Shown here one piece after another: positions 1 to 64,000 of a stretch of DNA of 64,000 bases. The notes under the pieces are model-generated. The model was not told the DNA's origin, ran no database searches, and worked only from the letters and a program-made list of their open reading frames with translations. The stretch's first letter is position 1. Each line of letters begins with the position of its first letter. The translations under genes and the position numbers were made by a program. Source of the DNA: Streptomyces musisoli (GTDB taxonomy: Bacteria; Actinomycetota; Actinomycetes; Streptomycetales; Streptomycetaceae). The stretch lies in assembly GCF_016741855.1 (NCBI RefSeq), contig NZ_JAERRH010000002.1:372001-436000 (forward strand), written 5' to 3'.

Positions 1-2262
1 CGGCTCGCCGAGTCGGCCGGACTGCCCCGCACCCTGTACGGCCTGCGGGACGGCTATCCGGCCACCGGCGCGTCCCCGGTCGCCGAGGCGCACCGCACCG
101 GACGGCCGCTGTGGCTCGGTCCCGCCGAGCTGGCCGACGGGCCGGACGCGCGCCGCACCCCGTCCCCCGACTTCTCCGTGGCCGTCCTGCCGCTCGGCCC
201 GGCGGGCGCCGGCTGCCTGGTGGCCGTCGGCGAGCACCCCGGCGGCTTCGGCACCGACGACCGCTCCTGCCTGGAGCTGATCGCCCGCTCCATCGCCGTA
301 CCCGTCCCGACCGCCGTCGGCGACGCCGGCGAGCTGCCCGAGGACGCCTTCAGGCTGGCCATGGACAGCGGCCGGGTCGAGGTCGGCGACACGATCCTGC
401 GGCTGTTCGGGATCGACCGGCAGGATTTCGACGGCCGGGTGGAGACCCTGCTCGGCCGTACGGTGCCCGAGGACCTGCCCGCGCTGATGTCCGTGGTCGA
501 GGCCGACCACATGTCGATCGGCGACCGCGAACTGGAGTTCCGTATCCTCCAGCCCGCCGGCCAGCCCAGGTGGCTGCGGCTGCGGGGCCGGCTGCTGCCC
601 GGCGGCGAGGGCCGCCCCGCCAAGCTCGTCGGCACCGTCGCAGACGCCTCCACCCTGCGCTCCGACGTCACCGACGTGGCGCGCGTGCAGCGCCTGGCCG
701 CCGCCCTCGCCACCGCCGGCACCGTCAGGGACGTCGGCCAGGCCGTCGTCGCCGCCCTGCGCAAACCGCTTCAGGCCGACCGGATCGCCCTCGCCGAACT
801 GGAGAACGACCGGCTGGTGGTCACCGTCCTCGACCCGCCCGAGCCCGAGGCCTGGCCCGCGGTGTGGCGCAGCGAGTGGCGCACCGAGTGGCCCGACGCA
901 CCGGTGCGTTCCATGCCCACGCTGGCCGCCGCGCTGCGCGAGGGCCGCGCCCGGATCTGGCCCGCCGGCAGCCCGCTGGAACCCGCCCTCGCCGAGGTCG
1001 GCCCCGGTGGCCTCGCGGTGCTGCCGCTGCCCGCCGGCGGCCGCATGGCCGGTGCCTGCCTGATCGGCTGGGACCGCCCGCACGACTTCGCCCCCGACGA
1101 ACGCGCCCTGCTCACCGCCTGCGCCGCCCTGACCGGCCAGGCCCTGCTGCGCGCCCACGCCTTCGACGCCGAGCACGAACTCGTCGGCATGCTCCAGCGC
1201 ACCCTGCTGCCCCGCCGGCTGCCCCGGCTGCCCGGCGCGGTCGCCGTCGCCCGCTATCTGCCCACCACGGCAGGCCTGGAGGTCGGCGGCGACTGGTACG
1301 ATGTGATCCCGCTCGCCGACCACCACGTCGCCCTCGTCATCGGCGACGTCCAGGGCCACAACGCGGGCGCCGCCACCCTGATGGGCCAGATGCGCACCGC
1401 GCTGCGCGCCTACGCCGCCGAGGGCCACGCCCCGGACGTGGTCGTCGCCCACGCCAACCGGCTGCTGCTGGAGATGGAGACCGACCTGTTCGCCACCTGC
1501 GCCTACGTCGACGTCGACATGGAGCAGGGCACCGCCTGGTGCGTACGGGCCGGGCATCTCCAGCCGGTGCTGCGCCACCCGGACGGCACCGTCGAGATCC
1601 TCCAGACCGAGGGCGGCCCGCCGCTCGGCGTGCTGGCCCAGGCGGAGTTCCCGATGACCCCGCTGCGGCTCCAGCCCGGCACCGTGATCGCGCTGACCAC
1701 CGACGGCCTGGTGGAGTCCGCCGACGCCGACCTCGACGCCGGCATGGACCGGCTGGCCCGCGAACTGGCCGCCACCGACCCCGCGCACCTCGGCCTGGTC
1801 GCCGACGCCCTGCTCACCGGCGCCCACCGCGGCGACGACGTGGCCCTGCTGCTGATGCGCTACGACGGCATGGCCGTACGCCCGCTGCGGGAGAGCTGGT
1901 CGGTGTGGCGGGTACCGGAGGCGGTCCGGCACGCCCGCCGCTTCACCCGGCGCACCCTGCGCGCCTGGGGGTTGCCCCGGGACACGATCGAGGAGGCCCT
2001 GCTGGTCGTCTCCGAACTAGTCACCAACGCCCTCGTGCACACCGGCGGCCCGGTCCGGCTCGACATGAGCCTGGTCAACCACCGGCTGCGGCTGGCCGTC
2101 GCCGACTCCTCCCCGCGCAGCCCCGTGAAGCCCACCAGCATCGGCTGGGAGGCCACCGGCGGCCGGGGCATCCTGCTGGTGGAGGCCGTGTCGGCGGCCT
2201 GGGGGACGGTCCCGGTCAGCGGCGGCAAACAGGTGTGGGCGGACCTCGTACCCTCCGGCTGA
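1..2262 (+). CDS. SpoIIE-family PP2C phosphatase with PAS, GAF and ATPase domains (5' end outside window)
   Basis: The reading frame is open from base 1, so the N terminus lies upstream; 753 residues are visible. Domains in order are a GAF-like tail, a PAS-like segment (about bases 349-640), a second GAF (about 660-1150), a SpoIIE/PP2C phosphatase core (about 1200-1860, with VGGDWYD and the downstream TTDGLVES metal-site motifs) and a C-terminal HATPase_c domain (about 1900-2262, with SELVTNALVHTGG). In Streptomyces this architecture usually marks cytoplasmic signalling proteins that dephosphorylate anti-sigma-factor antagonists, the ATPase domain resembling an anti-sigma kinase. The ligand sensed and the cognate partners cannot be read from the sequence. 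No partner anti-sigma antagonist gene is adjacent. Confidence 0.93.
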   Translation, partial: RLAESAGLPRTLYGLRDGYPATGASPVAEAHRTGRPLWLGPAELADGPDARRTPSPDFSVAVLPLGPAGAGCLVAVGEHPGGFGTDDRSCLELIARSIAVPVPTAVGDAGELPEDAFRLAMDSGRVEVGDTILRLFGIDRQDFDGRVETLLGRTVPEDLPALMSVVEADHMSIGDRELEFRILQPAGQPRWLRLRGRLLPGGEGRPAKLVGTVADASTLRSDVTDVARVQRLAAALATAGTVRDVGQAVVAALRKPLQADRIALAELENDRLVVTVLDPPEPEAWPAVWRSEWRTEWPDAPVRSMPTLAAALREGRARIWPAGSPLEPALAEVGPGGLAVLPLPAGGRMAGACLIGWDRPHDFAPDERALLTACAALTGQALLRAHAFDAEHELVGMLQRTLLPRRLPRLPGAVAVARYLPTTAGLEVGGDWYDVIPLADHHVALVIGDVQGHNAGAATLMGQMRTALRAYAAEGHAPDVVVAHANRLLLEMETDLFATCAYVDVDMEQGTAWCVRAGHLQPVLRHPDGTVEILQTEGGPPLGVLAQAEFPMTPLRLQPGTVIALTTDGLVESADADLDAGMDRLARELAATDPAHLGLVADALLTGAHRGDDVALLLMRYDGMAVRPLRESWSVWRVPEAVRHARRFTRRTLRAWGLPRDTIEEALLVVSELVTNALVHTGGPVRLDMSLVNHRLRLAVADSSPRSPVKPTSIGWEATGGRGILLVEAVSAAWGTVPVSGGKQVWADLVPSG

Positions 2263-2456
2263 CCCCCCAATGGCCGAGTACGCACACCGGCACGAACGGC
2301 CGAATCGCCAGACCGGTCACGCCCGACCGGGACGCCTCGGCTTCGTTGCCGACCGAGGCCGTCCAGGCATCCCCCGCATCCGACACCGGGTGCGGGTGAG
2401 CCGTTCAGACAGGTTGGGGAGGCGCGCTCCGGCAGCCGTGCCTAGGGTCGGTTGAT

Positions 2457-2729
2457 GTGGCACACACCTTCGAAGAACTGGTGCAGAAGCAGCGCGCGGC
2501 CCAAGCGGCCCACGCCACGGTCGAGGACCTGCGGCAGACCTACGGCCCGCCCGCCGAGCGACGGATGACGGGTGCCCAGTCGGGCACCTACGAGACCGCC
2601 CTGCGCGCCTGGCGCGACCTGGCCCGCGATGTGCAGACGGCGGTCAGCGAGTACGCCAAGGAATCGGGCCGGCCGCGGACGGAGGTGGAGGCCGAAGTGG
2701 AGCGCGCCGCCGCGACGGAGGACACATGA
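2457..2729 (+). CDS. small hypothetical protein coupled to cytochrome b
   Basis: A 90-residue, highly charged, mostly helical protein with no signal peptide or membrane segment. The start is GTG at 2457. Its stop overlaps the ATG of the following cytochrome b gene (ATGA at 2726-2729), so the two are probably translationally coupled. That pairing suggests a role linked to the accessory cytochrome b, but no family is recognised and no function is assigned. An out-of-frame ATG two bases upstream of the GTG does not lead to this frame. Confidence 0.7.
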   Translation: MAHTFEELVQKQRAAQAAHATVEDLRQTYGPPAERRMTGAQSGTYETALRAWRDLARDVQTAVSEYAKESGRPRTEVEAEVERAAATEDT

Positions 2730-4219
2730 GCCGAGCCGGCCGGCGTGCCGAGCGGCTCGTGGACGCGGCCGACGCACGGCTGCCCGTCCTGGAGGGCGGC
2801 TCGCTGCTGCGCAAGGCGTTCCCCGAGCACTGGTCCTTCTTCCTCGGTGAACTCGCCCTGTACAGCCTGCTCGTGCTGATCCTGACCGGCGTGTGGCTGA
2901 CGTTCTTCTTCCAGCCGGAGATGCGCGAGGTCGTCTACGCGGGCTCCTACGTGCCCCTGCGCGGCGTGCGCATGTCGGCCGCGTTCGACTCCACCCTGCG
3001 CATCAGCTTCGACGTGCGCGGCGGCCTGCTGATGCGGCAGGCCCACCACTGGGCCGCGCTCGTCTTCGTCGCCGCGATCGGCGTGCACATGCTGCGGATC
3101 CTGTTCACCGGTGCCTTCCGCCGGCCCCGGGAACTGAACTGGGTCATCGGGGTGACCCTCTTCATGGTCTCGCTCGCCGAGGGCTTCGCCGGCTACTCGC
3201 TCCCCGACGACCTGCTCTCCGGTACCGGGCTGCGCATCGCACAGGGCATCATGATGTCGCTCCCGGTGGTGGGCACCTACGTGGCCTTCTTCGTCTTCGG
3301 CGGCGAGTACCCGGGCCACGACATCATCACCCGCCTCTACCCGCTGCACATCCTGCTGCTCCCCGGCGTCCTGATCGCCCTGGTGACGGTGCATCTGGTC
3401 CTGGTCTTCCATCTCAAGCACACCCAGTGGCGGGGCCCCGGCCGCACCAACCGCAACGTCCTGGGCAAACCCCTCGTCCCGCAGTTCACCGCCACCTCCA
3501 CCGGACTGTCCCTGACCGTCTTCGGCGTGCTGGTGCTGATGTCCGGCCTCGCCCAGATCAACCCGGTCTGGACGTACGGCCCCTACCGCCCGGACCTGGT
3601 CTCCACCGGCTCCCAGCCGGACTGGTACGTCGGCTTCCTGGAGGGCGCGCTGCGGCTCGTGCCGCCGTGGGAGACGAACGTCGCCGGCCACACGCTGATG
3701 TGGAACGTGCTGTTGCCGGCCGTCGTCCTGCCCGGCCTGCTGTTCGCCGTGCTCTACGCCTACCCGTTCGTGGAGCAGCGGCTGACGGGGGAGTGGCACC
3801 ACGAGCAGCACCTGTGCGACCGGCCGCGCGAACGTCCCGTGCGCACGGGCCTCGGCGTCGCGGGCACCGTCTGCTACGGCGTGCTGCTGCTGGCCGGCGG
3901 CAACGACATCATCGCCCTCACCTTCCGTGTCTCCGTCAACGCCCTGACCTGGGTGTTCCGGGTCGCCCTCGTGGTGGCGCCCGTCGTCGCGTTCCTGGTC
4001 ACCCGGTGGGTGTGCCGCGCCCTGACGGCGGCCGAGCGGGAACGCCTCGCCGAGGGCGTGCCCACCGGCGACATCCGGCAGACCGTCGCCGGCGGCTACG
4101 AGAGCGACCACGAGCCCGTGGAGACCTTCCGGCCCGGCGCGCCCCGCAGACCGCTCACCGGCGTGCGTACTGGAACACCATCCCGAACACCCCGCGAGCC
4201 AGAACGCCCAGGCCGATGA
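2726..4219 (+). CDS. cytochrome b subunit of a bc-type complex (accessory QcrB-like)
   Basis: 497 residues, a multi-spanning membrane protein resembling the cytochrome b of the actinobacterial menaquinol:cytochrome c reductase. Helix B carries AHHWAAL followed by GVHM, and helix D has YPLHILLLPG followed by TVHLVL, which supply the four haem-ligand histidines. The quinol-site region has QPDWYVGFLEGALR, the actinobacterial PDWY version. Unlike a normal qcrCAB operon there is no Rieske protein and no cytochrome c gene beside it; the only partner is the small protein upstream. The 3' end runs 65 bp into the convergent ctaF. It is probably a paralogue that joins or replaces subunits of a complex encoded elsewhere. 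Confidence 0.93.
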   Translation: MSRAGRRAERLVDAADARLPVLEGGSLLRKAFPEHWSFFLGELALYSLLVLILTGVWLTFFFQPEMREVVYAGSYVPLRGVRMSAAFDSTLRISFDVRGGLLMRQAHHWAALVFVAAIGVHMLRILFTGAFRRPRELNWVIGVTLFMVSLAEGFAGYSLPDDLLSGTGLRIAQGIMMSLPVVGTYVAFFVFGGEYPGHDIITRLYPLHILLLPGVLIALVTVHLVLVFHLKHTQWRGPGRTNRNVLGKPLVPQFTATSTGLSLTVFGVLVLMSGLAQINPVWTYGPYRPDLVSTGSQPDWYVGFLEGALRLVPPWETNVAGHTLMWNVLLPAVVLPGLLFAVLYAYPFVEQRLTGEWHHEQHLCDRPRERPVRTGLGVAGTVCYGVLLLAGGNDIIALTFRVSVNALTWVFRVALVVAPVVAFLVTRWVCRALTAAERERLAEGVPTGDIRQTVAGGYESDHEPVETFRPGAPRRPLTGVRTGTPSRTPREPERPGR

Positions 4220-4538
4220 GGAACAGCCACAGCCCGTAGACGACACCGCCGGCCGTCACCGCGAAGCCGAGCGCGGTGACGATCGGCCAGGGGCTCTCGT
4301 CCGGGAAGAACGCCACCGGCCCGGCCCCGTCCGCCACCTCCGCGTCGGTGCGGTCCTGTGGGCGTGAGCCCCCGCGCCGGTACTGGATGAGGCAGAAGAA
4401 GGAGACGAGCGCCGCCATCGCGAACGCGACGACCAGCGCGGTCGTGCCCGTCGCGTCCTGCGACCACACCCCGTACAGGGCGGCGGAGCCCCCGAAGAAC
4501 AGCGCCACGCCGCCGAACAGCATCGCCTCGGCCTTCAT
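4155..4538 (-). CDS. ctaF: cytochrome c oxidase subunit 4 (CtaF-like)
   Basis: 127 residues with an N-terminal pair of hydrophobic segments (about residues 6-24 and 33-52) and a C-terminal pair (about 84-106 and 108-122), the layout of the actinobacterial aa3-oxidase subunit IV. It begins with [10 protein letters not shown] and its ATG overlaps the stop of ctaD (ATGA), so the two genes are one translational unit. Streptomyces bcc-aa3 supercomplexes contain a CtaF; this copy sits next to an accessory ctaD rather than in a ctaC-ctaD-ctaE locus. The 3' end overlaps the convergent cytochrome b gene by 65 bp. Confidence 0.88.
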
Positions 4539-6217
4539 CGCACCAGGTCCTCTCCGGCCGGGCTCTCGACCTCCGGATGGTGCAGGTCGAAGGCGGGTGA
4601 CTCCGACCGGATGCGGGGCAGCGCGACGAAGTTGTGCCGGGGCGGCGGGCAGGACGTCGCCCACTCCAGACCGCGCCCCCACCCCCAGGGGTCGTCCAGG
4701 GAGACCTTCTCGCCCTTGGCCGTGGTGCGCCAGACGTTGTAGAGGAACGGCAGTGTGGACACGCCCAGCAGGAACGCGCCCGCCGTCGACAGCGAGTTGA
4801 GCAGCGTGAAGCCGTCCCCGGGCAGATAGTCCGCGTACCGGCGGGGCATCCCCTGCTCGCCGAGCCAGTGCTGGACCAGGAAGGTCAGCTGGAATCCCGG
4901 GAACAGCAGCCAGAAGTGCACCTTGCCGAGCCGTTCGTCCAGCATCTTCCCGGTGAACTTCGGCCACCAGAAGTAGAAGCCGGCGAACATCGCGAACACC
5001 ACCGTGCCGAACAGGACGTAGTGCAGGTGCGCCACGATGAAGTACGAGTCGGTCAGGTGGAAGTCGAGCGGCGGCGAGGCGATCAGCACGCCGCTGAGCC
5101 CGCCGAGCAGGAACGACACCAGGAAGCCCAGCGACCACAGCATCGGCGTCTCGAACGAGAGCGAACCGTGCCTCATCGTCCCGATCCAGGCGAAGAACTT
5201 GATGCCCGTGGGCACCGCGATCAGGAACGACATCACCGAGAAGAACGGCAGCAGCACCGCCCCGGTGGCGAACATGTGATGCGCCCACACCACCGCCGAC
5301 AGCATGGTGATCGAGATGGTCGCCCCGATCATCGGCAGGTAGCCGAACAGGGGCTTGCGGGAGAAGACCGGGATGATCTCCGAGACGATCCCGAAGAACG
5401 GCAGCGCCACGATGTACACCTCGGGATGCCCGAAGAACCAGAACAGGTGCTGCCACAGCAGCGCGCCGCCGTTCGCCGCGTCGAAGACGTGCGCCCCGAA
5501 CTTCCGGTCGGCCTCCAGCGCCAGCAGGGCCGCCGTGAGCACCGGGAACGCGGGCAGGATCAGGATCGAGGTGAACAGCACGTTCCAGGTGAACATGGGC
5601 ATCCGGAACATGGTCATGCCCGGCGCGCGCAGGGACAGGATCGTGGCGATGAAGTTCACCGCGGTCAGTGTCGTCGACACACCCGAAACCACCAGGCCCA
5701 TGGCCCACAGGTCACCGCCGGCGCCGGGGGAGTAGTAGGCGCTGTTGAGCGGCGCGTAGGCGAACCAGCCGAACGCCGCCGCCCCACCCGGCACCAGGGA
5801 CCCGGAGACCACCATCAGGCCGCCGAACAGGTACATCCAGTACGACAGCGCGTTCAGCCGCGGGAAGGCCAGGTCGGGGGAGCCGATCTGCAGCGGCATG
5901 ACGGCGTTGGCGAACCCGGCGAACATCGGCGTCGCGAAGAGCAGCATCATGATCGTGCCGTGGACGGTGACGAACTCGTTGTAGCCCTGTTTGCTCAGGA
6001 ACTGGAGACCCGGCTGGGCCAGTTCGGTGCGCATGGCGAGCGCCAGCAGTCCGGCCAGCAGGAAGAAGCAGAACGCCGTGACCATGTAGAGGCGGCCGAT
6101 CACCTTGTGGTCGGCGGTGGAGACCCAGCGCAGCAGGGTCCGGCCCGGTCGGGGGGCGGGCGCCGAGTACCGGGCGGTGATCTCCGTGATTTCTGGCATC
6201 TGCGGCGATTCGGTCAT
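4535..6217 (-). CDS. ctaD: cytochrome c oxidase subunit I (first copy)
   Basis: 560 residues, a 12-helix haem-copper oxidase subunit that reduces O2 to water and pumps protons. Visible active-site features are the low-spin haem histidine (HGTIMMLLF), the CuB His-Tyr pair and D-channel glutamate in GHPEVYI, the CuB histidines in WAHHMFATG and the haem a3/haem a histidines in AHLHYVLFG. The K-channel lysine region (PTGIKFF) is also kept, so it looks like a functional A1-type enzyme. The start at [10 protein letters not shown] is preferred over an upstream in-frame extension of 38 residues that lacks family similarity. Subunits II and III are absent from this window. Confidence 0.96.
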
Positions 6218-6361
6218 CGCGGGTGACGCTACTCCCGGCAGCCGGGGGCCCGCCCACGCCACGCCCTGCGCGCCCACCGTGGTGTGGGCGGCCCGTTGCG
6301 CCGATCGGCTGACGGGCGGTCCGGCGGGCATCGCCGGCGGGCCCCCGGGTACCCGGCGTTC

Positions 6362-6730
6362 ATGAACACTGCCATGTACGAAGCAGCCGCCGGTGTACAG
6401 GTCTTCGGGTACATCGTCATTCTCGTCGTCGGGGTGGCCTGCGCCGCCGGGCTGATCTGGGCCTTCCGTATGGGGTTCAAGGTGCGCCGGCGCGAACCGG
6501 GCCCCCCGAGGCCGGAGGAGCAGCCGAGGATGCCGTCGACCGGACCGGTTCGCGAGACCCTTGAGATGCGCGAGCCCGACGAGGTGCCCCGGGCCGCCGG
6601 CGACGGTGAGCGGCTCACCCCGTACCAGGTCGGCAACGTCGGCTCCCGGCGCGCCGAGGACCAGCGCCGGATGCGCTGGTCGCCCGGCTCCGGCGGGTCC
6701 TTCGGCGGCGGTGGCGGCGGCCGGACCTGA
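6362..6730 (+). CDS. DUF6479 family small membrane protein
   Basis: 122 residues with one N-terminal transmembrane helix (about residues 12-35, [19 protein letters not shown]) followed by a basic stretch (KVRRREP) and a charged, disordered tail ending in GGGGGG. The [20 protein letters not shown] and [11 protein letters not shown] blocks resemble what I recall of the Streptomyces DUF6479 family, whose function is unknown. It is divergent from ctaD, with a 144-bp gap that must hold both promoters. ATG 6362 is chosen because the membrane segment begins shortly after it. Confidence 0.85.
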
Positions 6731-6803
6731 CCGCCGCCGCGTGCCGGGGGTTTGCCGGCTCCGCGGAGCGGGGACCCGGGGGGAACCTCAGTGCAGAAGG
6801 AAG

Positions 6804-6989
6804 ATGAGCGACGTGACCGCGCGCAGCAGCGAGAAGCCCGATCTGCCCTACGCCGAGACCGGATGGGCCAAGTCCCGCCGCCGAAGCGGCCGGGGGATGC
6901 GCACCTGCCTGCCGGCCGTCCTGGACCGCGCGTCCACCGCGCGGCGGGGCGGCCCGGCCGAGGACACCATAGTGCGGGGCGAGGACTGA
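6804..6989 (+). CDS. small basic hypothetical protein
   Basis: 61 residues starting MSDVTARSSEKPDLPYAE, preceded by a good purine-rich ribosome site (AAGGAAG directly upstream). It is rich in Arg and Ser with no membrane segment or recognised domain. It follows the DUF6479 gene by 73 bp in the same orientation and may share its transcript. The coding call rests mainly on the ribosome site and third-position GC; no function is proposed. Confidence 0.5.
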   Translation: MSDVTARSSEKPDLPYAETGWAKSRRRSGRGMRTCLPAVLDRASTARRGGPAEDTIVRGED

Positions 6990-7005
6990 CCCGGCCGTCC
7001 GCGGG

Positions 7006-7590
7006 TCAGACGCGGCTCTTGGCGAGCAGTTCCAGGACCTCGGCGGTCGTGCCGCTCTCGCCGAGCCGCGGGAAGATCCGCCCCACACTGTTCGCGTGCG
7101 CGTCGGCGTCAGCGTCGGCCATGGCGTCCGTGGCGAGGGTGACGTGGTAGCCGTGCGCGTAGGCGTCGCGGGCGGTGGACTCGACGCCGATGCTGGTGGC
7201 GATACCGGTCAGCACGATCTGCGTGATGCCCCTGCGGCGCAGCTGGACGTCCAGGTCGGTGCCGTGGAAGGCGCTCCAGTTGTGCTTGGTGACGCGGATG
7301 TCGCCGGGGTGTCCGGACAGTTCGTCGACTATGACGTCCCAGCCCTCGGGGAAGGCGAGCCCGCGCGCCTGGCGCTCGGTGCGGCCGGGCACGGCGTCCG
7401 CCCCGTCGGCCGCGAAGGAGACCCGGACGAGGACCACGGGCAGCCCGTGGGAGCGGAAGGCGTCGGCGAGTTCGGCGGTACGGGCGACGACCTCGGGACC
7501 CGGGTACGGCTGGGTGGGCATGGCCACGATGGCCTGCTGCAGGTCGATCGCGACGAGGGCGGTGCGGGCGTCGAGGGTGGTGAGCGACAT
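7006..7590 (-). CDS. isochorismatase-family cysteine hydrolase
   Basis: 194 residues, the full length of a single isochorismatase-like alpha/beta domain. The expected catalytic features are visible: Asp in VAIDLQQAI, Lys in RVTKHNWSAF, and the region after VLTGIATSIGVESTARDAY, where many family members have the catalytic Cys (GVATNVCVE). Here that position reads TSIGVE, so the classical nucleophile appears to be replaced and the enzyme may be a variant or non-hydrolytic. It follows marR in the same direction with a 59-bp gap, so it is probably co-transcribed and under MarR control. The substrate is unknown. Confidence 0.88.
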   Translation of the reverse strand: MSLTTLDARTALVAIDLQQAIVAMPTQPYPGPEVVARTAELADAFRSHGLPVVLVRVSFAADGADAVPGRTERQARGLAFPEGWDVIVDELSGHPGDIRVTKHNWSAFHGTDLDVQLRRRGITQIVLTGIATSIGVESTARDAYAHGYHVTLATDAMADADADAHANSVGRIFPRLGESGTTAEVLELLAKSRV

Positions 7591-7649
7591 GGGTCGGTCA
7601 TGCCTTTCGGTGGATTCGGAGGTCGGTGCGGGGGCGGCGGGCCTCGGGA

Positions 7650-8087
7650 TCACGGCCGGGACAGCCGGTCCATCAGTTCCAGCGCCGCGAGGACCGTCTG
7701 CCGCTCCTCCTCGGAGTAGCGGTCCTGGAAGGCGCGGGCCAGCCACTCCTCGCGCACCTGCTTGTTCCCCGCGGTACGGGCGCGTCCGGCGTCGGTCAGG
7801 GTGACCAGCTGGCGGCGGCCGTCGTCGGGGTCGGGGGCGCGGCGGATCAGCCCGTGCTGCTCCAGGGCGGCCAGCGTCGTGGCCATGGACTGCGGTCGCA
7901 CCCCCTCGGCGGCGGCGAGGGCGCTGGCCGTGGCCGCGCCGTGCTTGCCGACCAGGGTGAGCGCCGACTCCTGCGAGGGGCTGAGGTCGGCGTCCTGCGC
8001 CACCTCCCGGATGCGGCGCCGGAGCCTGCTGAAGACCACGCGCAGATCGCGCGCGGCGCGGGCGGCGGAGTCGGAGATGTCGGCCAT
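7650..8087 (-). CDS. MarR-family transcriptional regulator
   Basis: 145 residues, standard MarR length. The winged helix runs about residues 36-105, with recognition-helix segment RPQSMATTLAALEQHGLI and wing RAPDPDDGRRQLVTLTDAGRA; helices for dimerisation flank it. The gene is divergent from the FAD/Fe-S oxidoreductase, and the intergenic region holds a 40-bp interrupted palindrome (8107-8146) 20 bp from its own start. This is the classic arrangement for autoregulation plus control of the divergent operon. The ligand is unknown, but the neighbouring enzymes suggest a hydroxy-acid or aromatic-type metabolite. Confidence 0.93.
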   Translation of the reverse strand: MADISDSAARAARDLRVVFSRLRRRIREVAQDADLSPSQESALTLVGKHGAATASALAAAEGVRPQSMATTLAALEQHGLIRRAPDPDDGRRQLVTLTDAGRARTAGNKQVREEWLARAFQDRYSEEERQTVLAALELMDRLSRP

Positions 8088-8106
8088 GACCCCAGGCTAT
8101 GACCGG

Positions 8107-8146
8107 CAGGTAAAGCTGTCCAGTCATGACTGTTCAGCTTTACCTG
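8107..8146. promoter_or_regulatory. MarR operator: 40-bp interrupted palindrome
   Basis: Outer arms CAGGTAAAGCTG (8107-8118) and CAGCTTTACCTG (8135-8146) are exact reverse complements. Between them lies CAGTCATGACTG (8121-8132), itself a perfect 12-bp palindrome. Only the two spacer positions on each side (TC and TT) break the symmetry. It lies between divergent marR and the oxidoreductase gene. The two-layer symmetry could accommodate two MarR dimers or one dimer with extended contacts. Confidence 0.85.
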
Positions 8147-8227
8147 TCTATTTGCCGGGTACTCGCCCGGCCTCGGACAGGGCAGCAGGTCGGTGACGAC
8201 CGAGTCGGTGAAGATCAAGGAGCCCAG

Positions 8228-11200
8228 ATGACCCCTCCGGACAGGTCCGGCCTGGAGGCGGCGCTCCGGGCCGAGGTGGACGGCGAAGTCCGCTTCGACG
8301 CGGGCAGCCGCGGCGCCTACGCCACGGACGGTTCGAACTACCGGCAGGTCCCGCTCGGCGTCGTCGTCCCCCGCACCGTGGAAGCGGGCGCGCGGGCGGT
8401 TTCGGTGTGCGCACGCTTCGACGCCCCCGTCCTCTCCCGGGGCGGCGGCACCAGTCTCGCCGGACAGTCGACCAACACCGCCGTGGTGATCGACTGGAGC
8501 AAGTACTGCACCGGCGTGCTCTCGGTCGACCCCGGGCAGCGCACCTGCGTGGTGGAGCCCGGCATCGTCCTGGACGAACTCAACGCGCACCTGGCCCGCC
8601 ACCGGCTCCAGTTCGGCCCGAAGCCGTCCACCCACAGCCACTGCGCGCTCGGCGGCATGATCGGCAACAACTCCTGCGGCGCCTCCGCCCAGGCGTACGG
8701 CAAGACCGTCGACAACGTCCGGCGCCTGGAGATCCTCACCTACGACGGGCAACGCGCCTGGGTCGGCCCCACCCCGCCCGACGAGCGGGCCCGGATCGTC
8801 GCCGGCGGCGGCCGGCTCGCCGGGATCTACGCCGGCCTCGACCGCATCGCCACCGAGTACCTGGCCGACATCCGCCGCGGCTACCCCAAGATCCCGCGCC
8901 GGGTCTCCGGCTACAACCTGGACTCCCTGCTGCCCGAGAACGGCTTCGACGTCGCCAAGGCACTCGTCGGCAGCGAGGGCACCCTGGTGACCGTGCTGCG
9001 CGCCGAACTGGACCTCGTCCCCGTGCCGCCGTACCAGTCCCTCCTCGTCCTCGGCTACGACGACATCTGCGCCGCCGCCGACGACGTCCCCCGCCTGCTG
9101 GAACACTGCGGCCCCACCCAGCTGGAGGCACTGGACGGGCGCATGGCCCAGCTGATGCGCGAGGAGGGCGCCTACCTCGAGTCGCTCGCCGTCCTGCCCG
9201 AGGGCGACAGCTGGCTGATGGTGCAGTACAGCGGCGACAGCCAGGACGACGTCGACGAACAGGCGCACGCGCTGCTGCGCGCCATCGGCCGCGAGGAGAA
9301 GGACGCGAACGTCGCCTTCTCCGACAACCCCGAGCGCGAGCAGAAGATGCTCAAGGCCCGCGAGGCCGGACTCGGCGTGACCGCCCGCCCGCCCGACGAC
9401 CGGGAGACCTGGGAGGGCTGGGAGGACTCCGCCGTACCGCCCGAACGGCTCGGCGACTACCTGCGCGACCTCAAGGAGCTGTTCGAGGAGTTCGACTACG
9501 ACCACCCGTCCCTGTACGGCCACTTCGGACAGGGCTGCGTCCACACCCGCATCCCCTTCGGACTGAAGACCGCCGAGGGCGTGGCCGACTTCCGGCGCTT
9601 CGTGGAGCGCGCGGCCGACCTCGTCGTCTCCTACGGCGGCTCCCTCTCCGGCGAGCACGGGGACGGCCAGTCCCGGGGCGAACTGCTCACCCGGATGTTC
9701 GGGGAACGGCTCGTGACCGCGTTCGGCGAGCTGAAGGCGCTCTTCGATCCCGGCAACCGGATGAACCCCGGCAAGATCGTCCACCCGAACCCCGTCGACG
9801 GGCAGCTGCGGCTCGGCCCCGACTGGCGGCCCGCCACCCCGGCCACCCACTTCGGCTTCCCCGAGGACGACCACTCCTTCAACCGCGCGGTGATGCGCTG
9901 CGTCGGCATCGGCAACTGCCGCAGCCACTCCGGCGGCGTCATGTGCCCCTCCTACCGGGCCACGATGGAGGAGGAGCACTCCACCCGCGGCCGGGCCCGG
10001 CTCCTGTTCGAGATGCTCGACGGCCACGCGGACTCCGCGATCGCCGACGGCTGGCGCTCCACCGCCGTCCACGATGCCCTCGACCTCTGCCTGGCCTGCA
10101 AGGGCTGCAAGTCCGACTGTCCGACCGGGGTCGACATGGCCACCCTCAAGGCGGAGTTCATGTCCCACCACTACGCGGGCCGGATGCGTCCCATGGCCCA
10201 CTACTCCATGGGCTGGCTCCCCCTGTGGGCCCGGCTGTCGCGCACCGCCCCCTCCCTGGTCAACTCCGCGCTCCACGCCCCCCTCCTGGCCCGCCTAGGC
10301 AAGCGGCTCGCCGGCATCGACGAGGCCCGCCCCGCACCGGTGTTCGCCGAGGAGTCCTTCGTCCAGTGGTGGCGGGCCCGCGGCCGGGCGGAGCCGGACC
10401 CCGCCGACCCGCGTACCGTCGTCCTGTGGCCGGACACCTTCAGCAATTTCTTCCACCCCGCCATCGCGAAGTCGGCCGTACGCGTCCTGGAGGACGCCGG
10501 CTTCCGCGTCACCGTCCCCACCGAGCCGGTGTGCTGCGGCCTGACCTGGATCTCCACCGGCCAGCTCCCCGTCGCCAAGAAGGTGCTGACCCGCACCCTC
10601 GAAGTGCTGCGGCCCCACTTGGAGGCCGGCACGCCCGTCGTCGTCCTGGAACCCTCGTGCGCGGCCGTCTTCCGCGCCGACGCCCCCGAGCTGATGCCCG
10701 GCGACCAGGACGTGTCACGGCTCGCCGCGCAGACGCGCACCTTCGCCGAACAGCTCGTCCACCACGCCCCCGACGGCTGGCGGCCACCGCAGCTCGCACG
10801 GCAGGCCACCGTCCAGACCCACTGCCACCAGCACGCCATCATGAAGTTCGACGCCGACCGCGAGCTGATGCGCCGCGCCCATCTCGACGCAGAGGTGCTC
10901 GACGAGGGCTGCTGCGGCCTGGCCGGCAACTTCGGCTTCGAACGCGGTCACCACGAGGTCTCCATGGCCGTCGCCGAACAGGGCGTCCTGCCCGCCGTCC
11001 GCGGCGCCGCCCCCGACAGCCTGGTCCTGGCCGACGGCTTCAGCTGCCGCACCCAGATCGAACAGGGCGGCACCGGCCGCCGCGCGCTGCACCTCGCCGA
11101 GGTCCTGGCGCTCGCCCTCGACGGCAACCTGCCCAGCGACCGGCCGGAGCGCCTGGCCGACCGCCCCGACGAGCCGTCGCGTACCGCCCGCTGGGTGACC

Positions 11201-11281
11201 ACCGCGGCCGTGGCCGCCCTCACCGCGGGTGCCGTCATGGGCGCCGCGGGCGCGCTGCGGCAGCCGGGGAGGCGGACATGA
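8228..11281 (+). CDS. FAD-binding and (Fe-S)-binding fused oxidoreductase (D-lactate/glycolate dehydrogenase type)
   Basis: 1017 residues. The N-terminal half is a PCMH/VAO-type FAD domain (GGGTSLAGQSTN, then GGMIGNNSCGASAQAYGK) with an FAD-oxidase C-terminal domain. Then come Fe-S motifs (Cys at about 557-573; CLACKGCKSDCP near 620) and two CCG domains (PVCCGLTW near 767, DEGCCGLAGNFG near 891). A C-terminal hydrophobic segment (about 985-1008) may anchor it to the membrane. The family oxidises 2-hydroxy acids and passes electrons to quinones. ATG 8228 is chosen because AAGGAG precedes it; an upstream in-frame ATG falls inside the MarR palindrome. It is the first gene of an operon with the next two. 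Confidence 0.92.
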   Translation: MTPPDRSGLEAALRAEVDGEVRFDAGSRGAYATDGSNYRQVPLGVVVPRTVEAGARAVSVCARFDAPVLSRGGGTSLAGQSTNTAVVIDWSKYCTGVLSVDPGQRTCVVEPGIVLDELNAHLARHRLQFGPKPSTHSHCALGGMIGNNSCGASAQAYGKTVDNVRRLEILTYDGQRAWVGPTPPDERARIVAGGGRLAGIYAGLDRIATEYLADIRRGYPKIPRRVSGYNLDSLLPENGFDVAKALVGSEGTLVTVLRAELDLVPVPPYQSLLVLGYDDICAAADDVPRLLEHCGPTQLEALDGRMAQLMREEGAYLESLAVLPEGDSWLMVQYSGDSQDDVDEQAHALLRAIGREEKDANVAFSDNPEREQKMLKAREAGLGVTARPPDDRETWEGWEDSAVPPERLGDYLRDLKELFEEFDYDHPSLYGHFGQGCVHTRIPFGLKTAEGVADFRRFVERAADLVVSYGGSLSGEHGDGQSRGELLTRMFGERLVTAFGELKALFDPGNRMNPGKIVHPNPVDGQLRLGPDWRPATPATHFGFPEDDHSFNRAVMRCVGIGNCRSHSGGVMCPSYRATMEEEHSTRGRARLLFEMLDGHADSAIADGWRSTAVHDALDLCLACKGCKSDCPTGVDMATLKAEFMSHHYAGRMRPMAHYSMGWLPLWARLSRTAPSLVNSALHAPLLARLGKRLAGIDEARPAPVFAEESFVQWWRARGRAEPDPADPRTVVLWPDTFSNFFHPAIAKSAVRVLEDAGFRVTVPTEPVCCGLTWISTGQLPVAKKVLTRTLEVLRPHLEAGTPVVVLEPSCAAVFRADAPELMPGDQDVSRLAAQTRTFAEQLVHHAPDGWRPPQLARQATVQTHCHQHAIMKFDADRELMRRAHLDAEVLDEGCCGLAGNFGFERGHHEVSMAVAEQGVLPAVRGAAPDSLVLADGFSCRTQIEQGGTGRRALHLAEVLALALDGNLPSDRPERLADRPDEPSRTARWVTTAAVAALTAGAVMGAAGALRQPGRRT

Positions 11282-12387
11282 GCGACCAGCCGGGTGTCGA
11301 CGCGGTCGACACCGCCGTCTACACCGTGCCCACCGACGCCCCCGAGGCGGACGGCACCCTCGCCTGGAACAGGACCACCCTCGTCCTGGTCACCGTCCGC
11401 TCCGGCAGCACGACCGGACTCGGCTACACCTACGCGCCCGCCGCCACCGCCCACGTCGTCCGCGAACTGCTCGCCGGCACCGTCACCGGCCTGCCCGCCC
11501 ACGACGTGCCGCGCGCCAACGAGGACATGTGCCGGGCCGTGCGCAACGCCGGACTGCCCGGCGTGGCCGCCCAGGCGATCGCCGCCGTCGACATCGCCCT
11601 GTGGGACCTGAAGGCCCGGCTGCTCGGCCTCCCGCTCGTCCACCTGCTGGGCGCCGCCCGCGACGAGGTGCCCGTCTACGGCAGCGGCGGCTTCACCACC
11701 TACGACGGCGCCCGCCAGGAACGCCAGCTGCGCGGCTGGGCCGAGGAGCAGGGCATCCCCCGCGTGAAGATCAAGATCGGGGAGTCGTGGGGCGGCCGGG
11801 AGGACCGCGACCTGGAACGCGTCGCCCGCGCGCGGGCCACCGTCGGCGACACGGCCGAACTGTACGTGGACGCCAACGGCGCCTACACCGGCGGCCAGGC
11901 GGTACGGGTCGCCGGACGCCTCGCCGACCAGGGCGTGACCTGGTTCGAGGAACCCGTCTCCTCCGACCACCTCACCACCCTCGCGGACATCCGCGGCCGT
12001 ACCCCGATGGACGTCACCGCCGGCGAGTACGGCTACACCCTCCCGTATTTCGCGCACATGCTCGCCGCCGGGGCGGTCGACTGCCTCCAGGCCGACGTGA
12101 CCCGGTGCGGCGGCATCACCGTCTGGCTGCGCGCCGCCGCGCTCGCCCACGCGCACGGGCTCGACGTCTCCGGGCACTGCGCACCCCACGCCCACGCCCA
12201 TGTGGCAGCCTCCGTGCCCAACCTGCGCCACCTGGAGTGGTTCCACGACCACGTCCGCATCGAACGGCTCCTGTTCGACGGCGTCCTCGACCCCGGCGGC
12301 GGCAGCGTCACGCCGGGTGCCGACGGGGCGCCGGGCCTGGGGCTGACCCTCGCGGCGGAACGGGCGGCCCCGTACCGGGTGGAATAG
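11278..12387 (+). CDS. enolase-superfamily (mandelate racemase/muconate lactonizing-like) enzyme
   Basis: 369 residues with the MR/MLE N-terminal capping domain and the C-terminal barrel. The catalytic set can be followed: the KIKIGE motif (KxK base), metal ligands Asp in DANGAYTGG, Glu in FEEPVSSD and Glu in TAGEYGY, and a late His in SGHCAPHAHAH. Enzymes of this type abstract the alpha proton of a carboxylate to racemise or dehydrate sugar acids or hydroxy acids. Its ATG overlaps the stop of the oxidoreductase gene by ATGA, so it is in the same MarR-flanked operon and probably acts on the same hydroxy-acid pathway. The substrate is not predictable from sequence alone. Confidence 0.9.
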   Translation: MSDQPGVDAVDTAVYTVPTDAPEADGTLAWNRTTLVLVTVRSGSTTGLGYTYAPAATAHVVRELLAGTVTGLPAHDVPRANEDMCRAVRNAGLPGVAAQAIAAVDIALWDLKARLLGLPLVHLLGAARDEVPVYGSGGFTTYDGARQERQLRGWAEEQGIPRVKIKIGESWGGREDRDLERVARARATVGDTAELYVDANGAYTGGQAVRVAGRLADQGVTWFEEPVSSDHLTTLADIRGRTPMDVTAGEYGYTLPYFAHMLAAGAVDCLQADVTRCGGITVWLRAAALAHAHGLDVSGHCAPHAHAHVAASVPNLRHLEWFHDHVRIERLLFDGVLDPGGGSVTPGADGAPGLGLTLAAERAAPYRVE

Positions 12388-12416
12388 ACAGACCGCGTTT
12401 TCACAAGGAGAGGACC

Positions 12417-13427
12417 ATGCCCCCCACCGTCGTCATCACCGGTGCCAGCGCCGGCATCGGCCGCGCCACCGCCCGCCTGTACGCCCGGCGCGGCGCGAAC
12501 GTCGTCCTCGTCGCGCGCGGCGAGGGCGGCCTGGAGGCGGCGGCCGACGAGGTCGCGGCCCTCGGCGGACGGCCCCTGGTGCAGGTGGCCGACGCGGCCG
12601 ACCCCGCGCAGCTGGAGGCCGCCGCCGAGGCCGCCGAGAAGGCGTTCGGCCCGGTCGACGTATGGATCAACTGCGCGTTCTCCACGGTGTTCGCGCCGTT
12701 CGATGAGATCACCGCCGAGGAGTTCAAGCGGGTCACCGAGGTGACCTACCTCGGGTTCGTCAACGGCACCCGCGCGGCCCTCCAGCGCATGCTGCCCCGC
12801 GACCGGGGGACGATCGTGCAGGTCGGCTCGGCGCTCGGGGAACGCTCGATCCCGCTCCAGTCGGCGTACTGCGGCGCCAAGCACGCCATCAACGGCTTCA
12901 CCTCCTCCCTGCGCACCGAACTGCTGCACCGCGGCAGCAACGTGCGCGTCACCGTCGCCCAGATGCCCGCGGTCAACACGCCCCAGTTCCAGTGGGTGCG
13001 CTCACGGCTGTCCAAGCACCCCATGCCGGTGCCGCCGATCTACCAGCCGGAGGTCGCCGCGCGGGGCGTCGCGTACGCCGCCGACCACCCGGGCCGCAAG
13101 CAGTACTACGTCGGCGCCAGCACCGTGGCCACCATCTGGGCCAACCGGCTCTTCCCGGCGCTGCTCGACCGCTACCTGGCCCGCACCGGCTTCGACTCCC
13201 AGCAGACCGACAGCGTCCCTCCGGCCGGCCTGGACAACCTCTTCGAACCGGTCGACCGCACGGCCGCCGACGACCAGGGTGCGCACGGCGCCTTCGACGA
13301 CGGCTCCCACCCCCGCTCCTGGCAGGCGGCCCTCGTCCGGCACCCCGCCGCCACCGCCCTCGGCGCGGGCGCCGCGGCACTCGGCGTCGCGCGCGGCCTG
13401 AGCCGGCTGACCTCCCGGAACGCATAG
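12417..13427 (+). CDS. SDR-family oxidoreductase with C-terminal extension
   Basis: 336 residues. The classical short-chain dehydrogenase core (about 1-250) has the NAD(P) motif TGASAGIGRA, the catalytic Tyr/Lys in YCGAKHA, and a conserved Ser in QVGSALGE. About 85 residues follow the core and end in a small-residue hydrophobic stretch (ATALGAGAAALGVARGL) that may associate with the membrane. The gene has a strong AAGGAGAGG site and follows the enolase-superfamily gene by 29 bp, so it is likely part of the same operon. SDRs of this extended type occur widely in actinobacteria; the substrate is unknown. Confidence 0.92.
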   Translation: MPPTVVITGASAGIGRATARLYARRGANVVLVARGEGGLEAAADEVAALGGRPLVQVADAADPAQLEAAAEAAEKAFGPVDVWINCAFSTVFAPFDEITAEEFKRVTEVTYLGFVNGTRAALQRMLPRDRGTIVQVGSALGERSIPLQSAYCGAKHAINGFTSSLRTELLHRGSNVRVTVAQMPAVNTPQFQWVRSRLSKHPMPVPPIYQPEVAARGVAYAADHPGRKQYYVGASTVATIWANRLFPALLDRYLARTGFDSQQTDSVPPAGLDNLFEPVDRTAADDQGAHGAFDDGSHPRSWQAALVRHPAATALGAGAAALGVARGLSRLTSRNA

Positions 13428-13436
13428 GCTGACAGG

Positions 13437-13937
13437 GTGCGCCTCCTGCTCATGTCCGACACGCACCTGCCCAAGCGCGCCAAGCGGCTCCCGGAGCCGC
13501 TGCTCGCCGAACTCCCGCACGCCGACGTCGTGTTCCACGCCGGGGACTGGGTCGACACCGCCACCCTCGACCTGCTGGAGGACCGCAGCCGCCGGCTGAT
13601 CGGGGTCTACGGCAACAACGACGGCCCGGAGCTGCGCGCCCGGCTCCCCGAGGTGGCCCGCGCGGAACTGGGCGGCCTGCGCTTCGGCGTCGTCCACGAG
13701 ACCGGCCCCGCCCAGGGCCGCGAGACGCGCTGCGCGGCCCGCTTCCCCGACCTCGACGTCCTGGTCTTCGGGCACAGCCACATCCCCTGGGACACCACCG
13801 CCCCCGGCGGCCTGCGCCTGCTCAACCCCGGCTCCCCGACCGACCGGCGCCGCCAGCCCCACTGCACCTACCTCACGGCGACGGTCGCGGACGGAGCGCT
13901 CACCGACGTCACGCTGCACCGGCTGCCGCGGCGGTGA
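13437..13937 (+). CDS. YfcE/MJ0936-type metallophosphoesterase
   Basis: 166 residues with a complete set of calcineurin-like metal-binding motifs: SDTHLP, FHAGDWVD, GNNDGPE and VFGHSHIPW, plus a late LNPGSPTDRRR typical of YfcE-like phosphodiesterases. The start is GTG at 13437, 10 bp after the SDR stop. It is a small cytoplasmic phosphodiesterase of general type with no defined physiological substrate here. A hairpin-rich repeat region follows. Confidence 0.92.
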   Translation: MRLLLMSDTHLPKRAKRLPEPLLAELPHADVVFHAGDWVDTATLDLLEDRSRRLIGVYGNNDGPELRARLPEVARAELGGLRFGVVHETGPAQGRETRCAARFPDLDVLVFGHSHIPWDTTAPGGLRLLNPGSPTDRRRQPHCTYLTATVADGALTDVTLHRLPRR

Positions 13938-14289
13938 CGGGCCGCGACATCGTCCCCGGATGATCAACAGACCCGGGACACCCGCCGCCGTGCCCGCTGG
14001 GCGCCTCGTGCGTGAGTGCGGGTGCGTGGTGGGTTCTCGCGCAGTTCCCCGCGCCCCCTTCGGGGCGCTGGTGGTGCCGTCTGCCGTGATATCTGGGGTC
14101 GCCGCGGGGTGTGGTTCGTGGGTGGGTGCGGGTGCGTGGTGGGTTCTCGCGCAGTTCCCCGCGCCCCCTTCGGGGCGCTGGTGGTGCCGTCTGCCGTGAT
14201 ATCTGGGGTCGCCGCGGGATGTGGTTCGTGGGCGGGTGTGGGTGTGTCGTGGTTGATCGTGTTGTTTCCCGTGGCCCTTCGGGGGGGCG
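13938..14289. repeat. 110-bp tandem repeat with hairpins between convergent genes
   Basis: Copy 1 (14016-14125) and copy 2 (14126-14235) are nearly identical with a 110-bp period; a degenerate third copy starts at 14236. Each full copy contains TTCCCCGCGCCCCCTTCGGG followed by GCGC, which folds into a GCGCCCC/GGGGCGC hairpin, and the less GC-rich motif GTGATATCTGGGG. I recall this hairpin sequence as a common interspersed element of Streptomyces intergenic regions. It lies between convergent genes, so it probably also ends transcription. No coding potential is supported. Confidence 0.75.
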
Positions 14290-14961
14290 TCAGCGGTGGC
14301 GTTTGCCGTGGCTTCTGCGGGCGTGGTGCTTGCGGTCGTGGCGGCGCAGGCGCAGGAACACCACGGTCACGGCCGCGAGCGCCGCTGCCACCGCCGCCGC
14401 TCGCTTGGCCACCGGGAGGCCGGCGACGTGCAGCAGGTCGAGCGGTTCCGGCTCCGCCGGGGCGGCCGCGGCCGGAGCCGTCTCCTCCTGCCGCGGCTCC
14501 TCCCCGGCCGCCGGGGGCCGCTCGGTCAGCCGTTGCGCCAGGCAGTCCGCGAACCGGCCCACCAGGCGGTCGCCCACCTCCGCCAGCACCCCGCGGCCGA
14601 ACTGCGCCGGACGCCCGGTCACCGTCAGATCGGTCCGCACCGACACCGCCGTACCGCCGTCGCGCCCGCTCAGCTCGGCGGTGACCGTCGCCCTCGCCGT
14701 GCCCTGGCCCCGCGTCTCCCGGCCGCTCGCCACGAGCACCATCCGGTGCGCCGACTCGTCCAGCTCCTCGAACACCGCGGTGCCCCGGTAGGTCACGGTG
14801 ACCGGGCCGACCTTGACCTTCACCGAGCCGGTCACGGTCTTGCCGTCGTACTCCTCCACCGTCGCACCCGGCAGGCAGGGCGCCACGCGCTCGATGTCCA
14901 GGAGCGCGGGCCAGGCCTCGTCGACCGGGACCGGGACGGTGAACTCGTGCTGAAGCTCCAT
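14290..14961 (-). CDS. coxG: CoxG-like SRPBCC protein with C-terminal membrane anchor
   Basis: 223 residues. An SRPBCC/CoxG domain occupies about 1-145 (MELQHEFTVPVP, then LDIERVAPCLPGATVE), followed by an Ala/Pro/Glu-rich linker and one transmembrane helix (about 184-205) with a very basic tail. In the aerobic CO dehydrogenase operon of Oligotropha, CoxG helps attach the molybdenum enzyme to the membrane; the C-terminal helix fits that role. It is the last gene of the coxSLMDEIG operon, 13 bp after the XdhC/CoxI gene. Confidence 0.87.
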   Translation of the reverse strand: MELQHEFTVPVPVDEAWPALLDIERVAPCLPGATVEEYDGKTVTGSVKVKVGPVTVTYRGTAVFEELDESAHRMVLVASGRETRGQGTARATVTAELSGRDGGTAVSVRTDLTVTGRPAQFGRGVLAEVGDRLVGRFADCLAQRLTERPPAAGEEPRQEETAPAAAAPAEPEPLDLLHVAGLPVAKRAAAVAAALAAVTVVFLRLRRHDRKHHARRSHGKRHR

Positions 14962-14974
14962 GACTTCTCCTCGC

Positions 14975-16081
14975 TCAGACGGCGGCGGGCGGATGGATGG
15001 CCCCGGTGGTCGCGGTCAGCGGCGTGCCGGTGCCGCCCCAGCGCAGGGCGACGATCTCGGCGGCGACGGACACGGCGACCTCCTCGGGCGTACGGGCTCC
15101 GAGGTCGAGCCCCAGCGGCGAGCGCAGCCGGGACAGCTCCGCCTCGGTGAGACCGGCCTCGGCCAGGCGCTCGCGCCGTTCGTCGTGGGTACGGCGGCTG
15201 CCCATCGCCCCGATGTAGGCCGCGGGCCGGCGCAGCGCCTCCTCCAGCAGCGGCACGTCGAACTTCGGGTCGTGGGTGAGGACGCAGATCACCGTCCGCT
15301 CGTCGGTGCCGGTGCTGTGCAGATAGCGGTGCGGCCACTCCACGACGACCTCCACACCCGTGGGGAAGCGCTTGGGCGTGGCGAAGACCGGGCGGGCGTC
15401 GCACACGGTGACCCGGTAGCCGAGGAAGTCGCCGATCCGGGCCACCGAGGCCGCGTAGTCGATCGCGCCGAACACCAGCATGCGCGGCGGCGGCGCGAAG
15501 GACTGGAGGAACACGGTGACGTCGTCCTCCCGGCGTTCGCCGCGCGGCCCGTAGTGCCGCAGGACCGTCGCGCCGAGGGCGAGTTCGCCCCGCGCGTCGG
15601 CCGTGACGGCGGCGTCGAGCCCACTGGTGCCGAGGGTGCCGGACGCGGTGTCCGCCCAGACCGCGCGGGCGGCCCCGCGCGGTGCGGGCCCGTCGACCAC
15701 CGTGGCCACGGTCACCGGCTCGCCCGCGCCCACCGACGCCGCGACCGACCCGAACACCGGGTCCGTCCCGGGCGTCACCGGCCGCACCAGCAGCGTGATC
15801 TCCCCGCCGCAGGTGAGCCCGACCGCGAACGCGTCCTCGTCGCTGTACCCGAAGCTCTCCAGCCGGGCCTCACCGCTCGCCACCACCTCCTGCGCGAGTT
15901 CGAACACCGCGCCCTCCACGCAGCCGCCCGACACGCTCCCCACCACCTCGTCGTCCGGGCCCACGGCCATCGCGGCACCGGGCCCGCGCGGCGCGCTGCG
16001 GCTGACCGCGACGACGGTGGCGAGCCCGAACGGGGTCCGGTCGCTGTACCAGCGCTCCAGCGCCGGGAGGATCTCACGCAC
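14975..16081 (-). CDS. XdhC/CoxI-family molybdenum cofactor maturation protein
   Basis: 368 residues with an N-terminal CoxI/XdhC domain ([16 protein letters not shown], then [12 protein letters not shown] with the conserved Cys) and a C-terminal Rossmann XdhC domain ([15 protein letters not shown], then [16 protein letters not shown]). XdhC proteins bind molybdenum cofactor, assist its sulfuration and insert it into xanthine dehydrogenase-type enzymes. Its start overlaps the 3' end of the VWA gene by 8 bp. The position inside the operon indicates a dedicated chaperone for the molybdenum hydroxylase encoded upstream. Confidence 0.91.
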
Positions 16082-17441
16082 GCTGCGCTCCCTTCATGAC
16101 GGCCGCGCCGTCCGCGGCACCGCGCACCACCGCCGCCAGTCGCTCCAGTGCCGCGAGGCTGTGCCCCTCGACGAAGGCGTCGACACTGGGCAGGGCCGCG
16201 GCCATCCCGGCCGCCAGCGGCGCGTAACCGGGGCGGGCCTTGCGGGGGTTGGCCCAGATCACCTGGTGGGCGAGGGCGTGCAGGCGGCGCATCTGCGCGC
16301 CGAGCAGCTCCGGATCCCCGCGCTCCCAGCCGTCCGACATGAGGACGACGACCGCGCCGCGCGCCATGCCGCGCTGTCCCCAGCGGTTGAGGAACTCGCG
16401 CAGCAGCTCGCCGAGGCGGGTACCGCCGCGCCAGTCCGGCACGGCCGCGGCGAGGGCGGCCATCGCCAGGTCCGGGTCCCGGTGGGACAGCTCGCGGGTC
16501 GCCCGGGTCAGCCGGGTGCCGATGGTGAACACCTCCGTCCGGCCGGCCCGCACCGCCGCGTGCGCGAACCGCAGCAGCACGTCCGCGTACGGCGCCATCG
16601 AACCGCTCACGTCGACCAGCAGCACGACCCGGCGGGGACGCTCCACGCGCGCGTGCCGCCGCAGCCGGGCGGGCTCCCCGCCGCGGCGCAGCAGCTCCCG
16701 TACCGTGCGGCGCGGGTCGACGTCCCCGCGCCGGGCCGGGCGCCGCCGGGCGGTGCGCCGGGTCTGTCCGTGCAGCGCGAAGGCGGCGAGCAGGCGCCGC
16801 AGCTGGGCGCGTTCCGCGGCGTCCAGATCGGCGACGTCACGGTGCCTGAGCACCTCCGCGGAGCTGGCGAGCGTCGCCGTGGGCGGGCCCGAGGGTTCGC
16901 TTCCCGCCGGGTCGCCCGGTACGGCGGTCGCCTCCCGTGCGGTGAGCCGCAGCCGGGGCGGGGGAGGGGTACGCATCCTGCGCGGGGCGGAGCCGCCGGG
17001 CGTCCCGAAGTAGGCGGCGAACACCCGCTCGTAGCGCTCCAGGTCGTCGTGACCGCCGCACAGCGTCGCCCGTCCCGCCCAGTACACGTCCGCCCGCATC
17101 CCGGGCCGCAGCACACCGACGGCGCGCAGGAACGCGTACAGCCGCTCGCTGCTCGCGTCCAGTCCGGCCGCCCGCAGCGCCCGCACGAACCCGACGAGCA
17201 CGGCGTCGGCCCCGGCCCACCCGGATTCCCTGGCCCGCCCGGATTCCCTGGGCCGCCCGGAGTCCCCCGCCCGCCCGGATTCCCCGGCCCACCCGGAGTC
17301 CCCGGCCCACCCGGAGTCCCCGGGCCACCCAGGCGCGCCAGCCCGCCCGGAGTCCCCGGGGGCATCACGTGTTCCGGGAGGGGCGGTCTGGCCGGTGGGT
17401 GGCCGGTCCGGTTCGCTCGGTGGCGGGGGCAACGCCCTCAC
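16074..17441 (-). CDS. coxE: CoxE-like VWA-domain protein with N-terminal hexapeptide repeats
   Basis: 455 residues. The C-terminal VWA domain (about 265-440) has an intact MIDAS motif, [14 protein letters not shown], with a second element MSDGWERGD. CoxE works with the AAA ATPase CoxD to build the [CuSMoO2] site of CO dehydrogenase in Oligotropha; form II enzymes often carry the pair too. Unusually, residues 29-76 are a low-complexity run of about eight 6-residue units such as GDSGWA and GESGRA, encoded by an 18-bp tandem repeat. The true start could be downstream of it. The gene overlaps moxR by ATGA. Confidence 0.9.
17214..17357 (-). repeat. 18-bp coding minisatellite in coxE
   Basis: Eight imperfect tandem copies of an 18-bp unit encode hexapeptides of the form G-[DE]-S-G-[RW]-A at residues 29-76 of the CoxE-like protein. 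The variation is mostly at codon 1 (GGC/CGG) and codon 5 (TGG/CGG). It lies upstream of the conserved part of the protein. Confidence 0.85.
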
Positions 17442-18313
17442 ACTCCCCGGGACGCCAGGGCCGCCGTGAGGTCCAGGCTCCGGGCGCGGTCGGTGTCCTC
17501 CCGGTACTTCAGCACCGAGCCCAGCGTCGTCAGGGCGAGTTCCGCGTCCACCTCCCGGGCACCCAGCGCGTCCAGGGCCTGGGCCCAGTCGATGGTCTCG
17601 GCCACCCCGGGCGGCTTGAGCAGGTCGGCGCCCCGCAGGGCCTGCACCAGCGCGGTCACCTGCTCGGCCAGCCGCGCCGACACCTCCGGGAGGCGGCGCC
17701 GCACGATGGCCAGTTCACGGGCGAAGGAGGGATGGTCGAACCAGTGGTACAGGCACCGCCGCTTCAGCGCGTCGTGCACCTCCCGGGTCCGGTTCGAGGT
17801 GAGGACGACCACCGGCGGCGACTCCGCGCGCAGGGTGCCCAGCTCCGGGATCGAGACGGAGTACTCGGACAGCAGCTCCAGCAGGAACGCCTCGAACTCG
17901 TCGTCGGCCCGGTCGATCTCGTCGACCAGCAGCACCGACGGCTGCGTCTGGAGGGCCTTCAGCAGCGGCCGGGCGATGAGGAACCGCCGGTCGTACAGCT
18001 CGCTCTCCAGGCGGTCGGCGTCCGTCACCCCGGCCGCCTCGGCGGCCCGCAGGTGCAGCAGCTGGCGCGGGAAGTCCCAGTCATACAGCGCCTGCGAGGC
18101 GTCGATGCCCTCGTGGCACTGGAGACGGATGAGGGGCGCGCCGAGCGCCTCGGCGAGGGCGGCGGCGAGCGCGGTCTTGCCGACGCCCGCGTCGCCCTCG
18201 CAGAAGAGCGGCCGGTGCAGTCTCAGGGCCAGGAAGCAGGTGACGGCGAGCCCTTCGTCGACGAGGTACCCCGTCTCCTCCAGGCGGGCCCGCACCTGCT
18301 CCGGGTCGTCCAT
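17438..18313 (-). CDS. coxD: MoxR-family AAA+ ATPase (CoxD-like)
   Basis: 291 residues, full MoxR length. Walker A is [11 protein letters not shown], Walker [11 protein letters not shown], and the sensor/arginine region reads [17 protein letters not shown]. MoxR ATPases pair with VWA proteins in metal-centre maturation; the VWA partner is the next gene with a 4-bp overlap. In the CO dehydrogenase system CoxD partially unfolds the apo-enzyme for sulfur and metal insertion. The start is GTG or ATG near [14 protein letters not shown] 18313 gives the family-typical N terminus. Confidence 0.92.
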
Positions 18314-18328
18314 CCGGGTGATCGGCGC

Positions 18329-19183
18329 TCACCCCCATCCGGTGGCGGTCAGCACCGCCCGCCGGGTCAGCACCCGCGCCAGGTGCTGCCGGTACTCGGG
18401 GGAGGCCGCCAGGTCCTGCGACGGCCGGGTGCCCTCGGCCGCCGCCTCGGCGGCGCGGGCGACGGCCTCGGGGCCGTCGGCGCCGGACAGCGCCTCCTCG
18501 GCGGCCGTGGCCCGCAGCGGCGTGGAGCCCATGTTGGTGAGGCCGACGCGCGCCTCGGCGATGCGCCCGTCGTCGCGCCGCACGAGCGCCGCGACACCGA
18601 CGATGGCCCAGGACTGGGCGACCGGGTGGAACTTCTCGTAGTGGAAGCTCCAGCCGTCCGTCTTCGGGATCCGCACCTCCACCAGGAGTTCGTCGGGTGC
18701 CAGCGCCGACTGGAGGTAGTCCACGAAGAACTCCCGCGCCGGCATCGTGCGCCGGCCGGCGGGGCCGGCCACCACCAGCTCTGCGTCCAGGGCCAGGGCG
18801 ACGGCGGGCAGGTCCCCGGCCGGGTCGGCGTGCGCGAGGGAGCCGCCGAGGGTGCCCCGGTGCCGTACGGCGGGGTCGGCCACCGTGGCCGTCGCCTCGG
18901 CCAGCAGCCCGGCGTGCCGGCGCACCAGCGGGTCCCGGACCACGTCGTGGTGCGTGGTCATGGCGCCGATGACGAGGGCGTCGCCGTCCTCGCGGACCCC
19001 GCGCAGCTCGCCGACCCGGCCGACGTCCACGACGAGTTCGGGGAAGGCCAGCCGCATGCGCAGCAGGGGCAGCAGGCTCTGCCCGCCGGCCAGCACCTTG
19101 CCGTCCTCGCCCGCGTCGGCGAGGGCGCGCACCGCCTCGTCGACATCGCCGGGACGGGCGTACTCGAATGCGGGGGGAATCAT
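18329..19183 (-). CDS. coxM: FAD-binding medium subunit of a xanthine dehydrogenase/CODH-type enzyme
   Basis: 284 residues. FAD-binding motifs of the CoxM/CutM family are present: [13 protein letters not shown] near residue 32 and [14 protein letters not shown] near 110, with the C-terminal CO-dehydrogenase flavoprotein domain after about 175. It passes electrons from the Fe-S subunit to an acceptor. The ATG overlaps the large-subunit stop (ATGA at 19180-19183). Subunit order S-L-M differs from the M-S-L order of classical form I operons. Confidence 0.93.
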
Positions 19184-21657
19184 GCCTGGCCCTCCTTCCC
19201 CGAGGGGTCGTACTGGCCGACGTCGCCGGACTGTGCCGCCTGCCCGGACTGGCCGGACTGCGCGGGCCCCGTCCCCTCGACGTCGCCGGCGGCGCCGGAC
19301 CGTGCCGCCCGGACCGCCTGCCACACCCGGTGCGGCGAGCAGGGCATCCGCACGTCCCGCACACCGAGCGGCCGCAGCGCGTCCACCACGGCGTTGACGA
19401 CCGCGGGCGTCGACGCGATCGTCCCCGCCTCGCCGACGCCCTTGACGCCCATCGCGTTGTCGACCGCGGGGGTCTCGGTGCGGTCGGTGACGAAGTCCGG
19501 CAGGTCCGCCGCCGACGGCACGAGATAGTCGGCCATGGTCCCGGAGACGAGGTTGCCCTGGTCGTCGTAGACGGCCTCCTCGAACAGCGCCTGCGCGATG
19601 CCCTGGGCGAGCCCGCCGTGCACCTGCCCTTCGACGATCATCGGGTTGACGACCGTGCCGACGTCGTCCACGCAGACGTACGAACGGATCCGGGTCTTCC
19701 CGGTCTCGGTGTCGACCTCGACCGCGCACAGGTGGGTGCCGTGCGGGAAGGAGAAGTTCTCCGGGTCGAGCACCGTCTCGGCGTTGATGGACGGCTCGAC
19801 CCCGTCGGGCAGGTCGTGCGAGGTGAACGTCTCGAAGGCGATCTCCTGGATGGTCCTGCGGGCCTCGGGCGAGCCCTTCACCGAGAACACCCCGGCGCTG
19901 AACTCCAGGTCCTGCTCGCTCGCCTCCAGCAGGTGGGCGGCGACCTTGCGCGCCTTGTCCACCACCTTCACCGCCGCCCGGTGCACGGCCTCGCCGCCGA
20001 CGGCCAGCGAACGCGAGCCATAGGTGTCCATGCCCATCGGGGACGACTTGGTGTCGCCGTGCACGACCTCGACGTCATCGAACGGCACGCCCAGCACGTC
20101 GGCCGCGATCTGGCTCCAGCAGGTCTCGTGGCCCTGCCCGTGCGGGCTGGTGCCGGTGACGACCTCGACCTTGCCGGTCGGCAGCATGCGGATGCTCGCC
20201 GCCTCCCAGCCGCCGGCCCCGTACCTGAGGTCCCGCAGCACCCGGCTCGGCGCGAGACCGCACATCTCCGTGAAGGTCGACACGCCGATCCCGAGGCGTA
20301 CGGTGTCGCCGCGCTCGTTGCGCCGCCGCTGCTCGGCGCGCAGGTCGTCGTAGCCGAACAGGGCCAGCGCCTTCTCGGTCGCGGCCTCGTAGTTGCCGCT
20401 GTCGTAGGTCAGCCCGGCGATCGTGGCGTACGGGAACTCCTCGTGCCGGATCCAGTTCCGGCGCCGGACCTCCACCGGGTCCAGGCCGAGTTCCACGGCC
20501 AGCTCGTCCATGATCCGCTCGATGGCGAACGTGGCCTCAGGACGGCCGGCGCCGCGGTATGCGTCGGTGGGGGTGCGGGTGGTGAAGACGCCGGTGCAGT
20601 TGAACTCGTAGGCGTCCATCTTGTAGATGCCGGGATACATGAAGGCGCCGAGGATCGGGATGCCCGGGGTGACGAGCATCAGATAGGCGCCCATGTCGGC
20701 GAGCAGGTCCACCTTCAGGCCGAGCAGCCTGCCCTCGCGGGTGGCGGCGATCTCGACGTCCTGGATCATGCCGCGGCCGTGGTGCGTCGCCAGGTAGCCC
20801 TCGGAGCGGGACTCGGTCCACTTCACCGGGCGCCCGATCCTGCGGGCCACCGCGAGGGCCAGGGCCTCCTCGCCGTACACCTGGAGCTTGGAGCCGAAGC
20901 CGCCGCCCACGTCCGGGGCGATCACCCGCAGCTTCTGCTCGGGGATCCCGGTGACCGTGGCCAGCATGATCCGCAGGATGTGCGGGATCTGGGTCGCGGA
21001 GTGGACGGTGTACTCGCCGGAGGCGGCGATCGGCGTGACGACGACCGCGCGGGGTTCCATGGCGTTGGGGATCAGCCGCTGCTGGTGGTAGCGGCGCTTC
21101 AGGGTCACCTCGGCGCGTTCGCGTACGGCGTCGAAGCTCTCGCCGGTGGCGAGCGGCCAGGTGTAGCAGCGGTTGGTGCCCTTGTCGGCGTGGACCAGCG
21201 GCGCGTCCTCGGCGAGCGCGGCCTCCAGGTCCAGGACCGGGGGCAGCGGGTCGTAGTCGACCTCGACCGCCTCCAGCGCGTCGGCGGCCGCGTACCGGTC
21301 GCGGGCGACCACGACGGCCACCGGGTCACCGGCGTAGCGGACCTCGTCGACGGCGACCGGCGGGTGGTCGGGCAGCACGATGTCCTCGGTCACGGGCCAG
21401 GCGCAGGGCAGCGAGCCCAGGCCCTCGGCGAGGTCGGCGCCGCTGAACGCCGCGATGACACCGGGCCGTTCGAGGGCGGGGGAGACGTCGACGCGGGTGA
21501 GGCGGGCGTGCGCCAGCGGGCTGCGCAGGATCGCCATGTGCAGGAGTCCCGCGACCTGGATGTTGTCGGTCCAGGTGGTCTGCCCGGTGATCAGCCTGGC
21601 ATCCTCCTTGCGCAGCCGGGCGCGGCCGATCTCGTGGTCAACGGCCTGGTCGGTCAT
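19180..21657 (-). CDS. molybdopterin-binding large subunit, form II CODH-like
   Basis: 825 residues, the full length of the xanthine dehydrogenase/CoxL family. It binds molybdopterin cytosine dinucleotide and carries the substrate site. The loop that separates subfamilies reads [10 protein letters not shown], the form II signature; genuine form I CO dehydrogenases have AYxCSFR, so the Cys that binds the Mo-Cu cluster is absent. A late PKGVGE-like motif ([10 protein letters not shown]) with the catalytic Glu is present. CO oxidation is therefore not assured; another aromatic or heterocyclic hydroxylation is equally possible. The C-terminal tail of about 40 residues is Gly/Gln/Ser-rich and poorly conserved. 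Confidence 0.93.
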
Positions 21658-22187
21658 GCCGTCGCCTCCTCGGTGACCTGCTGTCCGGACGCGGCTCCCG
21701 GCCCGGCCTCGTCCCGGCCGGAGGCGCTCTCCTCGTCGGCCGCGGCGAGCACCGCGCGGACGATGTTCTGGTATCCGGTGCACCGGCAGAGGTTGCCCTC
21801 CAGTGCCTGCCGGACCTCGTCGGAGGTGGGACGGGGGTTCTCGCGGAGCAGATCGCGTGCCGCCATGATCATTCCGGGGGTGCAGTAGCCGCACTGGAGA
21901 CCGTGCCGCTCGTGGAAGGCGCGCTGGAGCGCCGTCCACTCGCCGTCCCGGGCCAGCCCCTGGATGGTGGTCACCTCGCCGCCGTCGGCCTGTACGGCCA
22001 GCACCGAGCAGCTCTTGACGGTCGCACCGTCCAGGTCGACCGTGCACGCCCCGCAGTTCGAGGTGTCACAGCCGATCGGGGTACCGGTGAGGCCGAGGCG
22101 GTCGCGCAGATAGTGGGCGAGGAGGAGACGGGGCTCCACGTCGTCCTCGTACGTCGTGCCGTCCACGTTCACCTTGATGTGGGTCAT
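21654..22187 (-). CDS. coxS: (2Fe-2S) small subunit of the molybdenum hydroxylase
   Basis: 177 residues. The plant-type [2Fe-2S] site is [10 protein letters not shown] with a fourth Cys in VKSC; the C-terminal [2Fe-2S] domain has [10 protein letters not shown] and [11 protein letters not shown]. It relays electrons from molybdopterin to FAD. It is the first gene of the operon and its stop overlaps the large-subunit start by ATGA. ATG 22187 ([10 protein letters not shown]) is preferred over an upstream ATG adding 14 residues not usual for the family. A tail of about 25 residues beyond the core is Gly/Glu-rich. Confidence 0.94.
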
Positions 22188-22390
22188 GCGCCCTCCAAGC
22201 CGTGCGGGCCGGAGTGAGGAATCAGCCACGCTTGCGTGATGTAGGTCACTCTATGGCCGCCCCCTGGAGGCGGCGAGCGCTGCGGCGGCGGATTTGTTGA
22301 GCGTTAATCGATTGCCGTCGGCGGAGCGGCCCTGCTGCACTGCTGGGGACCCGATGCCCCACGGGATGTCACACGGAGAGGACTCTTCCG

Positions 22391-22501
22391 ATGCGCGCTG
22401 CGTGCATGTCCACCCAGGAAGGAACCCACCCCGTGTCGAAGGACATCACGCTCAGTGCATCTGCTCAATCTCGGAATCCTCGCGCATGTCGACGCGGGTA
22501 A
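22391..22501 (+). CDS. possible leader peptide upstream of the ribosome-protection gene
   Basis: A 36-codon frame starting ATG 22391 (MRAACMSTQEGTHPVSK) is preceded by GGAGAGGA at good spacing and ends with TAA at 22501, 46 bp inside the downstream gene in another frame. An overlapping upstream frame before a TetM-type gene is reminiscent of the leader attenuation reported for tet(M). It may equally be a chance frame. The 22188-22454 interval otherwise holds the divergent promoters of this gene and of the cox operon, with an AATCGATT palindrome near 22310. Confidence 0.35.
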   Translation: MRAACMSTQEGTHPVSKDITLSASAQSRNPRACRRG

Positions 22502-24522
22502 GACCAGTCTGACCGAACGGCTGCTGCACGCGGCCGGGGTCATCGACGAGGTCGGCAGCGTCGACGCCGGCAGCACCACCACCGACACCCTCGCGCTGGA
22601 GCGGCAGCGCGGCATCACCATCAAGTCCGCCGTCGTGTCGTTCCCGCTCGACGGCGTCACCGTCAACCTCATCGACACCCCCGGCCACCCGGACTTCATC
22701 GCCGAGGTCGAGCGCGTGCTCGGTGTCCTCGACGGCGCCGTCCTGGTCGTCTCCGCCGTCGAGGGCGTCCAGGCCCAGACCCGCGTGCTGATGCGGACCC
22801 TGCGCCGGCTGGGCATCCCCGCCCTGGTCTTCGTCAACAAGGTCGACCGGCGCGGTGCCCGGGACGCGGCCGTGCTCCGCCAGATGGCGCAGCGGCTGGC
22901 CGTACCGCTCGTCCCCATGGGGACGGCCGCCGGGCTCGGCACGCGCGCCGCCCGCTTCGTCCCGGGCCTCGGCCCGGCCGCGCTGGAGGCGCTCGCGGAC
23001 CGGGACGACGGCCTGCTGGCCGCCTATCTCGACGGCGGGGTATCCCAGGGCCGGCTGCGCCGGGCCCTGTCCGCGCAGACCCGCGACGCCGCGGTCCACC
23101 CGGTGTACTTCGGCTCCGCCATCACGGGGGCCGGTGTGCCCGAGCTGATCGACGGCATCGAGCGGCTGCTGCCCACCGCCCCCGGCGACCCGGGCGGCCC
23201 CCTGTCCGGCACGGTCTTCAAGGTCGAGCGGGGCCCGGCGGGGGAGAAGACCGCCTACGCCCGCCTCTTCTCCGGCACCCTGCGCGTCCGCGACCGGATC
23301 CCGTTCGGGGACGGCCGCCAGGGCACCGGTGACGAAGGCCGCGGCACCGGTGACGAAGGCCGCGGCACCGGCGGCGGAGGCCGCGGCACCGGCGGCGGAG
23401 GCCGCGGCACCGGCGGCGAAGGCCGCGTCACCGCGCTCTCCGTCTTCGACGGCGGCACGGACAGCCGGGCCGACAGCCGCCGCGGCGGGCCGGATCGTCA
23501 AGGTGTGGGGCCTCGGCGGCATCCGGATCGGCGACGCGCTCGGCACGCCCGCCCGGCCGTCCGGGCGGCACTTCGCGCCGCCCACCCTCGAGACGGTCGT
23601 CGTGCCCGGCCCCGGCGCGGACCGGCGCTCCCTGCACCTCGCCCTGACCCAGCTCGCCGAACAGGACCCGCTCATCGGCGTCCGCCACGACGAAGTGCGC
23701 GGAGAGACCTCCGTGTCCCTCTACGGCGAGGTGCAGAAGGAGGTCGTCCAGGCCACCCTCGCCGACGAGTACGGCCTCGACGTCACCTTCCGCGAGACGA
23801 CGACCCTGTGCGTCGAACGGCCGTCCGGTACCGGGCACGCCGTCGAGTTCGACAAGAAGGACGCGAACCCCTTCCTCGCCACGGTCGGCCTGCGTGTCGG
23901 CCCCGCCCCGCCGGGCTCGGGTGTCGCGTTCCGCCGGGAGGTGGAGCTGGGCTCGATGCCGTACGCCTTCTTCAAGGCCGTCGAGGACACCGTCCGGGAG
24001 ACCCTCGGCCAGGGGCTGCACGGCTGGGAGGTCACCGACTGCACGGTCACCATGACCCACTGCGGCTACTCGCCCCGGCAGAGCCACGCGCACCAGGGCT
24101 TCGACAAGAGCATGTCGAGCACCGGCTACGACTTCCGGGGCCTGACCCCGCTGGTCCTGATGGAGGCGCTGCGCCGGGCCGGCACCCTGGTGCACGAGCC
24201 GATGCACCGTTTCCGCCTGGAGGCACCCGCCGACACGCTCGGTGCGCTGCTGCCGGTGCTGGCCCGGCTCGGCGCGGTACCGGAGAGCACCGCCGCCCGG
24301 GCCACGGCCTGTGTGCTGGAGGGCACGGTACCGGCCGCCCGGGTGCACTCCCTGGAGCAGCGGCTGCCGGGCCTGACGCGGGGCGAGGGCGAGCTGGAGA
24401 CGGCCTTCGAGCATTACGCGCCGGTGACCCGCGGCACGGTCCCGCGGCGGCCGCGCACCGACCACAACCCGCTGAACCGGAAGGAGTACCTGCTGAACGT
24501 GACCCGCCGGGTGGGGGAGTGA
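22455..24522 (+). pseudogene. TetM/OtrA-like ribosomal-protection GTPase, frameshifted
   Basis: The EF-G-like product starts at GTG 22455. Its GTPase motifs are intact: AHVDAGKTSL (P-loop), the RGITI switch, DTPGHPDF and FVNKVDRRG. Homology runs in one frame to about 23450 (TALSVFDGG) and resumes in the next frame at 23488 (GRIVKVWGLGG), continuing through domains III-V to 24522. So one extra base (or two missing) lies in 23451-23487. Five 21-bp units just upstream insert seven residues each (GTGDEGR-like). Frame-corrected length minus repeats is about 654 residues, normal for the family. As written it is broken, making a 693-residue product with a nonsense C terminus; a sequencing error is possible. 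Confidence 0.85.
23322..23426 (+). repeat. 21-bp coding minisatellite, five copies
   Basis: Five consecutive 21-bp units encode GTGDEGR, GTGDEGR, GTGGGGR, GTGGGGR and GTGGEGR inside a domain II loop of the ribosome-protection GTPase. Because 21 is a multiple of three, copy-number change alone would not shift the frame. The unit probably arose from the native loop preceding TALSVFDGG. Confidence 0.92.
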
Positions 24523-24532
24523 ACCGAGTCGC

Positions 24533-24563
24533 CTGACCGATCGTCAACTTACTGGTCGGTCAG
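24533..24563. promoter_or_regulatory. inverted repeat upstream of GH5 gene, TetR-like operator
   Basis: CTGACCGA (24533-24540) and TCGGTCAG (24556-24563) are exact reverse complements separated by 15 bp. Inside lies AACTTACTG (24546-24554), which recurs in the operator between the propeller gene and tetR (27833-27841). It sits 43 bp before the GH5 start and suggests control by a TetR-family protein, possibly the one encoded at 27925. Confidence 0.6.
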
Positions 24564-24605
24564 AACCTATTGACGCCGCCCGGAGGGCGCCGGACTGTGG
24601 TGGAC

Positions 24606-26462
24606 ATGCCGAACTTACGGGCGCGTCTGCTCGCCGTCCTGGTCGTCCTCAGCGGATCCCTGACGGTGGCGGGAGCCCCACCCGCCACCGCCGCCGTGCC
24701 TTCAGGCTCCCTCTGGTTCGACGGCGCCCCGCTGACCGTGCGGGACGGCCGGCTCACCGACGGGCAGGGCCGCGAGGTCGTCCTGCGCGGCTACAACGTC
24801 TCCGGCGAGGCCAAACTGGCGGAGAACGGCGGCCTGCCCTTCGCCTCGGTGGCCGACGCCCGGAAGTCCGCGACCGCGCTGCGCGCCCTCGGGGGCGGCA
24901 ACACGGTCCGCTTCCTGCTCTCCTGGGCGTACGCCGAGCCCGAGCGCGGCCGGGTGGACACCGCCTACCTGGCCGCGGCCACGGAACAGATGCGCGCGTT
25001 CCTGGACGCGGGCATCCGGGTCTACCCCGACTTCCACCAGGACCTCTACTCCCGCCACCTGTTCCACGCGGGCAGCTGGTACACCGGCGACGGCGCCCCC
25101 GAGTGGGCCGTCGAAGCGGGGAACTACCCGAAGGAGTCCTGCGGGATCTGCCTCTTCTGGGGCCAGAACATCACCCGGAACACGGCCGTGCAGAACGCCC
25201 AGTACGACTTCTGGCACAACGCCCACGGCCTCCAGGACGCCTTCCTGACCACCGCCCAGGCCACCATGGACCACCTGCGACGGCACCTGTCCGCCGAGGA
25301 GTTCGCGGGCATCGCCGGCTTCGACCCGTACAACGAGCCGTACGCGGGCCGCTACGACTCCGGGCAGACCTCCCGCACCTGGGAACGCGACCTGCTCCGG
25401 CCGTTCTACGTGAGGTTCCGCGCCCGCATGGACGCCGCCGGCTGGCAGGACAAACCCGCCTTCGTCGAGCCGAACCTCTTCTGGAACGCCAACATCTCCG
25501 CCCAGAGACAGGAGAGCGGCCTGCTGGACGCCGGCCCGCTGGGCTCGGGTTACGTCTTCAACACCCACTTCTACGACCAGAAGGCGATCTCCGGCATCCT
25601 GATGTGGGGCAAGGCGGCCGACGGCCAGTACGCCGCCGACTACGCCGGCATCCGCGACCGCGCCTCGGCCGCCGGCACCGCGGCCGTGGTCGGCGAGTTC
25701 GGCCATCCCCTGTCCGGCACGGTGTCCGACAAGGCGCCGACCGTGCTGAAGGCCATGTACCAGGCCCTCGACTCCCGCCTGCCCGGGGCTGGTTGGTGGA
25801 CCGGCCCGGCCGCCTCCGGCCCGGTGCTGTCCGGCACCCAGTGGCAGTGGGACCTCTACAGCGGCCGGCACCACGAGCTGATGAACGGCGACCCCGGCAA
25901 GGTGCTCACCACCAAGGACGCCTGGAACGACGAGGACCTGTCGGCGGTACGGCTCGACGACTCCGGGAACGCCGTCCTGCGCCAGGACGGCCGCCTCCTG
26001 GACCGCGTCTACCCGAGCGCCACGGCCGGCACCACCCTCGCCTTCACCTACGAGGACCGCTCCCGCGACGGCTCCACCACCCTCACCTGGAACCCGGTGC
26101 CGGCGTCCCTGCCGAACGTGGCGCGACTGGTCGGCTCCGGCCGGTACGGCGTGCTCGTGTGGCGTTCCGGCGACGGCACCGCACCCACCGAACTGCACCT
26201 GCCGGCGTCCTTCCCGACCGCCGCCACCACGGTCGTCTCCGACCTGGGCACCGTGTACGCCCCGTCCGCGTACACCTCCGCCGAGCCGGTCGCGGTGGCC
26301 ACCGAACCGGGCGGCACCGGCAGCCGCCGGCTGCTGCTCACCGACGCCGACTCCGGTGCGGTGCACTACGCGCTGGTCACCGACGGGGCGACGGCGCCCG
26401 CGGGGGACCTGCTGAGCGCGGCGAAGGCCGAGCTGGCCGCGTGGGCGGCGGCCCGGTTCTGA
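24606..26462 (+). CDS. secreted GH5-family glycoside hydrolase (endoglycoceramidase-like)
   Basis: 618 residues. A signal peptide is clear: MPNLRARLLAVLVV followed by a hydrophobic core and an AxA-type cleavage near residue 31 (PPATAA). The catalytic barrel has RGYNVSGEAK, the acid/base Glu in FDPYNEPYAG and the nucleophile Glu in VVGEFGHPLSG, as in GH5 enzymes resembling rhodococcal endoglycoceramidases. A C-terminal beta-sandwich domain follows from about 470. It is an extracellular glycosidase, perhaps acting on glycolipids. In-frame upstream starts exist, but 24606 begins the signal peptide properly. Confidence 0.88.
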   Translation: MPNLRARLLAVLVVLSGSLTVAGAPPATAAVPSGSLWFDGAPLTVRDGRLTDGQGREVVLRGYNVSGEAKLAENGGLPFASVADARKSATALRALGGGNTVRFLLSWAYAEPERGRVDTAYLAAATEQMRAFLDAGIRVYPDFHQDLYSRHLFHAGSWYTGDGAPEWAVEAGNYPKESCGICLFWGQNITRNTAVQNAQYDFWHNAHGLQDAFLTTAQATMDHLRRHLSAEEFAGIAGFDPYNEPYAGRYDSGQTSRTWERDLLRPFYVRFRARMDAAGWQDKPAFVEPNLFWNANISAQRQESGLLDAGPLGSGYVFNTHFYDQKAISGILMWGKAADGQYAADYAGIRDRASAAGTAAVVGEFGHPLSGTVSDKAPTVLKAMYQALDSRLPGAGWWTGPAASGPVLSGTQWQWDLYSGRHHELMNGDPGKVLTTKDAWNDEDLSAVRLDDSGNAVLRQDGRLLDRVYPSATAGTTLAFTYEDRSRDGSTTLTWNPVPASLPNVARLVGSGRYGVLVWRSGDGTAPTELHLPASFPTAATTVVSDLGTVYAPSAYTSAEPVAVATEPGGTGSRRLLLTDADSGAVHYALVTDGATAPAGDLLSAAKAELAAWAAARF

Positions 26463-26469
26463 GCTGTGC

Positions 26470-26503
26470 GGCCTCCGGGGTGAGTGGGGGCACCCCGGAG
26501 GCC
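26470..26503. terminator. bidirectional hairpin between convergent genes
   Basis: GGCCTCCGGGGTG (26470-26482) and CACCCCGGAGGCC (26491-26503) form a perfect 13-bp stem with an 8-base G-rich loop, just after the GH5 stop and before the end of the convergent propeller gene. Confidence 0.8.
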
Positions 26504-26529
26504 AGGCCCGACGGCCGGCCGCGCGGTGC

Positions 26530-27783
26530 TCAGCCGCCGCTCGGGCCCGTCCAGCCGGCCTGCACATGGCCCAGCCGGACGCGCTGCGGGTGGTCGCCGA
26601 CCGGGACCGACGTCACCTTCCGGCCGGTGGCGAAGTCGATCGCCGTCACCTGGTCGGCGCCGCTCTCGGAGACGATGCAGTCCCTGCCGTCCCCGCTGAC
26701 CGTCGCCCAGTACGGCTTGGACGTCGTCACCAGCGGACCCTCCTGGAGCGAGGCGCGGTCGACCACGGTGGCGTAGTCGTCCATGGTGCCCGCCACGCAC
26801 AGCTTGGTGCCCTCGGGGTTCATCGAGATGCCGTGGTGACGCGAGTCGTTGACCCAGGTGGTGCGGTCCTCGCTGGTCGCCGGGTTCTTCGGCAGGGTCT
26901 TCATCCGGGTGATCTTGTCGGTGGCGACGTCGTACTCCAGGAAGCCGTTGAAGAACGACACCTGGAAGTACAGCTTGGACTCGTCGGCGGCGAACACGGC
27001 CGGGCGGACGGCGTCGGAGAAGTTCCTCAGCCCGAACGCGTCCAGCCGCTGCCGCATGTCGATGACCTTGACCTGCTTGTACGTCGTCGCGTCCACGACC
27101 GTGAGGTGCCGGTCGCCCTTGGTCCAGTCCCAGACCGGGTCGTCCAGCGCGGTGTTGACGTCGCCGATGGACATGTTCCAGATGTACTTGCCGTCCTTGG
27201 TGAAGATGTTCTCGTGCGGCTTGTCGCCGGTCGCGAACGACCCCAGCTGCCGGCCCGTGCCGATGTCCAGGACGTGCACGGTGTTCGCGGTCGAGGCGGA
27301 GACCGCCACCCGGGTGCCGTCCGGGGAGACCGCCATGTGGTCGGCCCGGTAACCGGACACCGGGAAACGCCAGTTGACCTTCCCGCTGGCCAGATCGATG
27401 GAGACGACGTCCGCGAAGCTCGGCCGGGACACCACCACCGACCTGCCGTCCGGAGTCGAGTACATGTCGTCGGCGAACTGGTCGTGGCCCTCGCCGACGC
27501 TGTTGCGGATCGCCTGGAAGTAGATCCACTTGATCGGGTCCGCGTTGATCTCCGCCATCCGCGCGTCCTTGTCCGGGACGACGTCGATCCGGCCGACCTT
27601 CGCGAAGTGGCCGGAGGACTCGATGACATCGGCGGTGCCGTCCCAGTTGTTGCCGACGAACAGCACCTCGCGCAGGCCGTCGGGTGCGGCGGACGCCGCG
27701 GCGGCGGCGGTCGCCGGGCCTGCGACGGTCAGGGCGAGGGCGGCGGTCACGGAGCACAGGTGCCTGGTTCTGGAGGCGGCCAT
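26530..27783 (-). CDS. secreted YncE/YVTN-type beta-propeller protein
   Basis: 417 residues with a signal peptide (MAASRTRHLCSVTAALALTV, cleavage near residue 31). Repeated blade motifs are visible, for example SPDGTRVAVSASTANTVHVLD, DGKYIWNMS, FFNGFLEYDVATDKI and SGDGRDCIVSESGADQVTAIDFATG (each cut short here). YncE-like propellers are extracellular scaffolds of unclear function. ATG 27783 follows a GAGGAAAGAG site; the frame extends 15 codons upstream to another ATG. It is divergent from tetR across the CTTACT palindrome and is the likely regulatory target. Confidence 0.85.
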   Translation of the reverse strand: MAASRTRHLCSVTAALALTVAGPATAAAAASAAPDGLREVLFVGNNWDGTADVIESSGHFAKVGRIDVVPDKDARMAEINADPIKWIYFQAIRNSVGEGHDQFADDMYSTPDGRSVVVSRPSFADVVSIDLASGKVNWRFPVSGYRADHMAVSPDGTRVAVSASTANTVHVLDIGTGRQLGSFATGDKPHENIFTKDGKYIWNMSIGDVNTALDDPVWDWTKGDRHLTVVDATTYKQVKVIDMRQRLDAFGLRNFSDAVRPAVFAADESKLYFQVSFFNGFLEYDVATDKITRMKTLPKNPATSEDRTTWVNDSRHHGISMNPEGTKLCVAGTMDDYATVVDRASLQEGPLVTTSKPYWATVSGDGRDCIVSESGADQVTAIDFATGRKVTSVPVGDHPQRVRLGHVQAGWTGPSGG

Positions 27784-27834
27784 GACGGCTCTCTTTCCTC
27801 GGGGGAATCTGAACACGGGCGCATTCACAGTGAA

Positions 27835-27850
27835 CTTACTGAAAAGTAAG
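27835..27850. promoter_or_regulatory. TetR operator CTTACT-N4-AGTAAG
   Basis: CTTACT (27835-27840) and AGTAAG (27845-27850) are exact inverted repeats with a 4-bp spacer, in the intergenic region between the propeller gene and tetR. The arm plus flank (AACTTACTG) recurs upstream of the GH5 gene. This spacing fits a TetR-type dimer. Confidence 0.7.
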
Positions 27851-27924
27851 GAAGGGGCGGCCTACTCGACAAGATGTGTGCACGACAAGATTGGGGTGAC
27901 CGGTGGGATGACGGAGGGGGACGC

Positions 27925-28587
27925 GTGGAGGGCAGGCTCAGGGCACCGACGGGACGCTACGGCGGCCGGTCCGCCGAGGAACGGCAGGCGGAGCGGCGCC
28001 GTCGCTTCCTCGACGCGGCACTGCGGCTGTTCGGGGAGAGCCCCGGCTACCGGAGCACCACGGTCGCCGCGCTCAGCCAGGCGGCGGGCCTGTCCACGCG
28101 CCAGTTCTACGAGGAGTTCCGCACCCTGGAGGACGTCCTCGCCGCGCTCCACCTCCAGGTCAACGGCTGGGCCGAGCAGGCCGTCCTGGCCGCGCTGGCC
28201 GACGCGGACGGCCTGCCGCTGGCCGACCGCGCCACCGTGCTCTTCAGGGCCTACGCCCACGACGTCACCTGCGACCCGCGCCGCATCCGCATCACCTTCG
28301 TGGAGATCGTCGGCGTCAGCCCCCGCCTGGAGGAGCAGCGCCTCGCCCGCCGGGCCCGCTGGGTCGACCTCATCCGGGCCGAGGCGGACGCGGCCGTGGC
28401 CCGCGGGGAGGCGGCGCCCCGCGACTACCGTCTCGCGGCCACGGCCTTCATCGGCAGCGTCAACGGCCTGCTGCACGACTGGACCACCGGCTGGGTGGAC
28501 GCCACGCTCGACGAGGTGGTGGACGAGCTGGTCCGGCTGCTGCTGGGGATGCTCCGGCCGCAGGGGTGGCGGCCCGGCAGCTCCTGA
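27925..28587 (+). CDS. TetR-family transcriptional regulator
   Basis: 220 residues. The N-terminal helix-turn-helix spans about 24-70 (RRRRFLDAALRLFGE, then TVAALSQAAGLSTRQFYEEF). The C-terminal helical ligand domain is of TetR_C type. GTG 27925 is chosen for its GGAGGGGG site; an upstream ATG at 27874 has none as good and adds a Gly/Asp-rich segment. The gene is divergent from the propeller gene with the CTTACT palindrome between them. Confidence 0.88.
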   Translation: MEGRLRAPTGRYGGRSAEERQAERRRRFLDAALRLFGESPGYRSTTVAALSQAAGLSTRQFYEEFRTLEDVLAALHLQVNGWAEQAVLAALADADGLPLADRATVLFRAYAHDVTCDPRRIRITFVEIVGVSPRLEEQRLARRARWVDLIRAEADAAVARGEAAPRDYRLAATAFIGSVNGLLHDWTTGWVDATLDEVVDELVRLLLGMLRPQGWRPGSS

Positions 28588-28789
28588 CCCGGGGGCTGCC
28601 GGGCCGACGGGGCCCTGACACCAGGCGCGCGGGATCGCCGGGACCGCCCGGGTCGGCGGCGCGCTGCGGTTCGGCGCGGGACCGCCAGACCCCCCGGGTC
28701 GGCGGGGCCCGATGGTTCGGCGCGCAGGATCGGGCCCGAGCTGGTCTGCTGGTGGCGAGGACCGTCGTACCCGTTCACCGGAGAGACAG
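28588..28789. other. intergenic with imperfect 50-bp duplication
   Basis: Two imperfect copies of a GC-rich segment (about 28640-28680 and 28686-28727) share CCGGGTCGGCGG and GGTTCGGCGCG blocks. It separates tetR from the alcohol dehydrogenase gene and presumably holds that gene's promoter. No further gene is supported. Confidence 0.45.
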
Positions 28790-29815
28790 ATGAGCACTTA
28801 CCGAGTTGCGCAGGTGACGACCGCGGGCGGCGCGGTGGAGCTGGCCGAGCGGGAGGTGCCCCGGCCGGGGCCCCGTCAGGTGCGGATCGCCGTGGAGGCG
28901 TGCGGGATCTGCCACAGCGACGCCCTCTTCGTGAACGCCGCACTGCCGGGCGTCGGCTTCCCGGTGGTCCCCGGGCACGAGATCGCGGGACGCATCGAGG
29001 AGCTGGGCGAGGGCGCGCAGGACTGGGGGTACCAGGCCGGTGACCGGGTGGCGGTCGGCTGGTTCGGCGGCAGCTGCGGCCACTGCGAGCCCTGCCGCCA
29101 CGGCGACTTCATCGTCTGCGTCAGCCTCAAGGTGCCCGGATGGACGTACGACGGGGGCTTCGCCGATCAGGTGATCGCGCCCGTCGACGCCCTGGCCCGG
29201 ATTCCCGACGCGCTGGCGGCGAGCGACGCGGGGCCCCTGGCCTGCGCGGGCGTGACCACGTACAACGGGCTGCGCCGCAGCTCCGCCAGGCCGGGTGACC
29301 TGGTCGCGATCCTGGGCATCGGCGGCCTCGGCCACCTCGGGGTGCAGTACGCGGTGGCGATGGGCTTCGAGACCGTGGCGATCGCCCGGGGCGCGGAGAA
29401 GGCCGACTTCGCCAAGCAGCTCGGCGCGCACCATTACGTCGACAGCACGTCGGGCACCCCGGTCGCGGAGGCCCTGCAGTCCCTCGGCGGTGCCAAGGCC
29501 GTGCTGGCCACCGCGGGGAACTCCGAGGCGATCACGGCCACCGCCGACGGGCTCGCGCCGCGTGGGGAGCTGGTGGTCATCGGGGCCGACGTCGCGCCGC
29601 TCGGCATCAACCCGGCGCAGCTGCTGATGACCGGGCGCGTGGTGCGCGGCCACCCGTCCGGCACCGCGCAGGACGTGGAGGACACCATGGCCTTCAGTGC
29701 CCTGCACGGCATCCGTCCGATGACCGAGACGGTGCCGCTCAAGGACGCGGACCAGGCCTACCGGAAGATGCTCTCCGGCGGGGCCCGCTTCCGGATGGTC
29801 CTCACGACCGGCTGA
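28790..29815 (+). CDS. zinc-dependent alcohol dehydrogenase
   Basis: 341 residues, MDR superfamily. Catalytic zinc ligands are Cys in CGICHSD, His in GHEIAG and a Cys near LACAGVTTYNG; the structural zinc site is GSCGHCEPCRHGDFIVC. The nucleotide fold has GIGGLGHLGVQYA. It resembles AdhA-type NAD(P)-dependent alcohol/aldehyde dehydrogenases. The start ATG follows GGAGAGACAG. It stands alone, with a convergent glycosyltransferase downstream. Confidence 0.94.
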   Translation: MSTYRVAQVTTAGGAVELAEREVPRPGPRQVRIAVEACGICHSDALFVNAALPGVGFPVVPGHEIAGRIEELGEGAQDWGYQAGDRVAVGWFGGSCGHCEPCRHGDFIVCVSLKVPGWTYDGGFADQVIAPVDALARIPDALAASDAGPLACAGVTTYNGLRRSSARPGDLVAILGIGGLGHLGVQYAVAMGFETVAIARGAEKADFAKQLGAHHYVDSTSGTPVAEALQSLGGAKAVLATAGNSEAITATADGLAPRGELVVIGADVAPLGINPAQLLMTGRVVRGHPSGTAQDVEDTMAFSALHGIRPMTETVPLKDADQAYRKMLSGGARFRMVLTTG

Positions 29816-29861
29816 CGGGAGCGGCCGAAGGCGGCGGCCCGGCGGCGAGGCGGCCGGGGGT

Positions 29862-31106
29862 TCAGCCGTCGAGCCGGTCCAGCGCGGCGAGCACCGGTGC
29901 GGTGCCGTCCTCCTCGCGGATACGGGCCCCCAGGGCGTCGGCGCGCCGCCGGTACGCAGGGTCCCGGGTGGCCCGCACCAGGGCCGAGGCCAGCGCGTCC
30001 ACGGTCAGGCGGCGCAGCGGTACGACAGCCGGGGCGACGCCGAGCGCGACCAGCCGGGCGGACCAGAATCCCGCGTCGAACTGGACCGGGACCGGTACGG
30101 CCGGCACTCCGGCGCGCAGCCCCGCCGCCGTGGTGCCGGCGCCCGCGTGATGGACCACCGCGGCCATGCGCGGGAAGAGCGCCGAGTGCGGCACCTCGCC
30201 GACCGTCAGCATGTCGTCCCCGTCGGCCGCGAGTCCGCCCCACCCGCGCTGGACCACCCCGCGCAGCCCGGCCCGCCGCAGCGCCGCCACCACCCGTGCG
30301 CTGAGCCGCCTGGCATCCGGCACGGTGGCGCTGCCCAGCCCGACGAAGACCGGCGGCGGGCCGGCTTCGAGGAACTCCCGCACCGCGTCGGGGAGTTCCG
30401 CATCGGCGTCGTAGGGCCACCAGTAGCCGCCCACCTCCAGCCCCGCCCGCCAGTCACCGGGCCGGGGCACCACCAGGGGGCTGAAGCCGTGGTGCACCGG
30501 CCAGTGCCGTCGCTCCCGTGCCCGCCAGGCGGCACCGGCCCCCGCCCGGGGCAGGCCGAGCCGTTCCCGCACGGCCGGTACGGCACCGGCGAACACGTGC
30601 TCCACGGCCAGGCCGACCCCCTGCCCGGCGAGCCGGTTGACCGGCCCGCCCCAGGCGCCGCCGCCGAGCACCGGAGGCGCGAACTCCCTCGTGCCGGCGA
30701 TGGGTTGCAGAAAGACACCGAGGCTCGGCAGCCGCAGTCCTTCGGCGATCGTGTGACCGAGCGGGGCCAGCGAGGAGGACAGGAGCAGGACGTCGCTGCG
30801 GCGCGCCGCGGCGAGCAGGTCCTCGGTCATCCGTCCGACCGCGCGCCGTGCCAGGTCCCCGACCCGCAGCAGCTTGCCGGGACCGCTGGTGCTGCGGTGC
30901 AGTCCCCGGCCCCGCGGGGACTCCAGTTCGGCCAGCGGATCCACCGGCAGTGCGTGGAACCGTACGTCCGAGCCCGCCACCAGCGGCTCGAAACGGCCGT
31001 GCGTGACCAGGGTGACCTCGTGCCCGGCCCGCGCGAGCCGGTGCCCGAGCCCGGTGTAGGGGGCGGCGTCGCCCCGGGATCCCGCCGTCATGATCGCAAC
31101 GCGCAC
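29862..31106 (-). CDS. UGT-like glycosyltransferase (GT1)
   Basis: 414 residues. The N-terminal acceptor domain starts MRVAIMTAGSRGDAAPY with GLGHRLARAGHEVTLVTH; the C-terminal donor domain has VFVGLGS and the signature HHAGAGTTAAGLRAGVP followed by QFDAGFW, which contacts the nucleotide sugar. It is the type that glycosylates sterols, macrolides or other hydrophobic acceptors (PF03033/ERG6-like UGT). GTG 31106 is preferred because the conserved fold begins there. No biosynthetic cluster surrounds it, so the acceptor is unknown. Confidence 0.9.
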   Translation of the reverse strand: MRVAIMTAGSRGDAAPYTGLGHRLARAGHEVTLVTHGRFEPLVAGSDVRFHALPVDPLAELESPRGRGLHRSTSGPGKLLRVGDLARRAVGRMTEDLLAAARRSDVLLLSSSLAPLGHTIAEGLRLPSLGVFLQPIAGTREFAPPVLGGGAWGGPVNRLAGQGVGLAVEHVFAGAVPAVRERLGLPRAGAGAAWRARERRHWPVHHGFSPLVVPRPGDWRAGLEVGGYWWPYDADAELPDAVREFLEAGPPPVFVGLGSATVPDARRLSARVVAALRRAGLRGVVQRGWGGLAADGDDMLTVGEVPHSALFPRMAAVVHHAGAGTTAAGLRAGVPAVPVPVQFDAGFWSARLVALGVAPAVVPLRRLTVDALASALVRATRDPAYRRRADALGARIREEDGTAPVLAALDRLDG

Positions 31107-31162
31107 GACGCCCAGTATGACGGGCCGGACCCTCTCCCGGGTGCCGGTCGCCACGAGCCGGC

Positions 31163-31495
31163 CTAGACGGCGGACACCACCAGGACCGCCGCCGCCGTCA
31201 GCGCGCACCCCAGCACACAGCAGGCCAGCAGCCGTCGGCGTAGGGCTCGGTAGCGGGACTCGTACGCCTGCCGCAGCTCCCGCGCCCGCTCGGCCGTGCG
31301 GCCCCACGAGAGCCGGGCCAGCGCCACGTACTCGGCCTCGAAGTGCCGCTCCAGGTCCGCCCGCTGGCCCTCGGTGAGCCAGCCCAGCCGGGAGCCGAGG
31401 CGTTCCGCGGCGCTACGGCCCTCCTCCTGGGCGGCGGCCAGCAGCAGGTGCCCTTCGATCTGCCGGACCAGCTCCCGCTCGTCGTGGGCGGTCAC
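31163..31495 (-). CDS. small membrane protein coupled to second ctaD
   Basis: 110 residues with a charged helical N-terminal region and one C-terminal transmembrane helix (about 87-108, [19 protein letters not shown]). The GTG start overlaps the stop of ctaD (GTGA at 31492-31495), so it is translationally coupled to oxidase subunit I. It is not a recognisable CtaF, subunit II or III; an assembly or accessory role in the oxidase is inferred from coupling only. Confidence 0.72.
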
Positions 31496-33111
31496 GGCGC
31501 GGTCAACTCCCGCTCCCGCACCTCGGGATGGTGCAGGTCGAAGGCGGGGGACTCGCTGCGGATCCGCGGCAGGGCGAGGAAGTTGTGCCGCGGCGGCGGG
31601 CAGGAGGTCGCCCACTCCAGCGAGCGGCCGAAGCCCCATGGGTCGTCCACCCCGACCGGTTCGCCGTACCGGGCCGTCCTCCAGACGTTGTAGAAGAAGG
31701 GGAGCAGGGAGGCGCCGAGCAGGAACGAGGAGATCGAGGAGACCGTGTTGAGCGTCGTGAACCCCTCCGCCGCCAGGTAGTCGGGGATCCGGCGCTGCAT
31801 GCCCTCGGCGCCCAGCCAGTGCTGGACCAGGAAGGTGCCGTGGAAGCCGGTGAACAGCGTCCAGAAGGTGATCTTGCCGAGGCGTTCGTCGAGCATCCTG
31901 CCGGTGAACTTGGGCCACCAGAAGTGGAAGCCGGAGAACATCGCGAAGACGACCGTGCCGAAGACCACGTAGTGGAAGTGCGCCACCACGAAGTACGAGT
32001 CGGAGACGTGGAGGTCGACCGGCGGGGAGGCGAGCATGACGCCCGTCAGGCCGCCGAAGACGAACGTGACGAGGAACCCCAGCACCCACAGCATCGGCGT
32101 CTCGAACGAGAGACTCCCCCTCCACATCGTGCCGATCCAGTTGAAGAACTTCACCCCGGTCGGCACGGCGATCAGGAAGGTCATGAAGGAGAAGAACGGC
32201 AGCAGCACACCGCCGGTGACGTACATGTGGTGGGCCCACACGGTCACGGACAGGCCGGCGATCGCGACGGTCGCGGCGATCAGGCCCATGTAGCCGAACA
32301 TCGGCTTGCGGGAGAACACCGGGATCACTTCGCTGACGATGCCGAAGAACGGCAGCGCGATGATGTACACCTCCGGGTGTCCGAAGAACCAGAAGAGGTG
32401 CTGCCACAGCAAGGCTCCGCCGTTGGCGGCGTCGAAGACGTGGGCACCGAACTTGCGGTCCGCCTCCAAGGCGAACAGCGCGGCCGCGAGGACCGGGAAG
32501 GCCAGTAGGACCAGCACACCGGTCAGCAGCACGTTCCAGGTGAAGATCGGCATGCGGAACATGGTCATGCCCGGGGCACGCATGCAGATGATCGTGGTGA
32601 TGAAGTTGACCGAGCCGAGGATGGTGCCGAAGCCGGAGAAGGCCAGACCCATGATCCACATGTCGGCGCCGATACCCGGCGAACGGACCGCGTCCGACAG
32701 CGGCGCGTAGGCGAACCAGCCGAAGTCGGCCGCGCCCTCCGGGGTGAGGAAGCCGCCCACCGCGATGAGCGAACCGAAGAGATACAACCAGTACGCGAAC
32801 ATGTTCAGCCGCGGGAACGCCACGTCGGGCGCGCCGATCTGGAGCGGCATGATCCAGTTGGCGAAACCGGCGAACAGCGGCGTCGCGAACATCAGCAGCA
32901 TCACGGTGCCGTGCATCGTGAACGCCTGGTTGAACTGCTCGTTCGACATGAACTGGAGGCCCGGCCGGGCCAGCTCGGCGCGCATCAGCAGCGCCATCAC
33001 GCCGCCGATCAGGAAGAACGCGAACGCGGTGATCAAGTAGAGCGTCCCGATCGTCTTGTGATCGGTGCTGGTGAGCCACTGCACGGCCCTGGTGTCTCGG
33101 ATCCTCTTCAC
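31492..33111 (-). CDS. ctaD: cytochrome c oxidase subunit I (second copy)
   Basis: 539 residues and clearly homologous to the first copy, with all redox ligands retained: [32 protein letters not shown] and AHFHYVVFG. The family core begins at [15 protein letters not shown] 33111 is chosen; an ATG 19 codons upstream has no ribosome site. Unlike copy one it has no ctaF beside it but is coupled to an uncharacterised one-helix protein. It is divergent from an ECF-like sigma factor, which suggests conditional expression. Both copies may replace the housekeeping subunit under particular conditions. Confidence 0.95.
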
Positions 33112-33217
33112 ACCCCGCCTGTGTCCGCGCCCGGCCCGCGCGTCACACTCGGGCGACGCGACGAGCATCACGGAAGAAGGGTGTGACGATCCGGGCCGTG
33201 CCGGACACGAACCGAAC

Positions 33218-33805
33218 ATGAGCAACGACGAGATCTTCGCCGCTGCCTATCGCGAGCACTACTGGGCGGTCAGCCGCTATGTCGCGAGGCGACTCCAGGG
33301 GCGGGCCGACGAGGTGGAGGAAGTGGTGGCGGAGGTGTTCACGGTCGCCTGGCGGCGCCGGGCGGACCTGCCGGGCACACCCCTGCCCTGGCTGTACGGG
33401 GTGGCCCGCAACTGCCTGGCGAACGCGGTACGCGGTCACGGGCGCCGGCTCCGCCTGATGGACCGGCTCGGCAACGACGAGGCCGCGCACGGCCGGCACA
33501 TCGCGGCCGGACCCGACGCCGAGGGGCCGGGCGCCTGGGTGCACGAGGCCCTGGACCGGCTCGCCCCGGCCGACCAGGAGGTGCTGCGCCTCGCCGCCTG
33601 GGAGGAACTCGGCGCCGAGGAGATCGCGGTCGCCCTCGGCTGCGGCAAGCGCGCGGCGACGATGCGCCTGCACCGGGCGCGGCGCCGGCTCAGGGCCGAG
33701 ATCGACCGGCTGGGCACCGTCCCGTCCACCCCGCCCGCAGGCCGGCCCACCCCGCAGCCCGGACCCGCCCGCGCGACCCTGTGCAAGGACCACGGACATG
33801 GCTGA
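33218..33805 (+). CDS. ECF-like sigma-70 family RNA polymerase sigma factor
   Basis: 195 residues with region 2 ([18 protein letters not shown], then [18 protein letters not shown]) and region 4 ([20 protein letters not shown], then [15 protein letters not shown]). It is of the class paired with CU044_5270 proteins, and the next gene, overlapping by 8 bp, encodes one. The start is ATG 33218, [11 protein letters not shown]. It is divergent from ctaD copy two across 106 bp, so it may control that oxidase gene or simply share the promoter region. Confidence 0.92.
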
Positions 33806-34820
33806 CGAACTCGAACTCCTCCGGTGCGCCGACCCGGTGCCGGCCGACGATCCCAGGTTCCGCGACGGGCCGCTCGACCCGCGCGCGGAGCGGCGGCTGG
33901 CGCGGCTGCTCGACCAGGAGCCCGCGCCCCGCCGATCCCGCCTGCTCTCACTGCCTCCCGGCCGTACCCCGCGCGCCCGGCTGGCCTGGGGCCTCGCCGC
34001 CACCGCCGTCGTGCTCGCGCTCGCCCTCGACGCCGTCCTCGGCGGCCCGAGCGCGCCGCCGGCCGTCGCCGCGCCGCGCCCGCTGACCGTCCACGCCCGG
34101 ACCGCGCCCGTACCCCTCGCAGACATGGCCGCCCTCGCCGACGCGGCCGCGGCGGGCGGCTCACCGCGGCTGCGCAAGGGATCCCACGTGCAGTCGTGGA
34201 GCCTCGGCATGAGCGACGACAAGCCCCCCGTCACCCTCCCCCAGGAGCGTGTCGTGGTCTGGCGCGCGGACGCCACCCACACCGAACTGGTCGTGGCGAC
34301 CGACCCGCGCCGGCCCGGGCGCCCCGTCCTCAGCGACGAGGGCGGCGAACCGCGGGAGGTGGCGGACGGCCACGTGATCAGCCGGACCACATTCCCGCCG
34401 ATGTGGAGCGACGCCCCGCCCGAAGGGCCCCCGCCGCACACCGCGGGGGCCCTGCGTGCCTATCTCACCGAGGTCGCCCGGCCCGGTACCGGCCCCGGCA
34501 CGGCTCCGCTGAGCACCGCCGAACTCCTCGACGCCACCGCGGAACTGCTCGACCACTGGACCCTCGGCGCCCGCGAGTCGGCGGCCCTCGTCCGGCTGCT
34601 GGCGAAGGCCGAGGGGCTGCGGCCGGTCGGCGAGGTGACCGACCGGCTGGGCCGCCCCGGCCACGCGTACGCGTACGACGCCCGCGGCATCCGGCACCTG
34701 CTGATCCTGGAACCGCGCACCGGCGCCGTCCTCGGCATGGAGGACACCTTCACCGAGGACGACCCCGAGTACGGAGTGCGGGCCGGCGACGTCATGGACT
34801 ACCGCGCCTGGATGCGCTGA
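33798..34820 (+). CDS. CU044_5270-family membrane protein, likely anti-sigma partner
   Basis: 340 residues. A cytoplasmic N-terminal region (about 1-60) is followed by one transmembrane helix (about 62-83, LAWGLAATAVVLALALDAVL) and a long extracytoplasmic domain ending in DTFTEDDPEYG. This is the CU044_5270 layout typically encoded right after an ECF sigma factor; such proteins are presumed to hold or sense for the sigma factor, though the mechanism is not established. The 8-bp overlap with the sigma gene indicates coupled translation. Confidence 0.85.
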   Translation: MADELELLRCADPVPADDPRFRDGPLDPRAERRLARLLDQEPAPRRSRLLSLPPGRTPRARLAWGLAATAVVLALALDAVLGGPSAPPAVAAPRPLTVHARTAPVPLADMAALADAAAAGGSPRLRKGSHVQSWSLGMSDDKPPVTLPQERVVVWRADATHTELVVATDPRRPGRPVLSDEGGEPREVADGHVISRTTFPPMWSDAPPEGPPPHTAGALRAYLTEVARPGTGPGTAPLSTAELLDATAELLDHWTLGARESAALVRLLAKAEGLRPVGEVTDRLGRPGHAYAYDARGIRHLLILEPRTGAVLGMEDTFTEDDPEYGVRAGDVMDYRAWMR

Positions 34821-34824
34821 CCCC

Positions 34825-35673
34825 TCACACCCCGAGCTGCCGGGCGGCGGCCCGGACGGTCTGCTCCAGCAGCGTGGCGATCGTCATCGGCCCGACCCCG
34901 CCCGGCACCGGCGTGATCAGCGAGGCCCGCTCCACCGCGGAGTCGAAGTCGACGTCGCCGACGTTCCCCTCGTTGTAGCCCGCGTCGATCACGACCGCGC
35001 CCGGCTTGATGTCCTGCCCGCGGATCAGCCGCGGCCGGCCGACCGCGGCGACGACGATGTCGGCCTCGCGGACCGCCGCCGACAGGTCCCGGGTGCGCGA
35101 GTGGCAGTACGTCACGGTCGCGTCCCGGGCCAGGAGCAGCATGCCCACCGGCTTGCCGAGGATCGCGCTGCGGCCCACCACCACGGCCCGCTTCCCGGAC
35201 GGGTCGACGCCGTACTCGTCCAGCAGCCGCAGGATGCCGCCCGGCGTGCAGGACACGAAGCCCGGCAGACCGAAGCTCATCGTGGCGAACGAGGCGAAGG
35301 TGACACCGTCCACGTCCTTCTCCGGGGCGATCGCCTCGAACGCGGCCCGCTCGTCGACGTGGTCGCCCACCGGGTGCTGGAGCAGGATGCCGTGCACCCC
35401 CGGATCGGCCGACAACTCCCGAAGCGTGCCGACGAGTTCATCCATCGTGGTGCCGGCGGGCAGGGCGACGTGCCGGGACTCGATGCCGGCCTTGCGGCAG
35501 CGGTTCTGCTTCATCCGGACGTACGTCACGGACGCCGGGTCCTCGCCGACCAGCACGGTCGCCAGACACGGTGCCGTACCGGTCCGTTCGGTGAGACCGG
35601 CGGCCTGTCGCGCGGTGTCCTCCACGATGCGGCGGGCGAGCGCGGTGCCGTCCATCAGACGGGCCTGGGTCAT
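34825..35673 (-). CDS. folD: bifunctional methylenetetrahydrofolate dehydrogenase/cyclohydrolase
   Basis: 282 residues, FolD length. The conserved catalytic Lys lies in YVRMKQNRC, with the FolD segments GILLQHPVGDHVDER, KDVDGVTF, VVVGRSAILGKPV and PGGVGPMTIATLL. It interconverts 5,10-methylene-, methenyl- and 10-formyl-tetrahydrofolate, supplying one-carbon units for purine synthesis. ATG 35673 follows AGGAG. A ZTP riboswitch aptamer lies just upstream in the leader, consistent with control by ZMP/ZTP when 10-formyl-THF runs short. Confidence 0.97.
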   Translation of the reverse strand: MTQARLMDGTALARRIVEDTARQAAGLTERTGTAPCLATVLVGEDPASVTYVRMKQNRCRKAGIESRHVALPAGTTMDELVGTLRELSADPGVHGILLQHPVGDHVDERAAFEAIAPEKDVDGVTFASFATMSFGLPGFVSCTPGGILRLLDEYGVDPSGKRAVVVGRSAILGKPVGMLLLARDATVTYCHSRTRDLSAAVREADIVVAAVGRPRLIRGQDIKPGAVVIDAGYNEGNVGDVDFDSAVERASLITPVPGGVGPMTIATLLEQTVRAAARQLGV

Positions 35674-35703
35674 GCTGCACACTCCTGAGCTGGATCGACT
35701 CTC

Positions 35704-35780
35704 CTCGCCCAGGCGCGCGGCAACCACCACGGACCGCTCCCCGGTGGTGCTCCACCTCAGCGCCAGTCACGGCCCGCGTA
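35704..35780 (-). ncRNA. ZTP (pfl) riboswitch upstream of folD
   Basis: Read on the reverse strand, the leader contains the ZTP-riboswitch conserved blocks in order: GGGCCGTGACTGGCG, then AGGTGG paired with CCACC, then ACCGGGGAGC with GGTCC closing the first helix (GGGCC/GGTCC), a linker, and finally CGCGCCTGGGCG, whose GCCTGGGC part forms the pseudoknot domain. This matches the class known to sense ZMP/ZTP and to regulate folate and purine genes such as folD. The aptamer ends about 30 nt before the start codon with AGGAG in between, suggesting translational control. Confidence 0.92.
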
Positions 35781-35853
35781 CAGCGTAACCGAGAGTGTGT
35801 ACGACCCTCGGACCCGCCCTAGGGCCGGTGCCTCACCGGCCCCTCACCGGCCC

Positions 35854-36060
35854 TCACCGGTGCCGCGCCCGCCGCACGCGCACCGCCCGCGGCAGAACCG
35901 GACGCGGGCGCGCCGCCCGCAGCACCGAGCGCAACAGGACCGCCGGCCACACCGGCAGCCGGTCCGCCGGCACCGGTGCCGGGCGCCGGTGCGCCCGCAC
36001 GAGCCCGGCCCGCGCCGAGAAGGTCCAGGTCAGCCGTGAGGTGACCTGGACCCGCGCCAT
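35854..36060 (-). CDS. small arginine/proline-rich protein
   Basis: 68 residues starting MARVQVTSRLTWTFSARAGL, behind an excellent ribosome site (GGAAGGAGA just before ATG). It is strongly basic with a short hydrophobic patch (VWPAVLLRSVL). It is 34 bp after the NTF2-like gene in the same direction, so the two may be co-transcribed. No family recognised; the call depends on the ribosome site. Confidence 0.5.
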   Translation of the reverse strand: MARVQVTSRLTWTFSARAGLVRAHRRPAPVPADRLPVWPAVLLRSVLRAARPRPVLPRAVRVRRARHR

Positions 36061-36094
36061 TCTCCTTCCGGTGCCTGCCATACCGGGCCGGGAC

Positions 36095-36460
36095 CTACTC
36101 GTCCCAGGCCTGGATGATCAGCTGTTCGGCGATCTTGCCGTTCCGCAGGGTGATCATCGACTCGGCGAGCACCCGGGTGCCGTCCTCGTACTCGCAGGAC
36201 TCGCTGTAGGCGGCGTGATCGCCCTGGATCACGCACTGCTCCAGCTTGTGAGTCATGTCGCGGCGGTAGATGTCGTCCAGCAACTCGGCGATCTGGCCCC
36301 GGCCTTGCAGGACCGTGGGGTGGCTGGGCTGGTTGTTGCGGTCGACGATGCGGATCTTCGCGTCGTCCGCGTAGAGCGACAGAAGGGTGTTGCCGGTGTT
36401 TCCCTCGATGCCCCGGCGCAGCGTCTCGGTGTCGAAAGCGGACCCCGTCGCGGTACCCAT
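36095..36460 (-). CDS. NTF2-like/SnoaL-type protein
   Basis: 121 residues with a cone-shaped NTF2-like fold pattern: an N-terminal helix, LYADDAKIRIVDRNN, ELLDDIYRRDM, and late strands (ESCEYEDGTRVLAESMITLRNG, shortened). The family includes small cyclases, isomerases and ligand-binding proteins; nothing here picks one. AAGGAGG precedes ATG 36460 at ideal distance. It is divergent from the secreted small protein at 36633. Confidence 0.82.
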   Translation of the reverse strand: MGTATGSAFDTETLRRGIEGNTGNTLLSLYADDAKIRIVDRNNQPSHPTVLQGRGQIAELLDDIYRRDMTHKLEQCVIQGDHAAYSESCEYEDGTRVLAESMITLRNGKIAEQLIIQAWDE

Positions 36461-36632
36461 GGTGACCTCCTTCAGGCGCCCGCGGCCCGTCCGGGAGCGA
36501 GCCGCACGGGTCCCGTCTTCGAGACTCCTCCGCCCCGGCGGCCTCGGCAAGCGCAGCCGCCGCGCTCCGCCTCACGGGTGAGCGGGTACCGCCGCCCGTG
36601 TCCGGCCGGGACCCGCGGCCGTTGCTGAGGAC

Positions 36633-36938
36633 ATGATCTCAACACGACGTATCGTCGCCGCCCTCGGTCTCGCCGCCGGCGTCACCGGTCTTGCCGCGCC
36701 GCTGGCGAACGCGGCCGAGGCGGGCACGCCGGACACCGGGCAGATCAGCCCCATGGCCGTGCTCGACTCGCTCACCGTCAGTGACATCCCGGCGAAGTAC
36801 AAGACCGGGGTCCCGCGGGTCTCCGAGCAGGCGCGCGCGCTGAACCAGGTCAACGAGCTGAACCGGCTCAACGAGCTGTGGCAGGTGGCCGGTCTGGTGA
36901 CGCCCGTGACGGGCCTGCTGCCCGCCGTCGAGGCCTGA
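36633..36938 (+). CDS. small secreted protein
   Basis: 101 residues with a signal peptide (MISTRRIVAALGLAAGV, cleavage around residue 28 at ANAAEA). The mature part of about 73 residues ends in NQVNELNRLNELWQVAGL and VTPVTGLLPAVEA, amphipathic helical segments. GAGGA precedes the ATG. Similar short secreted proteins occur in Streptomyces genomes, but the function is unknown. Confidence 0.78.
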   Translation: MISTRRIVAALGLAAGVTGLAAPLANAAEAGTPDTGQISPMAVLDSLTVSDIPAKYKTGVPRVSEQARALNQVNELNRLNELWQVAGLVTPVTGLLPAVEA

Positions 36939-37187
36939 CCCGCCGCCGGACCCGGGGGCCGTCCCGGCAGGGGCGGCCCCACCCCTGCGGGCCGTCCCGG
37001 CAGGGGGCGGCCCCCATCCTGCGGAGGGAGCGGGCGGGCGGACCCGTAGCTGCGCGACCCTCGGTCCTTGCCGGGCCCTCCCGTTGCGCGCGGCGGAAAG
37101 ATTCACGATCACCGTCGTGGTCCGTCCCGCTACCGATCGGTCCCGCGTAGGGTCGGCGGCGAAGGCAATCGAAGAAGGGACCAGACC
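36939..37187. other. intergenic with 32-bp direct repeat and mscR promoter region
   Basis: GTCCCGGCAGGGGCGGCCCC-type segments recur at about 36961 and 36993 and can form GC-rich hairpins that may end the preceding transcript. The rest should hold the promoter of mscR; no gene is supported. Confidence 0.4.
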
Positions 37188-38276
37188 ATGGCGCAGGAAG
37201 TACGCGGCGTGATCGCACCGGGCAAGGACGAGCCCGTACGGGTCGAGACGATCGTGGTGCCGGACCCGGGGCCCGGCGAAGCCGTCGTACGCATCCAGGC
37301 CTGCGGGGTCTGTCACACCGACCTGCACTACAAGCAGGGCGGCATCTCCGACGACTTCCCCTTCCTGCTCGGCCACGAGGCCGCCGGCGTCGTGGAGTCC
37401 GTCGGCGAGGGCGTCACCGACGTCGCCCCCGGCGACTTCGTCGTCCTCAACTGGCGTGCGGTGTGCGGGCAGTGCCGGGCCTGCCTGCGCGGGCGGCCCT
37501 GGTACTGCTTCAACACCCACAACGCGCGGCAGAAGATGACGCTAGCCGCCACCGGGCAGGAACTCTCCCCGGCCCTCGGCATCGGCGCCTTCGCCGAGAA
37601 GACGCTGGTGGCGGCCGGCCAGTGCACCAAGGTCGACCCGGCCGTCTCCCCGGCGGTCGCCGGCCTCCTCGGCTGCGGTGTGATGGCCGGCCTCGGTGCC
37701 ACGCTCAACACCGGGAACGTCGGCCGGGGCGACTCGGTCGCCGTCATCGGCTGCGGCGGTGTCGGCTGCGCGGCCGTCGCCGGGGCGAACCTCGCCGGCG
37801 CGGCGAGGATCATCGCCGTGGACATCGACGACCGCAAGCTCGACAAGGCCCGCTCCCTGGGTGCCACCCACACCGTCAACTCCAAGGAGACCGACCCGGT
37901 CGAGGCGGTCCGCGAGCTGACCGGCGGCTTCGGCGCCGATGTCGTCGTCGAGGCAGTCGGCCGCCCCGAGACCTACAAGCAGGCCTTCTACGCCCGCGAC
38001 CTCGCCGGCACCGTCGTCCTCGTCGGCGTCCCCACCCCCGAGATGAAGGTCGAACTGCCCCTGCTGGACGTCTTCGGACGCGGCGGCGCGCTCAAGTCCT
38101 CCTGGTACGGCGACTGTCTGCCCACCCGCGACTTCCCCATGCTGATCGACCTGCACCTCCAGGGCCGCCTGCCGCTCGACGCGTTCGTCACCGAGACCAT
38201 CCGACTGGACGAGGTGGAGCAGGCGTTCGAGCGGATGCGCCAGGGCGACGTGCTGCGCTCGGTGGTGGTGCTCTGA
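37188..38276 (+). CDS. mscR: S-(hydroxymethyl)mycothiol dehydrogenase (MscR type)
   Basis: 362 residues, class III-like MDR dehydrogenase using mycothiol, the actinobacterial thiol, in place of glutathione. Catalytic zinc ligands are in [14 protein letters not shown] and GHEAAG; the structural zinc site is [15 protein letters not shown]; the NAD fold has [13 protein letters not shown]. The N-terminal opening [13 protein letters not shown] is characteristic. It oxidises the formaldehyde-mycothiol adduct. It overlaps the next gene by one base (TGATG), so the pair form a detoxification operon. Confidence 0.93.
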
Positions 38277-38905
38277 TGACCGTGCGCATCGAACGCCTCG
38301 TCACCTCCGGTCAGTTCACCCTCGACGGCGGCACCTGGGACGTCGACAACAACGTGTGGATCGTCGGCGACGAGCGGGAGGTGATCGTCATCGACGCCGC
38401 CCACGACGCCAAGGCCATCGCCGACGCCGTCGACGACCGGCACCTCATCGCCATCGTGTGCACGCACGCCCACAACGACCACGTCAACGCCGCGCCGGCC
38501 CTCGCCGAACTCACCGGCGCCACCATCTGGCTGCACCCCGACGACCTGCCGCTGTGGAGGCAGACCCACCCCGACCGCGACCCCGCCCGGCACCTCCAGG
38601 ACGGCCAGGTCATCGAGGCGGCCGGCACCGACCTCACCGTCCTGCACACCCCCGGCCACGCCCCGGGCGCCGTCTGCCTGTACGCCCCCGGCCTCGGCAC
38701 CGTCTTCACGGGCGACACCCTCTTCCAGGGCGGCCCGGGCGCCACCGGACGCTCCTACTCGCACTTCCCGACGATCATCGAGTCCATCCGCGACCGGCTC
38801 CTCACCCTCCCGCCGGAGACCAAGGTCCTCACCGGCCACGGTGACGCCACGACCATCGGCGCGGAGGCACCCCACCTACAGGAGTGGCTCGAGCGCGGGC
38901 ACTGA
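38276..38905 (+). CDS. MBL-fold hydrolase paired with MscR
   Basis: 209 residues with the metallo-beta-lactamase metal motifs THAHNDHVNAAP, HTPGHAPG, GDTLFQGGPG and a final GHGDAT. Glyoxalase II-like hydrolases of this type sit next to mscR in many actinobacteria and are expected to cleave the S-formyl-mycothiol thioester to formate. ATG overlaps the mscR stop, so translation is coupled. Confidence 0.92.
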   Translation: MTVRIERLVTSGQFTLDGGTWDVDNNVWIVGDEREVIVIDAAHDAKAIADAVDDRHLIAIVCTHAHNDHVNAAPALAELTGATIWLHPDDLPLWRQTHPDRDPARHLQDGQVIEAAGTDLTVLHTPGHAPGAVCLYAPGLGTVFTGDTLFQGGPGATGRSYSHFPTIIESIRDRLLTLPPETKVLTGHGDATTIGAEAPHLQEWLERGH

Positions 38906-39033
38906 ACGGGGCCGGACCACCGGCGGAGCGTGCGGCAGGTCACGCACGCACCGCCGGAAAAGGCGACAGAAGATGTCCGGCTTCCCGGCGACAGTGAGGG
39001 ACCACGGCAGTCGCACCACACGGGAGGCAGGAC

Positions 39034-39948
39034 ATGTCAGGACCGATGGAAGGCAAGGTGGCGCTGGTCGCCGGGGCGACCCGGGGCGCCGGGCGGGGTA
39101 TCGCCGTCGAACTCGGCGCGGCCGGCGCCACCGTCTACGTCACCGGGCGCAGCACCCGCGCCCGCCGCTCCGAGTACGACCGCCCCGAGACCATCGAGGA
39201 CACCGCCGACCTCGTCACCGCGGCCGGCGGACGGGGCATCGCCGTACCGGTCGACCACCTGGACAGGTCCGCCGTCCGCGACCTCGTGACCCGGATCGCG
39301 GACGAACAGGGCCGCCTCGACGTCCTCGTCAACGACATCTGGGGCGGCGAGAAGCTCTTCGAGTGGAACACCCCCGTGTGGGAGCACGACCTCGACAACG
39401 GGCTCCGGCTGCTCCGCCTCGCGGTGGAGACGCACGCCGTGACCAGCCACTGCGCGCTGCCGCTCCTGCTGGCCCGGCCCGGCGGCCTGGTCGTGGAGGT
39501 CACCGACGGCACCGCCGACTACAACCGGGACACCTACCGGGTGAACTTCTTCTACGACCTGGCCAAGTCGTCCGTGCTGCGGATGGCCTTCGCCCTCGGG
39601 CACGAACTCGGCCCGCGCGGCGCGACGGCCGTGGCCCTGACCCCCGGCTGGATGCGCTCGGAGATCATGCTGGAGGCGTACGGCGTCCGCGAGGACGACT
39701 GGCGACGCGCGCTGGAGCGCGAACCGCACTGCGCCATCTCCGAGACCCCCCGCTACACCGGCCGTGCCGTCGCCGCCCTGGCCGCCGACCCCGACGTGTC
39801 CCGCTTCAACGGACAGTCGCTGTCCAGCGGCGGCCTCGCCCGGGAGTACGGCTTCACCGACCTCGACGGCAGCCGGCCGGACGCCTGGCGGTACCTGGTC
39901 GAGGTGCAGGACGCGGGCAAGCCGGCCGACACCACCGGCTACCGCTGA
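39034..39948 (+). CDS. SDR-family oxidoreductase
   Basis: 304 residues with the nucleotide motif GATRGAGRGIAVELG and catalytic pair in FFYDLAKSSVLRM; the Ser position is in VEVTDGTADYNR, so it is an atypical classical SDR. A tail of about 50 residues follows the core. GGGAGGCAGGAC precedes ATG. Its last 10 bp overlap a convergent hypothetical gene. Substrate unknown. Confidence 0.92.
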   Translation: MSGPMEGKVALVAGATRGAGRGIAVELGAAGATVYVTGRSTRARRSEYDRPETIEDTADLVTAAGGRGIAVPVDHLDRSAVRDLVTRIADEQGRLDVLVNDIWGGEKLFEWNTPVWEHDLDNGLRLLRLAVETHAVTSHCALPLLLARPGGLVVEVTDGTADYNRDTYRVNFFYDLAKSSVLRMAFALGHELGPRGATAVALTPGWMRSEIMLEAYGVREDDWRRALEREPHCAISETPRYTGRAVAALAADPDVSRFNGQSLSSGGLAREYGFTDLDGSRPDAWRYLVEVQDAGKPADTTGYR

Positions 39949-40478
39949 CCGCTCGCGGCCGGCAGCGGCCAGCGGGCCGGGTGGCCCGGCGGCAGCGCCA
40001 GGTCCTCCCGCACGGCCGCGTAATAGCCCTCGCGGCCGGCGCGCTGCCGCTCCAGCAGCTCCTGCCAGGTCCGCGGATCACGGGTCTCCGCCCGGAGGAA
40101 CCGCTCCATCTCCATCGCCGTCACGACCCAGACCCGGGCCTTCTCCACCACCGCCGGGCTGCCCAGCAGGAGCAGCGCCTCCCCGGCCGGGTCCCGGTCG
40201 AGGGCCGCCTGGGCCAGCAGCGGTTCCGCCTCCTGCGGCGACAGCGGATGCGGATGCGGGTCGTTGCCGAGATGGGCGGCGACCCGGTACGTCAGCGTCA
40301 CCGCCCGCTTGAGCGTGCGCGCGTAGTCGGAGTACACCGCAAGCCGCCTCTCCTCCCAGCGGGCCGCCTGCTCGCGCCGGAACCTCGCCCGGTCGCTCCG
40401 GACCACCGCCAGGTACGAGCCCAGCGCGCCTATCACGACGCCGATCAGGGCCGGGAGTTGCTGAAGGAAGGACGCCAT
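39939..40478 (-). CDS. hypothetical membrane-anchored protein
   Basis: 179 residues. One N-terminal transmembrane helix (about 9-27, ALIGVVIGALGSYLAVV) is followed by a long, highly charged helical cytoplasmic region (RARFRREQAARWEERRLAVY) that looks like coiled coil. Proteins of this outline are common and uncharacterised in Streptomyces. The gene is convergent with the preceding SDR and divergent from the truncated SDR at 40528. Confidence 0.8.
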   Translation of the reverse strand: MASFLQQLPALIGVVIGALGSYLAVVRSDRARFRREQAARWEERRLAVYSDYARTLKRAVTLTYRVAAHLGNDPHPHPLSPQEAEPLLAQAALDRDPAGEALLLLGSPAVVEKARVWVVTAMEMERFLRAETRDPRTWQELLERQRAGREGYYAAVREDLALPPGHPARWPLPAASGQR

Positions 40479-40527
40479 GCGGGCACGCTACCTGTGGTGT
40501 TGATCGTTCCGCTCGTACCGTCTCTCC

Positions 40528-40761
40528 ATGACCGATCTCAAGCGCTTCGCAGGACACGCGGTTCTCGTCACGGGCGCCGCCCGCGGAATCGGCGCGGCCG
40601 TCGCCCGGCGGCTCGCCGAGGAGGGCGGCCGGGTCCTGCTGACCGACCGGGACCTGCCCGAGGCGGAGCGGACCGCCTCCGCCCTGCGCCAACGGGGCCT
40701 CGCCGCCGAGGCGTTCGCCTGCGACGCGGCCGACCGCGCGGTCGTCCGGCGCCCTTCCTGA
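40528..40761 (+). pseudogene. truncated SDR gene (N-terminal fragment)
   Basis: 77 residues that match only the first Rossmann repeat of a short-chain dehydrogenase: VLVTGAARGIGAAVARRLAEE and the following strand/helix to FACDAADRA. The catalytic Ser/Tyr/Lys region is missing. The frame then runs into a 69-bp segment that is duplicated at the 3' end of the convergent decarboxylase gene and stops at 40761. This looks like the remains of a deletion or recombination event, not a working enzyme. Confidence 0.8.
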
Positions 40762-40899
40762 CCGCCGGTGCGAGTCAGGCGGGCACCGGCGTCAGCCCGA
40801 GGCCGCCGCCAACACCGGCTTCCACGCGGCCGTCCGGCGCCCTTCCTGACCGCCGGTGCGAGTCAGGCGGGCACCGGCGTCAGCCCGAGGCCGCCGCCA
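40743..40899. repeat. 69-bp direct duplication at a truncated gene junction
   Basis: 40743-40811 and 40831-40899 are almost identical (period 88 bp, 19-bp spacer). The second copy contains the stop codon and last codons of the decarboxylase gene; the first contains the end of the truncated SDR. The duplication therefore joins the two. Confidence 0.88.
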
Positions 40900-42268
40900 G
40901 AGCCCGGAGCACCCGCTCGGTGTCGGCCTCGGTGGTGCGCCAGTTGCTGAACGCGGCACGCAGCCCGGGCACCCCGCCGTACACCGTCGGCGTCATGTAC
41001 GCCTCCCCGGACGCGGTGACCGCCCGGGCCAGCCCCGCCACCCGCTCCTGCGACGGGTCCTCGGCGAGGGTGAAACAGACGACGTTGAGCCGGACCGGGG
41101 CCAGCAGCCGCAGACCCGGCAGCGCCTCGACGCCCGCGCCGAGCCGCCGGGCCAGGGCGACGTTGCGCTCCACGATCTCCCGGTGCCCCGCCCGCCCGTA
41201 CGCCACCAGCGAGAACCAGGCCGGCAGGGCCCGCAGCCGGCGCGAGTTCTCCGGAGTCAGATGCAGGAAGTCGGGCTCGCCCTCCGGCAGCCCCAGATAC
41301 GGCGAGGCGTTGTGGAACACCGCCACCTGGAGATCGCGGCGCCGGGTGAACTGTACGGCCGCGTCATAGGGGACGTTGAGCCACTTGTGCAGGTCCACAC
41401 AGACCGAGTCGGCCGCGTCCAGCCCGTCGACCAGCGCGGCGTGCTCCGGACTGAGCGCGGCGAAGGCGCCGAACGCCCCGTCCACGTGCAGCCAGAAGTC
41501 GTAGCGCTCCTTCAGCGCCGCGATCGCCCGCAGGTCGTCGAAGTCGACGGTGTTCACGGTGCCCGCGTTCGCGACGACGATCACCGGCCGGCCGGCCCGC
41601 TCGGTCAGCGCCGCCTCCAGCGCGGCCACGTCAACGGCCTCCCGGTTGCCGGGCAGCAGCGGCACCCGCCGCAGCCGGTCCCGCCCGAGGCCCAGCACCG
41701 ACATCGCCTTGGCGACACTGGAGTGCGGGCTGCCCGAGAGCACTTCGAGCGGACCCAGTGCCGCGGCACCCTCCCGGGAGACGTCCACGCCCAGCCGTTC
41801 CCCGGCCCACTCCCGGCCGATGGCCAGCCCGACCGTATTGGACACCGTGGCGCCCGTCACGAACGCCCCGCTGTGCGCCTCGCCCAGCCCGAACAGCTCG
41901 CGCAGCCACACCACCGTCTCCCGCTCCAGCTCCTGCGCCCAGGAGCCGCCGGCCCCGGACAGGTTCTGGTCGAACACGGACGTCAGCCAGTCCCCGGCGA
42001 CGGACGCGGGCGTCGCCCCGCCGGTCACGAAGCCGAGGTAGCGCGGGCCGGCCGAACCGGAGAAGCCGGGCGCCCACCGCTCGGCGAACCGCGCAAGGGC
42101 ACCGTCGGCCCCCGCGCCCCCGGCCGGGAGCGGCGCCCGCCCGGGACTTCGGCCGGGCGCGGCGACCGGCCGGCCGGCCAGCCCCGCCGCCTCCCGGGCG
42201 GCGACGTCACGGGCGGCCTGGAGCAGTTCGGGGAGCCGGGAGAGATCGTCGGCGAGAGTGCGGTCCAT
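40880..42268 (-). CDS. PLP-dependent decarboxylase (group II/aromatic amino acid type)
   Basis: 462 residues. Motifs of the pyridoxal-dependent decarboxylase family are present: GAFVTGATVSNTVGL, the substrate-helix region LHVDGAFGAF with its Asp and the Schiff-base Lys in CVDLHKWLNVPYD. The enzyme decarboxylates an amino acid to an amine; aromatic L-amino acids or glutamate are typical, but the substrate is not clear. The gene starts at ATG 42268, divergent from a MocR regulator with an inverted repeat between, so MocR probably controls it. Confidence 0.93.
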   Translation of the reverse strand: MDRTLADDLSRLPELLQAARDVAAREAAGLAGRPVAAPGRSPGRAPLPAGGAGADGALARFAERWAPGFSGSAGPRYLGFVTGGATPASVAGDWLTSVFDQNLSGAGGSWAQELERETVVWLRELFGLGEAHSGAFVTGATVSNTVGLAIGREWAGERLGVDVSREGAAALGPLEVLSGSPHSSVAKAMSVLGLGRDRLRRVPLLPGNREAVDVAALEAALTERAGRPVIVVANAGTVNTVDFDDLRAIAALKERYDFWLHVDGAFGAFAALSPEHAALVDGLDAADSVCVDLHKWLNVPYDAAVQFTRRRDLQVAVFHNASPYLGLPEGEPDFLHLTPENSRRLRALPAWFSLVAYGRAGHREIVERNVALARRLGAGVEALPGLRLLAPVRLNVVCFTLAEDPSQERVAGLARAVTASGEAYMTPTVYGGVPGLRAAFSNWRTTEADTERVLRALAAASG

Positions 42269-42303
42269 GCGCCGCAGCGTAGACCGCGGCGCACGGCCGG
42301 TGC

Positions 42304-42331
42304 CTGGTCCAATCCGCGCCGACTGGACCAG
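42304..42331. promoter_or_regulatory. MocR operator, inverted repeat CTGGTCCA/TGGACCAG
   Basis: CTGGTCCA (42304-42311) and TGGACCAG (42324-42331) are exact reverse complements separated by 12 bp, and a further TGGACC half-site lies at 42338. It sits in the 76-bp gap between the divergent decarboxylase and mocR genes, where MocR/PdxR-like proteins usually bind. Confidence 0.75.
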
Positions 42332-42344
42332 TAAAAATGGACCG

Positions 42345-43733
42345 GTGGACTCTGGATTCGTCGCCGCGCTCGGCGACTGGCGCGCCCGGCCCGGCCCCCT
42401 CGCCCGCACCCTGGCCGCGGCGGTCCGGGACGCCGTCGTCGACGGCCGGCTCCCGGTCGGCACCCGGCTGCCCTCGGAACGGGAACTGGCCCGCACCCTG
42501 CGCCTCAGCCGCGGCACGGTGGTCGCCGCGCTCAGCCTGCTGCGCGCCGACGGCTGGCTGCACACCCGGCACGGCAGCGGCAGCGCCGTACGCCTGCCCG
42601 CCCGTCTCACCGAGCGCACCACGCCCTGGTCCCTCGACCGGGGCGGCGCCCCCGACGCCGGCCTGGACCTCACCCTCGCGGTGACCGCCGCACCCCACGA
42701 CGCCTACCGCGCCGCCCTCACCCGCGCCACCGAGCTGAGCGCACCCCTGCTCGTGGACTCCGGAGTCGCCACGGCCGGCCTGCCCCGGCTCCGCGAACTC
42801 CTGGCGGACCGTTACACCCGTGCCGGCCTCCCCACCCGCCCCGAGCAGATCCTGGTCACCGCCGGCGCCCAGGCCGCCCTCACCCTGCTCCTGGAGCACC
42901 TGCACACCGACCGCAGGGCACCCGTGGTGGTGGAGAGCCCCACCTACCCCGGCGCCCTCGCCCTGCTCCGCGCGCGCCGGGCCCGCCTGCTGCCGGTCCC
43001 CGTGTCGGCCGCGGACGGCTGGGACACCGCCCACCTGGCCGCCGCCGTACGCCGGCACCGCCCCCGACTCGCCTACCTGGTCCCCGACTTCCACAACCCG
43101 ACCGGCGCCCACATGACGGCGACCGGCCGCCGGACGGTCGCCGCGCTCGCCGACCGCCACGGACTGACGGTCCTCGCCGACGAGACCATGCGCGACCTGG
43201 ACCTGAGAACTCCGCCCGGCACCGAACCCCACCTCGCCGGGCCCCGGGTGGTCCAGATCGGCTCCGCGAGCAAGACCCTGTGGAGCGGCCTCAGGGTCGG
43301 CTGGATCCGGGCCACCGCGGACCTGGTACGACAGCTGCGGGCCGGTCCGCTCCAGGCGCAGCTCGCACCGCCGCCCCTGGAGCAGCTCATCGCCGCCGAA
43401 CTCCTCGGTGAACCGTTCCCGTCGGTGCTCGCCGACCGGCGCACCCGGCTGCGCGCCCAGCGCGACCACCTCGCCGCGCTGCTCGCCGGCACCGGCTGGA
43501 CGTACACCGTCCCGGCGGGCGGGCTGACCCTGTGGCTGCACCTCGGCGGCGCGGGCCCGCGGGCCACCGACCTCGCGGCGCGGGCCGCCGCACGCGGTCT
43601 GGCGCTCACCCCCGGCCCCCGTTTCAGCGCCGACAGCACCACCCTGACCCGGCACCTCCGCCTGCCGTTCACGGCGACACCGGAGACCCTGACCCGGGCG
43701 GTCGGGCTGCTCAGGGCGTGCAGTACGGTCTGA
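42345..43733 (+). CDS. MocR-type regulator (GntR helix-turn-helix fused to aminotransferase fold)
   Basis: 462 residues. An N-terminal GntR winged helix (about 12-85, GTRLPSERELARTLRLSRGTV) is fused to a class I/II aminotransferase fold with PLP-binding Lys in GSASKTLWSGLRVG. The PLP domain senses cofactor or amino-acid substrate. Start GTG 42345 (VDSGFVAALGDW) is chosen by family alignment; ATG 42337 is in another frame. It faces the decarboxylase gene divergently. Confidence 0.9.
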   Translation: MDSGFVAALGDWRARPGPLARTLAAAVRDAVVDGRLPVGTRLPSERELARTLRLSRGTVVAALSLLRADGWLHTRHGSGSAVRLPARLTERTTPWSLDRGGAPDAGLDLTLAVTAAPHDAYRAALTRATELSAPLLVDSGVATAGLPRLRELLADRYTRAGLPTRPEQILVTAGAQAALTLLLEHLHTDRRAPVVVESPTYPGALALLRARRARLLPVPVSAADGWDTAHLAAAVRRHRPRLAYLVPDFHNPTGAHMTATGRRTVAALADRHGLTVLADETMRDLDLRTPPGTEPHLAGPRVVQIGSASKTLWSGLRVGWIRATADLVRQLRAGPLQAQLAPPPLEQLIAAELLGEPFPSVLADRRTRLRAQRDHLAALLAGTGWTYTVPAGGLTLWLHLGGAGPRATDLAARAAARGLALTPGPRFSADSTTLTRHLRLPFTATPETLTRAVGLLRACSTV

Positions 43734-43881
43734 ACTTCACCGTTTCGTCACAGCCTGACCGGAAACACAACCATGCCTTGCCCGACCGGGTCTAGTAGTC
43801 CGAGACCGCGGGAATCGCGCTGGGGAACACCCGGGGGAGGACCGGGCGAACCACCAGGGAACCGGAAGGGGAAGAGCCGCC

Positions 43882-44577
43882 ATGGGGGGCATACACAGAC
43901 GAGGTGTCGTCGCACTGGGTGTCACGGGACTGGTGGCGCCGCTCGCGCTCGCCTTCACCGCGGCACCGGCGCAGGCCGCGAGCTGCACCACAGCGACGGG
44001 GCCGTACCAGAAGCAGGTGGAGAAGTTCCTGGGCCGACCGGTCGACGGCAAGCAGTCCGCCGCCGACTGCAAGGCCATCCAGGCCTTCCAGAACAAGCAC
44101 GGCATCACGCCGAACATCGGCTACGCCGGTCCCGTCACGTGGGGCGTGATGGACCTGATGAACAAGCAGAAGGCCGTCGGCAGCAAGCCGAACAGGGACG
44201 GCAGGTGCCCGACGAACAAGGGCCGGATCGCCTGCGTGAACCTCACGCTCCAGCTCAGCTGGATCCAGGACGGCAGCCGGCTCGTCTACGGCCCGGTGCC
44301 CGTGCGCACGGGACGCGACGGCTACGAGACCCGCACCGGTCTGAAGAAGATCTACTGGCGGGACATCGACCACGTCTCGAACATCTACGACGTGCCGATG
44401 CCCTACAGCCAGTTCTTCGACGGCGGTCAGGCCTTCCACTCGGTGGGCCTGAGCATGTGGAACCCGCCGGGCTCGCACGGCTGCGTCAACATGACCACGG
44501 CGACCGCCAAGAAGTACTGGTCGCTGCTGAGGAACGGCGACGACGTCTTCGTCTACGGCCGCAAGCCGGGCACCTGA
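43882..44577 (+). CDS. secreted L,D-transpeptidase with peptidoglycan-binding domain
   Basis: 231 residues. Signal peptide (MGGIHRRGVVALGVTGLV, cleavage after AQA near residue 32); a peptidoglycan-binding-like domain (about 35-95, QKQVEKFLGRPVDG, IQAFQNKHG); and a YkuD domain with catalytic motif SHGCVNM and upstream AFHSVG. Such enzymes form 3-3 crosslinks in peptidoglycan. GGAAGGGGAAGAG precedes ATG. It is alone in its transcript. Confidence 0.92.
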   Translation: MGGIHRRGVVALGVTGLVAPLALAFTAAPAQAASCTTATGPYQKQVEKFLGRPVDGKQSAADCKAIQAFQNKHGITPNIGYAGPVTWGVMDLMNKQKAVGSKPNRDGRCPTNKGRIACVNLTLQLSWIQDGSRLVYGPVPVRTGRDGYETRTGLKKIYWRDIDHVSNIYDVPMPYSQFFDGGQAFHSVGLSMWNPPGSHGCVNMTTATAKKYWSLLRNGDDVFVYGRKPGT

Positions 44578-44966
44578 GCCCGCGTCGGTCCCGTCACGCC
44601 TCGGGGGCGTCCCCGAGGTCCGGGATCCCCGGCCGCACCCCGCCCTGCCGTGCCTACTCGTGCGCGACGATGCCCGGCAGGGCGTAGCGGGCGGCCACCC
44701 ACGCGTTCACGGGGTCAGCGTGCGCGTGTCGACGAGGCCGCCCGCGCCCTCGGCACCCTGGTCGCGCAAGACGAGGTCTCCGACTTCCACGACCGGCGCG
44801 CGGCGCGGCAGTCCTGGCGATCCAGGTGCTGGTCATCGGCCTGACCGGCCAGTGAATTCCCACTTCCCCTTGACACATTGACGTGATGAGTAACACGGTC
44901 CGGAATGTCCGTATCGCGGGTACTTACTCACAGCGCCTTCACCTCAGGCGGCATATGCTTCACAGC
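44578..44966. other. 389-bp interval without supported gene
   Basis: Short open frames exist on both strands but lack start and ribosome-site support. A plus-strand stretch near 44720-44800 and a reverse-strand frame ending at 44654 look coding-like and could be decayed gene remnants. The 3' part, including an AT-richer segment around 44865-44960, should hold the promoter of the next small gene. Confidence 0.4.
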
Positions 44967-45140
44967 ATGTCCACCACTGTTGAAACCGCCTCCGAGCGAT
45001 CGGCCGCGGAGGTCAACGAGGAGATCCGGGCCCTGTGGCGCCGGTCGGGCGGGACACTGACCACCGAGCAGCGCGCCGAGTACCAGCGCCTCGTGATGGA
45101 GTGGGCCGCCGCGGCCCCGCGGTCGCGCCGGGCGGCCTGA
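44967..45140 (+). CDS. conserved small helical protein
   Basis: 57 residues starting MSTTVETASERSAAEVNEEI. It is acidic N-terminally and basic at the end, with LTTEQRAEYQRLVMEWAAA as a predicted helix. I recall similar short proteins across Streptomyces, none characterised. An ATG four codons earlier (44955) is an alternative start. It is followed by a strong hairpin. Confidence 0.72.
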   Translation: MSTTVETASERSAAEVNEEIRALWRRSGGTLTTEQRAEYQRLVMEWAAAAPRSRRAA

Positions 45141-45159
45141 CCGACCCCGCACACGTCGA

Positions 45160-45185
45160 GGGCACCCGTGACCGCACGGGTGCCC
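45160..45185 (+). terminator. rho-independent-type hairpin
   Basis: GGGCACCCGTG (45160-45170) and CACGGGTGCCC (45175-45185) form a perfect 11-bp stem with an ACCG loop, followed by a pyrimidine-rich TTCTCGTCGT tract, downstream of the small gene. It may also serve the convergent protease gene. Confidence 0.82.
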
Positions 45186-45229
45186 TTCTCGTCGTACCCC
45201 CGGCTCCGGGCCGGGGCCAGCGTCGCCCG

Positions 45230-46603
45230 TCAGCCCCAGGTCGCCGAGTAGTACCGCTGGTAGGCCTTGCGGTCCTGCTCGGCCCGGATGTACCGGGTCG
45301 CGACCAGCGCGATCAGACTGCCCGCGATCAACAGCAGTCCGGGCCCGACGTTCCGGGTGTCCGTCAGCCGCGCCAGCAGGGTGCTGCCCTCCGCCCCGCC
45401 CGTGACCGGCGCCGAGGAGCCCGGTGAGGCAGCGCTCGGGGCCATCGCGCCCTGGGACGCGCCGGCCGGCGGCGAGGCGGGGCCGCCACCCTGGGCGCCG
45501 CCCGCGTTCTGCGCCGACACGATCAGCCGGACCCCGAGCGTGGCCATCGCCTTGGTCACCGGCTGGAAGAACGTCGTACCGCCCGTCGTGCAGTCGCCGT
45601 TGCCGCCCGAGGTGACACCGAGCGCGATGCCCTCGGAGAACATCGGACCGCCGCTGTCGCCCGGTTCGGCGCACACGTCGGTCTCGATGAGCCCGGTCAC
45701 CGTCCCCTCGGGATAGTTGACGGTCGCGTTCAGCGCGGTGACCCGGCCGTCGCGCAGCCCGCTGGTGCTGCCGCTGCGGAACACCCGCTGCCCGACCGAC
45801 GGATCGGCGGCCCCGGTGATCCGCACCCCCTTGCCGCCGCCGATCGCTACGACGTCGGCACCCGCTCCGGCCTTGCCGCCGGCGTACTGCACGAGCGAGA
45901 AGTCGCTGCCGGGGAAGGAGCTGTTGACGGTGTTGCCGAGCTGCCGGTCGCCCTGGTTGTCGGCGAACCAGGTGACCCCGGCGGGCCCGCAGTGGCCGGC
46001 CGTGAGGATGAAGTCGGACTGCCCGTTGGTCACGTTGAACCCAGCGGAGCAGCGACCGCCGGTCGACAGGATCGGCTGGGCGCCGTTCAGCCGCGTGGTG
46101 AACGAACCCTTCGTACGCTCCATGTGCACGAAACCGCCGATCCTCCCGGCGACCCCGGACAGCCGGGACCAGTCACCGGCGGACACCGTGCGGTCCGCCC
46201 GCACCACGACCCGGTTGGTCCGGTAGTCCACCGCCCAGGCCGTGCCCGCCACCCGGGGCGCCGAACGCAGCGCCGCCGTCGCCGACTTCAGCTCGTCCAT
46301 GCTGTGCGGCACGACCTTCGCCTCGGCCCCGGCCTGCCGGACGGTCCGCGCGGCCGACTCGTCGGTCACCGCCACCACCGGGCGCCCGTCGGCGCCGATC
46401 CAGCTGCCCGCCGTACGGGCGGTGCCGAGCCGCGCCACCAGCGCGGTGCCGGTGTCCCCGGCGGAGCCGAGCGTTCTGCCGGACGCCGGCGGAGTCTCGC
46501 TCGCCATGGCCGCCTGGGCGACCATCGCACCCCCCAGGAGAAGTCCGCCGACCGCCGCCAGCCGTGTCACTCGCCGGACGACCCGTCGTCGTGCGTGCCG
46601 CAT
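45230..46603 (-). CDS. S1-family (streptogrisin-like) serine protease with C-terminal membrane anchor
   Basis: 457 residues. Signal peptide near the N terminus (RLAAVGGLLLGGAMVAQA), then a propeptide (about 40-160) and a chymotrypsin-like domain with catalytic His in LTAGHCG, Asp in FPGSDFSLVQY and Ser in CAEPGDSGGPMF. A linker rich in Ala/Gly/Pro/Ser leads to one transmembrane helix (about 425-440, GPGLLLIAGSLIALVATRY) and a short basic tail. So the mature protease probably stays on the cell surface rather than being fully secreted as streptogrisins are. Confidence 0.92.
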   Translation of the reverse strand: MRHARRRVVRRVTRLAAVGGLLLGGAMVAQAAMASETPPASGRTLGSAGDTGTALVARLGTARTAGSWIGADGRPVVAVTDESAARTVRQAGAEAKVVPHSMDELKSATAALRSAPRVAGTAWAVDYRTNRVVVRADRTVSAGDWSRLSGVAGRIGGFVHMERTKGSFTTRLNGAQPILSTGGRCSAGFNVTNGQSDFILTAGHCGPAGVTWFADNQGDRQLGNTVNSSFPGSDFSLVQYAGGKAGAGADVVAIGGGKGVRITGAADPSVGQRVFRSGSTSGLRDGRVTALNATVNYPEGTVTGLIETDVCAEPGDSGGPMFSEGIALGVTSGGNGDCTTGGTTFFQPVTKAMATLGVRLIVSAQNAGGAQGGGPASPPAGASQGAMAPSAASPGSSAPVTGGAEGSTLLARLTDTRNVGPGLLLIAGSLIALVATRYIRAEQDRKAYQRYYSATWG

Positions 46604-46727
46604 GCATGGCTCCCGAAGCCGAACCCGAACGCGCGATGCCCCAACCGGCACCGCGGAGCCCCCGGATCGTCGAGGGCCCGCTCCTCCATACGGCGTCCGT
46701 GACGGCGGCGTTCACCCACGGCGAGAC

Positions 46728-47558
46728 TCAGTTCTTGCGGGCCACCCCGCCGAACATGGCGACCTCCTCCGGCTCGGCCCCGTGATCGTGCTGCGGCCGC
46801 CATCGCGAGCAGGACACCACGCCCGGCTCCAGCAGCTCCAGCCCGTCGAAGAACCGGGTCACGTCCTCGGGCCTGCGCTGCGTGAGCTTCGGCGTGCCGT
46901 GCTCGTTCCAGAACTTCACCGCCTCGTCCACGTCCGGCATCGACGGGCTGGTGATGGTGTGCGACAGCACCAGGTGGCTGCCCGACGGCAGCCGGTCCGT
47001 CAACTGCCGTACCAGGCCGTACGGGTCCTCCTCGTCGCCGATGAAGATGACCACGCCGAGCAGGATCAGCGCAACCGGCCGGCTGAAGTCCAGCGTCTTC
47101 GCCGCGTGTTCGATGATCGCGTCGACGTTGCGCAGGTCCTCGTCCAGGTAGTCGGTACGGCCCTCGGGCGTGCTGGTCAGCAGCGCACGCGCGTGCGCCA
47201 GGACCAGCGGGTCGTTGTCGACGTACACGATCCGGGACTCCGGCGCGATCCGCTGGGCCACCTCGTGCGTGTTGTCGGCGGTGGGCAGCCCGGTGCCGAT
47301 GTCCAGGAACTGCCGGATGCCCACCTCGCCGACCAGGTGGCGCACGGCGCGGCCGAGGAAGAGCCGGTCGGCACGCGCGTACTCCCCGATCCCCGGGTGC
47401 AGTCGGCGGATCTGGTCGCCGGCCGCGCGGTCGACCTCGTAGTTGTCCTTGCCGCCGAGCCAGTAGTTCCAGATCCGGGCGGTGTGCGGCTGGCCGGTGT
47501 TGATGCGGGCGCGCAGCGACGCGGCCACGTCGTTGGTGGCTGCCGGGTTGTCGGTCAC
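46728..47558 (-). CDS. SAM-dependent methyltransferase, DUF574 family
   Basis: 276 residues. N-terminal RIWNYWLGGKDNYEVDR and the SAM-site FLDIGTGLPTADNTHEVAQ are hallmarks of the DUF574 (PF04672) family, which is very abundant in Streptomyces and linked to few known substrates. GTG 47558 lies after AGGAG; the frame extends 16 codons further upstream. Its neighbours give no clear pathway. Confidence 0.9.
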   Translation of the reverse strand: MTDNPAATNDVAASLRARINTGQPHTARIWNYWLGGKDNYEVDRAAGDQIRRLHPGIGEYARADRLFLGRAVRHLVGEVGIRQFLDIGTGLPTADNTHEVAQRIAPESRIVYVDNDPLVLAHARALLTSTPEGRTDYLDEDLRNVDAIIEHAAKTLDFSRPVALILLGVVIFIGDEEDPYGLVRQLTDRLPSGSHLVLSHTITSPSMPDVDEAVKFWNEHGTPKLTQRRPEDVTRFFDGLELLEPGVVSCSRWRPQHDHGAEPEEVAMFGGVARKN

Positions 47559-47865
47559 GAGGGTCAGCTCCTGGGTGCCTGATGAGATGCCTGACAAGAG
47601 ATACACCGTGCAGGACGCAATCTAGACGCCCCAGTTGATCTCCGCGGCCCGGCCCGGGATTTGCCCGGCCGGAGCGGCCCGGACCGCGGAGCGGTACGGC
47701 CACCGGGTGACCGGCCCGGCCGCGCCACGGCGGCGCGGGCCGCCGGCGCGCACGACCGCACGGGCTGTCGGCACGCACGGTTGCCCACGGCGGCGCGGGC
47801 CGCCGGCACGCACGGTTCCCCACGGCCGCGGGCGGTACGCCCCACGGCCCCCTATCTTGAGCCCC
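47559..47865. other. 307-bp intergenic with direct repeats
   Basis: The segment CACGGCGGCGCGGGCCGCCG recurs at about 47727 and 47787, with a partial third copy between (GTCGGCACGCACGGTTGCCC). It separates divergent methyltransferase and aminotransferase genes, so promoters are expected; no gene is supported. Confidence 0.5.
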
Positions 47866-49044
47866 ATGACCAGCATCCCGCACGACACACCCGGCGAACC
47901 GGATCCGCTGCGCGCGCTCGGACTGGAGCGGCTGCGACGTCGTACGAGCATGAAATGGCGCACCTACCCCGACGACGTCCTGCCCGTGTGGGTGGCCGAG
48001 ATGGACGTCCCCCTCGCCGAACCCGTCGTCCGCGCCGTCACGGACGCACTCGCCCTCGGCGACACCGGGTATCCCGCCGGCACCGCCTACGCCGAGGCGC
48101 TCGCCGCCTTCGCCGCCGAACGCTGGAACTGGGACGGCGTCGCCCCGGAGCGGACCGCGATCGTCCCGGACGTGATGCTCGGCGTGGTCGAGATGCTCAG
48201 ACTGGTCACCGGGCCCGGCGACCCGGTGATCGTCAACCCGCCCGTGTATCCGCCGTTCTTCCAGTTCGTGACCCACATGGACCGCCGGGTCGTGGAGGCT
48301 CCGCTCGGTGCCGGGCTGCGCCTGGACCCGGGCATCCTGGAGGAGACGTTCCGGGAGGCCACCGCACACGGCGGCCGGGCCGCCTACCTGTTGTGCAGCC
48401 CGCACAACCCGACCGGCACCGTGCACACCGCCGCCGAACTCGGCGCCGTCGCCGGCCTCGCCGAGCGGTACGGCGTCCGGGTCGTCGCCGACGAGATCCA
48501 CGCCCCGCTCGTCACCCCGGGCGTCCCCTTCGTGCCCTACCTGAGCGTGCCCGGCGCCGAGCGCGGCCTGTCGCTGATGTCGGCCTCCAAGGGCTGGAAC
48601 CTGGCCGGCCTCAAGGCGGCGCTGGCCCTCGCCGGCCCGGCCGCCGCCGCCGACCTCGCCCGGCTGCCCGAGGAGGTGAGCCACGGTCCCAGCCATGTCG
48701 GCGTCATCGCGCACACCGCCGCCCTGCGGGACGCCACCGGCTGGCTCGACGCCCTGCTGGCCGGGCTGCGCGCCAACCGGGCCCTGCTCACCGGGCTGCT
48801 GGCCGACCGGCTGCCCGGGATCCGCGCGCACGCCGCCGAGGCCACCTTCCTCGCCTGGCTCGACTGCCGTGCCCTCGGCCTCGGAGACGATCCCGCCCGG
48901 GTCTTCCTCGACCGCGGCCGGGTGGCCCTCAGCTCCGGCCTGCCCTTCGGCACCGGCGGCAGGGGGCACGCACGTCTGAACCTGGCCACCTCGCCCGAGA
49001 TCCTCACCGAGGCGGTACGGCGGATGGCGGCGGCCCTCGACTGA
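47866..49044 (+). CDS. MalY/PatB-family PLP aminotransferase (possible C-S lyase)
   Basis: 392 residues, fold type I. It starts [18 protein letters not shown] with the family opening [24 protein letters not shown]. The PLP Lys lies in [12 protein letters not shown]; the Asp/Tyr sites are in [10 protein letters not shown]. MalY/PatB proteins are often cystathionine beta-lyases or other C-S lyases. It is followed 70 bp later by an F420/PPOX gene, after a GCCCTCCGGAGGGC palindrome. Confidence 0.92.
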
Positions 49045-49114
49045 CCCGCGGCCCTCCGGAGGGCGCCGCCCGCCGCCCCTCCTCGGGCAGCGGGCCGCCT
49101 CCTAGACTGCGGGC

Positions 49115-49501
49115 ATGGACGACACGCGGCTCGGCCGGCTCGGCTCCGGCAAATACCTGCTGGTGACCAGCTACCGCAAGGACGGAACCCCCGTCGCCAC
49201 CCCGGTGTGGGTGGTCCGGGACGACGGCACCCTGGGCGTGTGGACGGCCGCCGACAGCTGGAAGGTCAAGCGGATCAGGCGCCGCCCCGACGTCCTCGTC
49301 GGCCCCTGCGACCTGCGCGGCAACCCCACCGGTGACCAACTGCCGGCCACCGCCGAACTCACCGACCCGGCCACCACCGCCCGCTACCGGGGCCTGATCG
49401 CCCGCAAGTACGGACTCGTCGGCCGGCTCACCCTGCTGGGCAGCCGGCTCCGGCGGGGTGTGGACGGCACGGTCGGCATCCGGGTGACCCTCGGGGAATG
49501 A
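49115..49501 (+). CDS. PPOX-class F420-dependent oxidoreductase
   Basis: 128 residues of the split beta-barrel FMN/F420 fold, with the opening LGSGKYLLVTSYRKDGTPV and the ATPVWVVRDDG strand. Actinobacterial members of this size use F420 or FMN to reduce small molecules. The 3' end lies 21 bp from a convergent hydrolase gene. Confidence 0.88.
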   Translation: MDDTRLGRLGSGKYLLVTSYRKDGTPVATPVWVVRDDGTLGVWTAADSWKVKRIRRRPDVLVGPCDLRGNPTGDQLPATAELTDPATTARYRGLIARKYGLVGRLTLLGSRLRRGVDGTVGIRVTLGE

Positions 49502-49522
49502 GGGCCACCCGGGAGGCGCGTC

Positions 49523-52288
49523 CTACGACGCGTCCAGCACCGAACCCTTCAGTTCCAGGCCGCCGGCCTGCGGCTCTCCGGTCCGCATATCGAGCTGCCG
49601 GAACCGCACCGACTCGGTGGACTCCCGGACCCGGTCCTTGACCGTGGGCAGGGTGATGTCCACGCTGGTACGCCCCGACGGGATGTCCGCCCACAGGTAG
49701 AGCCCGTCCACCTTGGACAGCGGACGCGCGGGGTCCGGCCTCTCACCGGAGGTGTCCCGCAGCCAGGTCGCCGGCACGTCCTTCGTGGACAGCTCCGGCG
49801 CGGTGGCCGGCGCGACCTGGAACATGGCGCTCATGTCCACGTCCACCGCCTCGGACAGCGACACCCGCCACTTCAGCGACTTTCCCTCGGCGACCTTGCC
49901 GGCGACGGGCTTGACGGTCATCTTCGGCGCGGGATCGTCGTCGTGGACGGTGAGCCCGCCGCGGTAGGAGCCGACGACCACGCCGTGGACCGCCTTGACC
50001 AGGACGTCGTACGACACATCGGTGCCGTACCGCGTGTTGCCCTTCACCTCGACCGGCACGTCGATGCCGTCACCGCCCGGACGCACCGTGACCAGCCGGC
50101 CCGTGGCCTTGCCGGTGACCGGGTCCATGACGTACACCCGGACCTGGCCGCTGCCGCCCTGGCCCGTCACCCGCACCGGAACCCGGTAGGTGCGCACACC
50201 CGAGTCGCCCTCGTCGACGGTGGTCCGGCCGACGTCCACGCGCGGCAGCGCGTCGGTGCGCACCGCCGGCGTCCCGGGCCGCCAGCCCCACGCGTCCATG
50301 AGCCAGGCCCGTCCCGACGCCGAACGAGGCGTCAGCTCCAGGGACTTGACCGATCCCAGGTCGAGTCCGGCACGGGTCGCCGCGGTCAGCGGCAGCCGGA
50401 CCTCCTGCGCCCAGTACGAGGCGGTCCGCTCACTGCCCGGCAGCCCGTCCGGCTTGACCCGGCCGAGCCTGGCCTTCTTGCCGGAGGCGTCGGTCACGGA
50501 CACGTCCAGTTGCGTACCCCGCGAGTTCGGCGGCACGAACAGCCGCAGCGACAGTGCCGTGGACCCGGACAGCGAGACCGGCGTCCTGGCGGTCACCCGG
50601 GCCGGCGTGCCCGCGCGCGTCCAGCGCAGCGCGATCGCGTGCCGGCCGGCCTCCCGGTCCGTCTCCCACAGTGCGAAGTGCGGCGAGGAGCCCTTGGCGG
50701 CCGCGCCCAGGCAGGTCCTGGCCGGGCTCGGGTCCACCGCGGCGCACAGCTTGCCGCCGGTCACCGATACCCCGCCGTCCGGCAGGAACCCGCCGCTCCG
50801 GCGGGCGCCCACCGCATGGCTCAGCACCCGGGCCGGGTCCGCCGACGGCACCCGCTTGCCGGAGCCGTCCAGGAGCGGCCGTACCCGGTCGTCCCCGGCG
50901 AGGAAGAGCCGCGCGGCGGCGGCGATGTACGTGGAACCGGCGCGGTGCTGCTGGTCGGCGGTCAGCCGGGTCGCGGCCCGCTTGGCGCACACCGGGTCGT
51001 GGTGCTGCGGGTCGTCGGAGAAGTCGTCCTCGGCGGGGGCCGCGGCCTGGCCCGGGGTCCACTCCGAGTTGAAGAAGTTGTGGTTGGCGCCGATCACGTA
51101 CACCGCGCTGTGCAGCGCGGTGCCGTTGCTGACCGCGCGGGTCCCGTCGACGTACACCTGGCCCTGGAGGTCGGAGACGTCGCCGTCACAGCCCGGCAGG
51201 ATGCTCACCGACGGGACGTCGGGCACCGGGTTCTGTCCGAAGACGGTCGGGCCGATCAGGACCGTGCCCCGGACGTGCCAGCGCACCGGCCCGTGGTAGC
51301 CGTCCTGGTCGGCGGGCGGCGGGGCGAGGCTGTCCAGCGCGGCCCGGTTGACGCCCTCGCCGCCCCGCGAGTGTCCGACCAGCAGCACCCGCGACAGATC
51401 GGCGCGGGGCGCCTCGCGGACCACCTTCGGCGCGGTCTCGGGGTGTTCGGCCCAGCCGGCCCACCGGGCCAGGTGCAGCCGCACCAGCGACGACCGCGCC
51501 TGGGCGCCGCCGTCCTCCGCCGCGAAGTCCTGCCCGTTGATGCCGTTGGCGGAGATGGACACGGTCATGTAGCCCTGGGATGCCAGCAGTTTCTGGTCCC
51601 GCAGATACCCGCGGTGGCTCGGCACGGGCTTGGTGCCGGCCTTGCAGGGCCAGTCACCGGTGATGTCCTCGCGCCCCTTGTAGCAGGTGTAGTGACGGCC
51701 GTGCAGGAACAGCGCGAGGGGGCGCTTGCCGGACGCGCCGACCGGTGCGACGACCACCGCGCGCATCTCCACCGGAGCCGTGAGGCCCGGCAGCCGGACC
51801 GAGTTCAGGGCGTACTCGCCGGTCTTGGTGCGGTACGCGCCGGGCTTGCCCGGGTCCACGCCGTTCGCCGGCAGCGGCGCCGGCAGCCGGGGAGCCGATG
51901 CGGCACCGTCCGTCTCCCGCGCGTCCAGCCGCTGCCCGCCGGACCACACCTCCAGCCCGTGCAGCTGCGCCGGCCGGCGTCCGTCGAGCGGCAGCCGGAA
52001 CGTGTGCCCGTCCGCGCCCGGCCGTGGCACGCCCAACAGCCCGGTCGAGGACCGGAATTCGACGCGCGCGTCCCCCATCGGCACCTGCCGGTCCGACCGC
52101 CACACCAGCTGCGGCGCCGACGCCCCGCCGGACAGCCGCCACCCCGGTGGCAGCGGTGTGCCGTCCTGGGCCGTCGACGCCCCTTCCCCGCCCACTGGTT
52201 GGGAGTGGGCGACGGCCACCCCCGGGGATGCTCCCGCCACCGCGAACAACGCGGCGGCGGTCACCCATATGTGCCGGGCACGGACCAC
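49523..52288 (-). CDS. large secreted alpha/beta-hydrolase with C-terminal beta-sandwich domains
   Basis: 921 residues. GTG 52288 follows GAGGAGG, and a signal peptide comes next (AAALFAVAGASPGVAVA). The hydrolase core has LFLHGRHYTC and nucleophile Ser in LVGHSRGGEGVNRA. After it come a carbohydrate-binding-like beta region and, from about 690, Calx-beta-like modules (VDEGDSGVRTYRVPV, then VAEGKSLKWRVSLSE). The substrate could be a polyester, glycerolipid or polysaccharide ester; a lipase/esterase role is inferred. Confidence 0.85.
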   Translation of the reverse strand: MVRARHIWVTAAALFAVAGASPGVAVAHSQPVGGEGASTAQDGTPLPPGWRLSGGASAPQLVWRSDRQVPMGDARVEFRSSTGLLGVPRPGADGHTFRLPLDGRRPAQLHGLEVWSGGQRLDARETDGAASAPRLPAPLPANGVDPGKPGAYRTKTGEYALNSVRLPGLTAPVEMRAVVVAPVGASGKRPLALFLHGRHYTCYKGREDITGDWPCKAGTKPVPSHRGYLRDQKLLASQGYMTVSISANGINGQDFAAEDGGAQARSSLVRLHLARWAGWAEHPETAPKVVREAPRADLSRVLLVGHSRGGEGVNRAALDSLAPPPADQDGYHGPVRWHVRGTVLIGPTVFGQNPVPDVPSVSILPGCDGDVSDLQGQVYVDGTRAVSNGTALHSAVYVIGANHNFFNSEWTPGQAAAPAEDDFSDDPQHHDPVCAKRAATRLTADQQHRAGSTYIAAAARLFLAGDDRVRPLLDGSGKRVPSADPARVLSHAVGARRSGGFLPDGGVSVTGGKLCAAVDPSPARTCLGAAAKGSSPHFALWETDREAGRHAIALRWTRAGTPARVTARTPVSLSGSTALSLRLFVPPNSRGTQLDVSVTDASGKKARLGRVKPDGLPGSERTASYWAQEVRLPLTAATRAGLDLGSVKSLELTPRSASGRAWLMDAWGWRPGTPAVRTDALPRVDVGRTTVDEGDSGVRTYRVPVRVTGQGGSGQVRVYVMDPVTGKATGRLVTVRPGGDGIDVPVEVKGNTRYGTDVSYDVLVKAVHGVVVGSYRGGLTVHDDDPAPKMTVKPVAGKVAEGKSLKWRVSLSEAVDVDMSAMFQVAPATAPELSTKDVPATWLRDTSGERPDPARPLSKVDGLYLWADIPSGRTSVDITLPTVKDRVRESTESVRFRQLDMRTGEPQAGGLELKGSVLDAS

Positions 52289-52667
52289 TGTTCCTCCTCG
52301 GACCCCGACCTCGGACGTCCCGGCCGTCCGGGGCGTCCCTCGCTCCCGGAGGATGGAGAGGGGAGGCTGTGGGTTGCCTGTGAGGAGAAAGTGATGGATC
52401 ACATCGGGGGCCCGCCGGGAGAGCGGGTCGTGCGGGCGCCCCGGACCGTACCGATGCGGGTGGCCGAAAGCGTGCCGTGGGCGGATTCTCGGGCCCCAAC
52501 GGCGCCTGCGGCACGCCCGGTTCGGCCACCCGCATCGGACTGGCGCGGGTGGCCGAAAGCGTGCCGTGAGCGGAGTCTCGAACCCAACGGCGCTTTCTAC
52601 GCGCTCGGTTCGGGGCCCGGGCGACCGGTGGCGGGCGGGGGCGCCGCCTGCCGGCCGCGTGCGGCTG
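52289..52667. repeat. intergenic with 18-bp inverted repeat and 89-bp tandem motif
   Basis: CCGATGCGGGTGGCCGAA (52451-52468) and its exact reverse complement (52521-52538) form a large stem. In addition GCGGGTGGCCGAAAGCGTGC, with similar flanks, recurs at 52456 and 52545 (period 89 bp). The region lies between the hydrolase promoter and the end of the DUF35 gene; no gene is supported. Confidence 0.75.
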
Positions 52668-53084
52668 TCAGGTCCAGGCCCGGTACGGCTCGTCCAGCAG
52701 CTGGAAGACGGGCTCGCCGCGGACCGCGTCCTGGGCGGTGGACAGCCGGACCCGGTCGCCGCTGTGGATGCCGATGGGCGGGCCCATGACCCGGCCCCGC
52801 ACGACGAACCCCTCGGCCATCTCTATCAGCGACACGTTGCGTGCCACCGGCGTGTTGCGGTGCACCACGGTGGAGTGGCGGACCGTGCCGACACCCTCGC
52901 TGCGCTCGGTACGCAGTTCACTGCCCTGACACACCGGACACAGCAGCCGGTGGTACATCGCGGTGCCGCACCAGGTGCAGCGCTGGAAGTGGATGGCGTC
53001 CTTGGAGTCCGCGGCGGAGGGTTCGAGAACACCCGTCGCGGATCCGGCCGCCGGGTGCGAGGTGCTTGCTGAGTGGTGGTACAC
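52668..53084 (-). CDS. Zn-ribbon/OB-fold protein (DUF35)
   Basis: 138 residues. The zinc ribbon is CTWCGTAMYHRLLCPVC and the rest is an OB fold (VGTVRHSTVVHR, GFVVRGRVMG). DUF35 proteins normally pair with thiolase-like or lipid-transfer enzymes and bind acyl-CoA; no thiolase gene is adjacent here. Start GTG 53084 follows GGGAG. About 100 bp upstream is a 15-bp palindrome shared with the neighbouring tetR promoter. Confidence 0.87.
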   Translation of the reverse strand: MYHHSASTSHPAAGSATGVLEPSAADSKDAIHFQRCTWCGTAMYHRLLCPVCQGSELRTERSEGVGTVRHSTVVHRNTPVARNVSLIEMAEGFVVRGRVMGPPIGIHSGDRVRLSTAQDAVRGEPVFQLLDEPYRAWT

Positions 53085-53185
53085 GCTGGTCAACTCCCTG
53101 CGCTCGGCCGGAATCCCGCGTGCCCGGGGGCGGACCGTGCACGCGTGTGCATGGTTGCCGTGCCACCGTGCACGCCGACAGAGTA

Positions 53186-53200
53186 TGGCACTCAGTGTCA
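53186..53200. promoter_or_regulatory. TetR operator upstream of the DUF35 gene
   Basis: TGGCACTCAGTGTCA is a 15-bp palindrome with one mismatched pair, centred on a single C. Its core TGGCACTCAGTG is identical to the site in front of the tetR gene at 54120. It is placed to control the DUF35 gene. Confidence 0.72.
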
Positions 53201-53347
53201 CTCGTAAAGGCACTCCGTACCCCTATTTATGGGCACGGCCGCGTGGGGGCGGCGCAGGCACCGGCTCGCGCAGCGGTGAGCGCCGTCACCGGCCCGCAAG
53301 GGGGCGGCGGCCGCAAGTCGGCGGCGCCGTCACCGGCCCGTACGGGG

Positions 53348-54088
53348 TCAGGTGCGGCCGAGCGTCGTCTCCAGCTCCTGCACCACCCGCCACAGCGGGG
53401 CGTCCCGGCGGGTGACCAGCACCACCACGTCGCCGGCCTCCCCGGCGTCCGTGCCGTCGGGGCCGGCCCAGGCGGGCGCCGCCGGGGCGTCCGCCGTCCG
53501 GGCGTACGTGGTCTGTACGTATCCCAGTGCGTGGTCCACGGCCGCGCCCGCGTCGCCCTCGCCCTCGGACCGCAGCCAGGACCGCAGGGCGTTGTTGTGC
53601 GCGGCGACCACCGCGGCCGCGATCACGTCCGCGCGCAGCGTCCCGTCGGGGCGCCCCGCGAACCGGCCGCGCAGATACTCGGCGAGCGCGCGCTCGTAGC
53701 GCCACACGACCGACAGCTCGTAGGCGCGCAGCCCCGGCACCTGCCGGGTGAGGCGGTAGCGCTGCACGGAGAAGGTGGGGTTCTCGGCGTACATCCGCAG
53801 TACCAGCCGGGCCGCGTCGCACACCCGCCGCACCGGCTCGTGCTCGGCGCCGCCCGCCGCGAGGAAGGCGGTCATGTCGGCGAGACAGCCCTCGTGGTCG
53901 GGGAAGACCACGTCCTCCTTGGAGGGGAAGTACCGGAAGAAGGAGCGCCGGCCGACCCCGGCCAGGGCCACGATGTCGTCCACGGTGGTCTGCTCGTACC
54001 CGCGTTCCAGGAAGAGCCGGAAGGCCGCCGCTACCAGGGCGTCCCGTATCGGCGGCTTCGCGGTCGGCGCCGCACTGCTGGAGCTCAT
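53348..54088 (-). CDS. TetR-family transcriptional regulator
   Basis: 246 residues. The helix-turn-helix spans about 14-60 (RDALVAAAFRLFLERGYEQT, then VGRRSFFRYFPSKEDVV). The C-terminal ligand domain has an extended, Ala/Gly-rich tail. The gene starts at ATG 54088 and is followed, 263 bp downstream, by the co-oriented DUF35 gene. Its own promoter region carries TGGCACTCAGTGCAG, indicating autoregulation and control of the DUF35 gene by the same motif. Confidence 0.92.
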   Translation of the reverse strand: MSSSSAAPTAKPPIRDALVAAAFRLFLERGYEQTTVDDIVALAGVGRRSFFRYFPSKEDVVFPDHEGCLADMTAFLAAGGAEHEPVRRVCDAARLVLRMYAENPTFSVQRYRLTRQVPGLRAYELSVVWRYERALAEYLRGRFAGRPDGTLRADVIAAAVVAAHNNALRSWLRSEGEGDAGAAVDHALGYVQTTYARTADAPAAPAWAGPDGTDAGEAGDVVVLVTRRDAPLWRVVQELETTLGRT

Positions 54089-54119
54089 GGACGGGAACGT
54101 AGCACCCGGACCGGATTTC

Positions 54120-54166
54120 TGGCACTCAGTGCAGCGCATGTGGCATTTCGGGGGAACTGAGTGCTG
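54120..54166. promoter_or_regulatory. two TetR operator sites before tetR
   Basis: TGGCACTCAGTGCAG (54120-54134) is a near palindrome centred on C54127, and the reverse-oriented core ACTGAGTG lies at 54156-54163. The first matches the DUF35 operator over 12 bp. Confidence 0.72.
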
Positions 54167-54484
54167 TCGGGTGACTGCCGGGGCGTGCCGGCGGCGCCTG
54201 CGAGGACAGATATGCGCCTCCCGACCTCCCCTCAGTCGCCGCCGCCCGTCGCCCCCTCCCCGTCGCCCCCTCCCCGTCGCCCCCTCCCCGTCGTCCCCTC
54301 TCTGTCGTCGCCGCACTCGCGGGTGTGAGGGACGGGCGGCCGACGGCCGGGGGTGGCCGAAAGTGTTCGCTCCCTGCGGCGTAACCTTTCTCCGCCGTCG
54401 CCGTCGCCGCACCACCGACGACGACGCCGATGCGTGCCCCGCACCACCTCCCGTACCACCCGGCACCCGCCCCGAGGAGTCCCC
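54167..54484. repeat. 14-bp C-rich tandem repeat in divergent intergenic region
   Basis: GTCGCCCCCTCCCC occurs three times in tandem (54248-54289) with a degenerate fourth. Read on the reverse strand it is GGGGAGGGGGCGAC, a potential G-quadruplex. The remainder leads to the ATP-grasp gene with a GAGGAG site before its start. No gene is supported in this interval. Confidence 0.7.
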
Positions 54485-55324
54485 ATGCCCGCCGCCCGCC
54501 CCCGCCTGCTCTACGTCACCGACCTGGCGTACCAGGCCCGCGGGCGCCGCTACTGCGACGAGGACATCCACCTCGCCTCCCGGCTGCGCGACCGCTTCGA
54601 CCTGGCCCTGTGCCATCCGCTGGACGCCGCCGCCCTGATGGACGGCTTCGACGCCGTCGTCGTCCGCAACAGCGGGCCCGTCCTCGGCTACCAGCGCGCG
54701 TACGACGCCTTCCGCGCCCGGGCGCTCGCCACCGGCGCCCGCGTGTACAACCCGCTCAGCGGCAAGGCGGACATGGCCGGCAAGCAGTACCTCCTCGATC
54801 TGAGCGCCGACGGCTTCCCCGTGATCCCGACCGTCGACCGCGTCGAGGACCTGCACCTGCTGCCGTCCGCCGAGCGGTACGTGGTCAAGCCGAAGCTCGG
54901 CGCCGACTCCCTGGGCCTGCGGATCGTCCCCGGCGGCCGGCTCGAGGGAATCACCGGCGACGTCCTGATCCAGCCCTGTGTCGACTTCGCCTACGAGGTG
55001 TCCTTCTACTTCGTCGACGACGACTTCCAGTACGCGCTGTACGCTCCCGACCCCGAGCGCCGCTGGGAGCTGAGGCCCTACCGGGCCACCGCCGCCGACC
55101 TGGAGTTCGCCCGCCGGTTCATCGACTGGAACGACCTCGGGTACGGCATCCAGCGCGTCGACGCCTGCCGTGCTCCCGACGGGGACCTGCTGCTGGTCGA
55201 ACTGGAGGACCTCAACCCCTTCCTGTCCCTGGACGCGCTGCCGGAGGAGGCCGTGGACGCCTTCGTCACCGCCTTCACGGCGTCCCTGAGCCGGTTCACA
55301 CAGGAGGAACCCAGCGCGGCCTGA
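54485..55324 (+). CDS. ATP-grasp-type protein, uncharacterised
   Basis: 279 residues. The central part resembles an ATP-grasp ligase (VVKPKLGADSLGLRIV; LIQPCVDFAYEVSFYF; ELEDLNPFLSL), with an N-terminal preATP-grasp segment RPRLLYVTDLAYQARGRRY. Members ligate carboxylates to amines or thiols. No substrate or partner gene is adjacent. ATG 54485 follows GAGGAG. A moderate-confidence family assignment only. Confidence 0.72.
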   Translation: MPAARPRLLYVTDLAYQARGRRYCDEDIHLASRLRDRFDLALCHPLDAAALMDGFDAVVVRNSGPVLGYQRAYDAFRARALATGARVYNPLSGKADMAGKQYLLDLSADGFPVIPTVDRVEDLHLLPSAERYVVKPKLGADSLGLRIVPGGRLEGITGDVLIQPCVDFAYEVSFYFVDDDFQYALYAPDPERRWELRPYRATAADLEFARRFIDWNDLGYGIQRVDACRAPDGDLLLVELEDLNPFLSLDALPEEAVDAFVTAFTASLSRFTQEEPSAA

Positions 55325-55474
55325 CCGCGAGCCGATCGGGGTGTGGTGGGTCAGGTGGTGGGCTGATCGGGGGTGCTGTGGGACAGGGGGTGGGCTGAAC
55401 GGGGGCGCGGTGGGTCTCGTATCTCAGCGCGGAGGCCGCGAAGGCCACGCCCTGCGGGACGGAAGGAGAGTCCG

Positions 55475-56314
55475 GTGCCGACACCGCCCGACCCCGAGGA
55501 GCCGTCCACAGGACGGATCCTGGAGCCCGTCCGGGTCCTGCGGACCCGCCACTTCGACGGCCTGGCGGAGCTGATGCGGGAGATCCGGCCGGACCCGGTG
55601 ACCTACGAGCCCCTCGCTGCGCCCCCCGGCCCGCGGCCGGCGCCGCAGAGCCCCACCGGGGAGGACACACAGGAACTCCCACCCGCCCCCGCGGCCCCCC
55701 ACCGCGCAGGCAACCGCGCCGCGGATCCCGGCCGGGCGGGCCCTCGCACCGCGAACCCCGGCCGGGCAGGCGCCCCCTCCGCGAAGTTCGGTCACGCAGG
55801 CACCCGTTCCGCGGATACGTCCGTCGCGGGTGCCGTCGGCTTCGGGTCCGGGCCGCGCCGGGCCGCCGTGGCCGTGGCCGTGGTGGCGGCGGCGCTGGTC
55901 GGCTTCGGCTGTGCCCTGTTGCTTCCCGGCCGCCAGCAGGCCGCCGTGACCGCCCGGCCCTCCCAGCCGGTCGCGCCCGCCACACCGGCCGCGACCGCGC
56001 CGCCCGCTACCGCGTCGGCCTCACCGCCGCCCGCCGCGTCGGCCGCCCCCACCGGTGCCACCGACCCCGACGGTCCCGGCACGCTCCGCCGGGGCGACAC
56101 CGGCCCCGGCGTCACCGATCTGCAACGACGCCTGCTGCACGTCCCCGACGTCTACCGCGACGGCTCCACCGACGGCACCTACGACGCCACACTCACCGAG
56201 GCCGTGGCCCGCTTCCAGCTCCGGTACGGGATCAGCGGCGACGAGACGGGTGTCTACGGCGACGACACGCGCCGCGCGCTGGAGTCCCGCACCGGCTTCG
56301 GCGACGATTCGTGA
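55475..56314 (+). CDS. membrane protein with C-terminal peptidoglycan-binding domain
   Basis: 279 residues. A cytoplasmic N-terminal part (about 1-128) has imperfect GRAG repeats; one transmembrane helix lies about 130-150 (AVAVAVVAAALVGFGCALLL); a Pro/Ala-rich linker follows; and a PG_binding_1 domain ends the protein (203-272, LRRGDTGPGVTDLQRRL, AVARFQLRYGI). GTG 55475 follows GGAAGGAGAG. The layout suggests attachment of a cytoplasmic function to the wall. It overlaps the upstream frame of the flavin reductase gene. Confidence 0.85.
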   Translation: MPTPPDPEEPSTGRILEPVRVLRTRHFDGLAELMREIRPDPVTYEPLAAPPGPRPAPQSPTGEDTQELPPAPAAPHRAGNRAADPGRAGPRTANPGRAGAPSAKFGHAGTRSADTSVAGAVGFGSGPRRAAVAVAVVAAALVGFGCALLLPGRQQAAVTARPSQPVAPATPAATAPPATASASPPPAASAAPTGATDPDGPGTLRRGDTGPGVTDLQRRLLHVPDVYRDGSTDGTYDATLTEAVARFQLRYGISGDETGVYGDDTRRALESRTGFGDDS

Positions 56315-56403
56315 ACGTCACTGCGGGCACACCGGAGGCAGGAGCAACACACACCCGGCCGGGTGTCGGCCGGGGCCGGGCGGGGTGGACGGGAGCGGAC
56401 TGC

Positions 56404-57189
56404 ATGGCGGACGAGAACGGCACGCGGAGCGCCGACGGTGCGCCGGATGTGGGTAAGCGGCTCGCGGACGGTGGGCCGGGCGCGGATGAGCGGGGCGCGG
56501 ACGGTGGGCCGGGCGCGGGTGAGCGGGGCGCGGATGGTGCGCCGGGCGCGGGTGAGCGGGGCGCCGATGGTGTGCCGGGCGCGGGTGGGAAGGTCGCCGA
56601 CGGCGGTGGGGAAGCGGTCGTGGACGGTGGACGGGTGGCGGACACGGGCGGTGGGGGAGGGGCCGGCCCGGGCGGTGGCGGACGGGCGGATCCGGGCAGC
56701 AGTGGGGCCGTGGACCTGGGCGCCTTCTTCGATCGGCTCGATCCGGACATGTGCGTGGTCACGGCCGTGGCCGGCGGCGAACGCGCCGGGTGTCTGGTCG
56801 GCTTCGCCTCACAGTGCTCCATCCAGCCGCCAAGGTTCGCCGTCTGGCTGTCCAAGGCCAACCGCACCTACCGGGTCGCCCGGACCGCGCAGTGCCTCAC
56901 CGTCCATCTGCTCACCCGCGACCAGCGGGACCTGGCGGAACTCTTCGGCGGCGAGACGGGCGACGAGGTCGACAAGTTCGCGCGGCTCGACTGGCGGGAG
57001 GGACATGCCGGCGCCGCCGTCCTGGACGGCGCGGCGGCCTGGTTCGTAGGCACCGTCCTGCACCGCGTCGACGGTGGTGACCACGTCGGTCATGTGCTCG
57101 AACCGGTCCAGTGGGGCGGGGGGCCCGGCGGACCGCTGCTCCGGCTCTCCGACGCCGTCTCCATCGAGGCCGGCCACCCCGTGGAGTGA
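56404..57189 (+). CDS. flavin reductase-like protein with N-terminal 11-residue repeats
   Basis: 261 residues from ATG 56404; an in-frame GTG at 56311 overlaps the preceding stop and would add 31 residues. The C-terminal domain (from about 100) is a flavin reductase/FMN-binding split barrel: LDPDMCVVTAVAGG, GCLVGFASQCSIQPPRF, TYRVARTAQCLTVHLL. Before it lie five 11-residue units of GGPGADERGAD type (56437-56601). Likely FMN-dependent, partner unknown. Confidence 0.85.
   Translation: MADENGTRSADGAPDVGKRLADGGPGADERGADGGPGAGERGADGAPGAGERGADGVPGAGGKVADGGGEAVVDGGRVADTGGGGGAGPGGGGRADPGSSGAVDLGAFFDRLDPDMCVVTAVAGGERAGCLVGFASQCSIQPPRFAVWLSKANRTYRVARTAQCLTVHLLTRDQRDLAELFGGETGDEVDKFARLDWREGHAGAAVLDGAAAWFVGTVLHRVDGGDHVGHVLEPVQWGGGPGGPLLRLSDAVSIEAGHPVE
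56437..56601 (+). repeat. 33-bp coding minisatellite, five copies
   Basis: Five 33-bp tandem units encode GAPDVGKRLAD, GGPGADERGAD, GGPGAGERGAD, GAPGAGERGAD and GVPGAGGKVAD in the N-terminal linker of the flavin reductase-like protein. The two middle units are the most alike, so homogenisation is recent. Confidence 0.93.
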
Positions 57190-57347
57190 GCGCGGCCGCC
57201 GGAACCCGCCACCGGATCACCTCGCGCGGCGCGGGGTGCGGCACGCGCGTCCACGGCGCTGTCGTCGGTGGCCGGCGCTCCGCGCCGGGCTCCCAGCAGG
57301 CCGACCCCTGCGGCCACCAGGGCCCGGCCTGGTGCGGACGGCAGCCC

Positions 57348-59783
57348 CTAGCGGTTCCCCGCCTCCCCGGTGTCCTGCGCGTCCTGCGTTTCCTCGGCCG
57401 GCATCTGCGTTTCCTCGGCCGGCATCCGGATGTCCAGCACGCACACGTCGTCGCGCCGCTCGTCCGCGAGCATGGTCGTGAGCATCGCGTCCAGGGAGCC
57501 GGCCGCACCGCAGCCGTGCGTGCGCACCGCCTCGGCCAGCCGGGCGAAGCCCCCGTCGAGGCCCTCACCGGGGCGCTCGACCAGTCCGTCGGTGTAGAGC
57601 AGCAGCCGGTCCCCCGGCTCCAGTCGCAGTTCCCGCGACTCGTAGACGGGGGCGCCCGTCGCGCCGAGCAGCATGCCGCCGGGACGCTCCAGGAAGCGCA
57701 CCTCGCCCCGGCGCACCAGCAGCGGCGGCGGATGCCCGGCCTGGGCCCAGGCCAGGACGTGCCGGTCGGGGTGGTAGTGGGCCAGGACCATGGTGGCGGT
57801 CGTCTGGCTGTCGCGGGAGTGCAGCAGCAGCTGGTTGAGCCGGGCCAGCGCCCCGGTGAGCGAGGACCCGGTGCTCACCATGCCCTTCGCGGTGAATCTG
57901 AGCTGGGCCATGGTGGCCACGGCGTCGATACCGTGGCCCGCCACGTCGCCGACCACGAACAGCGCGCCGCCGTCGGGCAGTTCGATGGCGCTGAACCAGT
58001 CGCCGCCGACATGGATGCCGGACTGCGCGGGCAGGTAGGCGACCTCGACACGCAGCCCGGCCAGCCGCACCGGCTTGCTGGGCAGCGGCAGCAGGGCGTG
58101 CTGGAGCCGGGTCGCCAGGGCCCGCTCGGCCTGGAGGATGCCGCGCTGGAGCAGCATCGCGCGTTCGCTCTCCACCAGCGCGAGTTCCGCACTGCGCTGC
58201 GCGGTGAGGTCCTGGACGAATCCGTGCACCTCGACCGGGGTGCCGTCGGGTGCCGTGACCGCCTCCGCGACCATCCGCAGGTGCCGGACGCCCGCGGGCG
58301 TCTCGGTCCGGAACGGCACGTCGAAGGGGCGGCCGTGGGAGACCAGCCGGGCGATCGCGTGGGCGAGCGGTCCCTTGTCCTCGGGCAGCACCAGTTCGGG
58401 CAGCCGCTCCAGCCGGACCGGCCGCCGTCCGGGCTGCCGGCCGAGCACCGCGTACGTCTGCGCGGCCCAGGAGATCTCCTGGGTGACCAGGTTCCAGTTC
58501 GCCCAGCCGAGGTTGCCGAGCCGCTGCACGTCGGCCAGACGCTGCTCCTGGCGCTCCGCCGGGTCGTGCCGCAGCCAGGTCACCACCAGGCCCTCGCCCA
58601 GCCGGGCGGCCCGCACCGTGTAGGTGGCGGTCACGGGCACGTCGCCGACCACGTCCTGGTACGCGAAGGGCTCGCCCTCGAACGGCCTCCCGGTTTCGAG
58701 GGCCTGGAGATAGCCCTGCCACAGCGGTTCGCCCGCGACCGACGGGTAGCTCTCCAGGATGTGCTTGCCGACCATGTCCCGGCCGGTCCGGCCGAACACG
58801 TCGACCGCCTCCGGGGTGGCGGCCTCGATGCGGTAGTCCTCCACCTCGCCGGCGGCGGAACGCAGCGGGGTCAGCATGATCACCGCGCCCGGCAGCGCGT
58901 CGAACACCGCCTGCACGGTCTGGGAGACGTCCCCGTCCGGGCCGTTCGGCGGGCCGTCGAAGGCGCGCAGCCGGCCCGCGCACAGCCGGGCCACGGCCCG
59001 CAGCAGCTCCCGCTCGCGGGGTGTGAACGGCCCGCCGCGCCGGCGCAGCACCCCGAGGGCGACGCTCGCGGCGTCCCCGGCCGGCACGGGCAGCCAGGCC
59101 CGGGTGAGCCACTGGTGCGGCGGGTCCCCGATGAGTACGTAGCGTGTGCTGTCCAGGGCCGCGTCCTCCAACCAGCGCGGCTCTCCCGACCGCAGGGCGT
59201 CGAGTGCGGGCACACCGGCCACCGGGGGCACGTGATGCCACTGGGCGGCGAGGGTGGGGTCGAGGCCGGCGTGCCCGATCAGTGCGAGCCCGCCCTCGGG
59301 CAACCGCTCGTAGAGCAGCACCGCGTCGGCGTCCACCTCGGGTGTCAGGTGGTCCAGCAGGCAGCCGGCCAGGTCGTGCGGCGAGCCGACCCGGACCAGG
59401 TCGCGGCCGACGTCCCCCAGTACGTCCGCCAGGTCCAGGGTGCCGGCGGGCGCGCTTCCCCAGGAGCCGGCGACGGCGGGCGGCGCCGTGGGCGGGGCGG
59501 CGGGCTGCTCCTTGGGAGGCAGGGCGCCCAGCGTGAGCCAGCACTGTTCGAGAAGGGTGCGGTTGCCGTCCTTCGCCCGCTGGAGCAGTTCCTCGTGGGC
59601 GCTGTCCGGTGTGCAGCCGGTGACGGCCATCAGCACGCCCTTGGCCCGCTCCAGGACCGCCGATGTCGCGGCGAGGTCCCTGAGCCGCTCCATCTCGGCG
59701 CGCTGCCGTGCCACGACCTTGGCCAGCGCCGCCAGCTCGGTGCTGGTCTCGCGGTCCACCGGAGGCAGAGGCTCGCTCGTCAC
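57348..59783 (-). CDS. ANTAR-GAF-PAS-SpoIIE phosphatase
   Basis: 811 residues. An ANTAR-like RNA-binding domain comes first (about 14-80, LERAKGVLMAVTGCTPDSAHE), then a GAF domain (about 115-285), PAS domains (about 300-410 and 420-530) and a SpoIIE/PP2C core (about 550-790, HVGGDWFSAIELPD, VVGDVAGHGIDA, LLLYTDGLVERPG). Unlike the enzyme at 1-2262 it lacks a C-terminal ATPase. The end has a 7-residue duplication (two copies of MPAEETQ). The start is uncertain: no ribosome site precedes GTG 59783 or the alternatives up to 59819. Confidence 0.9.
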   Translation of the reverse strand: MTSEPLPPVDRETSTELAALAKVVARQRAEMERLRDLAATSAVLERAKGVLMAVTGCTPDSAHEELLQRAKDGNRTLLEQCWLTLGALPPKEQPAAPPTAPPAVAGSWGSAPAGTLDLADVLGDVGRDLVRVGSPHDLAGCLLDHLTPEVDADAVLLYERLPEGGLALIGHAGLDPTLAAQWHHVPPVAGVPALDALRSGEPRWLEDAALDSTRYVLIGDPPHQWLTRAWLPVPAGDAASVALGVLRRRGGPFTPRERELLRAVARLCAGRLRAFDGPPNGPDGDVSQTVQAVFDALPGAVIMLTPLRSAAGEVEDYRIEAATPEAVDVFGRTGRDMVGKHILESYPSVAGEPLWQGYLQALETGRPFEGEPFAYQDVVGDVPVTATYTVRAARLGEGLVVTWLRHDPAERQEQRLADVQRLGNLGWANWNLVTQEISWAAQTYAVLGRQPGRRPVRLERLPELVLPEDKGPLAHAIARLVSHGRPFDVPFRTETPAGVRHLRMVAEAVTAPDGTPVEVHGFVQDLTAQRSAELALVESERAMLLQRGILQAERALATRLQHALLPLPSKPVRLAGLRVEVAYLPAQSGIHVGGDWFSAIELPDGGALFVVGDVAGHGIDAVATMAQLRFTAKGMVSTGSSLTGALARLNQLLLHSRDSQTTATMVLAHYHPDRHVLAWAQAGHPPPLLVRRGEVRFLERPGGMLLGATGAPVYESRELRLEPGDRLLLYTDGLVERPGEGLDGGFARLAEAVRTHGCGAAGSLDAMLTTMLADERRDDVCVLDIRMPAEETQMPAEETQDAQDTGEAGNR

Positions 59784-59994
59784 GCGACGAGCATTGCACA
59801 TCCGGACCCGTTCGATCACTCGTCTGCCGGGTCGGAATTCGTACGACCTTCCTGCGTGCTCCGCGAACGTGCAGAGGGGGGCGCACGAGAGGGCGCGGGC
59901 GGCTCGGGGCGGGTCCCGGGCGGCGTCGCGTCCGGTACCTGATCAGGGCCGGGACGGCGGGGAGCGCGGGACGACGGTGAGGGGCCGGGAGGGA

Positions 59995-60375
59995 TCAGCG
60001 GCCCGTGCCGCGGCCGGCCAGGGCCTCGCTGACCGCGCGGACGCTGCGCGCGATGTGCTGGAGTTGCAGCACCTCGGCCGCGTACAGCTTGATCGTGTGT
60101 TCGATCACCGATTCCGGCAGCCCGAGCACCGGCAGTTCGGCCCGCGCGGTCTGGAGGGCGGTCCGCGCGACCCGGATCTCCTGCTGCACCTGGATCTGCG
60201 CGTGCCGGGCGAGCAGGACCGGGTGCCGGATGAGCGCCGGATAGCTGGCGTAGCGCGCGGGGATCAGCTCGCGCAGCCACTTGGCGGCCGAGCGCTCCCA
60301 GTCGTAGCTGCCCGGCGTCTTGACCTGACAGGGCCAGTCGGGGCTGATACGCGTGCTGGTCAGGGTCATCATCAT
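59995..60375 (-). CDS. conserved hypothetical protein
   Basis: 126 residues, starting with a run of ATG codons (MMMTLTSTRISPDWP). Mostly helical, with the conserved-looking core DWERSAAKWLRELIPARY and PESVIEHTIKLYAAEVLQLQ. I recall similar proteins across Streptomyces without function. It is preceded by a long intergenic region with an AT-rich island that probably includes its promoter. Confidence 0.78.
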   Translation of the reverse strand: MMMTLTSTRISPDWPCQVKTPGSYDWERSAAKWLRELIPARYASYPALIRHPVLLARHAQIQVQQEIRVARTALQTARAELPVLGLPESVIEHTIKLYAAEVLQLQHIARSVRAVSEALAGRGTGR

Positions 60376-60857
60376 CGCTTCCGGTGTGCGGCGTCGTGAG
60401 GGTGGTCGACGGGTTCGGGGCGGCCCCGGCCTAGGGGATGACCGGGGCCGCCACGGGCGCGTCGCGCAGACGATGCGCCCCGCGACACTCCGGGCGCCGA
60501 CGTGGGTAGGGGACGGCGGCAGGGAGTGTCCGTTCGGGAGCCCCGGAGGCGGGGAACCGGCGCTGCGTGCGGTGGTGCGTGCGCATGGGCGGTCCGTCGG
60601 CTTTCTCGGGGCGGTGTGCGTGCGGTGAGTCCGCGGAGCAGTATTTATATATGCCGTCTGGTTTGCAAGACGTATGAAAACATTCATGCGTGATTTGATG
60701 TGATTGATCCCCGTCCACGGGGTTGGGGACCGCAAGATCTTCACGAATGCCGGGCCCGGGCGGAAGGATCGGCCGCCCGGGCCGCGCCGCCGGCGAAGGC
60801 CCTGTTCAGCCCCCGCCGGCGTGCGTCACGCGGTGACGGGCGCGGGTCTTTGGGCCG
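60376..60857. other. 482-bp intergenic with AT-rich island
   Basis: No gene is supported. The notable feature is 60641-60707, an AT-rich island in otherwise very GC-rich sequence, containing GTATTTATATATGCC and the interrupted near-palindrome CGTATGAAAACATTCATGCG. It lies upstream of the reverse-strand conserved gene and downstream of rpiR. Confidence 0.5.
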
Positions 60858-61775
60858 TCAGTCCTTGAGGAAGAACTGGTGCCCCTCGGAGAGCTGCTCG
60901 TACTTCTCCAGCCGGGCCTGGGTACGCTCCGGGTCGGCGTCGGTCATGGCCTGGAGCAGCGCCGCCGCCAGCACCCCGGGCGCGGCGTAGGAGTCGAACA
61001 CCAGCCGCGACCCGGTGCCGGTGGCGAAGGCGATGTCGGCCTCGTCGGCCAGCGGACCCAGCGCCAGATCGGTCACCAGGGCGACCTTCAGACCGGCGCC
61101 GCGCGCCACCCGGACGGCGTTCAGCGTCTCCTGGGAGTGCCGGGGCATGGCGAAGGCCAGCACCCAGGTGCCGCCGGCCTCACGGGCCTGGAGGAGCGCG
61201 TCGTAGGCCACGCTGCCGCCGAGGGTCACCAGCCGCACGTCCGGGTGGATACGGCGGGCGGCATAGCCGAAGTACTCGGCCAGCGACACGGAGATGCGCA
61301 GGCCCAGGACGGTCAGCGGAGTGGAGCGGGACAGCTCGCGGCCGACGTGGATGACCCGGTCGGGGTCGGCGAAGTCGCGCCGCAGATTCTCCAGGTTCTG
61401 GATCTCGTGGTCGACGGCCGCCTGCAACTCGTTGGCCCGGTTCTCCTCGCCGGGCCCGCCCGCGAGGCTGCTCAGCGCGATGGACTGGAGTTTCTCGCGC
61501 AGCGCGGGGTAGCCGCTGAAGCCCACGGCGGCGGCGAAGCGGGTGACGGAGGGCTGGCTGACCCCGACCCGGTCGGCCAGCTCGGTGATCGACAGGAACG
61601 CGGCCTCGGTGATGTGCTCGATCAGGTACTGCGCGATGCGCCGCTGCCCCGGCGACAGACGGGGGCCGTCGAACAGTTCCCTGAGCCGCGAGGTCGGGGC
61701 GGCCTCGGCCGCGGGCGCCGTCTTGCCCGACGTGATCGCTGATGCCTGCGCGCGTGCCTGCTGCGGCGAGGGCAC
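60858..61775 (-). CDS. MurR/RpiR-family transcriptional regulator
   Basis: 305 residues. The N-terminal RpiR helix-turn-helix lies at about 35-105 (GPRLSPGQRRIAQYLIEHI, LADRVGVSQPSVTRFAAAVG) and the C-terminal SIS sugar-phosphate-binding domain at about 130-280 (LTVLGLRISVSLAEYFG, WVLAFAMPRHSQETLNAV). GTG 61775 follows AAAGGAGG at ideal spacing, better than upstream GTGs. No sugar-metabolism genes adjoin it, so its regulon is elsewhere. Confidence 0.93.
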   Translation of the reverse strand: MPSPQQARAQASAITSGKTAPAAEAAPTSRLRELFDGPRLSPGQRRIAQYLIEHITEAAFLSITELADRVGVSQPSVTRFAAAVGFSGYPALREKLQSIALSSLAGGPGEENRANELQAAVDHEIQNLENLRRDFADPDRVIHVGRELSRSTPLTVLGLRISVSLAEYFGYAARRIHPDVRLVTLGGSVAYDALLQAREAGGTWVLAFAMPRHSQETLNAVRVARGAGLKVALVTDLALGPLADEADIAFATGTGSRLVFDSYAAPGVLAAALLQAMTDADPERTQARLEKYEQLSEGHQFFLKD

Positions 61776-61853
61776 GGGTCGGCCTCCTTTGTCTGCCACG
61801 AGCACTCAACATAGCTCACCGACTGCCGTGACCAGGGGGTTGAGGCGAGAGGC

Positions 61854-63803
61854 TCACCGCCGGTACAGGGTGATGGAATGACCCACTTCGCCGACCGGCC
61901 GGCTGCTCGCGATCAGCTCGGCGAGCCTGCCACGCGCTTTGGCGACGGCCGAGTCCGACACCACCAGCAGCCCGTGCACCCGATCCGGCGGCACCGCGCG
62001 CGGATCGGCGGCACGGATGCCGTAGTACGACGGCACTCCGCTGCCCTTGTACACCAGCCACACCCGCTCCCCGGGATACCGTCCGCGCAGCCGGTCGGCG
62101 AGCCGGCCCAGATCCTGCCCCCAGTCCACGTTGGAGTCGTGCAGCAGCCGGTGGGTGTGCGCGGGGCCGCCGAACGCCTCGTTGGCGTACGGCAGGTAGT
62201 ACGGGAACGCGCGCAGCGAACTCAGCGCGGCGAACGCCACCAGCGCGCCGGTCAGGATCCTGTTCCACCGCCGGCGGAGCGTGAGCGCGCACGCCGCCGC
62301 CACCGCGAGGAACACCGGCACGAACAGCGCGTACCGGGTGCCGAAGTCCCGGGCCCCGGTCATCGCCGCCGCCAGCAGCACCACGGGCGGCAGCAGCAGA
62401 TAGGGCGCGGCGGGCCGCAGCGTCCGCCGCGCCGTGACGGCCACGGCACCGGCCGCGCCGAGCGCCAGCAGTCCGAGCGGCGTCTTCACCAGCAGCGCGG
62501 CCGGCAGGTAGTACCAGAGCGAACCGGTGTACAGGTGCCCGAACAGATAGCCCTGCCAGGGGTAGTCCTCCAGGCCGAACTGGACCCGCATTCCGGCCCG
62601 GTACGCCGGCGGTACGGGGAGAAGGTCCACCAGCCGGCCGCGCAGCCCCGCCACGGCCGGCACCGGCTCGGCGGGCGAGAACCGCATCCGGGGGTCGACG
62701 GCCAGATACGCGGCCCACACGACGGCCAGGGCCACGACCGCCACGACGGCCGCGCCCAGGAGAAGCACCGGCACCCGCCCCCGCCACAGCGCGACCGGCC
62801 CCCGTTCCCGCCACAGCGCCACCGGCCCCCGTTCCCCTCGGAGCGCGACCGGCTCCCGTTCCTCTCGAAGCGCCACCGGCCCCCGTTGCCCTCGGAGCGC
62901 CGCCACCCGGCCGCGTCGGAGTGCCACCGGCCGGCGTCCCCGCCGGAGCGCCGCGGTGATCCGGCCTCGTCCGGGGGGCGCCGGCGCCCGCTCCTGCCGG
63001 CCGGCCGGCGGTGATGCGTCACCGGGCCACCGGCGGATACGGCCGGACCGCCCCGCGACCCCGACCGACACCGCCGCCAGCGCCATGACCACCGGCACCG
63101 CGGGCAGGGCGCTCATCTTGGTCGCCACGGCCGCCCCCAGCGCCGCGCCCGCCGGCATCAGATACGGCACGGGCCGGAGCCGGGCCCGCCACACCAGCCA
63201 GACCGACGTCAGCACGAACCCGGTCGCCGGCAGGTCCAGCGTGGCCAGCGATCCGTGCGCGACCACATCGGGGGAGAAGGCGTACAGGGCGAGCGCGACC
63301 AGCCCGCCCGGCCCGCCCGTCAGGTCCCGGGCGAACGCGAAGACGACCAGCCCGAACAGCAGCGTCAGCGCGATCACCGGCAGCCGCGCCCACAGCATCA
63401 GCCGCCAGGGGTCGTTGCCCGACTCGTACAGCAGATGCCGGCCCACCTCCCCCTGCGTACCGGTGTACGACGGGTCGTAGTGCGGGTCGGCGACCGCGAC
63501 CCCCGCCGCGATCAGCAGCTTCCCGAGCGGGGGATGCTCGGGGTTGTAGCGCACCCGGTGCTCGCGCCGATAGTCGGTGGCCGTCGCGACGTACACCGGC
63601 TCGTCGATGGTGGGGGTCTGCTGGACGGCCGTGGTGACCATCGCCGCGGCCATCTGCGCCAGCATCAGGACGACCAGGAGCGGCAGCAGCCGGCGCCGGT
63701 GCCGGCGCAGCCGGGCGTACGGGCCCGCGCGGACCTGCCGCGGTGGTCCCGCGGCGGGAGCCTCGGGTGGTGTGAGGACCGGGTGCTGTTCGCGTGCCAT
63801 CAT
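61854..63803 (-). CDS. PMT/ArnT-type polyprenyl-phosphate-dependent glycosyltransferase
   Basis: 649 residues with about a dozen transmembrane segments. After a cytoplasmic N terminus comes a first membrane helix and the catalytic loop TPTIDEPVYVATATDYRREH, then NPEHPPLGKLL, both typical of PMT/GT39-type transferases that use a lipid-linked sugar. A large loop at residues about 280-345 has a 9-residue tandem repeat (RGPVALWRE-like). Such enzymes add mannose to secreted proteins or other surface glycans. Its ATG pair (MM) is at 63803; rpiR follows 78 bp downstream in the same direction. Confidence 0.9.
   Translation of the reverse strand: MMAREQHPVLTPPEAPAAGPPRQVRAGPYARLRRHRRRLLPLLVVLMLAQMAAAMVTTAVQQTPTIDEPVYVATATDYRREHRVRYNPEHPPLGKLLIAAGVAVADPHYDPSYTGTQGEVGRHLLYESGNDPWRLMLWARLPVIALTLLFGLVVFAFARDLTGGPGGLVALALYAFSPDVVAHGSLATLDLPATGFVLTSVWLVWRARLRPVPYLMPAGAALGAAVATKMSALPAVPVVMALAAVSVGVAGRSGRIRRWPGDASPPAGRQERAPAPPGRGRITAALRRGRRPVALRRGRVAALRGQRGPVALREEREPVALRGERGPVALWRERGPVALWRGRVPVLLLGAAVVAVVALAVVWAAYLAVDPRMRFSPAEPVPAVAGLRGRLVDLLPVPPAYRAGMRVQFGLEDYPWQGYLFGHLYTGSLWYYLPAALLVKTPLGLLALGAAGAVAVTARRTLRPAAPYLLLPPVVLLAAAMTGARDFGTRYALFVPVFLAVAAACALTLRRRWNRILTGALVAFAALSSLRAFPYYLPYANEAFGGPAHTHRLLHDSNVDWGQDLGRLADRLRGRYPGERVWLVYKGSGVPSYYGIRAADPRAVPPDRVHGLLVVSDSAVAKARGRLAELIASSRPVGEVGHSITLYRR
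62770..62955 (-). repeat. 27-bp coding minisatellite in the PMT transferase
   Basis: About seven units of nine (once eight) residues, R-G-[EQR]-R-[GE]-P-V-A-L with W/R variants, are encoded by 27-bp tandem copies in the loop before the membrane helix VPVLLLGAAVVAVVAL. The motif is absent from the conserved catalytic parts. Confidence 0.88.
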
Positions 63804-64000
63804 CCGCCCCGCGGTGGCACCCGCCGCGGGACGGCGGGAGGACTGGAGGGCCGGATCACGGCTCTACTGTCGCACCTGTCCCGCCACCGCGGGCGTCACC
63901 GCCGCACGAGTCGTACCGGCAGACCTTCTGCCTGCACACGGGTACGGCCCGCGGCCGTTCACGGTTCACCGCTGTCCGCTCGAACCTCCGGGCCGGCCGC

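Follow-up and report, generated by a model that had tools for sequence, protein, structure and literature searches.

An OtrA/TetM-like ribosome-protection GTPase is encoded at 22455-24522 on the forward strand of the window, by which we mean the whole stretch of 64,000 nucleotides analysed here, first in frame 0 and then in frame 1 (Table 1). The change of frame is a plain property of the window sequence, but by itself it is an ordinary event and possibly an error. More interesting are the features of the group to which the gene belongs, a sister subfamily of OtrA rather than OtrA itself, and the hypervariable loop of domain II in which the window copy carries a 21-bp minisatellite.

Table 1. 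Positions of the gene and of its associated elements in the window.
Feature	Position	Strand	Basis or remark
Promoter-like element GTTAAT-N3-TTGCCG-N18-TGCACT	22303-22341	+	Conserved; resembles WblC/WhiB7-dependent promoters
Short leader ORF, 36 codons	22391-22501	+	Conserved; overlaps the start of the main gene
Predicted conserved RNA hairpin that covers the main gene's ribosome-binding site	22401-22450 (arms 22401-22411 and 22441-22450)	+	RNAalifold
OtrA-like gene, 5' part: GTPase domain and first half of domain II	22455-23474	+	Frame 0, GTG start
21-bp minisatellite in the domain II hairpin loop	23322-23433	+	TRF; 5 full units plus 7 bases, in frame
Frame-switch interval	23475-23487	+	Net +1 compared to close relatives; overlaps the GC-only palindrome 23477-23488
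OtrA-like gene, 3' part: rest of domain II and domains III-V	23488-24522	+	Frame 1, stop 24520-24522
Domain IV loop 3 with the 12-residue extension of the subfamily (GYSPRQSHAHQGFDKSMSSTGYDFRGLTP)	24064-24150	+	

Domain II repeats and the site of the frame switch

The assignment of the gene to the EF-G/TetM-like superfamily, made in the original prediction, was borne out by the domain content and by the profile matches of both halves. PF00009 was found in the 5' part and PF14492, PF03764 and PF00679 in the 3' part, giving the layout of an EF-G/Tet-type GTPase, with an EF-Tu GTP-binding domain followed by EF-G domains III, IV and V, and the motifs AHVDAGKT, DTPGH and NKVD are present in the translation. 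Against the Otr(A) profile, of 608 positions, the 5' piece matched positions 2-301 (401.6 bits) and the 3' piece positions 310-604 (330.4 bits). As both pieces match contiguous stretches of one profile, the observation of a single gene in two frames is confirmed. The comparison set consisted of 80 Streptomyces orthologue loci, 78 of which contain both sides of the switch segment; the GTPase layout was carried by one ORF in the 73 complete relatives and was interrupted only in the window copy. No second gene of this kind was found in the source genome, a 9.36 Mb draft in which the window lies on contig C61. The frame-0 ORF starting at the GTG at 22455 runs for 693 aa, and since the same shifted frame is open for at least 314 codons in 47 of the 80 relatives, this length is no sign of function.

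Comparison with relatives narrowed the switch, placed at 23451-23487 from the window sequence itself, to an interval of a few codons. The frame-0 match to the relatives stops at the Asp codon 23472-23474, or at 23475-23477, and the frame-1 match starts at the Gly codon at 23488, with 13 bases between the flanking anchors in the window and 12 in the relatives; the close ones among these read ADS-AGA-GRIVKVWGL, or something similar, in one frame through the segment. In a blastn alignment with S. echinatus the one-base (+1) gap was located at 23478, inside a perfect 12-bp palindrome made of G and C only (CCGCCGCGGCGG). The GC content over 23350-23499 is 82%, and no long homopolymer was found at the switch site.

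The array had been described as five 21-bp units neutral for the frame, and this held: TRF detected 5.3 copies of the unit with 94% matches and a score of 175, in-frame tandem repetition above chance as in a coding minisatellite. The five full units lie at 23322-23426, a partial one completes the array, and they are translated, in order, as GTGDEGR, GTGDEGR, GTGGGGR, GTGGGGR and GTGGEGR. A single copy of the unit (GTGGEGR type) is present in S. echinatus and S. tricolor, and the array differs from that of S. echinatus by four whole units. From the last conserved anchor in domain II up to domain III the window measures 256 nt, compared to 171 nt for S. echinatus; the excess is 4 x 21 + 1. This length difference corresponds to four units and one base, and therefore the expansion of the array and the break of the frame are separate events, the switch lying ~44 bp beyond the end of the array. 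On these alignments the expansion of the unit left the reading frame intact, and it is the surplus base in the palindrome that makes the switch.

The tract between fixed anchors in domain II varies widely in length, 16 residues being the commonest value (43 of 80 proteins). It has 20 residues in S. echinatus, 48 in the window, 100 in the locus L017 and about 240, mostly 9-residue repeats, in Streptomyces sp. RB17 (L013:1300-3942), and it is also extreme in S. cellostaticus (L016:670-3942), with a run of Ns. The tandem units are unrelated between species, with 21 bp in the window, 15 bp in L008, 27 bp in L013 and L082 and 42/84 bp in L016. On a tree of 28 rows the long tracts require 7 changes, at least 4 of which are forced by supported branches, and two genomes (G033 and G108) have the gene divided over two contigs, with the division at the spot of the tract. 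In our reading, the domain II loop is a place where repeats have grown in frame time and again. Its lengths, which range naturally from 16 to about 240 residues within a single ribosome-binding GTPase, constitute a ready set for probing the role of the loop. AlphaFold models had low mean pLDDT (55.6 for the S. echinatus protein and 39.4 for the long-tract L013 protein), both too poor to interpret.

Other arrays were also detected in the window. An 18-bp tandem repeat of 8.3 copies is located at 17210-17359, where the alignment with S. echinatus breaks, and is another lineage-specific array. Further TRF arrays are found at 14006-14252, 40737-40899, 56424-56587 and 62766-62901, with units of 110, 88, 33 and 27/54 bp, respectively.

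Origin and age of the frame break

The comparison with genes from related strains proposed along with the original prediction showed that the switch segment is crossed in one frame by 76 of the 78 relatives (S. cellostaticus, with its Ns, being counted among the 76). The two broken alleles each differ from that of the window: in S. olindensis (L051) the shift lies in the GTPase domain, whereas S. djakartensis (L066) has an out-of-frame deletion of ~106 bp in the same domain II hairpin, at about 2885-2900 of the locus. This deletion is a second independent break at the domain II hairpin spot.

Codon constraint was compared on both sides of the switch. Between the window and S. echinatus, the 3' part had a dN/dS of 0.22, against 0.15-0.23 for this part in the other pairs compared, and the 5' part had one of 0.32. 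In the 3' part the polarised changes of the window numbered 6 at first, 2 at second and 14 at third codon positions, with 6 amino acid changes in the window vs. 5 in S. echinatus, and in the tree both are sisters (support 100/96) with terminal branches of 0.047 and 0.048. Constraint is thus undiminished downstream of the switch, which leaves a very recent break or an error in the sequence as the options. Along ~32 kb of synteny with S. echinatus, at about 93% identity, gaps within genes were multiples of three or compensated, with the exception of one close to where the ORF at 27874 begins, the position of this gap relative to the true start being unsure, so that the frame switch is the only clear uncompensated indel within a gene. 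Generally low sequence quality thus becomes less likely, whereas the probability of a local error within the 82% GC stretch is left as it was.

A recent true mutation is the origin to which we give a slight and weak preference, at an even chance. By this account the locus is a chromosomal Streptomyces gene of the OtrA-like subfamily to which two independent things happened. The 21-bp unit (GTGGEGR), of which close relatives have one copy, expanded to five copies in a domain II surface loop without loss of frame, and very recently one surplus base in the GC-only palindrome ~44 bp downstream would have thrown domains III-V out of frame. The resulting product, with ~344 residues in the native frame followed by ~349 out of frame, could not act as a ribosome-protection GTPase, this predicted loss of function being a consequence of the loss of domains III-V. 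Against a true mutation it can be said that undiminished constraint is equally expected from an error of sequencing or assembly, and that the genome is a draft in 147 contigs with the break at a GC-rich spot. Such an error, by which the gene of the strain would be intact, the array real and the surplus base in the palindrome a fault of the consensus, has a probability that falls only a little short of even. It is favoured by the position of the break inside the palindrome and by the absence of this break from all 78 relatives, as well as by the lack of any relaxation downstream, and the same hairpin troubles assemblies elsewhere, with the Ns of S. cellostaticus and the split contigs of G033 and G108, whereas the otherwise clean ~32 kb of alignment and the lack of a long homopolymer at the site speak against it.

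The remaining explanations are all improbable. Slippage in the repeat tract had been proposed as a cause of the shift, with an assembly error at the repeat as the alternative, and neither is supported in this form, as the array has exactly four extra units and the surplus base lies ~44 bp away in the palindrome. An off-register change within the array would fit with its closeness to the break, but every unit has 21 bp, the additional base with respect to the sister species aligns outside the array, and far larger tracts, such as that made of 27-bp units in L013, keep the frame; we therefore hold this origin to be very improbable. Persistence of constraint in both halves would also be expected if the shift were a programmed +1 event or a reversible switch of phase variation. 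However, a conserved shift site with split frames is absent, since 76 of the 78 relatives are in one frame, and every intact relative, the sister species included, has a continuous frame; the shift is not accompanied by a stop codon and occurs at a non-conserved site, the array comes in multiples of three and the palindrome lacks the character of a simple-sequence tract, all of which makes either mechanism highly unlikely. Least credible of all is a split gene yielding two working proteins, a GTPase half and a domain III-V half translated from an internal GTG. A frame-1 ORF of 397 aa does start at a GTG at 23329, but this codon lies inside the array and the first codons of the ORF are the array read out of frame, and the split was found in no relative. 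Moreover, the ribosome-protection proteins known so far function as a single chain of all five domains.

Conserved promoter-like element and leader

The AAT-N3-TTG pattern of the promoter-like element was matched in 64 of 77 loci, with a spacer of N17/18 to TGCACT across loci. Promoters dependent on WblC/WhiB7 are defined by an AT-rich box 3 bp upstream of the -35, a spacer of 16-19 bp and a -10 of the form TANNNT, in the layout published for WblC (PMC7157823); compared to the WblC consensus, the element here has TGCACT as its -10 and two mismatches to GAAAWY in its box.

Downstream of this element lies the leader ORF, which in 73 of 77 loci has its start 64 nt upstream of the GTG and extends 47 nt into the gene, and the 64-nt leader has a mean column entropy of about 0.53 bits vs. 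1.48 in the flank upstream. A coding leader peptide was considered and rejected, as the substitutions do not seem codon-constrained and the conservation is at the nucleotide level, and the segment was therefore treated as a conserved RNA or initiation region. With 26 sequences, RNAalifold predicted a hairpin whose 3' arm covers the ribosome-binding site; its cells are paired in 98.1% of cases, compared to at most 55.4% when the hairpin was slid along the alignment, and most pairs are invariant, with two pairs varying on both sides (8 cells with both sides changed). The evidence for the hairpin comes from the alignment, the single-sequence fold of the leader being not better than shuffles (z 0.47), and the leader had no match in Rfam. 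A leader that responds to antibiotics is plausible. Translational attenuation is also a possibility for this leader (22391-22455), whose spacing is fixed in nearly all relatives.

Relation to Otr(A), TetM and other known systems

In the curated NCBIfam collection the cut-off for Otr(A) (NF000120) is 900 bits and that for the tet_protect equivalog (NF012153) is 775 bits. The intact relatives of the window gene missed both, with 709-740 bits for Otr(A) and 652-685 bits for tet_protect, whereas the members of the genus above the Otr(A) cut-off reach 1136 bits. In 150 Streptomyces genomes, full-length scores fell mainly into two groups, one above about 840 bits (Otr(A) and near kin) and another of about 700-790 bits, to which the window gene belongs. 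Both kinds coexist in several genomes (G064, G073, G123, G133, G146 and G164), which have a true Otr(A) and a second, lower-scoring gene of the window type.

The loop 3 of domain IV also separates the two kinds. In the subfamily it reads GYSPRQSHAHQGFDKSMSSTGxDFRGLTP, with a 12-residue extension (RQSHAHQGFDKS type); 109 hits, including a few duplicate loci, have the 29-residue length. The extension is nearly invariant across Streptomyces, and varied forms of it occur in other families within the order, one genome from the same class also having such a form. The short loop 3 (APLSTAADFR type), an Otr(A) trait, is absent from the subfamily and was present in all 12 high-scoring Otr(A) loci (L119-L130). 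It is on account of the scores below both cut-offs and of this near-invariant extension that the protein is assigned to a sister subfamily and not to OtrA. By the same token, with scores below both cut-offs and the extension lying in the drug-displacing loop, the claim that a real frameshift would abolish an antibiotic-protection function, against tetracycline in particular, is unproven. Protection against tetracycline by the subfamily may take a modified form, or its action may be directed at something else.

A broader proposal, tentative and rather unlikely as a whole, is that these genes constitute a distinct actinobacterial ribosome-protection subfamily, sister to OtrA, in which the extension would reshape the tip of domain IV at the decoding site, a leader hairpin over the ribosome-binding site would control translation, and the domain II loop would be a hot spot for in-frame repeats, different in each lineage, that perhaps tune the contact with the ribosome; its target would be an antibiotic or a stalled state other than, or beyond, plain tetracycline. 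Genes easily labelled 'tetracycline resistance' in many Streptomyces are a separate group with an altered drug-site loop, and that label should therefore be tested.

Regarding known systems, the window gene shares with Otr(A) (NF000120) the top family match of both halves, the order of domains and, in the intact relatives, an alignment over the full length, whereas true Otr(A) genes (>900 bits) lack the 12-residue extension of domain IV and the 12 examined lack a long domain II tract. The S. echinatus orthologue aligns over its whole length with TetM/TetO as seen on the ribosome (PDB 3J25, 3J9Y and 4V6V; E about 1e-105). Tetracycline is dislodged by loops of domain IV (PMC4342817), and Pro509 of TetM, at the loop tip in the drug site, overlaps the drug (PMC7456112); the loop of TetM is short (YYSPVSTPADFR) and that of the subfamily is 12 residues longer. 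At the position of the tract TetM has a short turn, its aligned residues lacking five residues of the S. echinatus protein. The tetM gene of S. coelicolor (SCO0783), described as an EF-G paralogue, belongs to the regulon activated by WblC (PMC7157823), and the promoter layout here resembles the published WblC consensus; SCO0783 may be a member of this subfamily or of Otr(A). Finally, as in intragenic minisatellites in general, the unit is a multiple of three and its copy number varies by lineage with the frame kept, but here, in contrast to these, a single loop in one enzyme family has repeatedly acquired units unrelated to each other.
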